A stretch of 64,000 nt of DNA from Veillonella intestinalis (lineage in GTDB: Bacteria; Bacillota; Negativicutes; Veillonellales; Veillonellaceae): assembly GCF_943193155.1 (NCBI RefSeq), contig NZ_CALPDB010000006.1:124001-188000 (forward strand), read 5' to 3'. The translations under genes were made by a program, and so were the position numbers. Below, piece by piece: positions 1 through 64,000 of this stretch. The first letter of the stretch is position 1. Every line of letters begins with the position of its first letter. Below the pieces are notes generated by a model. The model saw only the letters and a program-made list of their open reading frames with translations. It was not told the origin of the DNA and did not search any database.

Positions 1-1239
1 TACCAATTCACGATGTCCCACCTTATATTGTGGCATACTTTTATTAAGTCGTGTTAATTCCACCCAAATCGGCGTTGCTTTAAATTTCATAATACGCTGG
101 ATTTCACGGATAGCTAATTCTTTAAGAGCCTCCTCATCAAGACGTTGTACTGTATCATCACCAGGCTTACCCATAAATACCCGCAATACAACTTTATCTT
201 GTGGCGTTGTCTGTGGCCATTTAGCGGTAATATATGTACAAGCCGTTAACGGCGTTTCACTCTTACGCGTAATTACAAAGCCCGTGCCATCTAGCGGAGC
301 ATCAAAGCTAGCACGATCAAAGCCCATCACGGCAATTGCACAAGATGATAAGTCCATATTCATTAACTGTTCAAAATGTTTATCTTCAGCAAACCACGCT
401 TTATAACTCTGTGGTGGCGTAGTAATGATAACATCATTGTATGGACTTTTAACCGTACCACCAAGCACGTAACCTTGGGATACCTTTTCAATGGATGTCA
501 CAGGCGTACTCTTATGAAGCGTAACATTAGCTGGCATTTGCCCAACTAAGGCATCAATAATAGATTCTAAGCCTCCTGTGAGTTGACGGAATTGACCACT
601 CGGTTTAATATGACTATTCGCCCGTTGCTTACGCGCAGCCAGCATACCTTTAACCATATTCCCATGTTTTCGCTCTAAGCTATGAAACTCTGGAAAAGTA
701 GCATCTAGGCTAAGTTCATAAATATCGCCCCCATAAATACCTGATAACAGAGGCTCTATCAATTTATCCATCATCTCTTGGCCCAAATGGTATTTGAAAA
801 AATCACCAATGGACACATCCCCATCCGTAGGGTATGGGCTTTTGAAAAAGTCTTGCATAGCCCGAATTTTACCAGGCCAGGATAACAAGGTCGACTTAGC
901 AAAGGGTACAAATTCTGTAGGAATGCCCACAATAGCACCACCAGGCAAAGGATACATAGCGCCACGGTCATAAATAAATGCCTGACCAGTCGCATTTGTT
1001 ACAATCGTATCACCTAGACCTAATTCATTAATTAAGTCAGTCATCGCTTGCTTACGCGCTAAATAGGAGTCAGGCCCTACTTCTACAACATAACCGTCTA
1101 CACGTTTTGTCTTTATTTTACCACCAAAGCGGTTATCTTCTTCAAATACATCAATTTGCCAGTCTGGTTTGGCTTGACTTAAATAATAGGCTGCACTTAG
1201 CCCTGTCAAACCGCCACCAATCACAGCTACTCGACTCAT
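1..1239 (-). CDS. hemY: HemY-type protoporphyrinogen/coproporphyrinogen oxidase, 3' end outside window
   Basis: FAD-dependent oxidase of late heme synthesis. The N-terminus reads MSRVAVIGGGLTGLSAAYYL, a classic GxGxxG dinucleotide-binding fold, followed by an FGGK segment and a long body typical of HemY-type flavoproteins. About 413 codons are visible; the C-terminus lies beyond position 1. The ATG overlaps the hemH stop in an ATGA arrangement, so the two genes are translationally coupled as the last step of a hemE-hemH-hemY run. The sequence alone does not say whether the substrate is protoporphyrinogen IX or coproporphyrinogen III. Gram-positive HemY enzymes are known to favour the latter. 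Confidence 0.88.
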   Translation of the reverse strand, partial: MSRVAVIGGGLTGLSAAYYLSQAKPDWQIDVFEEDNRFGGKIKTKRVDGYVVEVGPDSYLARKQAMTDLINELGLGDTIVTNATGQAFIYDRGAMYPLPGGAIVGIPTEFVPFAKSTLLSWPGKIRAMQDFFKSPYPTDGDVSIGDFFKYHLGQEMMDKLIEPLLSGIYGGDIYELSLDATFPEFHSLERKHGNMVKGMLAARKQRANSHIKPSGQFRQLTGGLESIIDALVGQMPANVTLHKSTPVTSIEKVSQGYVLGGTVKSPYNDVIITTPPQSYKAWFAEDKHFEQLMNMDLSSCAIAVMGFDRASFDAPLDGTGFVITRKSETPLTACTYITAKWPQTTPQDKVVLRVFMGKPGDDTVQRLDEEALKELAIREIQRIMKFKATPIWVELTRLNKSMPQYKVGHRELV

Positions 1240-2159
1240 TCTTTCACCTCGTCTTTTATCGGTAAATGTCGCACTGCCTGTGCCATAGCCTTTACAAAGG
1301 TTTCATCTGTATTTGGCATGGACACACGCCAATAGGACACATTTAATTCATCACAAAGCGCCTTACACGCTATATCATTATCATAGAGTATCTCTAAATG
1401 ATCACATACAAAACCTATAGGCACATACACAATAGCGTCAGCTTCTTGTGCTACTTTTCGTGTCACTTCCATTACATCAGGCGTTAACCAGTCACCACGC
1501 ACACCTGCACTTTGCCAAGCCATCTCATACTTCGTAAGCCCCACTTGTTCAGCAATACGTTGAGCCGTAGCCTCTACCATTTGAGGATATGTATCCCCCA
1601 TATGAATTACATGATAAGGCAAGCTATGCGCTGTAAAAATAACCGCCACATGCTGCGCCTTCACCTTAGCCAATGTCTGAGCTAAAGCCTTGCTCCAGTA
1701 CACTAAGAATTCGGGCTCCTCATTCCAAGCCGTTACCTCACCAATAGATAGACCATAGCGAGCTGCTCGACGTTTAGCCCGTTCAAAATATGAAGCTGTA
1801 GCAAACATGGAGAAATACGGAGCCATAACAATGGCAACTGCCTCCGTCAAACCAGCCTCACCCATAGCAGATACAGCATCTTCAATAAATGGTGCCATAT
1901 GCTTATGACCAATAAATAATTCGTACTCTACAGTTTCACTTGTTTCATTGAGCTGTTTTGCTAATAACTCCGCTTGTCCCTTTGTAATAGCTGCTAATGG
2001 TGACAAGCCTCCAATAGCCTCATAACGGCTTTTTAAAACGGCTACCTCAGCCTCCGTCGGGGCATAACCTCGACGAATACTTGTATAATACGGCATTAAA
2101 TCCGCTTCTGTTTCGGGCGTACCATACGCCATCACTAATAAACCTATCTTTTGTTTCAT
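1236..2159 (-). CDS. hemH: Ferrochelatase
   Basis: Inserts Fe2+ into a porphyrin in the final part of heme synthesis. The protein begins MKQKIGLLVMAYGTPETE, the usual ferrochelatase opening, and carries the TAHSLPYHVI segment with the family's conserved active-site histidine. It has 307 residues, the family's normal length. The reading frame is open for 12 more codons upstream, but those overlap hemE. The ATG at 2159 sits about 6 nt after a GGGGGCG ribosome site and 10 nt after the hemE stop, so I chose it. In Gram-positive-type pathways this enzyme can act on coproporphyrin; that is not decided here. Confidence 0.92.
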   Translation of the reverse strand: MKQKIGLLVMAYGTPETEADLMPYYTSIRRGYAPTEAEVAVLKSRYEAIGGLSPLAAITKGQAELLAKQLNETSETVEYELFIGHKHMAPFIEDAVSAMGEAGLTEAVAIVMAPYFSMFATASYFERAKRRAARYGLSIGEVTAWNEEPEFLVYWSKALAQTLAKVKAQHVAVIFTAHSLPYHVIHMGDTYPQMVEATAQRIAEQVGLTKYEMAWQSAGVRGDWLTPDVMEVTRKVAQEADAIVYVPIGFVCDHLEILYDNDIACKALCDELNVSYWRVSMPNTDETFVKAMAQAVRHLPIKDEVKE

Positions 2160-2169
2160 CTCGCCCCCG

Positions 2170-3198
2170 TTAGCAACTCGATACTTCATGCACATACGTT
2201 ACAATCCGTTTGAGCACTTCCGGATTCGCTTCTGGTACCACCCCATGGCCTAGATTGAAAATGTGCTTACCATGAGCCTTACCAGCTGCTAAAATGCAAT
2301 CAATTTCACGCTGAATAATCGGCCAATCAGCAAATAAATAGGCCGGATCTAGATTACCTTGTACAGCCTGTGTAATACCCATAGCCTGCGCTTCTTCAAT
2401 GGAACAACGCCAATCAAGACCAATTACGTCGACAGGCAATGTTCGCCATTGAGGTAATAAATGATATGTACCTACCCCAAACATAGTAATCGGCGTTGTC
2501 GGATATTTAGCTTTTAATGAGGCAATCAACTCTTCCATAAATGGATAAATTCGAGTGGCATATTCACTAGCACTTACAGCGCCAACCCAAGAATCAAAAA
2601 TTTGTACAGCACTCGCACCTGCTTCAATCTGTGCCCCTAAATAAACAATACTCATGGCCGTTAATTTAGCCATCAACGCATCCCATAAATCAGGACGAGC
2701 CACTAACATTTGTCGTGTTTTTTGATACGTTTTAGAAGGACCACCTTCTAGCATATAACTGGCTAACGTAAAGGGAGCGCCACCAAATCCAATAAGTGGC
2801 ACTTCTAATTGCTCTTGTGTCAAAATGCGAATTGTTTCTACTACATGCGGCAATGAAGCTGCCACATTTAATTCCTGCAAAGCTTCAATATCTTCAGCAG
2901 TACGAATCGGGTTGCCAATTACAGGACCAATGCCAGCTTTTAATTCTACATCAACTCCAATAGGCACCAATGGAGTCATAATATCTTTGTATAAAATAGC
3001 GGCATCTACATCATATTCTTCTACCGGTAAGCGTGTAATATAAGCACATAATTCCGGTTGTTGGGTAATCTCGAACAAGGAGTATTTTTCCTTAATACGG
3101 CGATATTCAGCTTGACTGCGACCAGCTTGTCGCATAAACCATACAGGGCAATGAGTTGTTTCTTCCCCGTGGATTGTTTTTAAATATGTCATATTCAT
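2170..3198 (-). CDS. hemE: Uroporphyrinogen decarboxylase
   Basis: Decarboxylates the four acetate side chains of uroporphyrinogen III to give coproporphyrinogen III, in the cytoplasm. The signature PVWFMRQAGR near the N-terminus carries the substrate-binding arginines, and the C-terminus has the HIFNLGHGV motif. Length is 342 residues, normal for the family. The residues after MRQAGR are SQAEYR instead of the YLPEYR common in proteobacterial enzymes. The gene heads the heme cluster; a purine-rich GAAAGAAG precedes the ATG. Confidence 0.95.
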   Translation of the reverse strand: MNMTYLKTIHGEETTHCPVWFMRQAGRSQAEYRRIKEKYSLFEITQQPELCAYITRLPVEEYDVDAAILYKDIMTPLVPIGVDVELKAGIGPVIGNPIRTAEDIEALQELNVAASLPHVVETIRILTQEQLEVPLIGFGGAPFTLASYMLEGGPSKTYQKTRQMLVARPDLWDALMAKLTAMSIVYLGAQIEAGASAVQIFDSWVGAVSASEYATRIYPFMEELIASLKAKYPTTPITMFGVGTYHLLPQWRTLPVDVIGLDWRCSIEEAQAMGITQAVQGNLDPAYLFADWPIIQREIDCILAAGKAHGKHIFNLGHGVVPEANPEVLKRIVTYVHEVSSC

Positions 3199-3339
3199 GA
3201 GATAGTCTTCTTTCTACTAGTTCTAAGTATATACTTAATCTTACCATTTCTAGTGACAAATGAAAACTTTTTTCCATAAATTTCACAAATTTGCCTAATT
3301 ATTTTTTCTTAATCACCTTTAAATAAAAGTATCCCTTAC

Positions 3340-3380
3340 AAATAAAAAACCGTATAGTGTCGCGACACTATACGGCCTCT
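3340..3380 (-). terminator. Rho-independent terminator after doxX
   Basis: A perfect 26-nt palindrome, CCGTATAGTGTCG/CGACACTATACGG at 3350-3375, is followed on the minus strand by a six-T run. It lies just downstream of the doxX stop and separates the doxX-glnS group from the heme genes. Confidence 0.88.
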
Positions 3381-3432
3381 TTATTGATTAATTTTTCTGT
3401 TGTCTGCCAACTGACAGTTCTTAAAAGTGTTT

Positions 3433-3849
3433 TTACCGCCGTGCGAAAGCGCTATCTACACTATAACGGCCTGGTCCGGCAATAAATAACATAATCGAAC
3501 CAAACATCATTTGAGATGGATAATCCCACTTAAAGAACCCACCCCCAAAGGCTGCATACGTCGCAATTAGCAAAGTAAAAGCAATAAGCAATGCACCTAA
3601 ACGAGTTAAAAATCCTAAAATGATTAAAAAACCACCTAATAATTCAGCAGCCGCAGCACCCATACCTAATAACAAAAAGCCATCAGGCACACCAAACTGA
3701 GCCATAGTATAGCCAATGTTATATAAGGTTTGCTCACCGCCAGCAAATTTAAAATAACCATGTGCCATCATAGATAGGCCGAATACTACACGATAAAATA
3801 GTAAGCCTAAATCTTGATAGCGAAATAAATTATGAAACAAAAAATTCAT
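3433..3849 (-). CDS. DoxX-family membrane protein
   Basis: Small integral membrane protein of 138 residues with four hydrophobic segments. It has the DoxX hallmarks: LGLLFYRVVFGLSMMAHGYFK in the first helix, GMGAAAAELLGGFLIILGFLTR in the middle and a terminal helix ending in FIAGPGRYSVD. DoxX proteins are linked to quinone/redox or thiol stress functions in some bacteria; the exact role here is unknown. It lies 47 nt downstream of the secreted protein gene and ends at a strong terminator. The ribosome site GAGGAG is unusually far (about 14 nt) from the ATG. Confidence 0.82.
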   Translation of the reverse strand: MNFLFHNLFRYQDLGLLFYRVVFGLSMMAHGYFKFAGGEQTLYNIGYTMAQFGVPDGFLLLGMGAAAAELLGGFLIILGFLTRLGALLIAFTLLIATYAAFGGGFFKWDYPSQMMFGSIMLFIAGPGRYSVDSAFARR

Positions 3850-3896
3850 ATATGATCGCCAATCTCCTCAATTAATATGAAATTATATAGTGCCCA

Positions 3897-4538
3897 TTAT
3901 TTAACAACTTTGGCAAATCCTTTTACCAAAGGCCACAACATATCATCATCAGCACTATTTAAAGCAATAATGCGTGCTGAAGGACCAAAATACACATTAT
4001 CATACAATACAATGTGCAAGGTTTCAGAGTAAATAACATCGCCTACTGGATTATCAAAACGCAATGTACCAGTGTATGTGCCATTTTTTTGTTCTGTTAA
4101 TGGTTCTACTACACGATACGCTTGCACTGTATTCATAGTGCCTGCATTAATGGCAGCAGCTAACTCAGGCAATGAAGAAGAGTCCTGTTCTTTTTTCTTC
4201 TTCAAAGAAATCACAGGCATTTTACTTTCAATTCCTAAATTACGTAACCCCTGTTCACCAAACCGTACATCCGCTACTAATCCATAAGAAAATACATTGT
4301 CTACCTTATAACGCAACTGATATACATCAGCACTTAATAAGCCTTTATCCAATAAGAATTGTTTAAAATCCTGACTATCTGTAAACAAGGCTTTTTGTGA
4401 ACCAGCTAATATTGTTACATTATTTGGCACTTTAATATCTTTAATCGCTACCGTCGTAGGCGTAGCTGCACTTGCTAAACTAGTAACACTAACGGACAAA
4501 GCTAACGCCAAAGTAGCACACCAAGTGGTTGCTTTCAT
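3897..4538 (-). CDS. Secreted protein of unknown function
   Basis: I do not recognise this family. The product (213 residues) starts MKATTWCATLALALSVSVTS, a clear Sec signal peptide with a likely cut after SLASA. The mature part is soluble, mixed alpha/beta by eye, with a lysine cluster (SLKKKKEQ) and no cysteine. An in-frame ATG at 4544 abuts the GAGGAGA ribosome site, whereas the ATG at 4538 sits about 7 nt from it, so 4538 is the better start. The gene is 21 nt from glnS and 47 nt from doxX and is probably co-transcribed with both. It would be periplasmic in a diderm. Confidence 0.72.
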   Translation of the reverse strand: MKATTWCATLALALSVSVTSLASAATPTTVAIKDIKVPNNVTILAGSQKALFTDSQDFKQFLLDKGLLSADVYQLRYKVDNVFSYGLVADVRFGEQGLRNLGIESKMPVISLKKKKEQDSSSLPELAAAINAGTMNTVQAYRVVEPLTEQKNGTYTGTLRFDNPVGDVIYSETLHIVLYDNVYFGPSARIIALNSADDDMLWPLVKGFAKVVK

Positions 4539-4559
4539 GGACATCTCCTCTATAAAAAC

Positions 4560-6236
4560 TTAGCCTTTTTTCTGTGCTTTTGCCCAGCTATCACGAAGGC
4601 CTACAATACGATTCATTACAATATGATCAGCGGTACTATCCGTATCTGTTACGAAATACCCTTGACGAAGGAATTGGAAATGGTCACCCACTTGCGTCGT
4701 TTTAAAAGCAGGTTCCCCTTTGCCCTGACAAACTGTCAAGGAATCTGGATTCAACTGTTCTAAAAAATCTTTATCCGCTGTTGTTTCATCATCAGCTTTT
4801 AATAGATACTCATATAAACGAATTTCCATATCCACAGCCGTTGATGCTTCTACCCAATGAAGCGTCCCTTTAACTTTACGTTGACAACCACTGCCACTGC
4901 GACTTTCAGGGTCATATGTACAATGAATTTCTTTGATAGAACCATCTTCATTCTTAATCACTTCATCACACATAACAATATAAGCACCTTTTAAACGTAC
5001 TTCTTTACCTGGTGTCATACGGAAGAATTTTTTCACTGGTACTTCCATGAAATCATCTTGCTCAATATAAATTTCACGACCAAATGGCACTTCACGAGTT
5101 CCCATAGCTTCATTTTCAGGATTATTTTCGATAGTTACCATTTCAGTTTGCCCTTCTAGGTAATTTGTAATCACTACCTTCACAGGCTTGATAACCGCCA
5201 TTTGACGAGGAGCTTTCATTTTTAAATCTTCACGAATACAGAATTCCAATAAAGCAATGTCTACCACACTATCCGCTTTAGCTACGCCGATACGCTGACA
5301 GAAGTCACGAATTGCTTCTGGCGTATAACCACGACGACGTAAGCCTGAAATAGTTGGCATACGAGGATCATCCCAACCACTTACCAAATTCTTTTCCACC
5401 AATTGGCGCAATTTACGTTTACTCATTACCATGTTAGTAACATTCAAACGAGCAAATTCAATCTGTTTTGGCTTTTCTGTATCAGGCCATTCTTCAAGCA
5501 CCCAATTATATAGTGGACGATGCACTTCAAATTCAAGGGTACAAACGGAGTGAGTAATACGTTCAATAGCATCTTCTACAGGATGCGCATAGTCATACAT
5601 TGGATAAATGCACCATTTGCTCCCCGTACGATGATGATCCGCATGCAAAATACGATACAATACAGGATCACGCATAACAATATTAGGTGATGCCATATCA
5701 ATCTTAGCACGCAATACTTTTTCACCATCTTTGTATTTGCCATCTTTCATTTCTTCAAAAAGACGTAAATTTTCTTCCACCGAACGATCACGGTATGGAC
5801 TATTGGTACCTGGTGTTGCAAAATCGCCTCGTGTATTTTTAATTTCTTCAGGCGTTTGATCATCTACATAAGCACGGCCTTTTTTAATCAACTCTTTGGC
5901 ATATTCATACATTTGATCAAAATAATCAGACGCAAAATACTCACGATCAGCCCAATCAAAACCTAACCATTTTACATCGGCTTCAATGGACTTAACATAC
6001 TCAACATCTTCTTTTACAGGATTTGTATCATCAAAACGAAGATTAGTAAGCCCCTTATAGCTTTCGCCTAAACCAAAGTTTAAGCAAATGGACTTAGCAT
6101 GACCAATATGTAAATACCCATTTGGCTCTGGTGGAAAACGAGTATGTACGCGTTTTCCATATGTCCCTTCTTCGTTATCTTTATTAATAATTGCTTCAAT
6201 AAAATTTACTGCTTCCGTATTTGGCGTTTCCAACAA
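4560..6236 (-). CDS. glnS: Glutaminyl-tRNA synthetase
   Basis: Class I aminoacyl-tRNA synthetase that charges tRNA-Gln with glutamine in the cytoplasm. The N-terminal catalytic domain shows [20 protein letters not shown] with the HIGH motif at residues 43-46; the KMSKS equivalent is VMSKRKL near residue 270. The C-terminal half is the beta-barrel anticodon-binding region, including the [12 protein letters not shown] segment typical of GlnRS and distinct from GluRS. At 558 residues it is full length. The frame begins at a TTG codon with a second TTG following, about 8 nt after GAGAGGA; no in-frame ATG fits. It heads the glnS-secreted protein-doxX group. Confidence 0.95.
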
Positions 6237-6290
6237 TAACCATCCTCTCTACGTTGAACCAACATTCTAAGGTTCTTATGATATCTTTTT

Positions 6291-6299
6291 ATTGTATCA
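6291..6299 (-). promoter_or_regulatory. Probable extended -10 promoter of glnS
   Basis: On the minus strand the sequence reads TGATACAAT, an extended -10 box about 55 nt upstream of the TTG start of glnS. The -35 match (TGGCAG at 17 nt) is weak. Confidence 0.35.
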
Positions 6300-6344
6300 C
6301 AAATCCCCTCGTCCTGCCACGAATAGCTTATACTTAGGCATACT

Positions 6345-7322
6345 TTATTCGCTATAATTCACATCTTTATTGACACAAGTTTTTAAAGCCTTCCCTTGTA
6401 CCCCACGAATTAAATTATCTGCTGTAAGCATAGCCATATCACGCCGTGTACGATCTGTAAAAGAAGCAATATGTGGCACCACTAACACTTTACCAGTTTT
6501 CAGCAATGGATGATCTCCTGGTAGTGGTTCTGGATCTGTTACATCAAGAGCCGCATAATCAATTTCACCTTCATTAAGAGCCCATACTAAAGCATCAGTA
6601 TCAACAATTTTACCACGCCCCACATTAACAAATAAGGCATCTTTTTTCATCTTTTTAAATGCTTCTTTATCAATCATATGGTATGTTTCAGGAGTCAATG
6701 GAGTCACTACTAAAACCACATCACTTTCAGCATATAAAGCATCGCGGTCACGATATTCTACCATATATAACTTTTCATCCGGACGAGGTTTGCGATTATT
6801 ATAGATAACCGTCATCCCAAATGCACGGGCCCGCCTTGAAATGGAAACGCCAATATTACCCATGCCAATAATCCCTAATGTGGCGCGACTTAAATCTTTA
6901 CCCTTAATATTCGAAGGGCGCTGTTCCCACTGACCACTTTTTACAAAATCAGCATTTTCCATAACGCGACGACTCGCGGCCGCAACCAAAGTAAACGCTA
7001 ATTCTGCCACAGACTCCGTTAACACATCAGGCGTATTGCCATACGGAATATGGCGAGCTGACAAATCATCAATAACAACATTATCATAGCCCACTGAAGC
7101 CTGCGCAATTACCTTCAAATTAGGGGCATCCGCAATTAAATCAGCATCAACTTTTACATTATTAATACTCCAAAGACCATCTGCCTCTTTAAGCCACTCT
7201 TTTAACGTTTCCCGTGGCATAGGTGTCTTTTCAGTCCATTGTTTAATTGTTACATGTTCGCCTAAATAAGCTAATGCATCCTTACGCACTAAGCCTGGTA
7301 CTACTACAACAGGTTTACTCAT
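6345..7322 (-). CDS. D-isomer-specific 2-hydroxyacid dehydrogenase
   Basis: NAD(P)-dependent reductase of 2-oxoacids, most like the glyoxylate/hydroxypyruvate reductase group. A Rossmann motif GIIGMGNIG lies mid-protein, followed by the family signature NVGRGKIVDTDALVWAL with the catalytic arginine region, the E of DPEPLPGDHPLL and the catalytic histidine in VVPHIAS. Length is 325 residues, normal. AGGAGG lies 7 nt before the ATG. It is monocistronic by position, about 100 nt from glnS. The substrate cannot be read from sequence; D-lactate, glyoxylate or hydroxypyruvate are all possible. Confidence 0.85.
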   Translation of the reverse strand: MSKPVVVVPGLVRKDALAYLGEHVTIKQWTEKTPMPRETLKEWLKEADGLWSINNVKVDADLIADAPNLKVIAQASVGYDNVVIDDLSARHIPYGNTPDVLTESVAELAFTLVAAASRRVMENADFVKSGQWEQRPSNIKGKDLSRATLGIIGMGNIGVSISRRARAFGMTVIYNNRKPRPDEKLYMVEYRDRDALYAESDVVLVVTPLTPETYHMIDKEAFKKMKKDALFVNVGRGKIVDTDALVWALNEGEIDYAALDVTDPEPLPGDHPLLKTGKVLVVPHIASFTDRTRRDMAMLTADNLIRGVQGKALKTCVNKDVNYSE

Positions 7323-7780
7323 ACTATCAACCTCCTAGTAATCAATCTATCCATTAAATAATTACTGTATACTATAAACTACAATTACAAACTATCTTCC
7401 TTCTTTTCATTATATACAATTTGAGCCATTAGATAAAATAAAAACATTGAAAATTTCTGATATTTTAAACTTTTATTATTGCGAATGATTTTTACAACTC
7501 ATATTTACTCTAAATATATCGTTAACGCTCATGTTTTCACTCATATTTCCACTCACACCTTATTAAATTACTTTATCAATTCATCGATATATGATATAGT
7601 TAAACATATAAATGAATCCAATCAGTTAGGGCTTATTAAAGCTCAATTTTAGAAACCATACTGATTATTTGTATATTTAATTTTTTATATGTTTGTATAT
7701 GTATTATTACGTTCAATCCTTTATATGTTTCGGATGTATCAATTTGTTGTTTTCTGTTTATTTGAAAAGAGGAATTTCCC
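7323..7780. other. AT-rich divergent intergenic region
   Basis: 458 bp between the minus-strand dehydrogenase and the plus-strand 7781 gene. It must hold the promoters for both. I see no convincing ORF, hairpin or repeat. A TATGATATAGT stretch near 7590 is a possible -10 region. Confidence 0.4.
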
Positions 7781-8185
7781 ATGGCGTATATTGACTCATT
7801 AACTGACACGGAAGTAACACTACGTGACTTTAAAACAGTATTAAATCGACTCATGACCAATTACGATCCAAATCACCCCGTTACTATTACAATTGATGAA
7901 GCTGGTAAATCACGCACATTTTCATTAGTGCCTAAACGTACACGCCGTCGTTCTAACGGAGAAGCTTTCACCATTAAGGAAATCCCTTTTGAAACACTGG
8001 AAGCACCTAAAGAGCCTGGCACCTATATTGCCGTCGACACCTTTAATATTGCCGAAAATACACCAATCCCATTCGTCTATGGTCTTTATGTAGACTTTGA
8101 TGGGGTACGAGATTTACGCTTTTTTAACGATCGTGAAAGTTGTGAAAAATGGCTCAACAAAAAAATTAAACTGCTTGAAAAATAA
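7781..8185 (+). CDS. Hypothetical protein, 134 aa
   Basis: I do not recognise this protein. It is soluble, starts MAYIDSLTDTEVTLRDFKTVL, has a basic stretch KRTRRRS near residue 65 and ends in a lysine-rich helix. AAGAGGAA precedes the ATG at good spacing. It lies 17 nt upstream of the FAH-family gene, so the two are almost certainly co-transcribed, suggesting a linked but unknown role. The codon pattern is like the neighbours. Confidence 0.72.
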   Translation: MAYIDSLTDTEVTLRDFKTVLNRLMTNYDPNHPVTITIDEAGKSRTFSLVPKRTRRRSNGEAFTIKEIPFETLEAPKEPGTYIAVDTFNIAENTPIPFVYGLYVDFDGVRDLRFFNDRESCEKWLNKKIKLLEK

Positions 8186-8202
8186 TCCATTCAGGAGGTC
8201 CT

Positions 8203-9135
8203 ATGAAAATAGCTACATTTATATCCCCTAGCGGAGTTCGCCAGTGGGGCGTTATTGACGAAGAACATCAAACTATTTTAGGTAGCGCTGATTTAGAAGA
8301 TGCCTACTTCTCCTATTTACCAGAAACCATTGAAGATTTAATCAATTTAGGGAGTGAGGGGGTTTTAATATTAGCCACGGCTTTAGAAAAACATCGTGAA
8401 ACCCCTATTGCTGTGCCTTATAATCTATCTGAAGTTGTATTAGAAGCCCCTTTCAGACCTCACCGCAATATTTTCTGTGTTGGTAAAAATTATCGTGAAC
8501 ACATTGCAGAATTTGATAAAACTGGTGGCGAACCAGAGCATCCTATTTTCTTTACTAAACTACCGAATACAATAACACCACCAAATGGTGTCATTCCACT
8601 ACATCCGCAAGCTACGTCTGAAGTCGATTACGAAGGCGAACTAGCTATTATTATAGGAAAGCGTGGCACCAATATAACCGAAGACGAAGTGAATGATTAT
8701 ATCTTCGGTTATACCATTATCAATGATGTAACAGCCCGCGATTTGCAACGCCGTCATTCCCAATGGTTCTTAGGTAAAAGCCTTGATGGATTCTGCCCTA
8801 TGGGACCTGCTATTTTAATCAATGATAAACAACCTAAAGACTTTGAAATTCGCACCTATGTAAATAGCGAACTTCGCCAGTCTGGCACGACAGAAGATCT
8901 AATCTTCTCCATTCCAACCTTAATCAGTACTTTAAGTCGTGGCCTTACATTAGAACCGGGCGATATTATCGCTACTGGCACACCTTCTGGTGTGGGCGTT
9001 GGCTTTAATCCACCACGCTTCCTTCAAGAAGATGATGTAGTATCCATTACCATCCCTGGTATCGGCACTTTGACTAACACCGTACAACCAGAAGCACCAA
9101 AATTAGAATACGAAGAGTACGAAGAAGAATATTAA
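8203..9135 (+). CDS. Fumarylacetoacetate hydrolase (FAH) family protein
   Basis: Cytoplasmic metal-dependent hydrolase, isomerase or decarboxylase of 2-oxo-type acids. The FAH core is plain: FCVGKNYREHIAEF, the metal-binding EVDYEGELAIIIGKRG, FGYTIINDVTARDLQ and the C-terminal LEPGDIIATGTPSGVGVGF. Length is 310 residues with a short N-terminal cap, like the YcgM/HpcE-type members. The tail is unusually acidic (many EY/EE residues). AGGAGG lies 5 nt from the ATG. The real substrate is unknown; oxaloacetate decarboxylase or fumarylpyruvate hydrolase activity is common in this family. Confidence 0.87.
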   Translation: MKIATFISPSGVRQWGVIDEEHQTILGSADLEDAYFSYLPETIEDLINLGSEGVLILATALEKHRETPIAVPYNLSEVVLEAPFRPHRNIFCVGKNYREHIAEFDKTGGEPEHPIFFTKLPNTITPPNGVIPLHPQATSEVDYEGELAIIIGKRGTNITEDEVNDYIFGYTIINDVTARDLQRRHSQWFLGKSLDGFCPMGPAILINDKQPKDFEIRTYVNSELRQSGTTEDLIFSIPTLISTLSRGLTLEPGDIIATGTPSGVGVGFNPPRFLQEDDVVSITIPGIGTLTNTVQPEAPKLEYEEYEEEY

Positions 9136-9140
9136 AATAT

Positions 9141-9193
9141 AGACCGTTCCCTATTTTTGCTTCCTACGAGTCAAGCTCTGAAGGAGAAAGCGA
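9141..9193 (+). repeat. Terminator-like repeat, degenerate copy A
   Basis: Left arm GACCGTTCCCTATTT followed by the conserved loop beginning CTACGAGTCAAGCTCTGAAG. The right arm is lost. Sister copies lie at 9254-9326, 11427-11497 and 11521-11597. Confidence 0.75.
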
Positions 9194-9253
9194 CATAAAA
9201 CGATAGGCACTCTACTTCTGATTTCCACAAATTATACGTTAAGTAGACTAATT

Positions 9254-9326
9254 AAAAGCCCGTTCCTTATTCTTGCTCGCTACGAGTCAAGCTCTGAAGG
9301 TCGCTTCAAATAAGGAACGGGCTTTT
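9254..9326 (+). terminator. Terminator-like repeat, intact copy B
   Basis: Perfect 18-bp inverted arms (AAAAGCCCGTTCCTTATT at 9254-9271 and its complement at 9309-9326) enclose about 37 nt that include the conserved loop. A T-rich tail on the plus strand makes it the terminator of the FAH gene. It can also act on the minus strand after the 9445 gene. Confidence 0.85.
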
Positions 9327-9444
9327 TATATACCGCGAACAATAGAATAATAGACAATGCATTACCCTAATGCGCATATTGTATTTTATGTACTAAGATC
9401 GTTTTATGTACTAAAAAAGAATAATATAAAAATTACTATTTAAT

Positions 9445-11031
9445 TTACAAGTCTTTCAATACAACCCATGTACCAGCCTTGGTAGAGCCGGCTCGTTCAA
9501 TAACGCCTTTCGCTTTTAAATTGGCAATATTATAGCGTACACCGGCCGCGGTAATGCTCCCTAAGGTATCCGCAATTTGAACGGCTGTAATTTGAGGATT
9601 TGATTTCATTAAATGTAATATCTCATCAACCACTGAAGATGTCTTTTTACGAGACATCTCTTTTTTTATAGGAATTGCTAATTTTTCATTCACTGTAGGC
9701 GTATGGCGTTTCACCTTTTTATATGCATATGCAATCTCTTCTAAAAACTCTGACTGGATACGCATTATCACATTAGTATAATTATCAACATCATTGTCTG
9801 GTAAAAAAAGAAGTTCTGGTGAACCATTATTTAACAACGCATCCTTGGCCCGCCGAATACCTGAACCATAAGACTCAATTAAATTCAATGAATAAAACAT
9901 ATCTTTAATTTGAGGGTTCACATATTGTCGTTTATCAAAGCGTCTACTCGTATTTAATGTTTCAATCGTGACCGGTGGCAAAGGTCGATTATGGTTAACA
10001 ATCGAAATACAATCTTGGTACACATAAATACCTACATATTCAGGCGTATCATACTCTTTATGTAATATTGCATTAGTAGCTAGTTCTTCAAATGCAATTA
10101 AAGGGTAATTATAAATAACTTCATGCTCAATTTTATCATCTGTACGAATCGTATACGAAGTCATTACCATGTCTTGAAAATAACGACTCAACTGTTGTGC
10201 TTGAATCCAAATAGGACCGTCAAAACGTTTAGCTTCCATCCGATCGGTTCCCTTAATTTCCCTAATAACTTCAACATGCGCATTAGGAATAAATTGATTA
10301 GGACGATTAGCAAACATCAATACAGCAAAATTTTTAGCCCGATAGCCACCATATTCACTTTCACTAATTAATCCCATACTCTTAGCCATATCTAATTTAG
10401 ATAAATTACGAATATCTTCTTTGGCACCAGTCTGAACCAAATACTCTTTCATATATTCGTAATTTAAATCATCTAACGTAGCCGTTTCATTAAGATTAGA
10501 ACTGAAAGAAAAGTTCGCAAACTTTTTCAAAAGTTCAAACTCTTCAGTAAAATTAGGTAATTTACTGTCCCTCTGTATTCTAATATATCGCCCTGACTTA
10601 AGCTTAATTGCTGAACTACGCTCTGCCTTTTCACTAGTCTGATATGGTCCATTAGAGCCTGGCTCAATAGCAATAATTAAATAATTCGCATCATCAAGCC
10701 TATCTTGAATCAAATGATACGTAATCTTGGGGTGAATATGAGCTAATAACGATTTCAAATCATTCTCGGTGCTTTCTAGCAAAGACTCCTTAATGCCACA
10801 AATAGGCCGTTTAGGAATTGCTTTTTCCCCACTTGAAATATCATTTACTTCCTCCACGCCAATAAAAATTAACCCAATTTCATTATTCATATAATTATTA
10901 GCAAAAGCACAAGCCGTTTTTAAAATTTTATCCTTAAATTGCGCCGACTTTTTATATTCAATATAACTACTCTCTACACTCCGATTCGTTAAAATATCAT
11001 ATGCCATTCGCTTAATATCGGATATTTGCAC
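9445..11031 (-). CDS. Schlafen/AlbA-type ATP-binding regulator with C-terminal winged helix
   Basis: The N-terminal AlbA_2 domain (ESSYIEYKKSAQFKDKI, then CAFANN and GLIFIGVEE) is a nucleic-acid-binding module. A central segment, FEELATNAILHKEY followed by ISIVNHNRPLPP, matches the HATPase-like region of the so-called RecG-related family. The last 65 residues form a winged helix (AVQIADTLGSITAAGVRYNI). The frame is open from a TTG at 11049, but the GGGAGGG ribosome site lies inside that extension, so GTG at 11031 is the likely start (528 aa). Family members are usually labelled transcriptional regulators or appear in mobile and defence contexts. The gene stands alone between repeat pairs with an array of direct repeats upstream. 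Confidence 0.82.
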   Translation of the reverse strand: MQISDIKRMAYDILTNRSVESSYIEYKKSAQFKDKILKTACAFANNYMNNEIGLIFIGVEEVNDISSGEKAIPKRPICGIKESLLESTENDLKSLLAHIHPKITYHLIQDRLDDANYLIIAIEPGSNGPYQTSEKAERSSAIKLKSGRYIRIQRDSKLPNFTEEFELLKKFANFSFSSNLNETATLDDLNYEYMKEYLVQTGAKEDIRNLSKLDMAKSMGLISESEYGGYRAKNFAVLMFANRPNQFIPNAHVEVIREIKGTDRMEAKRFDGPIWIQAQQLSRYFQDMVMTSYTIRTDDKIEHEVIYNYPLIAFEELATNAILHKEYDTPEYVGIYVYQDCISIVNHNRPLPPVTIETLNTSRRFDKRQYVNPQIKDMFYSLNLIESYGSGIRRAKDALLNNGSPELLFLPDNDVDNYTNVIMRIQSEFLEEIAYAYKKVKRHTPTVNEKLAIPIKKEMSRKKTSSVVDEILHLMKSNPQITAVQIADTLGSITAAGVRYNIANLKAKGVIERAGSTKAGTWVVLKDL

Positions 11032-11111
11032 GAGTGTCCCTCCCTTCAAACTAATTTTACTAATTTAAGTCATTTTCAGTAATACTTAAATTTATTTATC
11101 AGTTTCGACAC

Positions 11112-11380
11112 TTTCTTTACTAGTACAAATACATTTCTTTACTAGAAAACAAATCCTCTTTTATTTATTCTATAAAAGAAATATAAAAAAATCAATCCTA
11201 AATATGAAATAACACACTCCCTGCAAACCCTTAAAAATATCCGTAAAACCCTATATTTCATTATTGATAAATACATTTCTTTACTAGTTACAAACTAACT
11301 TCTTTACTAGTTATAAATCATTTTCTTTGCTAGTATTGATTCAATTTCTTTATTAGTATCCTATTAATGTCTTTATTATT
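11112..11380 (-). repeat. Iteron-like direct repeats upstream of the AlbA-type gene
   Basis: Seven copies of a 13-bp word, TTTCTTTACTAGT on the plus strand (ACTAGTAAAGAAA on the minus), begin at 11112, 11134, 11276, 11299, 11322, 11345 and 11368. The last five are spaced exactly 23 bp and the first two 22 bp. Copies 6 and 7 are degenerate (TTTCTTTATTAGT, TGTCTTTATTATT). Such same-face spacing suggests cooperative binding by a dimeric HTH protein, possibly the adjacent gene product. The rest of 11032-11426 is AT-rich with no gene. Confidence 0.82.
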
Positions 11381-11426
11381 TTTAAACTTATTAAATATAA
11401 ATCAGCCTTCTCCTATCTCGACAAAA

Positions 11427-11497
11427 AAAGACCGTTCCCTATTTGAAGCGACCTTCAGAGCTTGACTCGTAGAAATCAAGAATAGAGAGCAGCCTTT
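11427..11497 (-). repeat. Terminator-like repeat, degenerate copy C
   Basis: Left arm GACCGTTCCCTATTT plus the conserved loop (GAAGCGACCTTCAGAGCTTG on the plus strand). The right arm has drifted to AATAGAGAGCAGCCTTTT. It lies tandem to copy D, 30 bp away. Confidence 0.75.
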
Positions 11498-11520
11498 TAT
11501 CATCTTCTCCCACCCTCGAA

Positions 11521-11597
11521 AAAAAAGACCGTTCCCTATTTGAAGCGACCTTCAGAGCTTGACTCGTAGGAAGCAAAAATAGGGAACGGTCTTTTTT
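11521..11597 (-). terminator. Terminator-like repeat, intact copy D (after gnd)
   Basis: 21-bp perfect inverted arms at 11521-11541 and 11577-11597 around the conserved loop, ending in a six-T run on the minus strand. It begins 3 bp past the gnd stop and is the gnd terminator. Confidence 0.87.
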
Positions 11598-11599
11598 AT

Positions 11600-13015
11600 T
11601 TAATTATCCCACTCCGTATGGAAAATCCCTTCTTTGTCTACACGCTCATATGTATGAGCACCAAAGAAGTCACGTTGTGCTTGAATCATGTTAGCTGGCA
11701 AGCTTTCACGACGATAGCTGTCATAGTAATCTAAAGAGGCGGAGAACGCTGGTGTAGGAATACCAAAACGTTTTGCCTCAATGATTGCTTCACGCCATTT
11801 TGCTTGATGTTTTTCAATCGCTTCCATGAAGAATGGATCTAGCAACAAGTTATTCAACTGTGGATTGCGTTCAAAAGCTTTCTTAATGTCTTCTAAGAAT
11901 ACGGCACGAATAATGCAACCACCCCGCCATAGAAGCGCCATGTCACCAAAGTTAATATTCCAATTATATTCCTTTGCCGCCGCTTTAATCAACGCAAAAC
12001 CTTGCGCATAGGAGCAAATTTTAGAAGCATATAAAGCGGAATGAATAGCATCGATAAAAGCTTTCTTATCACCTTTATATTCGCCTTCTGGCCCTTTAAG
12101 CTGTTTAGCCGCTTCTACACGTTCTGATTTATACGCGGACATACCACGAGCAAATACAGCTTCTGCAATAGTTGGAATTGGCACGCCCAATTCAAGACCT
12201 TCTTGACTTGTCCATTTACCAGTCCCTTTTTGGCCTGCTTTATCCAAAATTAATTCCAATAAAGGTTTACCAATTTCTTTATCGCTCACTTTTAAGATTT
12301 TAGAAGTAATTTCGATTAAATACGAATCTAATAGTCCTTTATTCCATTCAGCGAACACATCACCCATTTCATCATCGCTCATGTGAAGCAATTCTTTCAT
12401 CATGAAATAAGCTTCAGAAATAAGCTGCATATCACCGTATTCAATACCATTATGTACCATTTTTACATAGTGACCTGCCCCATCGTCACCTACATAGCTA
12501 CAGCAAGGACCATCTGCTACTTGTGCTGCAATAGCGGTAAAAATAGGAGCCACTTCTTTATACGATGCTTCATTGCCACCTGGCATCAAGCTAGGACCAT
12601 TTAACGCCCCTTCTTCACCACCAGATACACCTACGCCCAAGAAGCGGAACCCTTTCGCTTCTAATTCTTTGCTACGACGGCGCGTATCGCTAAAATGAGA
12701 GTTACCTCCATCAATCAAGATATCTCCTTTATCAAGATATGGTAAAAAGGCCTCAATCATATCATCTACAGGCTGACCAGCTTTTACTAAGAACATAATT
12801 TTACGAGGCTTCACTAACATGTTCACTAATTCCTCAGGACTATGGGCACCCCCGATAGTGCCTTCATGACCAAATTTTGCCACAAATTCATCTGTCTTCT
12901 GTGGCGTACGATTATATACAGCAATGCTGAAACCTTTATGAGCCACATTACGAGCCAAGTTCTGTCCCATAACAGCCAAGCCAACTAAACCAAATTCATA
13001 TGTTTTGTTTTCCAT
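11600..13015 (-). CDS. gnd: 6-phosphogluconate dehydrogenase, decarboxylating
   Basis: Oxidises 6-phosphogluconate to ribulose-5-phosphate and CO2 with NAD(P)+ in the oxidative pentose phosphate pathway. The N-terminal Rossmann fold reads GLVGLAVMGQNLARNVAHKG; the signature ILIDGGNSHFSDT and the catalytic KMVHNGIEYGDMQL follow. At 471 residues it is the long homodimeric type. The frame extends 11 codons upstream, but GAGGAG lies 8 nt before the ATG at 13015. The first 20 nt overlap the 3' end of the OLD-family gene, implying coupling or late gene fusion of two transcription units. Confidence 0.95.
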   Translation of the reverse strand: MENKTYEFGLVGLAVMGQNLARNVAHKGFSIAVYNRTPQKTDEFVAKFGHEGTIGGAHSPEELVNMLVKPRKIMFLVKAGQPVDDMIEAFLPYLDKGDILIDGGNSHFSDTRRRSKELEAKGFRFLGVGVSGGEEGALNGPSLMPGGNEASYKEVAPIFTAIAAQVADGPCCSYVGDDGAGHYVKMVHNGIEYGDMQLISEAYFMMKELLHMSDDEMGDVFAEWNKGLLDSYLIEITSKILKVSDKEIGKPLLELILDKAGQKGTGKWTSQEGLELGVPIPTIAEAVFARGMSAYKSERVEAAKQLKGPEGEYKGDKKAFIDAIHSALYASKICSYAQGFALIKAAAKEYNWNINFGDMALLWRGGCIIRAVFLEDIKKAFERNPQLNNLLLDPFFMEAIEKHQAKWREAIIEAKRFGIPTPAFSASLDYYDSYRRESLPANMIQAQRDFFGAHTYERVDKEGIFHTEWDN

Positions 13016-14921
13016 ATTTCGTCTCCTCTTCCACAGCAAGCCACGCATCCTGTTGTTGCGCCAATTGCTGTGCTTTTTTTATAACTTTTACAAAGGCTGG
13101 CGGAATATCTTCCCGTTCCTTTATATTATACGCAATACATTTACCTATAGTAATACCTTTTTGAAAAAAAAGCCAGCTAAAATAATAAATTTCTAATAAA
13201 TGAAGCTCTCGATTAGGAATAGAACTCAATTTTCGTTCCTGAAACGACCGATTCACTAGCCCTTGAAGAGATTCATTTTGAGATTTTGCATATTTTACTA
13301 GCTTATCTACTCCTTGTGTAATGGCCTTCTTACTGACTAACGAAGAACCACCTTCAAGATTGATGACCATGCGCACAATATCATCTAAAATAACACGGCG
13401 ATTACGCCTAATCAAATGATTAACTAAATCAAACTCAAAACAAATCGTATCCGTAAAATACACTTGCTTTTTTGCTGCTTTTGCTTCGGTACGCACATCT
13501 CGATCATAAAGGGCAATGACAGGAATATCAAAGCGATTGAAAAGTTCAACCAAACGACTAATCGAGCCTTGACCACGTGCATTAATAAGGCCAATGCCAT
13601 AGAAGTCAAAAGGAATGCCTAAAGTTTTAGCAAATTGTCTAAAACTACTGTACTCCGTCTCCCCTTCTACAATCATTACGCAACGTGTATACAGAGCTTC
13701 TTTCACTGCTGAAAAATAAGCAATTAAATGCTCCTCCGCCTCTGAGGAAACCTCAAAAGTAACACCACAAGCAATTTTAACCGAACCAGACGGTTGGCGG
13801 TAAAAACGAATAATTTGCCGATAATCATCGGCGAGAACTTCTGCGGAATGGGTGACAATAAAAAGCTGTCCTAATAGACCATCCACACCAAACACATCTT
13901 TTAAAATTCGCAAAAAGCCAATATTTTCATTAGCTAAAATCTCTTTGAAATAATCTACCATGGCCCGCTGCATCAAGGGATTTAAATGAGCCTCCACTTC
14001 ATCAAGACTCACTATCAGCGGCAAATAACGCTTTCCTTTTTTCATAATCACGTGGGATTCAAACTTACCCCCTTCTACTAGGGCAAAGATTTGCTTCACA
14101 ACGCGAAGCACTACCATCGTAATTAAACGCAACGCATCAGGCGTATAAAATCCTGCATATACACCTGAAGTAATGCCTGCCTTCAACGCCTTTTTATCCG
14201 TCATAGAGCCCCTGGCAAGTAATGGCCATTGTGTCAGCTGTGCTAACACAATAATCATATAATTCGGCAAATGAGGCATAACCATCTGAAATTGGCGAAT
14301 ACGCAACGCTATACGAGACATGGATTTAGGCGTACTACCATTTTCCTTAATCAATACAGTCTCTAATGCATGGCCTAAACGGTCACGAAGGGCTTCATAG
14401 GACTCAGCAACTACAGTAGAGACCTTCGTATTCGTCTGCTTAAAAGCGTCTACCCCTTTTGCATCCTTATCGGCCTCGCCAGACGTCAACTCAGTGAATG
14501 TATCAAATTTATATAAGCCAATGTCACGAAGCGCTAAATACGGAATATACCGAAGCACTCGCAACGGTACTTGGCGCCGTTTAGCTACCGCTAAGACCTC
14601 ATATAACTGAGGTTTAGCCACAACAGATACTTGCTCCCACTCAAGCAAAATGCGCCCCTCATTGACAGCCCCTACAAAACGCTTAGGTAGCGTTTCATGG
14701 GGATCGACCGTCAATGTTAGACGCACTTTCACTGGTTTAGTCACATCAAAGAAATCAGACGCAGCCAACGCTTGGCCTGACGTAATAAGCGTAATGAGGG
14801 CTAACAAATTAGACTTCCCGATAGCATTTTCACCAATCAAATAATTACATTGTTCATGAAAAACCAACTGCATATGATTCAAATTGCGAAAATTTTCAAT
14901 CTCTAAGGCGGCTAAATACAT
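12996..14921 (-). CDS. OLD-family ATP-dependent nuclease (ATPase + TOPRIM)
   Basis: Two-domain protein of 641 residues. The N-terminal SMC/ABC-like ATPase has Walker A GENAIGKS at residues 30-37, a Walker B/D-loop region VSLDEVEAHLNPLMQR and an H-loop IVTHSAEVLADD. The C-terminal TOPRIM domain opens CVMIVEGETEYSSF and has the acidic pair in ALYDRDV, the metal site of OLD nucleases. Known relatives include P2 Old and GajA and act in phage exclusion or repair. No UvrD/GajB-like helicase gene is adjacent, so it resembles a stand-alone class 1 member. I set the start at ATG 14921 (AGGTG 6 nt upstream) over the TTG at 14939. Confidence 0.83.
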   Translation of the reverse strand: MYLAALEIENFRNLNHMQLVFHEQCNYLIGENAIGKSNLLALITLITSGQALAASDFFDVTKPVKVRLTLTVDPHETLPKRFVGAVNEGRILLEWEQVSVVAKPQLYEVLAVAKRRQVPLRVLRYIPYLALRDIGLYKFDTFTELTSGEADKDAKGVDAFKQTNTKVSTVVAESYEALRDRLGHALETVLIKENGSTPKSMSRIALRIRQFQMVMPHLPNYMIIVLAQLTQWPLLARGSMTDKKALKAGITSGVYAGFYTPDALRLITMVVLRVVKQIFALVEGGKFESHVIMKKGKRYLPLIVSLDEVEAHLNPLMQRAMVDYFKEILANENIGFLRILKDVFGVDGLLGQLFIVTHSAEVLADDYRQIIRFYRQPSGSVKIACGVTFEVSSEAEEHLIAYFSAVKEALYTRCVMIVEGETEYSSFRQFAKTLGIPFDFYGIGLINARGQGSISRLVELFNRFDIPVIALYDRDVRTEAKAAKKQVYFTDTICFEFDLVNHLIRRNRRVILDDIVRMVINLEGGSSLVSKKAITQGVDKLVKYAKSQNESLQGLVNRSFQERKLSSIPNRELHLLEIYYFSWLFFQKGITIGKCIAYNIKEREDIPPAFVKVIKKAQQLAQQQDAWLAVEEETKYGKQNI

Positions 14922-14973
14922 GCTAGCACCTACTTTCAAATAAATGAATACGTTATATCCCTACTGCATTAAC

Positions 14974-15831
14974 TCAACGCTGCGCACTGTGCTGTTCTTT
15001 TAAACGAGCAATCATAACAGACGCTACAAACATGAGTAAACCGGCGCAAACCGTAAGCCATGACAAGGTTTCACCAAAGATAAGAAAGCCCCACATAGCA
15101 TTAAAGAATACGCCAATATATTGTAAAAACTGGGCTACCACAGCATTGGTCGCTACAAAGGCTCCCGTTAAGAAAAACTGGGCAAAGACAGAAATACCGC
15201 CAATAATAGCAATAATCCCCCATTGACGTGCATCAGGCCATACAAAGTTTGGCCACATCAAAGCGCCCCCTACAATCATTGTGGTCACCAAGAAATAAAA
15301 CATAATCTCATAATTACTATGATGCCCAACCTGGCTAATTTTACGAATTGTCGTATATGCTGCTGCGGCAAAGGCTGCCCCGCCTATAGCATATAAAGAA
15401 TACCAATGAAACTCACTAAAGGACCAAGGCTTAATCATAATCATAACAGCCACAAAAATCAAAATTAGCCATTTGCCCGCCCCTTGTGGAATGGATTCGC
15501 GCAATACAAAGGTACTAAAAATAAACACAAAAATACCAGATAATTGGAATAAAATGGACGCATCCGCTAAATTCATATAGGCTAAGGCGATAAAATTCAT
15601 CAACGTACCAACGCCACCAAAAATACCACGAATGGTCAACATACCTCTATTTTCGGTGGAAAAGGCAATGCCCTTAGCCCACATATATCCTAATACAGCC
15701 ACAGTGCCAATGAGTCCACGGAAAAACGTAATTTCCGCAGCCGGCATGGCTTGACCTAACATTTTAACAAATAAATTCATTACACTAAATGCTAACGCCG
15801 ATGCGATAGCATAGAAAAAGGCTTTTCTCAC
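14974..15831 (-). CDS. DMT-superfamily (EamA) transporter
   Basis: Inner-membrane protein of 285 residues with about ten hydrophobic helices and two EamA repeats. Typical features are ASALAFSVMNLFVKML at the N-terminus, EITFFRGLIGTVAVLGY in helix 2 and the C-terminal LQYIGVFFNAMWGFLIFGE. It probably exports a metabolite such as an amino acid; the substrate is unknown. It starts at GTG with an AGAAG site. It lies 31 nt after thrC, so co-transcription with threonine synthesis is possible and a threonine/homoserine export role is a guess only. Confidence 0.85.
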   Translation of the reverse strand: MRKAFFYAIASALAFSVMNLFVKMLGQAMPAAEITFFRGLIGTVAVLGYMWAKGIAFSTENRGMLTIRGIFGGVGTLMNFIALAYMNLADASILFQLSGIFVFIFSTFVLRESIPQGAGKWLILIFVAVMIMIKPWSFSEFHWYSLYAIGGAAFAAAAYTTIRKISQVGHHSNYEIMFYFLVTTMIVGGALMWPNFVWPDARQWGIIAIIGGISVFAQFFLTGAFVATNAVVAQFLQYIGVFFNAMWGFLIFGETLSWLTVCAGLLMFVASVMIARLKEQHSAQR

Positions 15832-15862
15832 GCAGTCACTTCTTTCTAAATCATGTCCCTAC

Positions 15863-17362
15863 TTATTTACCAAAGGTATCTACAAAACTTAAAATTTCCT
15901 TGCCCATCAACTCTTTGTCGATAACCTGAGTAAAACGAAGCTCTTTATGCTGTAATTCCGCTAATTCCTTAGGAAATGCTACACCCGTAACTGCACTAAT
16001 ATGCTCTAAACTTTCATATGGTGTACCACCTGGTTGAATTTCCAAAGCTTCACAAATTGGCGTTGGGAATTTAAACGGATGGGCGGTGGCTGCAATAACA
16101 GTATGACGGCTACCATCTTCCGGATGGGCCTGCAATTCCTTCATATATGCACCCATAGCTACTGCCGTATGAGGATCTAATACATATCCATACGAATTAT
16201 ATACCTGCGCAATAACAGCCTTTGTTTCTTCATCAGATACAAACTGACCACTGAAATCACGCTGTACACGACTTAACTCTTCCTCACTAACAGATAACTT
16301 TCCAGTCGCTTTCAAATCTTTCATGCGTGTATTAGTAAGTTCATAATCCTCACCACTTACATAATAAATAAAACGTTCAAAATTAGAGCTTTCTAAAATA
16401 TCCATAGAAGGAGAAATCGTCGTATAGAAATCACGATTCATATCATATGTACCAGTTTTAAAGAAATCAGTAAGCACATTATTGCGATTGGAGGCACAAA
16501 TTAACTTGCCAATAGGTACACCCATTTTCTTCGCATAATAAGCTGCTAAAATATTACCAAAGTTGCCGGTTGGCACTACCACATTAAATGCTTCATCACG
16601 ATGAATGGCCCCTTGGTTTACAAGCTCAGCATAGGCTGCCACATAATATACTACCTGTGGTGCTAACCGACCAATGTTTATGGAGTTAGCACTTGAAAAG
16701 CGTACCCCTTTTGCAGCTACCTTATCCGCCATCTCTTTATCTACAAATAAACGTTTTAAAAACTGTTGTGCATCGTCAAAATTACCACGAATAGCGGTTA
16801 CATTCACATTGTCGCCCGCTTGCTTTTGCATCTGCTCCTGTTGCATAGGACTAACGCCATCAGTAGGGTAAAAAATCTGAATATGTGTGCCCGCTACATC
16901 TTTAAAACCTTCCAAAGCGGCTTTGCCCGTATCACCAGACGTAGCTGTTAAAATAAGCACTTCATCTGTTTCCCCTTCAGCCTCTTTGGCCGCAACCAAC
17001 AAATAAGGAAATAAAGATAATGCCATATCTTTAAAGGCTTGCGTCCGCCCATGAAATAATTCGAGTACAGATAACCGCTCTAACACGGAATGAAGCGGTG
17101 CAATATCAGCAGTGCTAAAATTAGCCTTACTGTAGGCCGCATTAATCATTTCCTTTAACGCAGCCTCACTAAATGTAGGGAAAAAGTGGGCTAATACAAT
17201 ATAAGCAATATCCTGATACGATTTGTCTGCTAGCATATCATAGGTAATCGTTCGTTCTGGAAATTTGGCTGGCACATAGAGGCCCCCATCACTGGCCAAG
17301 CCATGTAATAATGCATACATCTCATTTACTGTTTCTTCACTTCTCGTACTTCTGTATTTCAT
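15863..17362 (-). CDS. thrC: Threonine synthase
   Basis: PLP enzyme converting O-phosphohomoserine to threonine and phosphate. The PLP lysine is K111 in LFHGRTQAFKDMALSLF. The phosphate-binding TATSGDTGKAALEGFK follows, and VVPTGNFGNILAAYYAKKMG is present further on. Length is 499 residues, the long fold-type II form that begins YRSTRSEETVNEMYALLHGL. The ribosome site is weak (GTAGAGAG). It is probably the first gene of a thrC-DMT transporter unit. Confidence 0.94.
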   Translation of the reverse strand: MKYRSTRSEETVNEMYALLHGLASDGGLYVPAKFPERTITYDMLADKSYQDIAYIVLAHFFPTFSEAALKEMINAAYSKANFSTADIAPLHSVLERLSVLELFHGRTQAFKDMALSLFPYLLVAAKEAEGETDEVLILTATSGDTGKAALEGFKDVAGTHIQIFYPTDGVSPMQQEQMQKQAGDNVNVTAIRGNFDDAQQFLKRLFVDKEMADKVAAKGVRFSSANSINIGRLAPQVVYYVAAYAELVNQGAIHRDEAFNVVVPTGNFGNILAAYYAKKMGVPIGKLICASNRNNVLTDFFKTGTYDMNRDFYTTISPSMDILESSNFERFIYYVSGEDYELTNTRMKDLKATGKLSVSEEELSRVQRDFSGQFVSDEETKAVIAQVYNSYGYVLDPHTAVAMGAYMKELQAHPEDGSRHTVIAATAHPFKFPTPICEALEIQPGGTPYESLEHISAVTGVAFPKELAELQHKELRFTQVIDKELMGKEILSFVDTFGK

Positions 17363-17520
17363 CTCTCTACCCTCATACTTCTGTTAATTTTTACATTTTT
17401 TATCTGAAACGAACTTGCATTCTCTAACTTTGATTGATTCGTCTCATTTAATAAACTATTACTGTATTTCAATTAATTATACCGAAAATACGTGATTTTT
17501 GCTACCCGTGAAACAGCAAA

Positions 17521-17559
17521 AGACTGAGGCCGTCTCATTTCTGAAACGGCCCCAGCCTT
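17521..17559 (-). terminator. Terminator after the first adhesin gene
   Basis: GC-rich hairpin on the minus strand, GGCTGGGGCCGTTTCA paired with TGAGACGGCCTCAGTC, then TTTT. It lies about 100 nt past the adhesin stop. The remainder of 17363-17661 shows nothing else. Confidence 0.75.
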
Positions 17560-17661
17560 GGTTAGGAAGGTGTGTCACAAACAAACCGAAATATGCAATT
17601 ATGTTGCTTAATTAGCTCATACAAAGTCATTCGCCCTTTGTACACCTTACATTTACACTTA

Positions 17662-20600
17662 TTAAGCCTGTTGTGCTGTTTCAGTTTCAGCATCAGCTTG
17701 TGCCTGTGGCGCACTTACGATTGGCTGAATCTGTTGATTAGCACCAACTAAAGTATTAACCAATTGAGTTAATTGCTCAATCTTTTCGTTTTGTGTATTC
17801 ACAACGTATTGTAAATCTTTAATCTGTTGTGCCATTACCTTACGAGCTGGATAATTTTCAGTTTCGCCATCACCAACACGTAATGTTACACCAGCGTTAA
17901 CCATGTTTTCACCGCCACCTAAGGAGGTACCAATGCTAAACATAGTGTCACCATTTGGACGATAGAATGCACCAAGTGCTAAGGCATTTGCGCCTTTGTA
18001 GTTACCTACACCAGCAGACACTTCCCACTTAGCTTCTGGGCTGAATTCTAATGGATGTAAAGCAGCAAGAGCCGCAGCACCAGCACCAACACGGTCTACC
18101 CGACGATCCAATTTGCTAATGCGGTTAGACATATGATTCATGCCATTACCAATATCGTTAATTGTTTTATCAAATTGGCCTTTGTTGATAGCATCGCCAG
18201 GATTTACAGCTTCACCAACATTAGTTATTGGCTTGCCACCCATATCAATGCCTTCGCCAGAGATGTTAACGCCGTCTTTTCCATCTTTGCCTGGAATACT
18301 AATACCTTCACCATTAATGATAGTTTGGCTATCACCTTTGCCTACTGTAATAGTATCGCCTTCAATGGTCACATCACCAATATTAGCTTTTTCAGTAACA
18401 GTTAATTCTTTAGTCGTTACAGAGTTTAAGCCTTTAAGGTCTTTAGATAATTTAATATCTAAGCCATTAGTAGGATTACCCTTGTCATCTTTTTGTGTCA
18501 CTACACCAATATTGCCATCTGATAAATTATCAACAGCAGCTCCACCATTGAGATGTAAAGTTTCACCACTCTTAACAGTTACTTTTTTACCTTCGCCTTC
18601 GTCGCCAGCAAATACACGGCTAGACTCTTTTACTGATGTATCAATATTATTGATCTTATCAGCAATATCTTTTAATTGACCTTCAGTAGCAGCACGGTCA
18701 GGAACATAGCCTTTAGTTTCAGGTTCCCAAGTTGTATTATCAAGACCTGTAATGAATTGACCATTTTCTTTTGTACCTAATTGATCACCGTTTGGTTTAA
18801 TAGGGCTTACTTCTTGGTTGCCCATGATAATTTGGTCGCCAGCTTGACCAATCGTTACTTGGCCATTCGCACCATCAAGAGCGACTTGATTTTCACCCGC
18901 GCCAGCTTTAACAGATGCATCTTTACCATCAATTGCAACTTGGTTAGCACCGGAGCCAGCAGTAATCGTACCATCGGAACCTTTAATTTCTACTTGTTTA
19001 GTCTCATCTTTACCAAGCGTAATATCTTCTTTAAGAGATACTTTATTATTTTCTACAGAAATATTATCACCAGCAGTTACCTTTGCTGCTTCAACTTCTT
19101 TACCTACAAGTTGAAGGACATCATTAATATTGGCTACATTCGTGTTATTCTTATTATCTCCTTCAACAATACCAGATCCTACGTTGGTAATTTTCTTACC
19201 ACCCATGTTGATACCACCATTATTGATTGTGATGCCACCAGTATAATTTCCGTCAGCCCCTTTTATACCACCTACATTGATGCTAGTAAGGCCAGTTAAA
19301 TCTTTAGCTAATTTAACACTTAAATATGTTTTTCCATCTTTAGTTTCGCTAACAACACCAATATTATTATCACTTAATTTCTCAGTGTCAGCTCCACCTT
19401 TAATATCTAACTGTTCATTAAGCTTTTTAGGAATAGGTTTAGCATCATCACCAGCAAAGTTTAGACCATCATCCATAGTCGCTACTTGATGTGGTGTCTT
19501 ATTTTCATCAGTGTAAACAATACGAGTTACGCCATCTTTACCATCAAGACCTTTGGCACCATCTTTTACAGAAATGTTAGCACTTGTATTGTTGCCTTCT
19601 GGAAGTTCATTGCCTTGAGCATCTTTACCATTTTCACCAATAATAGTGATACTACCTGGTTTACCAGCTTTACCTGGAGTTCCTGGTTGACCATCTTCAC
19701 CATCTTTGCCTGGTTCACCCTTAGTACCAAGAACTAAATCTTTACTCATCTTAATGTCATAGGTAGTCTTACCGTTTACAATTTTAGCAGCAAGTTCCAA
19801 GTTATTATCTTGTACTGGAGCACCTAACTTATCGGTACCTGGTGTTACTTCTTTACCATTTAAAGTAATTGCTGTGTGAGCATCACCAACTTTATCGCCA
19901 AGATCTTCAATCGCCTTATCTAACTGACCTTTGTTAACAGCATCTGTCTTATCTGTGCCCTCACCAACATTAGTAATTTTATTACCACCGTTATCTAAGC
20001 CGTTTTCAGATAATTCAACAGAACCTTTTGTACTAGGTGTAACTGGTTGTAATGTATTACCATCCTTAGTATATGTATTAGTGTCTTTATCATATACAGC
20101 TCCAGTTAAATCGATGTACCATTTGCCATCTTCACCTTTAACTAAGGAATTGCCGTCAGCGTCTTTTACAGTTTCATTAAATTTGATACTACCATCAGCT
20201 AAATTAATATTCTTAGCCAATTTCACATGTAAACCAGTGGCATTACCTTGCGCATCAACATCAGCTACAACAGCAATATTATTTTCAGTGAAATCAGTTG
20301 CCCCACCCTTAATATCTAACTGTTCATTAAGCTTTTTAGATACAACCTTGGTAGTACCATCGTCACCGGCGAACTTGAGACCATCATCCATAGTTGCTAC
20401 TTCATGTGGTGTCTTATTTTCATCAGTGTAAACAATACGAGTTACGCCATCTTTACCATCAAGACCTTTTGCTCCATCTTTTACGGAAATATTAGCACTT
20501 GTATTGTTGCCTTCTGGAAGCTCTTTACCTTCAGCATCTTTACCATTTTCACCAATAATAGTAATACTACCTACTTCACCCTTAGTGCCTGGCTGTCCAT

Positions 20601-23600
20601 CTTTACCTGGTTCACCTTTAGTACCAATGGTAAGATTATCTTTTAACTTAATATCGTATGTGTTTTGCCCATCTTTATTTGTAACGTTAATCTGTAAATT
20701 GCCCTCTCCAACATACGTTGTATTTGTAGCTTTCTCGCCACCGTTAACACTTACCACTGTATGTTTACCAGCTGCTGTAGTAGCATTTTCTGCAATTTCC
20801 GCTACTGCCTGCAATTGTGCAACGTTAACTGCATCAGTAGCAGCTGTACCAGCAGCTACGCCTGTGATTTGACGAGTTTTACCAGTAGCCACATCACCAA
20901 CAGATACAGCAGCTAATTTAGAAGTCCAAGTCGCAGTAGCCTTATCTGCATCTGTCAAATCTTTTCCTGCAGGAATGTAACCTAATTTACCAGCAGCAGT
21001 ATTAGCAATAGAGCCAGAGCCAAGAGCTACGCCATCTTTTACTGTTACATTGGCATTATAACCAATTACAGTTGCATCAGTAACGTTTAATACAGTTTCT
21101 TTAGATGCTGCGCCCATTACAACACTATTATTAGCACCTGTTAACGTACGGTTATCACCAAATAGAATTGTGTTATCAGTGTCTGTAATTTTATTATTAC
21201 TACCTGTAGCGGTTACATGGCTTACATTAGTCGCTGTATTTTCAAAGCCAGTAATAGCATTGAATTCACTGATATATTCTTTAGCACCAGATTTAGGATC
21301 CGCAGCTGTGCCAATTAGTGTATTATTAACACCAATGATAGCAGATTTTCGAGTATAATCTGCTACGTTGCCACCACCAAAAGCCATAGTAGCTCCACCG
21401 CTCTTACTATTTCTAATAGCAGTTTGTAAGCTGTCAACCATAGCGTCTACAGAAGCAGCACCAGTAGTTGGTGGATTAATTGATGTAATGGAGTTACTAA
21501 TCTTATTACCAGCACCATAAATAAGAGATCCATTAGTATTTTCTGTAATATTAGCTACACCTGTAATAGTATTAGCAACCCCTTGAGAAGAAACCCCTAC
21601 CGGAGTTTCTTTTCCGAAGAGTTCAATAAATTGAATCTCCTCATTTGAACGAATACTATTTAAAGAACCTACTACAGTGGCGCCAAAATTTTGACCGCCA
21701 TAGGCCATGGTGTTTCCTCCACCAGAACCATCAGAGCCGCCTGTTGCAATGGAGTAAGAACCAAGCATCGTGGAGAACAAGCCTTTAGCATAGGTATTGG
21801 TGCCTAAGGCTGTTTGATTTACATGGAAACCAATAGCATCATTACCAGATACTTGTTTACCACCCATGAGACCATTGTAGGTACGCCCACCAATGTCGAT
21901 GGAACCTGTACGAGCGTTTGAATTAACGCCCATAGCAATCCCCGTTGCTACACGGCTGAGGTCAGTTGGCTTATCATAACCGCCAACACCGCCCTTAGGC
22001 CAGATAGTTGGATCAAAACCAAGTTTTGCTTCCTGTTCACCACCACCAGCAAATACACGAGCATTCTTACCAATTGCAATATGACCATCTAATGTAATAT
22101 TAGCAGTTACATGAGCACCATCACCAATGACAACTGTCCCAGCACCACTTGTTCTTACATTATTACCAATAGCTACACTACCTTCACCATTAGCCGTTGC
22201 ATTAGGACCAATAGCAACAGCATTAGTGCCTGTAGCGCCTTTATTATCTTTATTACCTGTTGCAGTGGAATTTACGGAGAAATATTCAATCGGTTTTATT
22301 GCTGCTAAATCAGCTTTCGTTGCAATATTATTAACCGTTAAATCAGCACCAGCATTACGAGTTAAGGTTAAAGTACCATCTTCAAGAGTCACACCCGTTA
22401 CATATGTATCTTGTAAGCCTTCAATAGTAATAGGGTTAGTTGTATCGCCAGAAGAATCAGTTACTGTAATAGTACCAGCACCGGTAGCTTGATTATATGT
22501 AGCTGTACCGCCTGTTACTTTTGTGTCTGTATCAGTATTAAGGCCACTAATTGTGTAAATTGTAGAGCCATCAGTGGCTGTACTTGAACTTACAGTTACA
22601 GAATTGGCATCACCTGTAGCTGCTTGCACTTTTACACGAGCCGCTTTTAACTGTGCCACGTTTACGGCATCAGTAGCATATGTACCAGCAGCTAAGTTTG
22701 TAATTTGGCGAGTTCCTGCTGGAATATTTCCATCCGCTGCATAACCTACTGCTACAGCACCCATTGTAGATTTCCAAGCAGGAATACTTTGACTACTTGT
22801 ACTATTAGTACTAGGATCATATCCTGCATTACCAGCCGTTCTCGATGCTTTTGAATTAGAACCTAAGGCAACACCATCATTTTTTGTTACTCTTGAATTA
22901 CTACCTAAAGCAATGCCATTTTCTGCACTAGCCGATGCACTCTTACCTAAAGCGACACCTGCTTTTTCTGAACTACTTGCTTGATGTCCCAACGCTAGGC
23001 CACTTTGTGCGAATACTTCAGCATTATAGCCAATAGCCGTACCATAACCAGATTTACCTGTTTTATAGTATTTTGGTCCCCCTTGGTCCATAGTCAATGG
23101 ATCTAGTGCATAATTTGCTTTCACTTTTTCGTCGGTAATAGCATCATATTCCGCTTTAGTAAGAGCTACGCCTTTATCAGCATAAACAACTGCCTGGCTA
23201 CCAATAGCAATAGACTGCTCAGAATATGTTGTTGCTTTATAGCCACTAGCCAAAGATTGTTTTTCGTACGCGCGAGCATGGCTACCAAAAGCAGCTGAAT
23301 CCCCATTATAAGATTCAGACCGATAACCAAGCGCAGTTCCGTTATCGTTAGATACCGTATTATACCCAATAGATACACTGCCTTGTTTATTGGCCTTACT
23401 ATATAAGCCCATAGCAACACTTGTAGAGGTATTACTATTTGCCTCACGCCCAATAGCAACACCATCCGTAGCATTTGCTTTATTGCCAATCGCTATACTA
23501 TCATTATTCTTCGCTGTAGCCTCGCTACCAATAGCAATTTGATTGGAGCTATTAGAATCAATCTGGGCTTTATAACCTAGAGCTACTGAATATGCGCCTT

Positions 23601-24884
23601 TAGTCAGTGCATTAGGGCCAATAGCAATACTACCATAACCTGTTGCACCCTTATTATCTTTATTCGTGTCAGTATCATTAGCCGCTTTTATAGAAACATA
23701 CTCAACACCACTACCAGCACTGTTGCTTATTAAGCTAGCTACTTTATTCAACTGTGCTAAGTTAACTGCATCAGTGTCTTGTGTACCAGCTGCTACATTT
23801 GTAATTTGGCGAGTGCCTGCAGAATCATTTCCAGTTGCAGCATACCCTACAGATACAGCGCCTAAGGTAGATGTCCAAGTAGAGTTTTTCTTATCAGCAT
23901 CACTTACAGTAGTATTAGTTGGAGATGCGCCTATCTCGCCAGCTGCTACACTTGCTACAGAATTAGAGCCAATAGCTACACCATCAGCTGCAGTAGCATT
24001 TGCCTTATAACCAGCTACAACTACATTAGAAACATTATTAGCGCCTAATTTATTATCACTTTTTACACCGGAGCCTAAAATCACTGAATTAGTAACACCT
24101 GTTAAGATACGATTGTCACCAATTAGAGTATTACCAGTACCATTTGTTACTTCATTATCTGTACCAATTACATACGCATGATCAGTTGTAGTAACTTTAT
24201 TTCTAGCGCCTGAAATAAAGTTGTAGTCACTAGTATCTAATGCACCTTTACCTTTTATCACATTTGATACGCCTGTAACAGAAGAGTACTTACCAAAATC
24301 AACACTGTTAGCCCCACCTATGACAAGCACTTGACCACCACTGTCTTTTACTGACCCAGCTAAATTAAACGGATCAACATCTTCTATATTTCCATATGAA
24401 TTAGTTACTGTATTACCTGCACCAAAAATCAATGCTGCATTAGCATTTTCTGTTCTATTAACAGCCCCCACAATTGCATTAGCTACACCATCATATGCAT
24501 TACTAGCATTCGTTCTAATTTCATTACCAGAGCCTGCAATAGTTGCCATAGCACCTAGATAAGTCCCTCCAGCATTAACAATTCGACTTCCGCCTGCAAC
24601 AACAGTACCTATACCTAGAGCCCCTTGACCGTCAGCATTCCACTTAGCAAAAGGACCATATGGTGTTGGCATCGCGCTATAATATGGTACCAGTGTTGTT
24701 CCATCAGCTGCCTGAACCCCTACTGTCCCCCTGCACACAATGCCAACACAGATAGAGCCACACCTAATGTCCGGCCTGACTGAATATGAGTAGATGCTGC
24801 TTTACCACTATTTTTAGCCAATTCTGATACTACTACATAGCTATGCTTCACCTTACTCCAAATAACTTTATACTGTTTATTCAT
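17662..24884 (-). pseudogene. Trimeric autotransporter adhesin (YadA/Hag-like), frameshifted at signal peptide
   Basis: Surface adhesin of about 2400 residues broken by one frameshift. The ESPR/signal peptide (24720-24884) and the 2358-codon remainder (17662-24738) are in different frames and meet at a GGGGG tract near 24725. One extra G would fuse them into a signal peptide ending GVQA-ADG, parallel to the intact neighbour. The passenger has YadA-head repeats (SVAIG/AIG motifs), several necks (TRQITNVAAGTxxTDAVN) and two collagen-like GXY tracts near residues 1370 and 1670. The YadA anchor is at about 2210-2286 and is followed by a 72-residue coiled-coil tail ending in A/Q/E-rich sequence. 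The long frame is otherwise intact, which argues for recent or switchable loss, or a sequence error. Confidence 0.87.
24720..24884 (-). CDS. ESPR/signal-peptide fragment of the frameshifted adhesin
   Basis: 54 codons in the pre-shift frame: MNKQYKVIWSKVKHSYVVVS, the extended signal peptide region of type V autotransporters, then a hydrophobic core GVALSVLALCAGG and a TAG stop. AGGGAGG lies 7 nt before the ATG at 24884. Alone it would yield a useless signal peptide. Confidence 0.8.
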   Translation of the reverse strand: MNKQYKVIWSKVKHSYVVVSELAKNSGKAASTHIQSGRTLGVALSVLALCAGGQ

Positions 24885-24985
24885 TAACCCATCCTCCCTT
24901 AACATCAACTAGTCAAATAACAGTAAATTTTATCATTTCACTAAATAAAAACTATATTCACAAATAAAGCTATTACAAATCTCCT

Positions 24986-25019
24986 ATATCACCTCACACA
25001 TTAATTCATATTAATAAAG
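24986..25019 (-). promoter_or_regulatory. Conserved adhesin leader element, copy 1
   Basis: 34 bp matching 29231-29264 with two mismatches. The shared part on the plus strand includes CACACATTAATTCA and ATTAATAAAG. It lies about 102 nt upstream of the adhesin ATG, inside the predicted 5' UTR. Confidence 0.65.
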
Positions 25020-25069
25020 CCGTAAGGCATATCCCCCTCCCAAAAAACAAATAGACTTCATTTGTGTTC

Positions 25070-25098
25070 ATTCTAGCCTTATAATAATACTCTGTCAA
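25070..25098 (-). promoter_or_regulatory. Sigma70-type promoter of the first adhesin
   Basis: Minus strand TTGACA (25098-25093), 17-nt spacer, TAGAAT (25075-25070). The predicted UTR is about 180 nt. Confidence 0.65.
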
Positions 25099-25294
25099 TT
25101 TCAAAATACGCATTCTGGCTGCATTAATTTCATTTTAACTTCATTTTAATTAAGTGTTTTTCAAGATTTTAATATATTTTTTATTCCATCAATTCTGCTA
25201 ATTAAATTTTTCCATAACTGAACTTATTAACTCAATGCAAAATCCCTCTAATTCAGTCATAAGAAAAATCGATTTAATCTATATTTCACAACCT

Positions 25295-25338
25295 CATATA
25301 AATTTCATATAAATTTCATATAAATTTTATATGAATTT
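25295..25338 (-). repeat. 11-bp tandem AT repeats
   Basis: CATATAAATTT occurs three times head to tail (25295, 25306, 25317), then a variant TATATGAATTT. The period equals one helical turn, suggesting curved DNA about 200 bp upstream of the first adhesin promoter. The remainder of 25099-25541 is AT-rich with nothing else seen. Confidence 0.6.
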
Positions 25339-25541
25339 AAAATATCTTAAAGTCTATATTATACTAATTTAGATTGTAAGAATGAATAAATTTGCCGAAA
25401 CAAAAAGAGACTAATTTTGTCAGTAATAATTAATTTAATATATTACTCCACTTTTAACCTATAGCTACAAATTATTTCTATCATTGTTCTATAAAATTAG
25501 ATGTTGTCAAGAATCCCTATTCCATTCAGGAATAGATAAAG

Positions 25542-25581
25542 AAAACGACTGTATAGAAATTACTTCTATGCAGTCGTTTTT
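25542..25581 (-). terminator. Terminator after the SLH adhesin
   Basis: Hairpin AAAACGACTGTATAGAA/TTCTATGCAGTCGTTTT with a five-base loop, 17 nt past the stop at 25598. Confidence 0.85.
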
Positions 25582-25597
25582 AAAACTCACTATTCAA

Positions 25598-28500
25598 TTA
25601 TTGAGCTACTTCTTCTTTTTTGATTTTACCACCAAAAATGTCGCGGTAATCACCTTTTTCTTCGTTATCTTTATTATTTACACGAACACGTTCGATTTTG
25701 TAACGATCATTATCTTCACCAGCAATGCGGTCAACACGACTGTGATCAAGACCTTCAAGGCGAGTTAATTCAGGGCCAAATTCATCGATAGCACGCGCCA
25801 TGCCTGCATCGATTTCAGCACCATTCTTAAGCGCACGATATATAACAGCAGCAAACTCATATCGAGTAAGTGTACGATCGCCTTTGAATTCACCATCAGG
25901 ATAACCAATTGTGAAGCCTTTCTTAGCAATAGTATCCACATATTCATAAGCCCAATGGTTCTTAGGCACATCTGGGAACTCCCGAGTAGAAATATCTGAG
26001 TAACCAGAAGCCATACCATTACCACCACGACGTAATTGTTCATTTTCAGCTACTAACTGTTGAACAATACGTTTCAAGGATTCTACGTCTTTAGCAAGAG
26101 CTACACGCGATGTAGATACACCATTGGATTGACCAAAGCGGATACTTACACCTGCATTAAACATTTCATCGCCATTACCTAAGGTGCTACCAATGCTGAA
26201 ACGAGTGTCTTCATTTGGCTGATAGTAAGCACCAATCGCAAATGCATCGGCATTTTTGTAATTACCATAACCTACGGCAAAATTCCATTTGTCATCTGGA
26301 TTAAAGTCTAATGGACTCAATGCAGCTAATGCAGCCGCACCAGCACCTACTTCGTTAACACGATTGTTCAATTTATTTACACGGCCATTTAAATTACCGA
26401 AATCACCAGCTAAACCATCTACACGATCGCTTACAGCATCTAACTGACCACGATTTACTGCATCAGTTGGAGCTTCGCCTGCGCCAACATTGTGAATCAC
26501 ATTGTCACCCATGCTAACATTATCGCCACTTACTACAACTGTATTTCCTTCAGCGCCTTTAACAGTTAAACCATCATTGTTAATAGTTGTGTTGCCAGTT
26601 GTTACGGAATTTAAGCCTGTTATATCTTTAGATAATTTAATATCTAAGCCTTGACCATTGGCCACTACGCCAATATTACCATCTGATAAGTTGCTTGCAT
26701 CAGCGCCACCTTTAAGATTTAAGGTTTCACCATTCTTAACAGTTACTTTTACGCCATCATCACCAGCAAATACACGACTAGAATCTTTTACAGCTGTATC
26801 AATATTGCCAATTTTTTCAGCTAAATCATGTAATTGGCCTTCAGTCGCTGCTCGGTGCTCTACATAGCCATTAGTCTCTGGATCCCAAGTTGTATTATCA
26901 AGTCCTGTAATGAATTGACCATTTTCTTTTGTACCTAACGGAGTATCAGGGGCCTTAATAGGACTAACTTCTTGGTTACCCATGATAATTTGGTCTTCAG
27001 GATTACCATTATCTACACCAATAGTTACTTGACCTTTTGAACCATCAGCCACCACTTGGTTTTCACCTGTACCAGCAGTTACTTTAGCAGCTTCACCATT
27101 AATATTAACCTGCTTAGCCGTATCAGATTCATGTCCTAGAGTGATATTATCATTAAGATTTACTTTATTGCCAGCTGCTACAGTAATATTTTTTCCTTCT
27201 TGTACGTTTGAGCCATTTATTACAAGGTTCTTAACATCACCAATAGCTGATGCTACTGTTCTCAATTGTGCTACGTTAACTGCATCAGTATCAGCTGTAC
27301 CAGCGGCTACATTTGTAATCTGACGCGTTTTACCGTTTGCACCAACAGATACAGCAGCTAGTGTAGATTTCCAAGTAGCATTAGTTTTTGTGGATGCTGT
27401 ATCTGTAACTGGGTCATAACCAACAACACCTTTATCTACAGTGGCAATAGAATCAAAACCAAGAGCCACGCCACCTACTGTTTCCACATTTGCGTTATGA
27501 CCAATTACAACCGCATCAGTTGCAGTTAGCTCAGTTTCTTCATCAACAGAACCTAGTACGATACTATTGTTAGCACCAGTTACTTTTCGATTATCACCAA
27601 ATACAACGGCAGTCTTAGTATCTTTAACTGTATTATTAATACCTGCTAAAGTTACATCATCTACATTTTCTGCTTTATTGTTATAACCCATAATGGAGTT
27701 ATATTGACTAATGTCTGCAGCTGTACCAGTTAGGGTGTTTTTTACACCAATGATAGAAGATGCACGAGTGTAATCAGCTTTGTTACTGCCACCAATAGCC
27801 AAAGTAGACCCGCCACTATCAGTATTACGTATAATGTCTAGCATTTTTACTTGCAATTCTTTAGCTGAATTTGCTGCTGAAGAACTAGCTAATAGGCCTG
27901 TACCAGGAATAGAAATACTTGTTACAGAGTTAGTAATTTCATTCCCTGCACCAAAGATTAAAGCCCCATTTGCATTGGCTACTTTATTGGCCAAACCTAC
28001 AATACTACTAGCTACACCAGAACTAGAGTTTTCAGCAGTAGCTGACTCCATGCTATTCATGGAACCCATAATAACGGCACCAAAGTTTTTACCTGCATCA
28101 ACAGAGTCACGACCACCGGCATAATTACTAGTAGCAATAGAGTAGGCACCAGTAATTGTAGAGAAAGTACCATGGTTAAAGCTATTAGTACCAATTGTAG
28201 TTGCATTAACCCCCACACCAGTAGCTCTTCGGCCTGCTTCAGTAGACGTATCTACCTTTACATCACCTAATTGGCCAATGTATTTATGAGTGCCCACCAT
28301 TAAACTACCAGAACGAACATAAGAGTTTTCACCAATAGCTATGCCTGCTGCCAATTTGGATGGATCTGCAGGAATACGTGCCGTAGATAAGAAGTTACCG
28401 CTAAATGTAGTTTGACCAAGGGCAAAGATAGCTTCTTGTTTACCAGCCATGTTTTCTACGTAGGCATTTTGACCTAGAGAAATACCAGCACTTTGGTCGG

Positions 28501-29125
28501 CATAATTTTCAACTTTAGCACCATTACCAATAGCAATGTCGCCACTGCCTTTACCACCATTACTATCCAAAATCCAAGCTTTATGACCAATGGCAATACT
28601 ATTGTGAGCTACTGCACTAGCCCCTACACCAGCAGCTAAGGCATTGTCACCTGTAGCACCATCATTGTTGTAGTTGCCACCTGGAGTTTGAGGGCCTTTT
28701 ACACTGTAGTAATGTGTCTTATTATTGGTTACATCAGAAGTAGTAGCTATCCCACTTACAGCATAAGTAGAGTCATCATTACGCTTAAATGTTAGAGTGT
28801 CTCCTTCTAGAGTAACACTTGTTGTATCAAGATTTTTCAACCCAGCAATTTCAATAGTTTCAGCATTACTATCTGTTAAAATTAAAGTTCCTTCAGAACC
28901 ATTATATGATACTTTACCTTCAACAATAGTCGTGTCAGTAGCATCAGCAGCCCAAACACTACCACTAATTCCTGCGCTTAACGCCAATACAGCCAAAGTC
29001 ACACCAATACGCTGACCTGTCTGAGATTTTGTTGTTGCTGTTTTACCAGCTTGTTTAGCAAGTTCAGAAACAACTACATAGCTGTTCTTAACCTTGCTCC
29101 AAATAACTTTATAATGCTTATTCAT
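25598..29125 (-). CDS. Trimeric autotransporter adhesin with C-terminal SLH domain
   Basis: Intact 1175-residue adhesin. Residues 1-45 are the ESPR (MNKHYKVIWSKVKNSYVVVS), with signal cleavage near VWA-AD at 59-60. A YadA-type head of AIG repeats follows, then a neck with TRQITNVAAGTADTDAVN and stalk segments. The four-strand YadA anchor is at about 928-1001 (NEVGAGAAALAALSPLDFNP). Unlike ordinary TAAs, the chain continues past the barrel: a coiled coil (VESLKRIVQQLVAENEQL), an SLH domain at about 1051-1102 (FPDVPKNHWAYEY, GYPDGEFKGDRTLTRYEF) and a charged tail. The tail would lie in the periplasm, where Negativicutes SLH domains bind modified peptidoglycan (the OmpM precedent). AGGTTGAG precedes the ATG. 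Confidence 0.92.
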   Translation of the reverse strand: MNKHYKVIWSKVKNSYVVVSELAKQAGKTATTKSQTGQRIGVTLAVLALSAGISGSVWAADATDTTIVEGKVSYNGSEGTLILTDSNAETIEIAGLKNLDTTSVTLEGDTLTFKRNDDSTYAVSGIATTSDVTNNKTHYYSVKGPQTPGGNYNNDGATGDNALAAGVGASAVAHNSIAIGHKAWILDSNGGKGSGDIAIGNGAKVENYADQSAGISLGQNAYVENMAGKQEAIFALGQTTFSGNFLSTARIPADPSKLAAGIAIGENSYVRSGSLMVGTHKYIGQLGDVKVDTSTEAGRRATGVGVNATTIGTNSFNHGTFSTITGAYSIATSNYAGGRDSVDAGKNFGAVIMGSMNSMESATAENSSSGVASSIVGLANKVANANGALIFGAGNEITNSVTSISIPGTGLLASSSAANSAKELQVKMLDIIRNTDSGGSTLAIGGSNKADYTRASSIIGVKNTLTGTAADISQYNSIMGYNNKAENVDDVTLAGINNTVKDTKTAVVFGDNRKVTGANNSIVLGSVDEETELTATDAVVIGHNANVETVGGVALGFDSIATVDKGVVGYDPVTDTASTKTNATWKSTLAAVSVGANGKTRQITNVAAGTADTDAVNVAQLRTVASAIGDVKNLVINGSNVQEGKNITVAAGNKVNLNDNITLGHESDTAKQVNINGEAAKVTAGTGENQVVADGSKGQVTIGVDNGNPEDQIIMGNQEVSPIKAPDTPLGTKENGQFITGLDNTTWDPETNGYVEHRAATEGQLHDLAEKIGNIDTAVKDSSRVFAGDDGVKVTVKNGETLNLKGGADASNLSDGNIGVVANGQGLDIKLSKDITGLNSVTTGNTTINNDGLTVKGAEGNTVVVSGDNVSMGDNVIHNVGAGEAPTDAVNRGQLDAVSDRVDGLAGDFGNLNGRVNKLNNRVNEVGAGAAALAALSPLDFNPDDKWNFAVGYGNYKNADAFAIGAYYQPNEDTRFSIGSTLGNGDEMFNAGVSIRFGQSNGVSTSRVALAKDVESLKRIVQQLVAENEQLRRGGNGMASGYSDISTREFPDVPKNHWAYEYVDTIAKKGFTIGYPDGEFKGDRTLTRYEFAAVIYRALKNGAEIDAGMARAIDEFGPELTRLEGLDHSRVDRIAGEDNDRYKIERVRVNNKDNEEKGDYRDIFGGKIKKEEVAQ

Positions 29126-29230
29126 TGACTCAACCTCCCATAATACTAGTTAGTCATTTTAACTGTAAAATATATGATTACACCAAACCAAAAACATATT
29201 CAATAAAAGTAAGGACGCTTAAACTATCTC

Positions 29231-29264
29231 ATATCACCCCACACATTAATTCACATTAATAAAG
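29231..29264 (-). promoter_or_regulatory. Conserved adhesin leader element, copy 2
   Basis: Second copy of the 34-bp element (see 24986-25019), 106 nt upstream of the SLH adhesin ATG and within its predicted UTR. Confidence 0.65.
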
Positions 29265-29314
29265 TTGCTAGGCGCGTCACACCACGCAAACTATTATCTC
29301 TCTTTTGCTTAATT

Positions 29315-29344
29315 ATTTTATCTTTTACGGCCTATATCTGTCAA
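29315..29344 (-). promoter_or_regulatory. Sigma70-type promoter of the SLH adhesin
   Basis: Minus strand TTGACA (29344-29339), 18-nt spacer, TAAAAT (29320-29315). It gives a UTR of about 183 nt, almost identical to that of the first adhesin. From 29345 to 29659 I see no gene or hairpin. Confidence 0.65.
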
Positions 29345-29659
29345 TAAATTTTAACAGTTTTCTCATCATATTTTTCACTAACCTTTCATTAAATTCTAAC
29401 TTTTTCAAGTTTATCAATTACAGCAACATATATAAAAAGTTCTGATATATATTGTAAAAATCTAAATCTATATTTCTTATATAACATTTATCATTTAATA
29501 CACACTTTATTGATAGGTTATTATGTTTTATCAACTTTCAAAACATTAATTCATAGTAAATTCATGATTATTGACATTATATTTTATATACCCCTCTTGA
29601 TAGCCTAATATACACCTCGAGAAGCTTGTATTATTTCACTCCCTTTTTCAAATTAATAG

Positions 29660-29688
29660 TTTACATTTTAAATCAATGGGTATATAAT
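29660..29688 (+). promoter_or_regulatory. Promoter of tRNA-Lys
   Basis: TTTACA, 17-nt spacer, TATAAT, ending 14 nt before the tRNA 5' end. Confidence 0.8.
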
Positions 29689-29702
29689 ATCTATGTTGTC
29701 AT

Positions 29703-29778
29703 GGACCACTAGCTCAGCTGGCAGAGCACCTGACTCTTAATCAGGGTGTCCAGGGTTCGATCCCCTGGTGGTCCACCA
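29703..29778 (+). tRNA. tRNA-Lys (anticodon CTT)
   Basis: Complete cloverleaf: acceptor GGACCAC/GTGGTCC, D-arm with AGCTCAGCTGGCAGAGC, anticodon stem CCTGA/TCAGG around loop CTCTTAA (anticodon CTT, codon AAG), T-arm with GGTTCGATCCC and an encoded CCA end. A HigBA-type addiction module lies just downstream; tRNA genes are common integration sites. Confidence 0.96.
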
Positions 29779-29782
29779 TACC

Positions 29783-29810
29783 AAGGTCTTGCTAATGCAA
29801 GACCTTTTTT
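29783..29810 (+). terminator. Terminator of tRNA-Lys
   Basis: AAGGTCTTGC-TAAT-GCAAGACCTT followed by a T run, 5 nt past the CCA end. Confidence 0.88.
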
Positions 29811-29819
29811 ACATACAAA

Positions 29820-29853
29820 AACGCCCTAATCCGATTTTCCAGATTAGGGCGTT
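29820..29853 (-). terminator. Terminator for the HigBA operon
   Basis: AACGCCCTAATC/GATTAGGGCGTT hairpin with a ten-base loop and a T-rich tail on the minus strand. It lies about 125 nt beyond the antitoxin stop. Confidence 0.75.
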
Positions 29854-29979
29854 TCAAGTATCATTACCTGTAAATAGACACTAAAATAATAATGTCGATT
29901 GTTGGATTCACAGCTCGAATACAGTGCAATAAAATTGGCATTGTAATTTTGCTAGGTACAAGCCTCATCGATAACGCAA

Positions 29980-31029
29980 CTATACAATTTGATATTTAAC
30001 CTTCAATTCTTGATACAATTGATAACCTAAAATATTGTCTTTCTGTAATCTGCCTAACACAATTCCTGGAGCTATATCCATTTTATACGCAAATTGGCAA
30101 ATAGACTCTTTATCACCTGTGTATGTTTTTAAAAATGTTTCATACTCATTTTTAGGGATTAGCGTCTCTGCAGCAAAAGAATCAGCTTCAATTTCTTCAC
30201 ACTCAGTTGTCATTCGCTGATTATAAATATGACCTTCAATAATATGATACATTTCATGGAATAAACTAAACCAAAATATGTCCGCCGTTTTACCTCTAAC
30301 CGTAAGGGCTAATACAATTTTTTTCCCATCAATAAATGATGCTCCATGTAAAAAAGATCCCTCTAAATGAGGTAAAAAAACTATAACAATTCCACACTCA
30401 CTTAATAATTCTTTCAAAGTTTGACAAAATTCGTCAGGCTCTTGTGTCGTTAGCCTTCGTATTTTAGGAATACTTTCTTTTAATTTTTCAATGTTAATAT
30501 CCGAAACTACACGTTGTCTTGCCAACAGTTTTGCTTGTTGCGCCCATACCGCAAGTGCATAATTACTTTTATTTGATTCCCCATTCACACGAAATGCAAT
30601 TCCTGGTATTTTTAAAGAATCTATAATTTCTAATTTAGAAACTTCAAAAAAACGTCGTAAATTTTCAACTTTTTTTATCGCAACTCGTGTCTTCTCTACC
30701 CATCCAAGGCTAGCTATTTTAGCATAAGGAATTTTCCTAACTAATTCAATCTCTCGTTCCATTTCCAATTCAGCTTTTACTCTTGCCAAATCTTCTCTAT
30801 ACTCGGCCTCTAAACCCTGCCAAAACTTCATGGGCAAGCCCAGGACATTCTCTAACCGTAAAGCTACATCAGCACTAAGTTCTACTTTTCCATTAATCAA
30901 ATTACTAATATGTTTTTCACTAAAGTTCATTCTTTGAGCAAATTCTTTTTGAGACATTCCTCTATATTCTAATTGTTCTTTTATGGTAGCACCTGGAGGA
31001 ATTGCTATATAATTCTTACTGCTATACAT
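29980..31029 (-). CDS. HigA-like antitoxin fused to ImmA/IrrE metallopeptidase domain
   Basis: 349 residues in two parts. The N-terminal XRE helix-turn-helix (TIKEQLEYRGMSQKEFAQRM, then VALRLENVLGLPMKFW) is the HigA antitoxin signature. The C-terminal ImmA/IrrE domain has the zinc motif HEMYH in SLFHEMYHIIEGH near residue 262 and a downstream EIEADSFAAETLIP metal-ligand segment. ImmA peptidases cleave repressors in ICE/phage systems. Fused to HigA, the domain may control antitoxin turnover, which is inference. GGAGGG lies 7 nt from the ATG, and the gene follows the toxin by 18 nt. Confidence 0.88.
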   Translation of the reverse strand: MYSSKNYIAIPPGATIKEQLEYRGMSQKEFAQRMNFSEKHISNLINGKVELSADVALRLENVLGLPMKFWQGLEAEYREDLARVKAELEMEREIELVRKIPYAKIASLGWVEKTRVAIKKVENLRRFFEVSKLEIIDSLKIPGIAFRVNGESNKSNYALAVWAQQAKLLARQRVVSDINIEKLKESIPKIRRLTTQEPDEFCQTLKELLSECGIVIVFLPHLEGSFLHGASFIDGKKIVLALTVRGKTADIFWFSLFHEMYHIIEGHIYNQRMTTECEEIEADSFAAETLIPKNEYETFLKTYTGDKESICQFAYKMDIAPGIVLGRLQKDNILGYQLYQELKVKYQIV

Positions 31030-31047
31030 CTGTAAACCCTCCTTTGA

Positions 31048-31347
31048 TTATTTATGGTAATCTTCTATGCTAATAATTATTACTACATCTAATTTTTCTT
31101 CATGTTTTCTAAATACTAATCTATACGGGTGAATTAAATCCATTGCATAATGTCCTTCAAGCTGACCTTTTAATGAATGACATCTTCCCACGGAAAACTT
31201 TATTAAAGTTTCAACATTATCACTATGTTTTAACTCTTTAATACGCTGAAAGATTTTTGCGGACATTTCTTCCCCATATGTTTTCTTTGCCTCTTTACCT
31301 TCTGTACACACTTTTTCTAACTTCTTAGTTCTATAAGTAACATCCAG
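31048..31347 (-). CDS. HigB/RelE-type toxin, probable CTG start
   Basis: Predicted ribosome-dependent mRNA interferase. The conserved end GRCHSLKGQLEGHYAMDLIH followed by PYRLVF is the HigB/RelE signature. The first standard start is GTG at 31311, which would remove the first beta-strand. The frame is open upstream with the family-like DVTYRTKKLEKVCTEG, preceded by CTG at 31345-31347. A strong GGGAGAAGG site lies about 9 nt upstream of that CTG, and no ATG, GTG or TTG is available there. I therefore place the start at CTG (99 aa, normal family length). It overlaps nothing and is followed by the antitoxin, the usual HigBA order. Confidence 0.75.
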   Translation of the reverse strand: MDVTYRTKKLEKVCTEGKEAKKTYGEEMSAKIFQRIKELKHSDNVETLIKFSVGRCHSLKGQLEGHYAMDLIHPYRLVFRKHEEKLDVVIIISIEDYHK

Positions 31348-31370
31348 TTTTTTGCACCTTCTCCCACAAA

Positions 31371-31395
31371 TAAATTAACCTATAAGGTTAATTTA
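31371..31395 (-). promoter_or_regulatory. Palindromic operator of the HigBA operon
   Basis: Perfect inverted repeat TAAATTAACC-TATAA-GGTTAATTTA. It covers the predicted transcription start and lies just upstream of the toxin ribosome site. It is a likely autoregulatory site for the HigA HTH domain. Confidence 0.72.
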
Positions 31396-31424
31396 ATATT
31401 AACACTATTTAATCAGATTAGCAA
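31396..31424 (-). promoter_or_regulatory. HigBA promoter
   Basis: Minus strand TTGCTA, 17-nt spacer, TAATAT, directly abutting the palindromic operator. Confidence 0.55.
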
Positions 31425-31587
31425 GAAAATATGCTTATACTAAAATAACCTTAACGTCGAAGTAACGTCAAGGCCATTTCTCAAATACTTTGTTAAAGTT
31501 ACGAGATGAGCCGAGCGTTGCAATACTTAGCTATCTCTCTTTCTATTATACCTACTCCACCGTCACTCGTCAAACACGGGTGACTTT

Positions 31588-31728
31588 TTAAATGCCAAAA
31601 ATCCAAGATACACCTAAGCGAATAAAGCTAAGTGTCAATACCCAAAAGGCTAAAAAATGAAGTGTTCCTTCTAAGCCTTGTCCAAGGCGAGAAACGCCAG
31701 ATTTATAAACAATATCGCACCAACACAT
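31588..31728 (-). CDS. Small membrane protein, 46 aa
   Basis: Short ORF with a very good ribosome site (GGAGG 8 nt before the ATG). The product begins MCWCDIVYKSGVSRLGQGLE and continues into a hydrophobic stretch (TLHFLAFWVLTLSFIRLGV), so it is probably a single-pass membrane peptide. I recognise no family. It lies alone between HigBA and lytS. A GTCACYCGT hairpin at 31562-31584 follows it but lacks a long T run. Similar tiny proteins can be membrane-associated regulators or type I toxin-like peptides; nothing here decides this. Confidence 0.55.
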   Translation of the reverse strand: MCWCDIVYKSGVSRLGQGLEGTLHFLAFWVLTLSFIRLGVSWIFGI

Positions 31729-31958
31729 ACCAAAACCTCCAATCACACTGTATGATAAATAATTCTCTAATTTTTTCAGTTTTTCAAGATATAACTGTTA
31801 TTATTCTACTAAATTCAGCTTCATTTCTCAACCTCAAAAGCATGCTATGTATACCAATTGTGCATATGATATAATGAAACCAATACCATATTCTATTATA
31901 TGTATAGGAATAGACGCTAACGACGATTTCAGTCCTATACCTCTGAAAGGACTTTCCT

Positions 31959-33662
31959 ATGACTGATATTTTACTATTTGAAATGATTAAGCGAATTAGC
32001 ACGGCCATTGTGCTCGGTCTTGTCATTTCTCGTTTAAAACTCTTTGATCGGCTCATGGCTAATCGTTTATCTTGGTTCGATCGTTTTATTTTTATTCTTA
32101 TTTTTTCAAGTATTGCTATTTTAGGTACTTATGGCGGTATTCCCATCAATGATGCCCTAGCAAATTCTCGCATGATTGGTATCATGGCGGCCGGTCTAGT
32201 AGGGGGCCCTTTTTTAGGCGGTGCCGTTGGTCTTGTTTCAGGCTTACATCGCTATTCATTAGGCGGTTTTACCGCTCTGGCCTGTGCCATTTCTTCTATT
32301 ACCGAAGGCCTGTTAGCCGGTCTGTTTCAAAAGTTTTATAAACGCAAATTAATACCTTGGCCCATAGCCCTAGGTATCGGCTTCTTTGGCGAAATTATCC
32401 AAATGCTCATCATCTTATTAGTAGCCGAACCCTATCATATGGCAGCCGCTCTCGTCGGTGACATTGCCGTACCTATGACCATTGCTAACTCTCTTGGTCT
32501 TGCTCTTTTCATGAAAATCATCAAAGATGGCTTACACCAACGGGAAACGCAAAAGGCCAATCAAAGTCAAAATATTTTGTCTATTGCTCGTGAAACGGTT
32601 CGTTATTTCCGCAAAGGCTTAACGCCTGAATCTGCTAATGCAGTCGTACAAATTATCAAAAAGCACAGTTCTTATGATGCCGTTTCTATTACTGACACGA
32701 CGCACGTACTAGCTTATATCGGAGCTGAAGCTAATCATCATGCCCCTGGGGTAGCTGACCATTTAACAAATGTAACCATTCATTCTCTCACGTCGGGCAC
32801 TATCCATATTGCCTATTCACATGATGAAATTGGCTGTACAGATCCTCATTGCACCTTAAACAGTGCCATTGTCGTTCCTTTAAGTATTAACGGGCGTATC
32901 ATCGGCTCGCTTAAAATGTACTATACGGACACAACTCATTATCCCGATTCATCCGATGTAGCCTTTGCTCAAGGGCTAGCCGATTTATTTTCTCCCCAGC
33001 TAGAATTAACAGAGATTGATCAACAGCGTCAATTAACAGAGGCCGCTAAAATGCAAGCGCTCCACACGCAAATCAATCCCCATTTCTTATTTAATACTTT
33101 AAATACAATTTCGTCCTTAATACGAACTAACCCAGAATTAGCACGACGTTTACTCATCAAATTTTCCCAAATGTTTCGTTTCACCTTGCAATATACAGGG
33201 CGTGTTATTTCCTTTGCAAAGGAATGGGACCAAGTAAGTGGCTTTTTAGAAATTTCACTGGCCCGCCATGGAGATAAACTCTTTGTGACCCATAATATTG
33301 CTCCTGCCATTTTCAGCTTTGGCATTCCATCCCTTACCTTACAACCGATTATTGAAAATTCCATTAAGCATGGCTTACAGCCACGTGAAGTGGGGGGCTC
33401 TATTGCCATTGAAGGCACGATGACAGAAACAGATATTATTATAACTGTTACCGATGATGGTGTCGGCTTTCAGGGAGATCCTAATTATTATTTGGAGCAA
33501 CCACCAGAAGGTCACATTGGTTTGAGCAATGTACATCATCGCCTTCAAGGGCTGTATGGCGCTCCATATGGTCTCACCATTTCTTCAATTCCTGAAGAAG
33601 GCACAACTGTAACTATTCGCCTTCCCAAAATTCAACCAGAACCTGAAAAGGAGGTCCTATGA
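31959..33662 (+). CDS. LytS/BtsS-family sensor histidine kinase
   Basis: 567-residue membrane sensor kinase. Residues 1-190 hold several membrane helices of the 5TM-5TMR_LYT type (GTYGGIPINDALANSRMIG, GGAVGLVSGLHRYSLGG). A GAF-like domain follows (about 210-350). The His_kinase domain has H375 in LHTQINPHFLFNTLNTISS, and the ATPase N-box is QPIIENSIKHGLQ near 465. Relatives sense pyruvate (BtsS/YehU) or membrane state (LytS). GAAAGGA precedes the ATG. The end overlaps the response regulator by ATGA. The convergent neighbour is a CstA-family transporter, favouring a pyruvate-type sensor by analogy. Confidence 0.9.
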   Translation: MTDILLFEMIKRISTAIVLGLVISRLKLFDRLMANRLSWFDRFIFILIFSSIAILGTYGGIPINDALANSRMIGIMAAGLVGGPFLGGAVGLVSGLHRYSLGGFTALACAISSITEGLLAGLFQKFYKRKLIPWPIALGIGFFGEIIQMLIILLVAEPYHMAAALVGDIAVPMTIANSLGLALFMKIIKDGLHQRETQKANQSQNILSIARETVRYFRKGLTPESANAVVQIIKKHSSYDAVSITDTTHVLAYIGAEANHHAPGVADHLTNVTIHSLTSGTIHIAYSHDEIGCTDPHCTLNSAIVVPLSINGRIIGSLKMYYTDTTHYPDSSDVAFAQGLADLFSPQLELTEIDQQRQLTEAAKMQALHTQINPHFLFNTLNTISSLIRTNPELARRLLIKFSQMFRFTLQYTGRVISFAKEWDQVSGFLEISLARHGDKLFVTHNIAPAIFSFGIPSLTLQPIIENSIKHGLQPREVGGSIAIEGTMTETDIIITVTDDGVGFQGDPNYYLEQPPEGHIGLSNVHHRLQGLYGAPYGLTISSIPEEGTTVTIRLPKIQPEPEKEVL

Positions 33663-34480
33663 TTCGCACCATTCTAATTGATGACGAAGCACCAGCGCGC
33701 GACGAGCTACGCTATCTACTCACTACGAACCACAGTACCACCATTGATATCATTGGAGAAGCCGACAATGCCACTTCTGCAATTTCACTAATTACTCGTG
33801 AAAAACCACAATTAATCTTTTTAGATATTCACATGCGTGGTCTATCTGGCCTAGAATTGGCAGAGGTCATTCGTGATATTTCGCCAGACAGTCGTATTAT
33901 CTTTGCCACGGCTTACGATGAATATGCCCTTAAAGCATTTGAGCTACAAGCCTTAGACTATGTAGTAAAACCCATTGAAGAAAATCGCTTATCCAAGGCT
34001 ATCCAACATGTAATCAAAGCTTTATATCCGCAAGGTCTACCTAGTGAAAAAAATGCATCTATACAAGAGGATATTGCAATTACGGCCACGCCCCCTACCG
34101 CTTCCGCTGATAACACGCCAACGGTACGTACTAATAAACTAGCGGTAGATGATGGTGCACACATTCTCTTGATTGACTTAGACAGTATCGCCTATATTAC
34201 AGGAGAATCAGGACGATTAGAAGTCCATACGGATTCTGGGAAATATGGCTCTAACAAAACGTTGACAGAGTTACAAGAGCGCCTTCGTGGCACTTCACTT
34301 TACCGCGTGCACCGTAGCTATATTGTGAACCTTAACAAAGTGCGTGAAGTCGTACCATGGTTTAAAGGCACCTATTGGCTTCGCTTGCCACAGCAAACGG
34401 CTAAAGGACAAGAACTGGTAGACATTCCTGTAAGTAAAGCACAAGTGAAGTTGATAAAAGAGTTGCTAGGGATTAACTAA
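33659..34480 (+). CDS. LytTR-family response regulator
   Basis: Partner of the upstream kinase. The receiver domain has the acidic pair D8-D9, the phospho-acceptor D56 in LIFLDIHMRGLSG and the lysine in DYVVKPIEEN. A linker rich in T/A (ITATPPTASADN) follows, then a C-terminal LytTR DNA-binding domain (SLYRVHRSYIVNLNKVREV). Length is 273 residues, typical. GGAGG within the kinase end serves as ribosome site. The last seven codons form the left arm of a long inverted repeat that continues into the intergenic region. Confidence 0.92.
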   Translation: MIRTILIDDEAPARDELRYLLTTNHSTTIDIIGEADNATSAISLITREKPQLIFLDIHMRGLSGLELAEVIRDISPDSRIIFATAYDEYALKAFELQALDYVVKPIEENRLSKAIQHVIKALYPQGLPSEKNASIQEDIAITATPPTASADNTPTVRTNKLAVDDGAHILLIDLDSIAYITGESGRLEVHTDSGKYGSNKTLTELQERLRGTSLYRVHRSYIVNLNKVREVVPWFKGTYWLRLPQQTAKGQELVDIPVSKAQVKLIKELLGIN

Positions 34481-34657
34481 GTTTGGCTAAAAAAACTACA
34501 TAAAGTATTGATAAAAGTAAAGCGAGAGGTCTCCCTCACGACCAGCTAGGAAAGATAGCAATGGTCGCTACGCGAGGCCTCTCGCTTTGCTTATCCTCTG
34601 TACTTTATGTAATTTCTATTCAAACCTATATCAGGTTAATCCCTAGCAAGCTCTTTT
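34456..34657. repeat. 202-nt imperfect fold-back sequence at the 3' end of the regulator gene
   Basis: Outer arms: AAAAGAGTTGCTAGGGATT onward at 34456-34477, inside the coding end, pairs with 34635-34657. Further paired blocks are ACATAAAGTA/TACTTTATGT, AAAGCGAGAGG (34519)/CCTCTCGCTTT (34578) and an inner CGACCA/TGGTCG hairpin. The core acts as a terminator-like stem between the convergent genes; the outer arms are far longer than termination needs. Confidence 0.8.
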
Positions 34658-34687
34658 AGTGAGAGGTAGAAAGATAGCAAAAAAACG

Positions 34688-34737
34688 AGGAGACTCTAGT
34701 AGCCATCACGTTTCAGATTAGGCTAGAGGAGTCTCCT
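34688..34737. terminator. Bidirectional terminator between regulator and cstA
   Basis: AGGAGACTCTAG pairs with CTAGAGGAGTCTCCT. T runs follow on both strands (AATTTT on plus, seven T on minus). Confidence 0.78.
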
Positions 34738-34809
34738 AATTTTATTGTAAGTAGTTGTAATGAGATTCTAATGTTAGATGAATGTTAGGCTACAGAAAAT
34801 GGTATTGAC

Positions 34810-36639
34810 TTATGCATTTTCTGTTTCCATATTAGTTACTTCTTCCGCTTCAATATCTGCTTCGGTTCTAAAGTCTTGTGGTTGTTTTGCCAAGCGAATC
34901 CAACTGCGAACGGCTTCAACCATAACGATAGCAACGAGGATAAGCATAAGAATACTTACACCGACAAGCATCCACTGACCTTCTGGAATATAGTTATAGA
35001 CGATATTTTCATAGTCCGCCATAACTGTAATAACTGCGATAAAGATACAAGGAATCAATGTTACCCAAGCGTAACGTTTGTGACCAAGGTGCATAATAAC
35101 AGTAGTACCGATGGCAAGCCCCATAGTAGCTAACAACTGATTAGATACACCAAATAATGGCCAAATGGTTCCGATATTGCCTTGTAATACGAGGTAACCC
35201 CAAGTGAAACATACAAGGAATGACGCAATATAAACGCCTGGTAACCAATGAGCATCTTTCATTTTAGGGAATGCCATACCTAATAATTCTTGTACCATAT
35301 AACGGCTTACGCGTGTACCAGTATCGATTAATGTCAAGATGAACAAAGCTTCGAACATGATACAGAAATGGTACCAGTAACTCATAAGGTGAGCCATGCT
35401 TGGAATTTGAGAGAAGATATGAGCCATACCAACAGCCAAGGACACTGCACCACCTGGACGATGCATTAAGTCTTCCCCTACCATAGCGGATAAAGCTGGC
35501 AATTCATGAACTTGAAGTCCTAACGCATTAAATGTTTCAGTTGTAGAGTTAATTGCGAAATAGTCACTTGGATGTAAGCTAGTAGCTGCAATCAACGCCA
35601 TCATAGCGATAAATGCTTCAGTAAGCATAGCGCCATAACCAATTGGTAACATTTCTTTTTCATTGGTAATCATTTTAGGGGTTGTACCTGTGGAAACGGT
35701 AGCATGGAACCCAGATAAGGCACCACAAGCAATCGTAATGAATACGAATGGAATAGCAGAGCCACTAAGTACAGGGCCACCACCATATACATAATCAGAG
35801 AAAGCTGGCATTTGAAGAACAGGCATTACGATAATAATACCAAGTGCTAATGCGCCGATAGTCCCTACTTTCATGTAAGTAGATAAATAACCACGAGGTG
35901 CTAATAACAACCAAACTGGCAATGCTGCTGCAAAGAAGCTATATACAGCTAACATAATTTGAATGGAATGACGATCCCAAGTGAAATAAGGTGCTAATGA
36001 GGAATGTGCAATGTCTGGCCCATAAATAACAGCGGCCATAATCAAAGCAACACCAATAACAGTGGCTTCACGAATTTTACCAGGGCGAATCCAACGAAGA
36101 TACACACCAATGAATACAGCAATTGGAATCGTAGCACTCACTGTAAAAAAGCCCCAAGGAGAGTTTTCAAGAGAGTTAGCTACTACTGCTGCCATCCCTG
36201 CCATGGTAATAATAAGCAAGAATAGAGTCGCTAGTAAAGTGCCCATACCAGCTAAGCTAGAAATTTCAGATTTCGCAATATCCGCAATGGATTTACCATT
36301 ATAACGTACGGAAGCAAATAATAACACGAAATCGTGAACAGCCCCAGCTAATACGGAACCAATCAAAATCCAAAGCACGCCTGGTAAATAACCAAATTGT
36401 GCTGCAATAACTGGTCCCACTAAAGGACCTGCCCCAGCAATGGCAGCAAAATGTTGACCAAAGGTTACCCATTTATTGGTAGGTACATAGTCAACCCCAT
36501 CATTAATAGCTACCGCTGGTGTTGTCCGATATTGGTTAACCGTCAATACTTTGGCAGCTATGAAGGACCCGTACAAGCGATATGCGATCGCAAGCACTAG
36601 GGCCGATACAATAACTAAATAAAGCCCGTTCATTTCCAT
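34810..36639 (-). CDS. cstA: CstA-family (carbon starvation/pyruvate) transporter
   Basis: Polytopic membrane protein of 609 residues with about 16 hydrophobic segments. CstA motifs include FGQHFAAIAGAGPLVGPVIA, FVLLFASVRYNGKSIADIAK, GALSGFHATVSTGTTPKM and WPLFGVSNQLLATMGLA. E. coli relatives BtsT and CstA import pyruvate. Start: the frame opens at 36672, but AGGAGG lies 8 nt before the ATG at 36639. The gene faces the LytS/LytTR pair. That pairing is known for BtsSR-btsT and suggests pyruvate-responsive control, which is inference. Pyruvate handling fits a lactate fermenter. Confidence 0.93.
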   Translation of the reverse strand: MEMNGLYLVIVSALVLAIAYRLYGSFIAAKVLTVNQYRTTPAVAINDGVDYVPTNKWVTFGQHFAAIAGAGPLVGPVIAAQFGYLPGVLWILIGSVLAGAVHDFVLLFASVRYNGKSIADIAKSEISSLAGMGTLLATLFLLIITMAGMAAVVANSLENSPWGFFTVSATIPIAVFIGVYLRWIRPGKIREATVIGVALIMAAVIYGPDIAHSSLAPYFTWDRHSIQIMLAVYSFFAAALPVWLLLAPRGYLSTYMKVGTIGALALGIIIVMPVLQMPAFSDYVYGGGPVLSGSAIPFVFITIACGALSGFHATVSTGTTPKMITNEKEMLPIGYGAMLTEAFIAMMALIAATSLHPSDYFAINSTTETFNALGLQVHELPALSAMVGEDLMHRPGGAVSLAVGMAHIFSQIPSMAHLMSYWYHFCIMFEALFILTLIDTGTRVSRYMVQELLGMAFPKMKDAHWLPGVYIASFLVCFTWGYLVLQGNIGTIWPLFGVSNQLLATMGLAIGTTVIMHLGHKRYAWVTLIPCIFIAVITVMADYENIVYNYIPEGQWMLVGVSILMLILVAIVMVEAVRSWIRLAKQPQDFRTEADIEAEEVTNMETENA

Positions 36640-36860
36640 CTGTAGGAACCTCCTAAAATAAAATAAGTGCAATGGTAAGCTGAGATTCTCTTGTGATAGA
36701 TTGTCCGCTCACAAGTTACCTTGTCATCTCATCTTCATCTGATAGCATTGTATGTTATTTTAAACATCTGGTAAACGAATTTTCTATGAATGGAACAAAT
36801 CGGGCTATCAACGGAAATAAAGTTTGTCAAAAAGAAATGAAAAACTACTCATAAACTAAA

Positions 36861-36907
36861 AAGCCATAACAAAATGTAAGTTATAGTTCTTCATCTTGTT
36901 ACGGCTT
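36861..36907 (-). terminator. Terminator of the alcohol dehydrogenase gene
   Basis: AAGCCATAACAA pairs with TTGTTACGGCTT (one G-T type mismatch) around a long loop, with T-rich flanks on the minus strand. The rest of 36640-36979 shows only AT-rich promoter-like DNA for cstA. Confidence 0.7.
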
Positions 36908-36979
36908 ATTTTTATTTTTTGGAATCTAAGGGCACGATTGAAATAGTGTAGCCTAACGGCTTTAATACTTTAAATAAAA

Positions 36980-38149
36980 TTACAATGCGCTCTTATAGAT
37001 GTTCAAAATATCTTCTGTTGTAAAGTTTGTATATGATGTTGGGTAGCGGTTTGATTTTTCCGCAATGGCTGGTAAATCTTCTGCGGGAATCCCTACTTCA
37101 GTCAAGGTTGTTGGTGCACCAAGGCTCTTGAAATAAGCCCGTAATGCTTCAATGCCCGCTAAGGCTAATGCCTCATCACTGTCGTAGTCACTCCGCTTTA
37201 AGCCCCACACATTGGTAGCAAAGCGCACAAAGCGTGCCACATGATCTTTATAAATGTAGCGAAGTAGCATAGGGTGAACAATAGCAAGGCCAGCCCCATG
37301 AGCAATATCATGGAACGCAGATAAGGAATGTTCAATCTGATGGGCCATCCAGTCCTGTTTTTTACCTAAGCCCATAATACCATTAAGAGCAATCGTAGCC
37401 CCCCACATCAAATTGGAACGAGCTTCATAATCTGTTGGATTCTTAACTGCAATATCAGCATTTTCCATAATATTCTTAAAGGCTGCTTCAATCATAGCGT
37501 CACTTAAATTATTCGTTTCAGGCAAGGAGAAATACTGCTCCATCAAATGGGATAACATATCACAAATACCATTTACTAGCTGTTCTTGTGGCATTGTATA
37601 TGTATATGTAGGATCTAGATAAGAAAATTGTGGGAATAGAGCATCGCCAAAACCGCCCATTTTCTTCTGTAGCTCCCAATTAGTAACTACACCACGGTTA
37701 TTCATTTCACTGCCTGTAGCCGACATCGTTAAAACAACCCCAATAGGCAAAGCTTCTGTTACGTTTTCACGTTTCATAAACATATGCTCCCACCAATCAA
37801 AATCAGGCGCTGTTTTCGCTACACCAGCAATAAATTTAGAGCAGTCAATAACGGAACCACCACCAACAGCCAAGACAAAGTCAACATTATGTTTACGGCA
37901 CAAATCAGCACCTTCCTGCACTTTTTCCATGCGAGGATTAGACATAATACCGCTTAATTCAACGACAGTTTTACCAGCAGCTTGTAATTGAGCCTTAACG
38001 GCATCATAAATACCGTTCTTTTTAATGCTACCACCGCCATAGGTGAGTAACACCGTTTTGCCATAGCGAGCTAATTCCTCACTAAGTTGACTTACACAAT
38101 CTTTGCCAAATACAATCTTCGTTGGGTTATAAAAAGTAAATGCGTCCAT
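36980..38149 (-). CDS. Iron-containing alcohol dehydrogenase (YqhD/butanol dehydrogenase group)
   Basis: NAD(P)H-dependent aldehyde/alcohol oxidoreductase of 389 residues. The N-terminus FTFYNPTKIVFGKDCVSQL and the dinucleotide region AVGGGSVIDCSKFIAG are typical of the BdhA/YqhD branch. Metal ligands are visible in ICDMLSHLMEQYF and in QIEHSLSAFHDIAHGAGLAI. The frame is open for 18 further codons upstream, but AGGAGG lies 6 nt before ATG 38149. It is a stand-alone gene with its own terminator. It likely disposes of aldehydes or balances NADH; the substrate is unknown. Confidence 0.9.
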   Translation of the reverse strand: MDAFTFYNPTKIVFGKDCVSQLSEELARYGKTVLLTYGGGSIKKNGIYDAVKAQLQAAGKTVVELSGIMSNPRMEKVQEGADLCRKHNVDFVLAVGGGSVIDCSKFIAGVAKTAPDFDWWEHMFMKRENVTEALPIGVVLTMSATGSEMNNRGVVTNWELQKKMGGFGDALFPQFSYLDPTYTYTMPQEQLVNGICDMLSHLMEQYFSLPETNNLSDAMIEAAFKNIMENADIAVKNPTDYEARSNLMWGATIALNGIMGLGKKQDWMAHQIEHSLSAFHDIAHGAGLAIVHPMLLRYIYKDHVARFVRFATNVWGLKRSDYDSDEALALAGIEALRAYFKSLGAPTTLTEVGIPAEDLPAIAEKSNRYPTSYTNFTTEDILNIYKSAL

Positions 38150-38343
38150 AGGGACCTCCTTTATATTCATATCCATATGCAGTAAACCGGTCATGCGTGG
38201 CACAACCGGTTCCTGTTTTATTATCTTAATTGTAACGTAAATTAGCTATAGATACAACGAAACATTTTATTATTTTTCTCAATATTTCTTTCGCTGCATG
38301 TCTATTTCAATAGCTGTATGTCTATTCCAATATATGATTTATC

Positions 38344-39459
38344 TTAATGAAGTTCCACAGCATATGTAATACGTCGTTCGTACATTTCATTGGCTTTTGT
38401 CAACGATTCCTGAAACGTCGCCATATTCACATCATTAGGTGCGAATTGTGGTTCAATACAAATTCCACTGTATTGTTCATAGACTTCACCTTGACGACCT
38501 TCATCAGCTAGCCAGTTACCTGTATATAGTTGGAAGCCCGGTGCATCTGATAAAACATGTAATGTCAAATCCGCTACCCGAAACGAACCGCAACGTTGTA
38601 CTTCCACCGGCGAATGACTCATCATACCATTATCAGACAACGCCAATGTATTGGGCGCTCGCAACACATAATGATGATCGTAGCCACGATAAGCCGCTAA
38701 TGGTGCTTGATACTGACGCAAGGCGTCACCTATAGATTGCCATGCACGAAAATCAAAAGGACTTCCTTCCACGGAAACAATCTCACCAGTTGGAATTTGA
38801 TTATCGCCAAATGGTAAATATTGGGATGCATTCAATTGAACTTCATGGTTTGTTATTAAGCCTTGATCAGCGGCAACCATAGCCCCATTGACATGAGGTA
38901 GAGCGGCTGTACCATTCAAGTTAAAATAACTATGACCTGTAATATTGACTACTGAATTTTCTGAAGTCATGTATTGATACGTTAATCGTAACTCAGCTCC
39001 ATCTACTTCCACCAATAGCTGAACCCGCAAATCGCCAGAAAATCCATCATCTTGACCTCGTAAGGTAGTAGCGAGCACTATTTTTTCATAATTGACTTCT
39101 TTGCGTTCACTATTAGGTACCAATTGCCAAAGAGCAAAACTTAAACTACATTCACCGCTATGCAATAAATTAGGCCCATTATTAGGTGTCCACGAATAGG
39201 TTTTATCATCAATTTCACAGCGAGCACCGCCAATGCGATTAGCTACGCGCCCTACAGTAGCGCCTAAGTAGGCATCACCTTGTTCATAGCCACGAAACGT
39301 ATCATAACCTAGCACAATGTTTCGTTTCAAAGGTTTTACAATAAAATCTACAATAGTGGCGCCACGATTTAAAATCCGAACTATTAATTGTTCCGTTTCT
39401 AATTCATATAGCTTGACAGCCTCACCTTTTTTTGTCTTACCCCAATCATACCGCTTCAT
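38344..39459 (-). CDS. galM: Aldose 1-epimerase
   Basis: Mutarotase interconverting alpha and beta anomers of aldoses. Signature features are LGYDTFRGYEQGDAYLGATVGRV near the start, the catalytic histidine pair in NLLHSGE and TGHSYFNLNG, and the C-terminal GICIEPQFAPNDVN with the catalytic glutamate. 371 residues. GAGGTG precedes the ATG. It lies 12 nt after moaA, so it is likely the last gene of the MOSC-moaA-galM unit, an odd functional mixture. Veillonella are generally poor sugar users, so its role may be in surface polysaccharide sugars, which is a guess. Confidence 0.9.
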   Translation of the reverse strand: MKRYDWGKTKKGEAVKLYELETEQLIVRILNRGATIVDFIVKPLKRNIVLGYDTFRGYEQGDAYLGATVGRVANRIGGARCEIDDKTYSWTPNNGPNLLHSGECSLSFALWQLVPNSERKEVNYEKIVLATTLRGQDDGFSGDLRVQLLVEVDGAELRLTYQYMTSENSVVNITGHSYFNLNGTAALPHVNGAMVAADQGLITNHEVQLNASQYLPFGDNQIPTGEIVSVEGSPFDFRAWQSIGDALRQYQAPLAAYRGYDHHYVLRAPNTLALSDNGMMSHSPVEVQRCGSFRVADLTLHVLSDAPGFQLYTGNWLADEGRQGEVYEQYSGICIEPQFAPNDVNMATFQESLTKANEMYERRITYAVELH

Positions 39460-39471
39460 TGTGTCACCTCA

Positions 39472-40458
39472 TCAACCGCCGATGCGCCACATAGCACGTT
39501 TAGGTACATCCATATCAGCGCCATCATGTTGCTCTTTACGCAATTGTAAAACTTCAACAATATACTGTGCCAATTCTTGCGCTGTTTTACCTTGACGAAC
39601 TAAACCTACTAAATCAGCTTCATCATCACGAAGCAAACAAAGGCGTAAACGACCATCAGACGTTAAACGCACTCGATTACATGAGTCACAATAACTATGG
39701 CTCATAGGGAAAATAAAGCCCACTAAATTACCTTGTGGCAGACGATAATACGTGGCCGGGCCAAAGCCTGTCACGTCCTGCGTCTTAGGCGCTGGTCCTA
39801 CAGGAACTAGTTTACCACCACATAATCGTTCCAGCTGTTGCTGCCACATATCAAACGTAGGTCCTCTAAATTTCTCGCCTTGAAATGGCATGTATTCGAT
39901 AAATCGCCAGATTACAGGCCATTTTTTCATATAGGCTAATAAAGAGCGCACCATATCATCGGACAATGTTTCCATCAATACAGTATTAATTTTTACTGTT
40001 TTAAACCCTGCCTGCAAGGAGGCTTCAATTCCATCAATAACGGCTTGTAACTGCCCTGTACGGCCAGTACGCTCATCAAATGTTTTTTCATCGACAGCAT
40101 CTAAGCTAATATTGACCCGCTGTAAACCAAGTTTGCATAGACTATCCGCTCGGTTAGCCAACAAACTGCCGTTCGTAGTCATCGATATATCCTCAAACCA
40201 TTGACGTTCTTGCAACTTAGCTAACAAGGTATCAAGTTGCGGATATAGTAATGGCTCACCCCCTGTCAAACGCAACGCGCGTATCCCCAATTCATGAAAG
40301 GCTTCTAAAATAACAAGCCACTCATCAGGTGTTAGCAAATTGGTTTGACTCTCTGGGGTAATGGCTTCTGGCCGGCAGTAAGGACAGCAAAAATTGCAGG
40401 CTTCCGTTAGTGATACACGCACATATTCAATTGTTCGTTGCCAACTATCTTGTACCAT
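39472..40458 (-). CDS. moaA: GTP 3',8-cyclase MoaA
   Basis: Radical-SAM enzyme that makes the first molybdopterin precursor from GTP. The N-terminal cluster motif is C21-x3-C25-x2-C28 in SLTEACNFCCPYCRPE. LRLTGGEPLLYP is the SAM-binding GGE region. The C-terminal second cluster is SYCDSCNRVRLTSDGRLRLC. 328 residues, full length. GGAGCG precedes the ATG. It is preceded by a MOSC protein gene (21 nt gap). No other molybdopterin genes are in the window. Confidence 0.93.
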   Translation of the reverse strand: MVQDSWQRTIEYVRVSLTEACNFCCPYCRPEAITPESQTNLLTPDEWLVILEAFHELGIRALRLTGGEPLLYPQLDTLLAKLQERQWFEDISMTTNGSLLANRADSLCKLGLQRVNISLDAVDEKTFDERTGRTGQLQAVIDGIEASLQAGFKTVKINTVLMETLSDDMVRSLLAYMKKWPVIWRFIEYMPFQGEKFRGPTFDMWQQQLERLCGGKLVPVGPAPKTQDVTGFGPATYYRLPQGNLVGFIFPMSHSYCDSCNRVRLTSDGRLRLCLLRDDEADLVGLVRQGKTAQELAQYIVEVLQLRKEQHDGADMDVPKRAMWRIGG

Positions 40459-40479
40459 CCGAACGCTCCTATGGGCTAT

Positions 40480-40923
40480 TTAATTAGCCACTTCTTCTAC
40501 CACAACAGTATCGCCAACTTTAATCGTGCCACCGCTTAACACTTTAGCAAAAATTCCCTGGGTTGGCATAATACAAGAACCCACTTGCTTTTGGATTTCA
40601 CAGCCAGAATGACATTCCTTGCCAATCTGAGTCACTTCTAACAGTACATCGTCACCTACAAATAAACGCGTACCGACAGGTAATTCATATAAAACAACGC
40701 CTTCAATTGTAATGTTTTCAGCAAAATCACCAGGGTTTACATCCGCCCCCTTAGCTCGCATTAAATCAATACTTTGAATGCCTAACAAACTAATTTGGCG
40801 ATGCCATTTACCAGCATGTGCATCCCCTTCCATGCCAAAGTCAGTAATTAACTTGGCTTCTGGAATATTATGTTTCTTCTGTCCTTTTTTTTCGCTAATG
40901 GAGATCGCAATAACCTTTGCCAT
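40480..40923 (-). CDS. MOSC-domain protein
   Basis: 147-residue stand-alone MOSC domain, the beta-strand fold found at the C-terminus of molybdenum cofactor sulfurases. Diagnostic parts are GMEGDAHAGKWHRQISLLG and the conserved cysteine in IGKECHSGCEIQKQVGSCIM. Single-domain MOSC proteins often sit next to moa genes, as here, and are thought to bind or modify Mo/W cofactor. It is first in a unit with moaA and galM and follows a long structured leader. Confidence 0.88.
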   Translation of the reverse strand: MAKVIAISISEKKGQKKHNIPEAKLITDFGMEGDAHAGKWHRQISLLGIQSIDLMRAKGADVNPGDFAENITIEGVVLYELPVGTRLFVGDDVLLEVTQIGKECHSGCEIQKQVGSCIMPTQGIFAKVLSGGTIKVGDTVVVEEVAN

Positions 40924-41106
40924 AATATATATTAGTTCCTTTCTATGACCTACTAAGTCTTAGCTGTACATAGCCCTAAATACTCCGATGATACAAATAC
41001 CTAGCAAATTTACGGCTGCATGCTACTACGCTTAGTATGCCACTGTATCAATCACTTTGTATGTTGCTCTGGCAACACTGTATAGATTGATTTCTATATA
41101 ATAGCT
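40924..41106 (-). ncRNA. Candidate structured 5' leader of the MOSC-moaA operon
   Basis: About 180 nt between the promoter and the MOSC start fold readily by eye. Minus strand elements include a TGTTGC-CAGA-GCAACA hairpin enclosed by an AATCAATC/GATTGAT stem, and a GCAT-ACTA-AGCG-TAGT-ATGC hairpin with a bulge. I cannot match it to the Moco/Tuco riboswitch consensus by eye. The position before Mo-cofactor genes makes a riboswitch-like role worth testing. Confidence 0.4.
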
Positions 41107-41115
41107 ATTATAACA
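41107..41115 (-). promoter_or_regulatory. Extended -10 promoter of the MOSC-moaA operon
   Basis: Minus strand TGTTATAAT (TGn plus perfect TATAAT). It has only a weak -35 hexamer at 17 nt. Confidence 0.55.
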
Positions 41116-41332
41116 CGATATAGGTAACTTAAACATGTTTACTTGTTAATTTTACAAAAAAATCTGACATGACCTAAATTCTAAGTCATGCCAGATTTAA
41201 TATAGTGCAGCGTATGTAATTACACATAATGCAACGTATTTAATTACACATAATGTAGTGCTTCACTATTTTACTATTCATACCCTTACTTTTTAATCAA
41301 ACTTTATGCTAATTAATTATTCTTTATGCTAA

Positions 41333-43609
41333 TTAATTATTCGCATAATAATTAATTAAGCAACCGGCTGCAATAATATCCTTTTCATCCTGCTCAATAT
41401 CACCAAGTGTTAAGGTAATCTTTTGTACACCACTTTCACCAATTACATAACCAGTAAATGTAGTATCATCACTCAATAGGATATCACGTACTTTTGGTAC
41501 CCAAACAAGATCATGCACTGTAATTTTCTTAGCATCATCTTCATTAATTAAAAATGGTAACATACCCCAGTTCATTACATTACTACGATAGCGTTTAGTC
41601 GCATATTCTTGTGCAATATTAGCGGCCCCACCAAGTACACGTTGACAAGATGCTGCTTGTTCACGAGCCGAACCATCACCTGGTTTATTAGCATAAATAA
41701 CACTACCAATTGACGTACTATTCACAAACTCAGCTACATCTCCAGTGTATGAAACAGCGTCTTTAACCACTTCATATAATTTAACTAATTCTGGACTATT
41801 TTCTCCATCTTGACGAGCTTTTTCAATATCTCTAACAGCTTTTGCACGACCCACGTATTCAGGTACTTTTCTACTTAAAGCAAATTCAGATAAGGCATAT
41901 GGATCTGAACGGTAGGAAGATGTTTCCCCTGATGGAATTAATTCGTCAGTCGTTGTCACTGGATCATCAATATATGCTGCTACTTTAAGAAGTAAATTTT
42001 CCTGTAGTGGCTCAATTTTTGGCCAAGCTTTAATGGATGGTGCATAAATTAACTGTTCTTCTTTGTTGCCTTCACCAAATCCTGCATACACTTTATTTTC
42101 ATATGGCTTAGCATCATAATGGAATTCTGGCACAGAATCATCATAATCAATTTCAGTAGCCGGTGTTAATGCGCCTCCATGAATTGCGGTAGCGGCTACC
42201 GAGCGAGCATCCATAAGGGCCACAGATGAAATCTGACCATTACCAGGTTTCGAACCTTCACGACTAGGGAAGTTACGAGTTGCATGGCGCACGCTAAAAC
42301 CTTCATTATTTGGCGTATCCCCTGCACCAAAGCAAGGCCCACAGAATGCAGTACGTACAATAGCCCCTGCTTCCACTAAATCAACCAAGGCCCCGTTTTT
42401 CATAAGTTCTAGATAAATTGGCTGACTGGAAGGATATACGCTAAATGCGAAGCGGCCATTACCTACACTTTTACCACCAACAATATTAGCCGCTGCCACC
42501 AAGTTTTCATATAAACCACCAGAGCAACCTACAATAATCCCTTGGTCGGAATGTAATTTACCATCATAGTATTTATTAGTAAGACCTAAAGACAATGATT
42601 TATTATCTAATTGAGCAATCGCATTCTCTTCGATAGTGCGTAATAAGTCAATACCGCCTTCATTAATCTCTTTAATCGTATACACATTACTAGGGTGGAA
42701 CGGCATAGCAATCATAGATTCAATCGCATCTAAGTCAACCATAACAACACCATCATAATACGTTACATCGGCTGGTTTCATTTCACGATATGCTTCTGGA
42801 CGTCCATGGATTGTTAAGAAGTCTTTCACTACAGTGTCAGTCTGCCAAATTGTGGACAAGCAGGTAGTTTCCGTACTCATAACGTCAATGCCATTTCTAA
42901 AGTCCATAGACAAGGATGCTACCCCAGGTCCGATAAATTCCATAACTTTATTTTTAACTAAGCCCGTAGCAAATACAGCTTTTTCAATTGCTAAGGCAAC
43001 GTCTTGTGGCCCTATACCATGTTTTGGTTTGCCTTTTAAATAAATAGCAATAACTTCAGGTCGTTTAATATCATAAGTACGCCCTAACAATTGTTTTACT
43101 AATTCAGGACCGCCTTCGCCAATAGCCATGGTTCCTAAGGCTCCATAACGAGTGTGGCTATCTGAACCTAAAATCATTTTGCCACCACCGGCCATCATTT
43201 CACGCATATATTGATGAATAACAGCTAAATGAGGTGGTACATAAATGCCACCAAACCGTTTAACTGCGGATAGACCAAATACATGATCATCTTCATTAAT
43301 CGTGCCACCTACAGCGGCTAAACTATTATGACAGTTAGTTAATACATACGGAATTGGAAATTTATCTAAGCCACTGGCAATCGCCGTTTGAATAATACCC
43401 ACATAGGTAATATCATGAGATGCTAATGCATCAAATTTAATGCGTAAATCATTCATGCCTTCCGCCTGCTGATGGGATTCCAAAATTGAATACGCTATGG
43501 TACCACGACGAGCATCTTCCTTATTCACTGAAAGGCCCTGCTGCTGTACCATCTCTTCGGTCATTAGTTGACCATTAATTAAATACATACCATTTTGTAA
43601 CGAAACCAT
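41333..43609 (-). CDS. Aconitase-family hydratase (YbhJ-like)
   Basis: 758-residue [4Fe-4S] hydro-lyase-like protein. It has the aconitase-type [20 protein letters not shown], a CSGG cluster cysteine segment, the [20 protein letters not shown] pair of cysteines and RNFPSREG substrate-binding region, plus a C-terminal swivel domain ([16 protein letters not shown]). It differs from canonical AcnA/AcnB and resembles E. coli YbhJ, whose substrate is unknown. GGAGGG precedes the ATG. The divergent LysR gene 140 bp away is the probable regulator. Confidence 0.86.
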
Positions 43610-43749
43610 GTTTATCCCTCCATTTTACAATGTAACTCATTTTATAATTCACTAAAACCAATTTACAACTATACCTATATCACCTATTATCTATCCCTTA
43701 GATATATGTTATACTTATACTTAACTACTTATATCAATAGGAGAAAACT

Positions 43750-44628
43750 ATGGATGATAAAGATTTATTATTACTAAAAACCTTATATGAAGAAAAAAAT
43801 ATTACCCATACAGCTCGGCGAATGTTCCTATCGCAACCAGCCTTAAGTGATAGGCTACGACGTTTAGAAAAGGAATTTAACTGCACTATTTTAATCCGTC
43901 GTCCTCGCGGAATCGAGTTTACTACCGAAGGCGAATATTTATATCATTATTTTATGAAAGCCCTTAACTCCTATGAAGCTACCAAGGAGTTCTTAGCTTC
44001 CAAAGATCATATTGCCAAAGGTCTCATTCGCATAGGTTGTTCCAATGTTTTTTCTAAATACCATATGCCCAAATTACTTCACGAATTCAAGCAAACATAT
44101 CCAGCCATAGATATTCAAATGAAAAGTGGCTACAGTCACAATCGCTATCGTGACTTTCTTGAAGGAGATCTTCACGTTTGCATCGTCCGTGGTGATCACA
44201 ATTGGACAGAACATAAAAAACTGCTTTGGCAAGAACCACTATGTGTCTTTAATAAAACACCTATTTCTATCGAGGATTTGCCCAAGCTACCTTATATTCA
44301 TTATCAAACGGACTCCCTCTTACAATCCGTCCTAGATGATTGGTGGTATGCTCATTTTCAAAAACCCCCTAAAACGGCCATTGAAGTAGATGCTATGGAT
44401 ACAGCTTTAAAATTAGTGCAACAAAATCTAGGCTATACCTTCCTATCCCAAAGCTGTGGTCAGGATACCCCTGACGTTATAGCGGAACCATTAATTGATC
44501 TTGAAGGAAACTTTTTGTTAAGAAAAACGTGGATGTACTATCGCCATTCCTATGAACAATTATCAGCCGTAAAAACATTTGTAGATTTTGTAATTAACTA
44601 CACACAGCCCCTTTCACCCAAGCTATAA
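43750..44628 (+). CDS. LysR-family transcriptional regulator
   Basis: 292 residues. The N-terminal winged helix (LLLLKTLYEEKNITHTARRM then SQPALSDRLRRLEKEF) is followed by a periplasmic-binding-protein-like effector domain. AGGAG lies 7 nt before the ATG. It is divergent from the aconitase-like hydratase across a 140-bp region, the classical LysR layout, so it likely controls that gene in response to a substrate acid (inference). Confidence 0.92.
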   Translation: MDDKDLLLLKTLYEEKNITHTARRMFLSQPALSDRLRRLEKEFNCTILIRRPRGIEFTTEGEYLYHYFMKALNSYEATKEFLASKDHIAKGLIRIGCSNVFSKYHMPKLLHEFKQTYPAIDIQMKSGYSHNRYRDFLEGDLHVCIVRGDHNWTEHKKLLWQEPLCVFNKTPISIEDLPKLPYIHYQTDSLLQSVLDDWWYAHFQKPPKTAIEVDAMDTALKLVQQNLGYTFLSQSCGQDTPDVIAEPLIDLEGNFLLRKTWMYYRHSYEQLSAVKTFVDFVINYTQPLSPKL

Positions 44629-44777
44629 TTCCTCTTTATGCATACATGATATCCCTAAACAAGATATAAGACAAACAGTTAATTATTTCAATCTACTATA
44701 AGCAAAATCTATTTCTAAAATCTTCAATGCATCCCTATATACTTAGATATATCCAAATAAACTACAATCAAAAATAA

Positions 44778-44823
44778 AAGGCCACTCTCGCCTGTTAACT
44801 AAAACAGTTAGAGAGCGGCCTTA
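44778..44823 (-). terminator. Terminator of the nucleobase permease gene
   Basis: AAGGCC-ACTCTC pairs with GAGAG-CGGCCTT, with an inner CTGTTAACTAAAACAG hairpin. It lies between convergent lysR and permease genes. Nothing else is seen in 44629-44844. Confidence 0.72.
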
Positions 44824-44844
44824 AAAGTAACCAATTTTATTATG

Positions 44845-46179
44845 TTAATCGTCTTCTTCAACAGGCTCCTCTTTACCGAAACCATTGAAGATTAAATTAA
44901 GCACAACTGCGGTCAAACTACCAAGTGTAATGCCACTATGTAAAATAACAGAAGTCCAGCTTGGGAAATTATGATAGAAATTAGGCTCTGTTAAGGTAAC
45001 CATACTCATCCCAATACTTACAGCAACTAACATTAGATTGTAGTTACCTTCAAAATTAACCTTAGATAAAGCGCGAATACCACTAGCAATAATCATACCA
45101 AACATAGCAATACCTGCCCCACCTAATACAGAGTTTGGAATGCACGCTACAATGGCCGCCATTTTAGGTACAAGACCTAATACTACAAGAATTAAACCAG
45201 ACATAGCGACTACAAAACGACTTTTTACACGAGTTACCGCTAACAAACCTACGTTTTGCGCAAATGCAGTGTATGGGAAGCTATTAAAAATACCGCCCAA
45301 CATAGTGGATAAACCATCGGCACGCAAACATTTAGCCAGACCTTTACGACCCATTGGCTTACCTACAATTTCACCAATCGCTACACAGTCGCCCGTAGTT
45401 TCCACCATAACTACAATCATTACAATAATCATAGAAATAATGGCCCCTACATCGAAGGTAGGATAGCCAAAAGAGAATGGTGTAATGAAACCAATCCAAT
45501 CAGCCGTCGCCACTTCACTAAAATCAGCTACCCCTAGAAGAGTGGCAACAATAGTACCACCAATTAGGCCTACTAATACAGAAATATTACTTAAAAAGCC
45601 TTTACAGAATCGATATACCAGAATAACCATAGTCAAAGTTAAAAATGCTAAAAACAAACTCATGGGACTTGCAAATTCAGGTGATGTAGGCTTCGCATAG
45701 CCGGTAATCCAACGAACAGAAACTGGCAATAAGGTAATCCCTATAATGGTAATAATAGTACCAGTTACCACTGGTGGGAATAAGCGTATCAATCGACTAA
45801 AATACGGAGCTACTAAAAAGGTAAACAACCCCGCCACTATAATGGCACCATAAATGGCGGTCATCCCTCCTTGAGAGCCAATAACTATCATAGGTGTTAC
45901 CGAAGCAAAGGTGACCCCTTGGATCATAGGAATTCTAGCCCCTACTTTCCAAAAACCTAGGGTTTGAATTAATGTAGCAATACCACAAGTAAATAAATCT
46001 GCATTAATCAAATGAATTAGCTGCTCTGCAGACAAATGCATAGCCTGTGCTACGATGATTGGCACGGCCACCGCCCCTGCATACATGGCTAATACATGTT
46101 GCAAGCCATAGGCAAACAACTGCGATGTAGGCAACATTTCATCGACGGGATGAACAGCCTTTTTAACGTCTTCGCTCAT
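44845..46179 (-). CDS. NCS2-family nucleobase (xanthine/uric acid type) permease
   Basis: Inner-membrane nucleobase:cation symporter, 444 residues, about 14 hydrophobic helices. Motifs are LFAYGLQHVLAMYAGAVAVP at the start, MIQGVTFASVTPMIVIG, the conserved acid in VETTGDCVAIGEIVGKP and the SFPYTAFAQNVGLLAVTRVK helix of xanthine/urate members. This differs from the second NCS2 gene (uraA at 56.2 kb). I chose ATG 46179 after GAGGGGG over the longer frame. A purine supply role is likely; xanthine versus urate is not decided. Confidence 0.88.
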   Translation of the reverse strand: MSEDVKKAVHPVDEMLPTSQLFAYGLQHVLAMYAGAVAVPIIVAQAMHLSAEQLIHLINADLFTCGIATLIQTLGFWKVGARIPMIQGVTFASVTPMIVIGSQGGMTAIYGAIIVAGLFTFLVAPYFSRLIRLFPPVVTGTIITIIGITLLPVSVRWITGYAKPTSPEFASPMSLFLAFLTLTMVILVYRFCKGFLSNISVLVGLIGGTIVATLLGVADFSEVATADWIGFITPFSFGYPTFDVGAIISMIIVMIVVMVETTGDCVAIGEIVGKPMGRKGLAKCLRADGLSTMLGGIFNSFPYTAFAQNVGLLAVTRVKSRFVVAMSGLILVVLGLVPKMAAIVACIPNSVLGGAGIAMFGMIIASGIRALSKVNFEGNYNLMLVAVSIGMSMVTLTEPNFYHNFPSWTSVILHSGITLGSLTAVVLNLIFNGFGKEEPVEEDD

Positions 46180-46552
46180 GAGAACCCCCTCATACAAAAT
46201 ACCATTATACCTATTTATACATAGTTGCTACTTTAGAAATATTTATAGAAATTCTAACAATATAAATCAACCTGTGAACCCTTCTACTACACCTACAAAG
46301 ATATCAGTTTTATAGGTCCTATAATTTATAAATTACACTTGCTTTTTAATAAATATTTCTAATTTAACACCAACTATATATTCCTTATATTTATTAAACA
46401 ACGATTTTTCCCCTTTGTCAAAACCTATTTTCTCATAATAAGACTAAATTTTAAGAATACATGCTTCACATCTTTTTACAAAGTCGCAAAAGTATGATAT
46501 AAAGAATTGTATTCATTTTTATTGTTTTCAAATAACTAAGGAGTTTTCGACT
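46180..46552. other. Divergent intergenic region, permease/brkB
   Basis: 373 bp, AT-rich. It holds the brkB promoter at 46475-46503. I looked for a purine riboswitch before the permease and found no TCTACC-type core. Confidence 0.45.
46475..46503 (+). promoter_or_regulatory. Promoter of the brkB-like gene
   Basis: TTTACA, 17-nt spacer, TATAAA, about 50 nt before the ATG. Confidence 0.65.
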
Positions 46553-47506
46553 ATGAAGTCTATGATTAATTGGGTCAATATTATTTTAAAAGACTATAGC
46601 CGTCACAATATTTCACGGTTATCAGCTGAAACAACGTATTATATTATTTTATCGATAGTACCATTTCTAATCATTGTCTTAACTGGTATTACCGTATTTC
46701 TCAACCATAACACGGATGTACTCAATCAATTAGTAGATTTATTGCCACCGGATTCTCAACATACCTTAACAGAATTAATTGATGATTTGACACAGAATCA
46801 AAGTACCACCCTCTTTTCAGTGGGTATTATCACTGCCTTTTGGACTTTATCAGCCAGTACACGATCTTTAATTAATGCCCTTAACACAATGCTGGGACTG
46901 GATCATATTGAAGAAGGCATTGTTAAAATGTATAGCAAAGCCTTATTCTTTACCTTGATTGGGGCTATTACAGGTTTCTTAGGCCTTATTCTCTCCGTGT
47001 ACGGCCAATCCTTCCTACAATTATTTGGCAATTTCTTCGGCATCTCCAAAGACGTAATCAATTTGGCAGCTGCCTTTACAACCTTATTGCCACTAGTATC
47101 TTTTACTCTGTCCTTAACCTTATTTTATCACTATGCACCACGCCATAAAAAAGGAAATGTTATCAGCTGGAAACGTTCCTTTGCAGGAGGCTTATTAGCT
47201 ACGGTTTTATGGCTACTATTAACAGTAGGCTATCGTTTTTACATCACAAATTTCGCGGGTGGCTCTGCCACTTACGGGCCTCTCGTAGGCATTATGATCC
47301 TCTTTATTTGGATTAACTTATCGGTTCAAACCATTCTTATTAGTGCTGAAATTATTCGCAATAGAGATTTAGACAGCGACCTAAAAAAAGAAGCTATTGA
47401 CCATCAATTAGATGAGCTACTCCAAGATGAAGAAAAGAAAGAACAAGAAAATCGCGATAAAGAGAAAGTAGCCAACGAAACAGCAAAAGCTAACGATAAC
47501 ACATAA
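46553..47506 (+). CDS. YihY/BrkB-family membrane protein
   Basis: 317 residues with six hydrophobic segments, formerly mis-called RNase BN. Signature segments are SRLSAETTYYIILSIVPFLI, AFWTLSASTRSLINALN and LLTVGYRFYITNF with the YGPLVGIMILFIWINL helix. The last 45 residues form a charged K/E-rich cytoplasmic tail. AAGGAG precedes the ATG. The function of the family is unsettled. It is monocistronic with its own promoter and terminator. Confidence 0.9.
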   Translation: MKSMINWVNIILKDYSRHNISRLSAETTYYIILSIVPFLIIVLTGITVFLNHNTDVLNQLVDLLPPDSQHTLTELIDDLTQNQSTTLFSVGIITAFWTLSASTRSLINALNTMLGLDHIEEGIVKMYSKALFFTLIGAITGFLGLILSVYGQSFLQLFGNFFGISKDVINLAAAFTTLLPLVSFTLSLTLFYHYAPRHKKGNVISWKRSFAGGLLATVLWLLLTVGYRFYITNFAGGSATYGPLVGIMILFIWINLSVQTILISAEIIRNRDLDSDLKKEAIDHQLDELLQDEEKKEQENRDKEKVANETAKANDNT

Positions 47507-47517
47507 TTATATAAATA

Positions 47518-47566
47518 AAAAGACAAGCTAGAAACTACTAAATAATTTTCTATAGCTTGTCTTTTT
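47518..47566 (+). terminator. Terminator between brkB and the M20 gene
   Basis: AAAGACAAGCTA pairs with TAGCTTGTCTTT, followed by a T run on the plus strand. An A-rich left flank lets it work on the minus strand too. Confidence 0.8.
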
Positions 47567-47627
47567 TATTATCTTATTTAATTTATTTTATTAAATTGCT
47601 TTTTAACTTTTTACTTATCGGCTAACT

Positions 47628-48854
47628 TTATTTATTTTCTTTCAACCACTGCAAAGCGTACTGAGCATACATAGCCGCCCCCATTGGCAAAGCGGACTCA
47701 TCAATTTTGAAGAAATTACTATGGTGAGAATGAACCGCATCAAGGTCAGGGTTAGCAATACCAAAGAAGGCAAAACAACCCGGTTTTTCTTCTAAATAAT
47801 AAGCAAAATCTTCGCCACCCATAGTTTTTTCCATAAGAACTACATTCTCTTCACCGAATAAATCAGCGCCCACTCGATGAGCCAATTCAGAACAAGCAGG
47901 TTCATTAATAGTAGGAGGTACCATCTGACGGAATGAAGCTTTGGCCGTCGCTCCATACGCTTTTGCGGTTTCTTCAGCCATTTGTCCCATGGCTTTCTTT
48001 AACTCTTCACCTATGGCCGGTTTGAAATAACGAGCAGTTCCTTCCAACTTAGCACGGCCTGAAATGACATTATAACGATCACCACTTGTCATTTTACCAA
48101 TTGTAACAACTACAGAGTCTAATGGACTAAAATGACGAGAAACAATAGTCTGCAAATTCATAACAATGGCAGAGGCTACTACCGTTGCATCCACAGTTAA
48201 ATGAGGTTGTGCACCATGGCCGGCTTTCCCTTCTACTTCAATATTAATCTCAAGTGCTGCTGCCATGCGCTCACCAGCTTCTACAGATACTTTGCCAGCT
48301 GGCAAATCAATCCAAATATGCCCGCCAAATACGCTGTCTGTTTCAGCAAACCAGGTACCAAATTTCTTCATAAATTCAGCCCCTTCAGCGCTTTCTTCTG
48401 CAGGTTGGAATACAAGATATACCTTGCCTTCAATTTCATGTTGCAATGTTTTAAGCATTTTAGCCGCACCTAATAAAATCGCCATATGACCATCGTGGCC
48501 ACAAGCATGCATTTTACCAGCATGCTGTGATGTAAAATCACAACCAGTTTCTTCCGTTACATTAAGTGCGTCAATATCAGCACGCAACATAATTGTTTTA
48601 CCTGGCTTAGGTCCTTCAATCCAAGCTACTAACCCTGTATTTTTTTCAGGGTTAATTTCATACGGAATGCCTAATTTATCCAATTCACCAGCTAAGTATT
48701 TTGTCGTCTCTTGCTCTTCAAAACTCACTTCTGGATATTGATGCAAATAGCGACGCCAAGCAATAATATCTTTTTCATATTCTTTTTGTAATTCTTTAAC
48801 AGCTGCTACCGTACTGGTAGCGTCTGTAATTTTAGTATTTATCATTGATTCCAT
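47628..48854 (-). CDS. M20D-family amidohydrolase (hippurate/aminoacyl hydrolase type)
   Basis: Zinc amidohydrolase of 408 residues releasing amino acids from N-acyl conjugates or small peptides. The metal ligands sit in MHACGHDGHMAILLGAA, QPAEESAEGAEF and GGHIWIDLPAG, and in TMGGEDFAYYLEEKPG near the C-terminus; the lid-domain AGHGAQPH histidine is present. ATG 48854 follows GGAGGAG and is preferred to the longer frame. It is a single-gene unit; the substrate is unknown. Confidence 0.9.
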   Translation of the reverse strand: MESMINTKITDATSTVAAVKELQKEYEKDIIAWRRYLHQYPEVSFEEQETTKYLAGELDKLGIPYEINPEKNTGLVAWIEGPKPGKTIMLRADIDALNVTEETGCDFTSQHAGKMHACGHDGHMAILLGAAKMLKTLQHEIEGKVYLVFQPAEESAEGAEFMKKFGTWFAETDSVFGGHIWIDLPAGKVSVEAGERMAAALEINIEVEGKAGHGAQPHLTVDATVVASAIVMNLQTIVSRHFSPLDSVVVTIGKMTSGDRYNVISGRAKLEGTARYFKPAIGEELKKAMGQMAEETAKAYGATAKASFRQMVPPTINEPACSELAHRVGADLFGEENVVLMEKTMGGEDFAYYLEEKPGCFAFFGIANPDLDAVHSHHSNFFKIDESALPMGAAMYAQYALQWLKENK

Positions 48855-49010
48855 ATATTCTCCTCCAATCTCTTTGGCTTTCATAGTAGAATAATTGAGC
48901 CTTCTTGTCAAGTTTTCCTACTCAAATACTATGATTTATTTTCAGCCTTCCTTTTATTTTTGTGTTATACTTGGTAATATATGTATTAACAAGCATCAAA
49001 GGAGTTTTTT

Positions 49011-49766
49011 ATGGATTTTACTTTATTTCCTTATTTTCTAATCTCTTCCATTCTTCTGACCTTGGCACCAGGGCCTGACAATTTATATTTGCTAGCTAAA
49101 AGTATAGCTGATGGTGCTAAAGCTGGCATTATCTTAGCAGGCGGTCTTGCATCGGGCATTATATTTCATACAACATTAGTCATTCTAGGTGTAGCTGCCT
49201 TAGTAAAAAGTTCACCTATCGCCTTTTCTCTGTTAAAATATGTAGGCGCGGCTTATTTATTTTATCTTGCTTGGGGTGCTTTTACAGCAAACGTATCTGA
49301 AACCACCCCAACAGAAATAGAAACAACTGAAGCGACTACAGCAGAAATAGCAACAACTGAAACAGCTACCGCAGAAATAGCAACAACTGAAACGGCTACA
49401 GCAACCCAAAATACAACAGAACTTACTACACACAAAAAGGAAACTGCAGCAATAGAGCGGTCTGAAACGGGATTTGCTATTTACCGTAAGGGTTTGATTA
49501 TGAACATCTTAAATCCAAAGGTCTTATTATTTTTCTTAGCCTTTTTACCACAATTTGTAAGCCCTAATAGTGAAAATCCTAGTTTATCCATTGCTTTTTT
49601 AGGTGCCACCTTTAGTTTACAAGCCTTTGTCCTGTTCAGCCTTATCGCCCTATGTGCCGGCAAGTTACGCGGCTTTTTACATCAAGGCCCTAGTTCACAA
49701 CGCCTATTAAATCGCATACAAGGTATCGTCTTATTATGCATTGGTGGCTTATTGCTATTCTTTTAA
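49011..49766 (+). CDS. LysE/RhtB-family exporter with repetitive loop insert
   Basis: Amino-acid efflux protein, 251 residues against about 205-210 for the family. The N-terminus has the hallmark LTLAPGPDNLYLLAKSIADG, and the C-terminal half has FRKGLIMNILNPK-like KGLIMNILNPKVLLFFLAF. The extra 45 residues lie between the third and fourth hydrophobic segments (about residues 93-150). They are a Thr/Glu/Ala-rich hydrophilic loop built from a 10-residue repeat AEIATTETAT. AAAGGAG precedes the ATG. The substrate is unknown; homoserine/threonine or lysine are typical. Confidence 0.88.
   Translation: MDFTLFPYFLISSILLTLAPGPDNLYLLAKSIADGAKAGIILAGGLASGIIFHTTLVILGVAALVKSSPIAFSLLKYVGAAYLFYLAWGAFTANVSETTPTEIETTEATTAEIATTETATAEIATTETATATQNTTELTTHKKETAAIERSETGFAIYRKGLIMNILNPKVLLFFLAFLPQFVSPNSENPSLSIAFLGATFSLQAFVLFSLIALCAGKLRGFLHQGPSSQRLLNRIQGIVLLCIGGLLLFF
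49311..49400 (+). repeat. 30-bp in-frame tandem repeat in the exporter gene
   Basis: Units start at 49311 (degenerate), 49341 and 49371; the last two differ by two bases. The core begins GCAGAAATAGCAACAACTGA. Being 30 bp, copy-number change keeps the frame. Confidence 0.85.
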
Positions 49767-49830
49767 AAACGTTATTCTTTAAAAACTAGATGTTACAGTT
49801 GCATATTATAATACTATTATAATTTAATAA

Positions 49831-49882
49831 AAAAGGATGTAACCTTACATGAATCACTCTCATGTAATAGTTACATCCTTTT
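49831..49882. terminator. Bidirectional terminator, exporter/nitroreductase
   Basis: AAAAGGATGTAAC pairs with GTTACATCCTTTT and an inner TTACATGA/TCATGTAA stem. It lies between convergent genes and is 2 bp from the nitroreductase stop. Confidence 0.85.
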
Positions 49883-49884
49883 AA

Positions 49885-50556
49885 TTATTTAACCCAAGTT
49901 ACAATATCTTCAATCGCTTGGCGTGTCTTTTCACGATGAGGTTCTTCATCACGATAGCCAAAGCCCGCCATAACGGATACACCAAAATGATTAGTATCCA
50001 CGATACCTTCTGTGGCGAGTAATTCTTCTACCGCTTTAATATTAAAGCCTTCAATCGGACAAGAATCAATGCCAAGCATTGCCGCAGCAGTCATCATATT
50101 GGCCAACGCAATATACGTTTGTTTGCTCGCCCAATCATAAATAGCCCGATCACTTTCTAACAAGTTAAAATCATTCTGCTGAAAATTGCCATATGCTTGA
50201 CGCATCATATCCATAACTTCATCAGGCATATGTTTGATGTCCTTCATAATATGTGTAATGTAGGGAGCATCAACGACAGTATCGACTTTTTTACGAGCCA
50301 ATAAAATCACAAAATGACTAGCTCCCTTTAAACTATTTTGACCGCCCCAAGAAATAGGTAGTAATTTCTCCTTTAACGCTTGATTTTCAATCACTAAAAA
50401 TTTCCATGGTTCAAAACCAAAAGAGCTTGGTGATAAACGGGCTACTTCTAAAATTGTATTAAAATCTGCCTCTGGTATTCTTTTGTTTTCATCAAACTTC
50501 TTGCAAGCATATCTAAAATTAAATGCCTCTAAAATATCTTTAGATGTAATATTCAT
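49885..50556 (-). CDS. Nitroreductase-family NAD(P)H oxidoreductase
   Basis: FMN enzyme of 223 residues, NfsB/YdgI-like. Motifs include FNFRYACKKFDENKRIP, EVARLSPSSFGFEPWKFLVI and AAAMLGIDSCPIEGFN. The frame begins 19 codons further up with no ribosome site; AAGGAAG precedes ATG 50556. It probably reduces quinones, nitro compounds or flavins. Single-gene unit. Confidence 0.9.
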   Translation of the reverse strand: MNITSKDILEAFNFRYACKKFDENKRIPEADFNTILEVARLSPSSFGFEPWKFLVIENQALKEKLLPISWGGQNSLKGASHFVILLARKKVDTVVDAPYITHIMKDIKHMPDEVMDMMRQAYGNFQQNDFNLLESDRAIYDWASKQTYIALANMMTAAAMLGIDSCPIEGFNIKAVEELLATEGIVDTNHFGVSVMAGFGYRDEEPHREKTRQAIEDIVTWVK

Positions 50557-50798
50557 ATATATCTTCCTTTCAAATGTAGTAATACATAAGCTACACAATA
50601 TACATAGTAGCACCTCGCTAAATAGCCTGATAATTTAATTACTAAATCATCAAACAACTATATCGATATATTTAGTATACCATACTACATTAAACACTTG
50701 AAGGAAATAAAAATATCTATTAAACATAAAACTTTAGAACTCTACTATGACTATAAATTCGAATGAAATAATTATTTAAATATCAATAATTAAATTTT

Positions 50799-51608
50799 TT
50801 ACTTGCCGATTAACTCAGCAAAACTTTGACTCAAAATGATTTCTTGAGTAGCTTTATCAGGGACAAGCTCACTCAAAACATGCCAAGCCTTATCATACGT
50901 AATTGAAGTTTCAAACTGTGTATGTGGCCAATCACTGCCCCATAACAAACGACTTGGCCCAAATGCTTCTAATAATTTAGGTATTAATGTTTTAGCAATT
51001 GCTACATTATCCTCTAACGTTTTTTCCTTCTTCAAACGATACGAAGCTGAGATTTTAACCCACACTTGTCCTGTTTTACCAACTGACAATAAATATTTAA
51101 ACCCTTCATCTTCTGCAGCTATATCTGCTGTCGGTTTTCCAAAATGATCAACAACTACTTTCACACCCGCCTCTAATAATGCATCAATTAACGGCTGTAA
51201 CTGTATTGCATCAATGTGAAGCTCTACATGCCAACCTAACTGTTTTACATAATTTAGAATACGTGGCCATTCTCCTTCACGTAAGTTAGGAATTTCTCGA
51301 GCGTACAAATTAAGGCGAATCCCAACAATATTATACTTAGCTAATTCTTCTAGCTCTTTTAAAGTAATATCCGTATTTACAACGGCCACCCCATATAGCT
51401 TATTTGGATACTTTTTAATAGCCTCTACCATATAACTATTATCAAATCCTAAAAAGCTTGGCTGAATCAACATACCAGCTTGTAGCCCTTTAGATTCAAA
51501 GTTTGCAATAAAATCTTCAATACTTGCTTCATAGGATGGAGCATAACGCCGATCATTAGCTAACTGCAAATCTGGTGAAAAGACATGTGCATGTGTATCA
51601 ACTTTCAT
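50799..51608 (-). CDS. TIM-barrel amidohydrolase, 2-pyrone-4,6-dicarboxylate lactonase-like
   Basis: 269 residues. Metal-type histidines are H6 and H8 in VDTHAHVF. The RYAPSYEAS, GMLIQPSFLGFDNSYM and VVDHFGKP segments and the final LLWGSDWPHTQFE resemble the LigI/PDC-hydrolase group of amidohydrolase 2 proteins. It lies 12 nt after a dicarboxylate-type carrier gene in the same direction. That suggests a two-gene uptake and lactone/ring hydrolysis unit for an organic acid, but the real substrate is unknown. Confidence 0.82.
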   Translation of the reverse strand: MKVDTHAHVFSPDLQLANDRRYAPSYEASIEDFIANFESKGLQAGMLIQPSFLGFDNSYMVEAIKKYPNKLYGVAVVNTDITLKELEELAKYNIVGIRLNLYAREIPNLREGEWPRILNYVKQLGWHVELHIDAIQLQPLIDALLEAGVKVVVDHFGKPTADIAAEDEGFKYLLSVGKTGQVWVKISASYRLKKEKTLEDNVAIAKTLIPKLLEAFGPSRLLWGSDWPHTQFETSITYDKAWHVLSELVPDKATQEIILSQSFAELIGK

Positions 51609-51620
51609 AATAATACCTCC

Positions 51621-52916
51621 CTAACGAATAATCAGATTAATAACAAACGCATAAATAATAGCAGCGCCTAAACAGATAGGCACACCTCTGAAAATAAGTT
51701 TACTAAACATATCTACGCGTTCTTCCTCTTTTACTGTACTTAAAACTAAGCTACCACCTGATGAGAAAGGCGAAATTGCAGTAGCTTGCGCCCCAATAAC
51801 AATGGCAGAAAATAAAACTATTGCATCTATCCCTGTTGCTTCTGCCAAACTTGGTACTAATGGGAATAATGCAGGCGTTACAACCCCCATAGTGCTAGAG
51901 AAGAATGACATAAAGCCACCTATAACAGCCATAACAATTGGTACAATCGGTTCTGGAATTGTATTGCTAACAAAGCTAGCAATCATTTTTACAGTACCAG
52001 CCTTAATTGCCACTGAAATCAACATTCCTACACCACAAATCATGATCAATGTTCCCCAAGGAACCATTTTTATAACTTCCTTTTCATCGCCTAATTTGAG
52101 CAGTAAAGCAAGAAGCGCAAACACAATGGCTACTAAACCTACATCAATAGACTTTTCTAACGTTTTCAAAATTTCTACTTGTGGGAAGAAAATTAGTAAA
52201 ATAGGAAAAATTAACACAACAAAAATCATCGCAATTACTAAATATAAGGTTCTCCGCTGTTTATCATCAAAAGCTTCTGGTAGTGTTATATCCACTAAGT
52301 CTGTACTTCCCTCTCTACGGGTATTCAAAAGTATCATAATCCCTAGAACAATTAAAGGTACTAAGAAAGAAGCAAGAAATATTTGAAATTCATATCCATA
52401 AGCTGCTGCTTCATAACCAGCATTCTGCATTAAACCAATAAATACCACGCCACCAGGACTAATCATAAAGTTATTGCCACACAAAGCACCATAATTAACG
52501 GCTAAAGCACCAATTAATGGACTAAGGCCAGTCTTTTTACATAGCAACATTGTAATCGGTGTAAAAAAAGCCATAACAGCAAAAAATCCTGCCCCTAATG
52601 CAGCTAAAATTGTTGCTGCTACAAAAATTGCAAATGGTAACAACTTAGGAATACGCCGAGTCCGATATAACATATGTTGAGCTAGTTTTTCAAGCGTTCC
52701 ATTAGTCATGGCAAAATTATAAAATAAAGAAATCGCTAAAATAACAAAGAAAATACTCATGGGCCACATTTTAATGACATCACCGGGTTTAATACCTAAG
52801 TAAAATGTGCCAATGATGTATGCAAAAGCAATCCCAAAAAATCCTGTATTAATTTTTGTTCTATAGCCTAAAGCTATCGCCACAACAATGGCACATAAAA
52901 TTAAAACATTAACCAT
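51621..52916 (-). CDS. SLC13/MatC-like anion permease
   Basis: 431-residue membrane protein with about 11-12 hydrophobic helices and two inverted halves of the ion-transporter superfamily. The opening IALGYRTKINTGFFGIAFAY and the re-entrant-type segments LSPLIGALAVNYGALCGNNF and ATAISPFSSGGSL are like MatC/DASS carriers of dicarboxylates. GGGGG precedes the ATG. It heads a two-gene unit with the lactonase-like amidohydrolase. The transported acid is unknown. Confidence 0.82.
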   Translation of the reverse strand: MVNVLILCAIVVAIALGYRTKINTGFFGIAFAYIIGTFYLGIKPGDVIKMWPMSIFFVILAISLFYNFAMTNGTLEKLAQHMLYRTRRIPKLLPFAIFVAATILAALGAGFFAVMAFFTPITMLLCKKTGLSPLIGALAVNYGALCGNNFMISPGGVVFIGLMQNAGYEAAAYGYEFQIFLASFLVPLIVLGIMILLNTRREGSTDLVDITLPEAFDDKQRRTLYLVIAMIFVVLIFPILLIFFPQVEILKTLEKSIDVGLVAIVFALLALLLKLGDEKEVIKMVPWGTLIMICGVGMLISVAIKAGTVKMIASFVSNTIPEPIVPIVMAVIGGFMSFFSSTMGVVTPALFPLVPSLAEATGIDAIVLFSAIVIGAQATAISPFSSGGSLVLSTVKEEERVDMFSKLIFRGVPICLGAAIIYAFVINLIIR

Positions 52917-53080
52917 CAGTTAACCCCCTAACTACTTCTAATACCTAATAAATTACAGTAATTACAATTTCACATACAGTATATAACTATAAATCATGCG
53001 TAACAAATATCAATTACTTTACATCAGGAATAAAAAAAATCTATATCAGCCAGAAACATAATAAGCAAATATTAAAACAA

Positions 53081-53110
53081 AAAGGTCCGTCTAAGACTCG
53101 ACGGACCTTT
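53081..53110 (-). terminator. Terminator after the decayed antitoxin gene
   Basis: AAAGGTCCGTC-TAAGACTC-GACGGACCTTT, directly past the antitoxin stop at 53114; T-rich on both sides. Confidence 0.85.
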
Positions 53111-53113
53111 ATT

Positions 53114-53388
53114 TTATAAGCTAATAATTTGTAAGCGTAAACCTAGAGGCTGCATAATTTTTAATAAGGTATCAACTTTTGGCATTGTTTTAAATGATTC
53201 TATGCGTGCTACTGAAGATTGAGGAATTCCACATTGTTCTGCCAATGCACGCTGACTTAATCCTAATTCATTACGCCTCTTAATAATTGTCGTTACTAAA
53301 GCGCTTAATTCCTCTATTTCTTCAATATCAAAGCGATTTTTTCATCAATAGACTTAACATAATTTTTATAATCTTCCCAAGTTTTCAT
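53114..53388 (-). pseudogene. Frameshifted XRE-type (HigA-like) antitoxin
   Basis: Starts MKTWEDYKNYVKSIDEK after a GGGGGA site, then hits a stop nine codons later because an A6 tract (53337-53342) is one base short. With A7 the frame continues NRFDIEEIEELSALVTTIIK and into an HTH with QRALAEQCGIPQSSVARIE, ending LRLQIISL. This layout (short N-terminal helix then HTH) is that of HigA-type antitoxins paired with RelE/HigB toxins. No in-frame start serves the 3' part, so it is a pseudogene or sequence error. Confidence 0.72.
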
Positions 53389-53469
53389 TTATATTCCCCC
53401 TTTTCGTTGTAAATAATCCCATATTTCTGAGTCCCCATTACCTTTCTCATAAAATTCAATATTATACAC
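53389..53469 (-). pseudogene. Remnant of a RelE/HigB-type toxin
   Basis: 26-codon frame from a GTG with AAGGTGA upstream: MYNIEFYEKGNGDSEIWDYL then QRKGGI and stop. The opening is typical of phage-derived Gp49-like/HigB toxins of about 110 residues, so most of the toxin is deleted. The stop abuts the antitoxin ATG, so the deletion joined the toxin start to the antitoxin ribosome site. Confidence 0.62.
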
Positions 53470-53495
53470 TTACATCACCTTACATTCCCTAGTCC

Positions 53496-53519
53496 AATGA
53501 TAGCATATACGCTATCATT
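53496..53519 (-). promoter_or_regulatory. Palindromic operator of the decayed TA locus
   Basis: AATGATAGC-ATATAC-GCTATCATT, perfect 9-bp arms. On the minus strand it spans the spacer and -10 (TTGTAA-17-TATCAT), 27 nt upstream of the toxin GTG. Confidence 0.68.
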
Positions 53520-53569
53520 TTACAAACACTATTAAATACCTAATCTCCAGTACGCCTTATCCCTTTCTC

Positions 53570-54490
53570 TTATTTACTAGCTAGTTGCTGCAACTTAGCC
53601 ACCCGTTTATATAGTGGCGGATGGTCACTAAATAGCTGATTAATAAATCCATGCGTATCTCCATAACGGCTTAATTTAGCTAGGGCCGATGCCAACTCTG
53701 TGCCTAGCCCCAATTCATAGGCGTAGCGATCAGCACGGTATTCAGCAATACGAGAGCCAAAAGGACTCAATAACACAAAAGCTGTATTAACAGCAGAATT
53801 CATGATTTTAACTATAAAATTCAAAATTAATATAATTAGCGTAAAGAACAAGGATAAAATATTAATAAACGGTATAAATCTGATGATGTTATGCACAAAT
53901 ACAATGAACCAAATAATGATGCTAAATAAACGAAGTACTAAGTTATACGCCGAAGCAATAGCGAACGAAGTCATTCCATATGTTGTATCACGATGAACTA
54001 AATGACTCAGCTCATGAGCTAACACGCCTTTTAATTCGGCGGGCTCCATTTCAGCTAATAAGCCAGCATAAACAACTACACGATCATGGCCCATAGCAAA
54101 AGCATTTATCTCGCCGCTTTGTCCCACATATAAACGGTATCGCTGCGGATTAACGCCCGCCCGTTGACACACATCCTCCCAACAGGCTATCAAATAGTCT
54201 CCCAAGTCCCCTTTTGGTTTTGTTATACCCTTAAAAGAAAGATGTAAACTCTGAATTGGTGGTAATTGATACAAAATAATAAAGGCTACAAATAACAAAC
54301 CAATCCAAACACACGATATAGCAAAGCTATGTTCTGGCAAGTTAAAAGCCCGTAAAATTTCAAGAATAAAAGGTTGCTCCAATAAATTTTGAACACCAAA
54401 TACCGCTAAAATACTATTTATAAAATGTAATACAACAGCGGCCACTATCCCATAAGCAAAAGCCGTTAAAATAACAAGTAAAATTCCCAT
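53570..54490 (-). CDS. M48-family (HtpX-like) membrane metalloprotease
   Basis: 306 residues with two N-terminal and two central hydrophobic segments. The zinc motif is HELSH in LKGVLAHELSHLVHRDTTYG near residue 160, with the third ligand glutamate in AEYRADRYAYELG. Upstream lies YVGQSGEINAFAMGHDRVVVY, typical of the family. I prefer ATG 54490 (AAAGG 8 nt away) to the GTG two codons earlier. LemA is encoded just upstream, a pairing common for HtpX-like proteases in membrane protein quality control. Confidence 0.88.
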   Translation of the reverse strand: MGILLVILTAFAYGIVAAVVLHFINSILAVFGVQNLLEQPFILEILRAFNLPEHSFAISCVWIGLLFVAFIILYQLPPIQSLHLSFKGITKPKGDLGDYLIACWEDVCQRAGVNPQRYRLYVGQSGEINAFAMGHDRVVVYAGLLAEMEPAELKGVLAHELSHLVHRDTTYGMTSFAIASAYNLVLRLFSIIIWFIVFVHNIIRFIPFINILSLFFTLIILILNFIVKIMNSAVNTAFVLLSPFGSRIAEYRADRYAYELGLGTELASALAKLSRYGDTHGFINQLFSDHPPLYKRVAKLQQLASK

Positions 54491-54593
54491 AGCCACGCCT
54501 TTCTTAATACTTTCTCGGTATCTTATTATCTTCTATTTTTTCTATTATTTTTATTATTTTTTCTTTTCTTATCATTCACTTATTATATACTAT

Positions 54594-54638
54594 AAAAGCT
54601 GCAATGAGCCCAACCAATGGTTGTACTCATTACAGCTT
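54594..54638 (-). terminator. Terminator after lemA
   Basis: AAGCTGTAATGAG/CTCATTGCAGCTT hairpin around a CAACCATTGGTTG inner stem, then TTTT on the minus strand. It may separate or attenuate lemA from the protease gene. Confidence 0.75.
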
Positions 54639-54648
54639 ATGATATGTG

Positions 54649-55239
54649 TTAAAATTTACCTTTAATTTGTTCTGTTTTATCTTTCAACTTTTCCGTGCCT
54701 TTAATCGCTAATTCTTTAATAGCTTCTGTATTCGCACCACTGAAAGCATTAAATTCAGTTTCATTATTAAGATCAAAATAAGGTGCTTCTTTAAACCCTA
54801 ATACAGAAGCCACAAACACCATTGGAATCTGTGCGATTTCACTATTATAACCCTTTACAACGCTATTATAAGCTTCTCGCTTTTCAGTCAAAATAGATTC
54901 ATTCTGTGCAATATTCTGTAAAAATGTATTATAATTAGTGCTTGCTTTTAATTCAGGATATGTATTAGCCAATGCTTGAATAGAAGTAACTGCTTCTGAA
55001 GATGCTTTTGCCATTTCTACGTAGTTGCCAGACACTTTAAGTTGCATTAGCTTTTCATATTCCCCATAACTATTCACAAGCTCAGTGAACTGATTAACAA
55101 TAGCTACCTTGCGTTCTACCACAACTTTAATATTAGATCTTGCTTCTTTAATTTCCTGATTTAAATTCTGAAGTCGATTGTATTTTTTAATAAAAAATAC
55201 AATAAGTACAATTAAAATTACAGTTAATAAAAAACTCAT
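54649..55239 (-). CDS. lemA: LemA-family protein
   Basis: 196 residues: one N-terminal membrane helix (MSFLLTVILIVLIVFFIKKY) and a helical LemA domain (NLNQEIKEARSNIKVVVERK, then YPELKASTNYNTFLQNIAQN). The frame has an earlier ATG, but the GGAGAGGAG ribosome site lies inside that extension, so ATG 55239 is the start. Function is unclear in the family; the neighbour is the usual M48 protease. Confidence 0.88.
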   Translation of the reverse strand: MSFLLTVILIVLIVFFIKKYNRLQNLNQEIKEARSNIKVVVERKVAIVNQFTELVNSYGEYEKLMQLKVSGNYVEMAKASSEAVTSIQALANTYPELKASTNYNTFLQNIAQNESILTEKREAYNSVVKGYNSEIAQIPMVFVASVLGFKEAPYFDLNNETEFNAFSGANTEAIKELAIKGTEKLKDKTEQIKGKF

Positions 55240-55363
55240 TATAAAACTCCTCTCCTTACTTTTATTCATTATAGCAAAAACTTTACTATTTACAAAATTT
55301 TATTTATACACCCTTATAAAGTTCAGGAATATTTTCTAAAACTTAGAATCTATGTACAAAAAA

Positions 55364-55391
55364 GCTCATTTCAGCGTCAACTGAAATGAGC
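55364..55391 (-). terminator. Terminator overlapping the end of the 55377 gene
   Basis: GCTCATTTCAG-loop-CTGAAATGAGC followed by six T on the minus strand. Its upstream arm is part of the last codons of the 112-aa ORF. Confidence 0.82.
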
Positions 55392-55715
55392 AACAAGATT
55401 TCTTTTAGTAAGTTCTTTTTCTAATGAATTAACTCGTTTTTGAAGTGTATTAACTAAATTAGGTATTTTACGTTCAAGAATATCAGCAACATTCGGTCTA
55501 TCTTTCGGTATTACATGGTGATTTAAAAACTTATTTAAATAAAAGTCAACACCTTTGTGATGCCCAACCATATTAACTGGTGCATGATGTTTATCTAATA
55601 CCTCATCAACATTAGCCCACATTTCATACTTATAAAAATGAAATTTAACAGTAGGTATATCTTTATGCATTAGCAAAAACGTTTTGCCTTTAAATTTATC
55701 TTGTTGATTACTCAC
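55377..55715 (-). CDS. Hypothetical protein, 112 aa (faint HipA-N-like resemblance)
   Basis: Not firmly recognised. GTG start with AGAGGTGA 7 nt upstream. The sequence has FLLMHKDIPTVKFHFYKYEM, then FYLNKFLNHHVIPKDRPNV and a C-terminal coiled coil (LVNTLQKRVNSLEKELTKRN). The LMHKDIP...LN...IP..R pattern recalls the short N-terminal module of HipA/CtkA-like kinases, but no kinase domain follows. It could be a stand-alone regulator, a remnant, or unrelated. A terminator overlaps its stop. Confidence 0.65.
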   Translation of the reverse strand: MSNQQDKFKGKTFLLMHKDIPTVKFHFYKYEMWANVDEVLDKHHAPVNMVGHHKGVDFYLNKFLNHHVIPKDRPNVADILERKIPNLVNTLQKRVNSLEKELTKRNLVAHFS

Positions 55716-55861
55716 TTTATATCACCTCTTTCATTCGCAATCTTATAATCTTATAGTACAAAGCCCTACTAAAAAAAGTCAATTGTAGGACTTTTTTAGC
55801 CAATACATAATTATATGTTATGGTTAATTGTGCAATGAAATTTAAAATTTAATTTAATAAC

Positions 55862-55898
55862 AAAAAGGTAGAAAATGAAAGCTCATTTTCTACCTTTT
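55862..55898 (-). terminator. Terminator of tRNA-Arg
   Basis: Hairpin AAAAGGTAGAAAATGA/TCATTTTCTACCTTTT with a short loop and TTTTT on the minus strand, about 80 nt past the tRNA. Confidence 0.78.
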
Positions 55899-55977
55899 CT
55901 TTAAAAACTGGCATACAAATTGGCTTACTCGCCAATATTTTTTATTCTACTTTTTCTAAAAAGTCAGTAAACATCGG

Positions 55978-56052
55978 TGGTGCGCCTAGCAGGATTCGAA
56001 CCTGCGCACTCGGTTCCGGAGACCGATGCTCTATCCCCTGAGCTATAGGCGC
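55978..56052 (-). tRNA. tRNA-Arg (anticodon CCG)
   Basis: Acceptor GCGCCTA/TAGGCGC, D-arm AGCTCAGGGGATAGAGC, anticodon stem TCGGT/ACCGA with loop CTCCGGA (CCG, codon CGG), T-arm GGTTCGAATCC and an encoded CCA at 55978-55980. Confidence 0.96.
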
Positions 56053-56191
56053 ATATATGGGCACCTCTGCACACAAAATATGTACAAAGGCTACCCAATC
56101 ATTATAGCAGTGCTAATTATAGCATGTCAAATAGCTAACACCATCCGAACACGGTTAACTGCTAATTACTTTTTCTTTTTCCTTCTATTTC

Positions 56192-57472
56192 TTAATCATG
56201 TTTCAACTGTTTATTACCAAGTCCTGTTTTACGGAAAATTGTAAAACAAATACTAAGTACAATAGCAACAACTGTAGCAAGGCCCATACCTTGAAGCACA
56301 ACTGGTCCCAAAGATACTTGCGCGCCACTTAAGCCAGTAATCATAACAACAGATGTTAAAATCAAATTATCAGGGCGCGTATAATCTACTTTACGTTCTA
56401 CCAACATACGTAGACCAGACGCGGCAATAATACCAAATAACAAAATACTTACACCACCCATAACTGGTACAGGAATAGCATGAATCAAGGCTGCAATTTT
56501 TCCAATGAAGGAGAAAATAATCGCCAACACAGCAGCCCCACCAATAACATAAACACTGAATACGCGAGTAATCGCTAATACGCCAATGTTTTCACCATAT
56601 GTTGTATTTGGCGTAGCCCCAAAGAAACCAGAAAGCACATTAGCAATCCCATCCCCTAACAAAGAGCGTTCAAGACCTGGATCCTTCATAAGATCACGAC
56701 CTACGATATTACTTGTTACTACCAAGTGCCCTACATGCTCAGCAAATACAACAAATAATGCTGGCATAATCATTAAAATAGCATTCATATTGAATACAGG
56801 CGCACTCATATGAGGTAAGGAGAACCAAGCTGCTTCTGATACTTTTGAAAAGTCCACTACCCCCATGAACGCAGCCAAAATATAACCGGATACAACACCA
56901 ATTAATACAGGAATAACCGCAAAGAAACCGCGAAATACAACAGTCCCTAAAATCGTTACTATTAAAGAGAATAAAGATATAGTCAGTACTTGTGCATGCG
57001 TCATGCCCAAAGACTGCCAACTGTCACCCGTAATACCGGCCATGCCCATCGCTACCGGCCCTAACTCCAGACCAATAACGGCAATAATAGCGCCCATAGC
57101 CGCTGGTGGGAATAATACGTCAATCCAACCAATGCCCACTGCACGAACAATGAAAGACAATACGATAAAAGCTAAACCAAAGGCAATAAAGCCCCCTTGA
57201 GCCGCTTCATAAGACATCCCTGCTGCCATAACAGATAACACAGGGGCAATAAATGCAAAACTGGAACCTAAATAAGAAGGAATTTTTCCCTTACAAATAA
57301 ATAAGTACAAAATAGTTCCAATCCCATTCATAAAAAGCGCCGTGGCCGGGTCTGCTTTTAACAAATACGGTACTAGTACCGTCGACCCAAACATGGCAAA
57401 TAAATGTTGAAAACTTAATGGCAACATGGCCGCATTAGACGGCCGTTCAGACACATCAATAAAATCTTTCAT
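56192..57472 (-). CDS. uraA: Uracil permease
   Basis: NCS2 symporter, 426 residues, about 14 helices. UraA features are LPLSFQHLFAMFGSTVLVPY, GSSFAFIAPVLSVMAAGMSY, the conserved glutamate in VVFAEHVGHLVVTSNIVGRD and GATPNTTYGENIGVLAITRV, which marks uracil members. GGATTTAGAGGAC precedes the ATG. It lies 45 nt after the FtsW-like gene in the same direction; co-transcription is possible. It salvages external uracil. Confidence 0.92.
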   Translation of the reverse strand: MKDFIDVSERPSNAAMLPLSFQHLFAMFGSTVLVPYLLKADPATALFMNGIGTILYLFICKGKIPSYLGSSFAFIAPVLSVMAAGMSYEAAQGGFIAFGLAFIVLSFIVRAVGIGWIDVLFPPAAMGAIIAVIGLELGPVAMGMAGITGDSWQSLGMTHAQVLTISLFSLIVTILGTVVFRGFFAVIPVLIGVVSGYILAAFMGVVDFSKVSEAAWFSLPHMSAPVFNMNAILMIMPALFVVFAEHVGHLVVTSNIVGRDLMKDPGLERSLLGDGIANVLSGFFGATPNTTYGENIGVLAITRVFSVYVIGGAAVLAIIFSFIGKIAALIHAIPVPVMGGVSILLFGIIAASGLRMLVERKVDYTRPDNLILTSVVMITGLSGAQVSLGPVVLQGMGLATVVAIVLSICFTIFRKTGLGNKQLKHD

Positions 57473-57517
57473 GTCCTCTAAATCCTTTCTAACTCCACAC
57501 TAAATATAATTTGTCGC

Positions 57518-58789
57518 TTACCCATTAGACGGTCTGAAACGACTCCGCGTTTCTTCACGTAGAGAAGGCATAATGCCTTGGCTACCGATTTTACGATTAG
57601 CCTCTTCATTAACCCGTGAAATGCTGAGCAAAATAGCAACCGCTACTACATTCATTAATAAAGACGACCCACCATAGGATACAAAAGGCAGTGGCACCCC
57701 TGTAACTGGCAACATACCACATACCATAAGCATATTAAATACAGCTTGACCGCCAATAATACAAGTAATGCCTAAGGCCATTAATTTGCCAAAGAAATCT
57801 CGTGCACCAATAGCTACACGAAACCCAAAATACACAAATGCCAACACTACAAAACTTAAAATAGCCGCTCCCAAAAGGCCTGTTTCCTGTGCCCACACAG
57901 CAAAAGCAAAGTCCGTATGTGCCTCTGGTAAGTAAAAATATTTAGCAGTACCTTGTCCCAAGCCTTGTCCTAATATACCACCAGAACCAATGGCTAACAT
58001 ACTCTGTACGCTCTGATAACTCAAGGTTTGTGCATGTCCCCAAGGATCTAGCCAAGCTAAAATACGTTCTAGACGGTACGGAGAATGCCAAATCATAGCC
58101 GCAAAACCTATAGCTCCGGCAATCATAACCAATCCCAGCTGCCGCAAACTACGCTGATTTAAACGAGCCATTACCATTAAAATGAGCGGAAAGGCCACAA
58201 TTAATACGGCCGTCCCTGTATCTGGCTGAACTAGCGTGATAATGCCAAATACCAGCGGTGCCCATAAAACTTTCGATGGCACAGGATATTTACGCAACTG
58301 CCCACTCGCATCTTTTGCTTCAAACAAAGATACTGTAGGAAATCGTTTACGCCACTCTTCAATGCATTGGGCCGCCCAAATTATGCCTGCTAACTTAGCG
58401 AACTCCGAAGGTTGTACCGATAAGCCAAAAGGCAAACTAATCCAACGACGCGCCCCATTAACAACAGTACCAAATAAACCAACCCAGGCTAGAGATAAAA
58501 AAACACCGACCATAATCCACATCATGAATTTAGGTTCTTTAAGACGGCGATAATCCAGCTGGTAAAAATAACTGCCTGCCAACAGACTGCCTATTAAAAA
58601 TCCTATATGTTTTACAATATTACTTTTTAAAATCGTTCCTTGTTGTGCCATTTCAACAGACGTAGCACTATAAATATTAACACTACCAATGAAAATCCAA
58701 ATAGCTACTACCAAAATAATGCCCTGTGCATCATTTCGTACGAGCCGCTGCAACCAAGTATCTTCAGCTCGTTTTGCTTCCTTCGCCAT
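57518..58789 (-). CDS. FtsW/RodA/SpoVE-family SEDS protein
   Basis: Peptidoglycan glycosyltransferase of the SEDS family, 423 residues with about ten helices. It contains NGARRWISLPFGLSVQPSEF, LVQPDTGTAVLIVAFPLILM, GSGGILGQGLGQGTAKYFYL then LPEAHTDFAFAVWAQETGLLG, and the C-terminal LPVTGVPLPFVSYGGSSLL. The QPSEFAK and the early IYSAT segment fit FtsW/SpoVE slightly better than RodA, but the neighbours do not decide it. GAGGAGG lies within the end of trmB, 7 nt before the ATG, showing tight coupling. Confidence 0.9.
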   Translation of the reverse strand: MAKEAKRAEDTWLQRLVRNDAQGIILVVAIWIFIGSVNIYSATSVEMAQQGTILKSNIVKHIGFLIGSLLAGSYFYQLDYRRLKEPKFMMWIMVGVFLSLAWVGLFGTVVNGARRWISLPFGLSVQPSEFAKLAGIIWAAQCIEEWRKRFPTVSLFEAKDASGQLRKYPVPSKVLWAPLVFGIITLVQPDTGTAVLIVAFPLILMVMARLNQRSLRQLGLVMIAGAIGFAAMIWHSPYRLERILAWLDPWGHAQTLSYQSVQSMLAIGSGGILGQGLGQGTAKYFYLPEAHTDFAFAVWAQETGLLGAAILSFVVLAFVYFGFRVAIGARDFFGKLMALGITCIIGGQAVFNMLMVCGMLPVTGVPLPFVSYGGSSLLMNVVAVAILLSISRVNEEANRKIGSQGIMPSLREETRSRFRPSNG

Positions 58790-58791
58790 GA

Positions 58792-59442
58792 TTACGCCTC
58801 CTCAGGTTTAATCGCTTCTAGGCGGAAAATCGGCTGTCCTTTTTTACTAAACTTCTCTTCATATTCAGTCATTACATTAGGCATATCCGTACTATGTAAA
58901 TCATAGGTTACATTTTTTAATATCCAACCACACTCTTTAAACTCTTCTAAAGAGAATAAAAATAAACCTTCATTATCCGTTTTGAAGTGAATTTCACCTT
59001 GTGGTTTCAATAAGCGTGCATAACGGTCTAAAAAAGTACGATAAGTCAAACGACGTTTAGCATGACGTGCCTTTGGCCAAGGATCACAGAAATTAATATA
59101 AAAACGATCCACTTCACCAGGCTCAACCACATCTTCAATACCAGCAATATCAAAGAGTGTTACTTTAGCATTAGGTAAATTCTGTTCAAATACCTTTTGC
59201 GCCGCATAATATAACACGCCTAATTGAACCTCAAAGCCAACAAAGTTAGCTTCTGGGTGGGCTTCAGCCATACCTGCGATAAAGCGACCTTTACCTGTTC
59301 CTAATTCAAAATATAACGGTTTAGTAGAATCCACAAATAATTCACGCCAAGCCCCTTTATTCGCCTCCTGGTTCTCTAAAATCACATGTGAATCATATTC
59401 GTGAATCGCCTCATCAATCCAAGGTTTTCTACGTAATCGCAT
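58792..59442 (-). CDS. trmB: tRNA (guanine-N7-)-methyltransferase
   Basis: SAM-dependent enzyme making m7G46 in tRNA. It has the SAM motif FELGTGKGRFIAGMAEAHPE, NFVGFEVQLGVLYYAAQKV, and the family signature FYINFCDPWPKARHAKRRL. 216 residues, normal. AAGGAGA precedes the ATG. The stop is 2 nt from the SEDS gene start, forming a trmB-SEDS(-uraA) unit. Confidence 0.95.
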   Translation of the reverse strand: MRLRRKPWIDEAIHEYDSHVILENQEANKGAWRELFVDSTKPLYFELGTGKGRFIAGMAEAHPEANFVGFEVQLGVLYYAAQKVFEQNLPNAKVTLFDIAGIEDVVEPGEVDRFYINFCDPWPKARHAKRRLTYRTFLDRYARLLKPQGEIHFKTDNEGLFLFSLEEFKECGWILKNVTYDLHSTDMPNVMTEYEEKFSKKGQPIFRLEAIKPEEA

Positions 59443-59610
59443 ACTATCTCCTTTAATTCATTAATCCTATAATATACACTATGAATTTTACTAGCTAAAA
59501 ACTGCTATCTTTGATTGTTAGATCATCTAATACGTCTCTAGTAAAAACTTATCTTTTATAAAAATCTCTATCTAATTAATTATATAGTATAGCTGTCATT
59601 TACACAACAA

Positions 59611-59687
59611 AAGGCTGTCCCTAAAATAGCTCTCTTGAAATGAAAATTAGATATCTAACTCATTGCCAGCATTTTGGAACAGCCCTT
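59611..59687 (-). terminator. Terminator after the third adhesin
   Basis: AAGGCTGTCCCTAAAAT at 59611-59627 pairs imperfectly with ATTTTGGAACAGCCCTT at 59671-59687; T-rich exit on the minus strand. Between it and the gene a GTCCTCAACA/TGTTGAGGAC pair (59698 and 59792) is also seen. Confidence 0.6.
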
Positions 59688-59882
59688 GTCGTAGGAGGTC
59701 CTCAACACACACAATAACAATTACCTCACGAATATATTTTATGAGCACTACCCCATATAGCGACATCTAAATTGTCATTAGCTCCCTTGTATGTTGAGGA
59801 CACTATTCAATTGTAAAACCTGAATCACTAAATCGTAATTAGCTCTTTCTTAAAGTAACTATACTTTTCATTGTCTAATTAG

Positions 59883-62800
59883 TTATTTACTAATCATCAA
59901 CGATTGAACTAATTCTTCTAACTTCTTAATACGTTCATTTTGGCTTTCATTTTGAGCCTTCAAGTCATCAATTTCAGTTGTTTGTTTTTCCACATACTCA
60001 ATTAAACGACCTTTACTCATACCAGCATATGGATTAGATTCGCCAAACTTCATGCTTACGCCAAAGTTCATCATATCTTCGCCATTGCCTAAGGTACCAC
60101 CTACACTAAACATAGTATTTTCGTTTGGACGATAGAACGCACCTAGTGCTACAGAATTAGAGCCGTGATACGTACCAATACCGGCTGTGAAATTCCACTT
60201 GTTATCTGGATCATAATCAAGCGGATGTAAAGCTGCTAATGCGGCAAGGCCAGCACCGGATTTGTTAATCTTCGTATCCAAACGTGAAATTTGACGCGTA
60301 TTATTTTGTACTACATTGGCAACACTACCAATTTGTTTTTCCAATGTTTCTCGTACTTCAAATACTTGACCTGTAGTAGCTGCATAATTACCATCAGCAC
60401 TCAACTCAACAGCTTCAATATTACTAATTGGTTTGCCATTTGCATTAATACCATCTTTAGTAATATACACTTTATCGCCAACTGCAATACTGTTACCCAC
60501 TTTAAGATCTTTGTTCAAAGATAAGGTATATTCATTCTTGCCATCAGTCTTAGGCGCTAGGATATTCCCATCGCCTTCTTTAATCGTTGTTACACCAGCA
60601 ATATCAGTAATATTGTCTATAATATTAGTAATTTTGCCATCTACAGCCTGAAGCTGATCTTCGGTAGCCGCACGACCACTTTCAAAAGTCGCACCATCCC
60701 AAGTTGTATTAGTTAAGCCTTTAATTGTGTTATTAGCCGGTTCCCCATCTTTTGGTTTCGTACCATCGATAACAATACCACCCACTGTGATTTTTTCATC
60801 AAGACTAACTTTTACGCCTTTGGACGGTTCAGACGCATCAACTGGAGTTACTTTTACGCCGGTAGCATCGCCTTCAACCTTGGTAACAATACCATTATTA
60901 GTGATGTTCTTAATGTCGCCTTCTACCTTACTTACACGATTGTTCAAGGTAGTAATATTAGAAGTATTATCTGTTACCTCTTTAACAAAAGCAGGATCTA
61001 CACCAATCGTAATATCATTACCGGATTGTGTAACTTTAATCTTTTTGCCATCTTTAAAGTTAATAATTGAGTTTTTCTTAATAGAACGTTCACCTGCACC
61101 ATTGACTTGAAGCTTCCAAACACCAGCTTCGCCAACTTGTGAGCTAATATTACTAATTGCTGTTTGTAATTGCTTTTCAGTGGCTGCTCGATTTTCAACG
61201 ATACCAGTAGTATCAGGGTTCCAATCTGTATTATCCAAACCAGTAATGTATAAACCTTCTACAGCTTTATCTGGTGCATCTTCATCAGCAACTTTTGGCG
61301 TAGGTTTTTGATTAGCAATATAGATACTGCCAGTTGGTTTCCCTTCTTTATCAGTAGGACCGACAATGCGAACACTACCGTCAGGTAAAATAATGTTCTT
61401 CGCTAACTTAACACGTAAGCCCGTAACTTTGCTAGGATCCTTAGAGTCTACATCAGCAACTACGCCAATGTTATTATCGCTTAAAGCATTAGCTGCAGCA
61501 CCACCCTTAATATCTAGCTGCTCGTTAAGTTTTTTAGCTACATATTTAGTAGAATCATCAACAAAATCATCGCCAGCAAATTTCATACCATCATTGAGAG
61601 TAGCTACTTCTGTAACGATTGGATTGTCATTAGCATCTTTGCCTGTTTCATAAACAATACGAGTGATACTTTCTCCGTCTTTACCGTCAACACCTGGTGT
61701 GCCTTCTTTAACAGTAATCTCAGCGATTGCATTCTTACCTGGTGTTCCATCAGCACCATCTTTACCTTTTTCGCCGACAATAGTAATGCTACCAGGCGTA
61801 CCATCTTTTCCATCCTTACCCGGTGTACCAACAGTAATGTCTTTACTTAATTTGAAATCGTAAATCTTTTGTCCTTCAACATCTTTAACTGCTACAGATA
61901 AACCATTAGCATCTACATACTTACCATAGGCACCATCGGCACCAGCTACTGGAGCTACATCGTTTACCTTGATGGCTGTATGTTTATTAGCTAATGATTC
62001 CACCTGTTTCAACTGTGCTACGTTAACCGCATCTGTATCAGCTGTACCAGTAGCTACATTAGTAATCCGTTGGTTGCCATTGTCTAAGCCTGTAACAGAT
62101 AATTTTACCTTACCTATAATTGGATTTTCTACTAATACGCCGTCTTTGGTATACCATTTATCATCTTGGCCTTTTACTAATGGATTACCCTTAGTATCCA
62201 CTATTACCTCTGCAAACTCTACACTACCATCGTTTAGCTTAATGTTCTTCGCTAATTTAACACGTAAGCCAGTAATTTCACTAGTCTTAGAATCTACATC
62301 AGCAACTACGCCAATGTTATTATCGCTTAAAGCATCAGCTGCCGCGCCACCCTTAATATCTAGCTGCTCGTTAAGTTTTTTAGCTACATATTTAGTAGAA
62401 TCATCAACAAAATCATCGCCAGCAAATTTCATGCCATCATTGAGAGTGGCTACTTCTGTAACAATTGGGTTACCATTATCATCTTTTTCGCCAGTTTCAT
62501 AAACGATGCGAGTGATACTTTCGCCGTCTTTACCGTCAATACCTGGTGTGCCTTCTTTAACAGTAATTTCAGCTATTGCATTCTTACCTGGTGTTCCATC
62601 AGCGCCATCTTTACCTTTTTCACCGACAATAGTAATGCTACCAGGAGTACCATCTTTGCCATCCTTACCCGGTGTACCAACAGTAATGTCTTTACTTAAT
62701 TTGAAATCGTAAATCTTTTGTCCTTCAACATCTTTAACTGCTACAGATAAACCATTAGCATCTACATACTTACCATAGGCACCATCGGCACCAGCTACTG

Positions 62801-64000
62801 GTGCTACATCATTTACCATGATGGCTGTATGATTATTAGCTAACTTTTGTACCTGTTTCAACTGAGCTACGTTAACTGCATCTGTATCTTCAGTACCAGC
62901 TGCTACATGAGTAATCTGACGATTTATATCACTATAAATTTTACCTTTATGCTGATAAGCATCACGACCTACTGATACAGCACCATCATTAGAAACATAA
63001 GCAGACACTAGGTGATCAATCGCAGCCTCTACATTATTCAATTGTAATTCAGAAGCATCTAAGGCATCTCCAAGCTCTCTTCTAGCTTTTTTTACCTCAG
63101 CATTCGTCTTATCCTGCTCATAAAGAGCAGTTAAGCGATCATATTCTGCTTGTTGAGTTGCCACTGTAGCTGCTAAATTATCTCGTTGCTCTTTTAAAGG
63201 CGCATATTGTTCACTCACACCAGCAACTTTTGCTACTTCATCGAGAGAAGTAAACTGTGCTCCAGTAAGTGGATTATATCCTAATACCGCTCCATTCGTG
63301 CTAGCTATAGAATCAGCACCTAAGGCCACACCGCCAGTAGCAGTAACTGAGGCTTGAGACCCCAAAGCCGTTCCGCGAGTCACCTTATTTACAGTCGCAC
63401 TATAACCTAAAGCAACAGAATTCGCTGCATCAGTTATGTTAGAACGATTGCCTAAAGCCATACCATATTGTGAATTAGTAGTATGGGAACCATTCCCAAG
63501 AGAAACCCCCATGTTAGAATTTTCTACAGTAGCATTTCTACCAACCGCTACGGCAGAATTAGAATTGTTTACTACAGTTTCAGGGCCCAAGGCCGTACCA
63601 CTGGTAGAGCCTATTACATGAGAATTATATCCAAGAGCTACACCATATTGCGAACTAGGTCCATACTCTTTACCTGGCTCTGGCTCACCTGGACCAACCG
63701 CCGCCTTAGGACCAATAGCTATTGCATGGATTGATTGAGCACCAGTATTATCCTCATTACTGCCAGTACCAGTTTCAGTGGAATTTACTGATAAATATTT
63801 TACAGCCCCCAATTTATCTGTTACAGATTTAGATAATGTAAGGTTTATAGACTGACCATCTTCAGCTACAGTAGTTGTAATATTACCATCACCGTTGATA
63901 GCCAACTTTTGAGTTGCTAAATTTACCTTTCCTTCAACCGGTACATCTTCAGCTTTATTATCTCCAATAATGCTCAAATTTAATGCTTTTAATTGCTTAA
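59883..64000 (-). CDS. Trimeric autotransporter adhesin, 5' end outside window
   Basis: At least 1372 codons, open to the right edge, so the ESPR and signal peptide are not seen. The visible part starts in a head with VAIG-type repeats (AIAIGPKAAVGPG, GVALGYNSHVIG). A helical insert (YDRLTALYEQDKTNAEVKKA) and a neck THVAAGTEDTDAVN follow. Next come two almost identical modules with collagen-like GXY tracts (TPGKDGKDGTPGS, GKDGADGTPGKN), further stalk, and a YadA anchor (INKSGAGLAALAALHPLDYD). After the barrel comes a 50-residue coiled coil (EIDDLKAQNESQNERIKKLE) with no SLH domain. Confidence 0.92.
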   Translation of the reverse strand, partial: KQLKALNLSIIGDNKAEDVPVEGKVNLATQKLAINGDGNITTTVAEDGQSINLTLSKSVTDKLGAVKYLSVNSTETGTGSNEDNTGAQSIHAIAIGPKAAVGPGEPEPGKEYGPSSQYGVALGYNSHVIGSTSGTALGPETVVNNSNSAVAVGRNATVENSNMGVSLGNGSHTTNSQYGMALGNRSNITDAANSVALGYSATVNKVTRGTALGSQASVTATGGVALGADSIASTNGAVLGYNPLTGAQFTSLDEVAKVAGVSEQYAPLKEQRDNLAATVATQQAEYDRLTALYEQDKTNAEVKKARRELGDALDASELQLNNVEAAIDHLVSAYVSNDGAVSVGRDAYQHKGKIYSDINRQITHVAAGTEDTDAVNVAQLKQVQKLANNHTAIMVNDVAPVAGADGAYGKYVDANGLSVAVKDVEGQKIYDFKLSKDITVGTPGKDGKDGTPGSITIVGEKGKDGADGTPGKNAIAEITVKEGTPGIDGKDGESITRIVYETGEKDDNGNPIVTEVATLNDGMKFAGDDFVDDSTKYVAKKLNEQLDIKGGAAADALSDNNIGVVADVDSKTSEITGLRVKLAKNIKLNDGSVEFAEVIVDTKGNPLVKGQDDKWYTKDGVLVENPIIGKVKLSVTGLDNGNQRITNVATGTADTDAVNVAQLKQVESLANKHTAIKVNDVAPVAGADGAYGKYVDANGLSVAVKDVEGQKIYDFKLSKDITVGTPGKDGKDGTPGSITIVGEKGKDGADGTPGKNAIAEITVKEGTPGVDGKDGESITRIVYETGKDANDNPIVTEVATLNDGMKFAGDDFVDDSTKYVAKKLNEQLDIKGGAAANALSDNNIGVVADVDSKDPSKVTGLRVKLAKNIILPDGSVRIVGPTDKEGKPTGSIYIANQKPTPKVADEDAPDKAVEGLYITGLDNTDWNPDTTGIVENRAATEKQLQTAISNISSQVGEAGVWKLQVNGAGERSIKKNSIINFKDGKKIKVTQSGNDITIGVDPAFVKEVTDNTSNITTLNNRVSKVEGDIKNITNNGIVTKVEGDATGVKVTPVDASEPSKGVKVSLDEKITVGGIVIDGTKPKDGEPANNTIKGLTNTTWDGATFESGRAATEDQLQAVDGKITNIIDNITDIAGVTTIKEGDGNILAPKTDGKNEYTLSLNKDLKVGNSIAVGDKVYITKDGINANGKPISNIEAVELSADGNYAATTGQVFEVRETLEKQIGSVANVVQNNTRQISRLDTKINKSGAGLAALAALHPLDYDPDNKWNFTAGIGTYHGSNSVALGAFYRPNENTMFSVGGTLGNGEDMMNFGVSMKFGESNPYAGMSKGRLIEYVEKQTTEIDDLKAQNESQNERIKKLEELVQSLMISK
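61420..62850 (-). repeat. Tandem module duplication inside the third adhesin
   Basis: About 570 bp at 61430-62000 is nearly identical to 62280-62850, offset 849 bp (283 codons, in frame). Each module encodes the DVAPVAGADGAYGKYVDANG block, a collagen-like tract and the EVATLNDGMKFAGDDFVDDS block. Confidence 0.85.

Follow-up and report, generated by a model that had tools for sequence, protein, structure and literature searches.

A phased array of 13-bp words before a Schlafen-type gene in Veillonella intestinalis, a putative operator whose word recurs in the linker-coding DNA of a relative

In front of a Schlafen-type gene of Veillonella intestinalis, a short word is repeated at an almost constant distance in intergenic DNA, and the question raised by this locus is what reads these repeats and to what effect. 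In the window (i.e., the whole stretch of 64,000 nucleotides that was analysed), seven same-strand copies of TTTCTTTACTAGT or variants of it lie in 11112-11380, and in the sense of the adjacent gene the word reads ACTAGTAAAGAAA. The copies and the sites between them are listed below, the first coordinate of each copy being the start of the word on the plus strand.

11112-11124, minus strand: word copy 1, ACTAGTAAAGAAA, in the gene-proximal pair
11134-11146, minus strand: word copy 2, TCTAGTAAAGAAA, 22 bp from copy 1
11167-11195, minus strand: weak candidate promoter, TTGATT-17-TAGAAT, between the two copy groups
11276-11288, minus strand: word copy 3, ACTAGTAAAGAAA, first of the 23-bp array
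11299-11311, minus strand: word copy 4, ACTAGTAAAGAAG
11322-11334, minus strand: word copy 5, ACTAGCAAAGAAA, a variant also found in the linker of the relative L140
11345-11357, minus strand: word copy 6, ACTAATAAAGAAA
11368-11380, minus strand: word copy 7, degenerate, in phase, AATAATAAAGACA in gene sense

The two copies of the first pair start 22 bp apart, each step within the five-copy group measures 23 bp, and Tandem Repeats Finder calls an array at 11267-11357 with a period of 23 and 4.0 copies; word search and program together confirm the seven copies, the 22/23-bp phasing, and the single orientation that had been predicted from the letters. With up to two mismatches allowed, the word has 11 matches in the window against 4.0 expected, a number that none of 100 shuffles reaches. 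Copy 7, TGTCTTTATTATT, has three mismatches to the array word, and therefore such a search lists only six of the seven copies. The mean pairwise identity is 85% for the 13-bp words and 40% for the 10-bp spacers, with 33% predicted from composition, so that conserved words, unconserved spacers, and constant spacing, as looked for in an operator array, are all found. Among phased runs in the window (at least four copies at periods of 15-39, counting 13-mers up to two mismatches from the first copy and leaving out low-complexity words), the array is the sole instance, and none occurred in 30 first-order Markov sequences of 64 kb under the same criteria. In the whole genome, 18 matches were found with at most one mismatch, six in the array and 12 elsewhere, and the reversed-pattern control gave 10. 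Since these 12 scattered single matches are close to the control, a genome-wide regulon was rejected, and there is no sign of a second array elsewhere in the genome. A CRISPR array was rejected for its wrong geometry, as the words are 13 bp and the spacers 10 bp long and the words differ between copies.

Promoter-like sites around the array occur at chance level in number. A hydrophobic ORF of 44 codons (11142-11276, minus strand), which begins at the edge of copy 3 and stops inside copy 2, has no evident ribosome site and is probably due to chance. Further Tandem Repeats Finder calls in the window are at 49297-49403 (30-bp units), 41202-41255 (24-bp units), and 25294-25338 (11-bp units).

The gene next to the array is present as a single copy in its genome, and its product has the following parts.

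9445-11031, minus strand: gene for a Schlafen AlbA_2 - HATPase_c_4 - winged helix protein of 528 amino acids, GTG start after GGGAGGG
10561-10974, minus strand: SLFN_AlbA_2 domain (PF04326, 2.7e-17)
9796-10035, minus strand: HATPase_c_4 (PF13749, 1.1e-9)
9637-9717, minus strand: interdomain linker, residues 439-465, pLDDT below 50, without 4-residue repeats
9448-9633, minus strand: C-terminal winged helix (predicted fold), residues 467-528, the proposed reader of the word
9511-9549, minus strand: predicted helix 495-507, beginning AAGVRYNIANL, taken as the recognition helix

The GTG at 11031 is the start given in the original prediction, which had also read the AlbA_2, ATPase-like, and winged-helix domains rightly: the SLFN_AlbA_2 and HATPase_c_4 profiles score 63.8 and 38.5 bits, above their curated cut-offs of 25.3 and 26, and the C-terminal winged helix appears in the predicted fold, with many wHTH matches at Z 7-8. 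Among many others, it resembles the centromere-binding protein AspA (Z 8.1, tied with others). The AlbA_2 part matches the nucleic-acid-handling folds of Schlafen and SAMD9 proteins in structure, and its E20 and E25, which we take to resemble the Schlafen catalytic acids, are invariant in 18 aligned sequences. The nearest solved structure is DIP2311 from Corynebacterium diphtheriae (PDB 3lmm; Foldseek E 6.8e-18), which aligns over residues 1-428 (VIA Z 18.8) at 13-16% identity, while the whole arrangement cannot be superposed (rmsd 9.8 or more).

Gene and array sit between a convergent FAH-type gene and gnd (names assigned by eye), and the same interval is filled differently in congeners. In G001, 93 bp separate the FAH-type gene from gnd, an interval that holds one copy of a repeat element and no gene; in G006, a truncated AlbA_2 gene, coding for its last 138 residues, is fused to an array remnant and accompanied by AbiEi and AbiEii genes; and in G004, an AbiEi gene stands alone. 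The slot states in the genus (window 9136-11600; L084, L083, L094) are therefore empty, AlbA_2 with array, truncated AlbA_2 with an AbiE pair, and AbiEi alone, and these differing contents make the interval a variable slot for accessory genes. The repeat element is terminator-like and also flanks the window gene.

9254-9327, no strand: left-hand copy of the repeat element, in the interval between the convergent genes
11424-11597, no strand: right-hand pair of copies, with perfect inverted repeats of 21 nt

This inverted repeat element of about 75 bp has several dispersed copies in the genus, including other contigs of the genomes G000 and G006. As it occurs at the empty site and elsewhere in genomes, it is no proof of mobility by itself, and the proposed movable module between repeat pairs is weakly founded; what the locus shows is a variable gene slot between two convergent genes, and mobility in any further sense is not supported. 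Nor did the term iteron gain support in its replication sense: among the ORFs of 6345-17362, neither replication initiator genes nor conjugation genes were seen by eye, and the neighbours read as metabolic, transporter, and OLD/AAA-type ATPase genes. The ORF 12996-14939, by eye an OLD/AAA-type ATPase, adjoins gnd and is conserved in congeners.

The array is rare among related genomes. Phased word pairs (23 bp apart, at most two mismatches) occur in two of 380 genomes of the class, both times beside this gene at the same locus, and the reversed control pattern gives 11 hits in 10 other genomes of the set. In the second genome, G006, two intact words each match the window at 12/13 positions, their spacers at 6/10 and 7/10, and a degenerate third word at 9/13. 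Close homologues of the gene are likewise few, with three in 380 class genomes (E 1e-60), one in 398 phylum genomes, which is the gene's own (E 1e-100), and six in 249 genomes of another order. Phage and plasmid records hold four homologues each, and two close ones are on plasmid-labelled records. Viral contigs added a single degraded homologue, which turned up three times on the same contig, and they contain no array pair, no TTKE/TTQE pair, and no NVRE repeat.

In 84,980 species genomes, a homologue scan found 36 relatives, several of which directly follow a topB-like gene (by eye), as in conjugative elements. L138, L142, and L143 duplicate L009, L040, and L014, and L018, for which upstream DNA is absent, was dropped from the phased-repeat and matrix scans. 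Phased repeats (at least three copies within 500 bp upstream) precede none of the 35 remaining relatives, and a scan of the same 35 regions with the array matrix stayed at chance level (median p 0.52). The original prediction had asked whether a phased array always precedes homologues and had named homologues lacking repeats as counting against it; taken alone, this is literally what the upstream regions show, the exceptions being the remnant in G006 and, in another layout, the Fusobacterium relative L103. Outside the genus, clear upstream copies are found only in Fusobacterium. Relatives whose linkers are free of repeats (L035, L038, L039, L041, and L042) have no upstream array either. Sixteen aligned relatives with several winged-helix types share one common leader with a TATAAT box, so control in those relatives need not use the winged helix. 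The possibility that this conserved leader is a single-copy array word was rejected on the alignment and on the chance-level matrix scan.

A different trace of the word lies within the genes. In many relatives, the linker before the winged helix consists of 4-residue repeats (TTKE, TTQE, TTTK/TTMK, TSKE, and others), which at the DNA level are 12-bp repeats; the proteins of the window and of G006 have none. Distant relatives (L028, L026, L033, L025, and L031) carry other 12-bp linker words, encoding NVRE, IAQE, NGTE, MTKE, and EKTT, which suggests that repeat linkers are a general feature of the wider family. Between the TTKE word ACTACCAAAGAAA and the array word, 11/13 positions agree, a level reached by 0.2% of composition-matched shuffles. 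From this near-match came the hypothesis that the winged helix reads the word of its own linker, which predates the finding of L140 and of the L103 palindrome.

In L140, from another order, the linker TSKETSKETSKE is encoded by ACTAGCAAAGAA, ACTAGTAAAGAA, and ACTAGCAAAGAA, so that its DNA contains the exact window array words ACTAGTAAAGAAA and ACTAGCAAAGAAA, variant included. An exact search of 42 complete homologue genes, both strands included, finds these two words only in the L140 linker. Array copy 4, ACTAGTAAAGAAG, occurs once, in L042, near the gene end and outside any linker, at chance level. When the columns of the array matrix were permuted, the L140 linker score was reached in 18 of 20,000 trials over 36 linkers, and the best score of the array matrix was 13.1 in the gene parts before the linker vs. 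18.3 in this 36-linker test, from which L027, L036, L037, L041-L043 (L042 thus among those omitted) and the last 120 nt of each gene were left out. In L139-L141, L143, and L144, word matches with up to two mismatches lie only inside the linker, and L142 has a single upstream match in what reads as topB coding sequence.

In the Fusobacterium relative L103, which is flanked by a PDC-M12A/B candidate defence pair and a PglX-like gene (L103 951-2823 and 4535-7519), the linker word is found in the gene and also upstream of it, as a 19-nt perfect inverted repeat that ends 143 bp before the gene start, partly overlaps the end of the upstream ORF, and has two more word variants beside it, giving copies on both strands. 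An upstream linker word was rejected as a general feature of relatives: when each of 35 genes was compared with 10 random partners, only L103 was far out, with a score of 23, and the linkers of two other genes match the L103 upstream DNA better than its own does (26 and 24 vs. 23). L016, L020, and L024 exceed the cross controls by 2, via strings unlike the repeat word. In a search for tandem linker-word pairs in 28 genomes or records, all hits beyond the linkers and the Fusobacterium palindrome had three mismatches, and the control had five hits. Eight of these 3-mismatch hits are two recurring sequences, presumably shared coding stretches.

The codons of the linker are exceptionally uniform. 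Of the 83 units counted in 25 genes, 82 have ACT as the first Thr codon, whereas ACT makes up 88 of the 386 Thr codons outside the linker of these genes; for the second Thr, 79 of 80 units use ACC or ACT, and these two codons together account for 157 of the 386. The 25 genes are partly near-identical, and the count leaves out L027, L036, L037, L041, and L042 (cut or misread frames) as well as genes lacking two adjacent T[T/S]xK/E units. By lineage, all 17 have ACT as the first Thr codon of the linker. At 14 conserved Thr columns outside the linker, the most frequent codon over the 17 lineages already makes up 0.40-0.82, and so shared ancestry explains part of this uniformity, of which the linker is the extreme. 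At four-fold codon third positions outside the linker, agreement is 0.30-0.64 between most lineages. Linker DNA may also be exchanged by recombination. An unrelated, by eye membrane-like protein of a viral contig, L145, has TSKE repeats at about 150-210 with the same DNA word, and hence the word can arise by coding alone.

The type of word goes with the recognition helix, a lead from small numbers, since the comparison comprises two lineages in a group defined after the fact. Eleven sequences have the window's one-residue insertion before this helix. In the sequences with C-type words, helix position 2 is D or E and position 9 is R (TADGVRYHIRNL); L140 (SVSGVRYHISKL) and the window with G006 (TAAGVRYNIANL), which have G-type words, have neither an acidic position 2 nor a basic position 9, and among the 11 only these two lineages lack both residues. 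L140 is not the closest to the window in this domain, as its winged helix is 55% identical and others reach 62%. One genome, G818, holds two relatives, L140 (TSKE) and L144 (TTQE), with unlike winged-helix types.

Taken together, we propose that the array is probably an operator for the product of the adjacent gene itself, bound by the winged helix and most likely acting in repression. The C-terminal winged helix would recognise ACTAG[T/C]AAAGAAA, and several molecules would bind side by side, spaced slightly beyond two helical turns. At 10.5 bp per turn, both the 22-23 bp of the array and the 12 bp of the linker words would advance slightly over whole turns, an over-rotation that would be compatible with monomers or dimers lined up in a gently winding row. 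Upstream of the presumed weak TTGATT-17-TAGAAT promoter there would be five copies, and downstream of it, in the leader, two; the bound protein most likely represses its own gene, i.e., negative autoregulation of a potentially toxic Schlafen-type protein. That the protein binds its own array was part of the original prediction; it stands as the best-supported reading, with indirect support from the linker word of L140 and the upstream word of L103, and it fell short in the upstream regions of the homologues.

Other explanations have to be weighed against this self-binding. A functionless chance tandem repeat, for which only the AT-richness of intergenic DNA speaks, is hardly credible given how much more alike the words are than the spacers, the shuffles, and the partial retention of the array in a congener. 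It is very unlikely that the array is a maintenance site (iteron or centromere-like) left by a mobile element and no operator; the topB-like genes before several relatives and the likeness of the winged helix to AspA would agree with such an origin, but the gene is single in its genome and stands between two chromosomal-type genes, and by eye the ORFs of 6345-17362 include no conjugation gene.

More serious, while still unlikely, is that another host regulator binds the array and controls the accessory gene, the likeness to linker DNA being coincidence. Seven sites before a single gene would suit any regulator, and the upstream array is absent from the 35 relatives, but the genome shows no sign of a second array, and the exact L140 match is rarely reached by permutation. 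We consider control at the RNA level, with the AlbA_2 domain reading the word in mRNA (here within the 5' leader, and in relatives within the linker-coding part), to be improbable. It would account for the sense orientation of all seven array copies and of the relatives' linker copies and for the nucleic-acid-handling folds matched by the AlbA_2 part. However, five copies would be untranscribed if the candidate promoter is right, the Fusobacterium copies are on both strands, and the linker word goes with the winged-helix type and differs among relatives whose N-terminal parts are about equally close to that of the window (74.7-76.9%). Binding of the array by the winged helix of the adjacent gene's product thus remains our preferred reading.

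Autoregulation of this kind has parallels among defence genes. At least 1017 taxa have bacterial proteins that combine a Schlafen RNase, a minimal histidine kinase, and a wHTH and are encoded next to BREX loci (PMC12839542); the portion of this paper available to us cites a preprint on an anti-phage function of bacterial Schlafens and describes no operator array or linker-encoded word. Such proteins have the same domain order as the window protein, AlbA_2/Schlafen, GHKL-type ATPase, and winged helix (PMC12839542). No BREX gene was noticed beside the window gene, for which an RNase or anti-phage role is putative, but its Fusobacterium relative L103 does adjoin the PglX-like gene. Proteins of this sort would be well served by tight self-repression. 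RptR represses a defence island and, as proposed for the window protein, controls its own promoter by way of several direct repeats; it is a small single-domain four-helix protein with three 9-bp repeats, two of which overlap the -10 box (PMC12255303). The window differs in having a large multidomain protein and seven words of 13 bp at a spacing of 22-23 bp. The antitoxin AbiEi is the product of an accessory gene autoregulated at repeats, as proposed here, and is described in PMC7319586 and PMC3985639 as binding inverted repeats of its own operon. In the window no AbiE gene adjoins the array, while in congeners AbiE genes occupy the same FAH-type/gnd slot.

The match between array and linker DNA also permits a bolder reading, which we regard as possible but somewhat doubtful: the operator might be self-encoding, in that the linker-coding DNA would consist of the winged helix's own binding words, with the word changing along with the helix, and the window's lineage would have lost the linker array and moved the word to a phased array at the promoter. 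Units of 12 bp, or four codons, would then serve at once as a peptide hinge and as an autoregulatory site. Binding sites inside the gene of their own binder are known from parS in spo0J/parB and from RepA_N plasmid origins in repA. The portions available of PMC8129170 and PMC8263062 do not confirm these two cases. They share with the proposed linker words a cis site in the coding sequence of its own binder, but serve partition or replication, whereas the linker repeats here have a 4-codon period and a word seemingly tied to the type of wHTH. Neither linker-encoded operators nor operators of this Schlafen-type family were among the top matches listed from the open-licence PMC literature.

For these widespread and poorly characterised Schlafen-like proteins of bacteria, the array would provide a concrete DNA target, and the variable 4-residue repeats of their linkers are perhaps binding sites in coding DNA and not mere spacers. 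If this is true, the target of a regulator could be read from its own gene, and operators and specificities would become predictable across the family.
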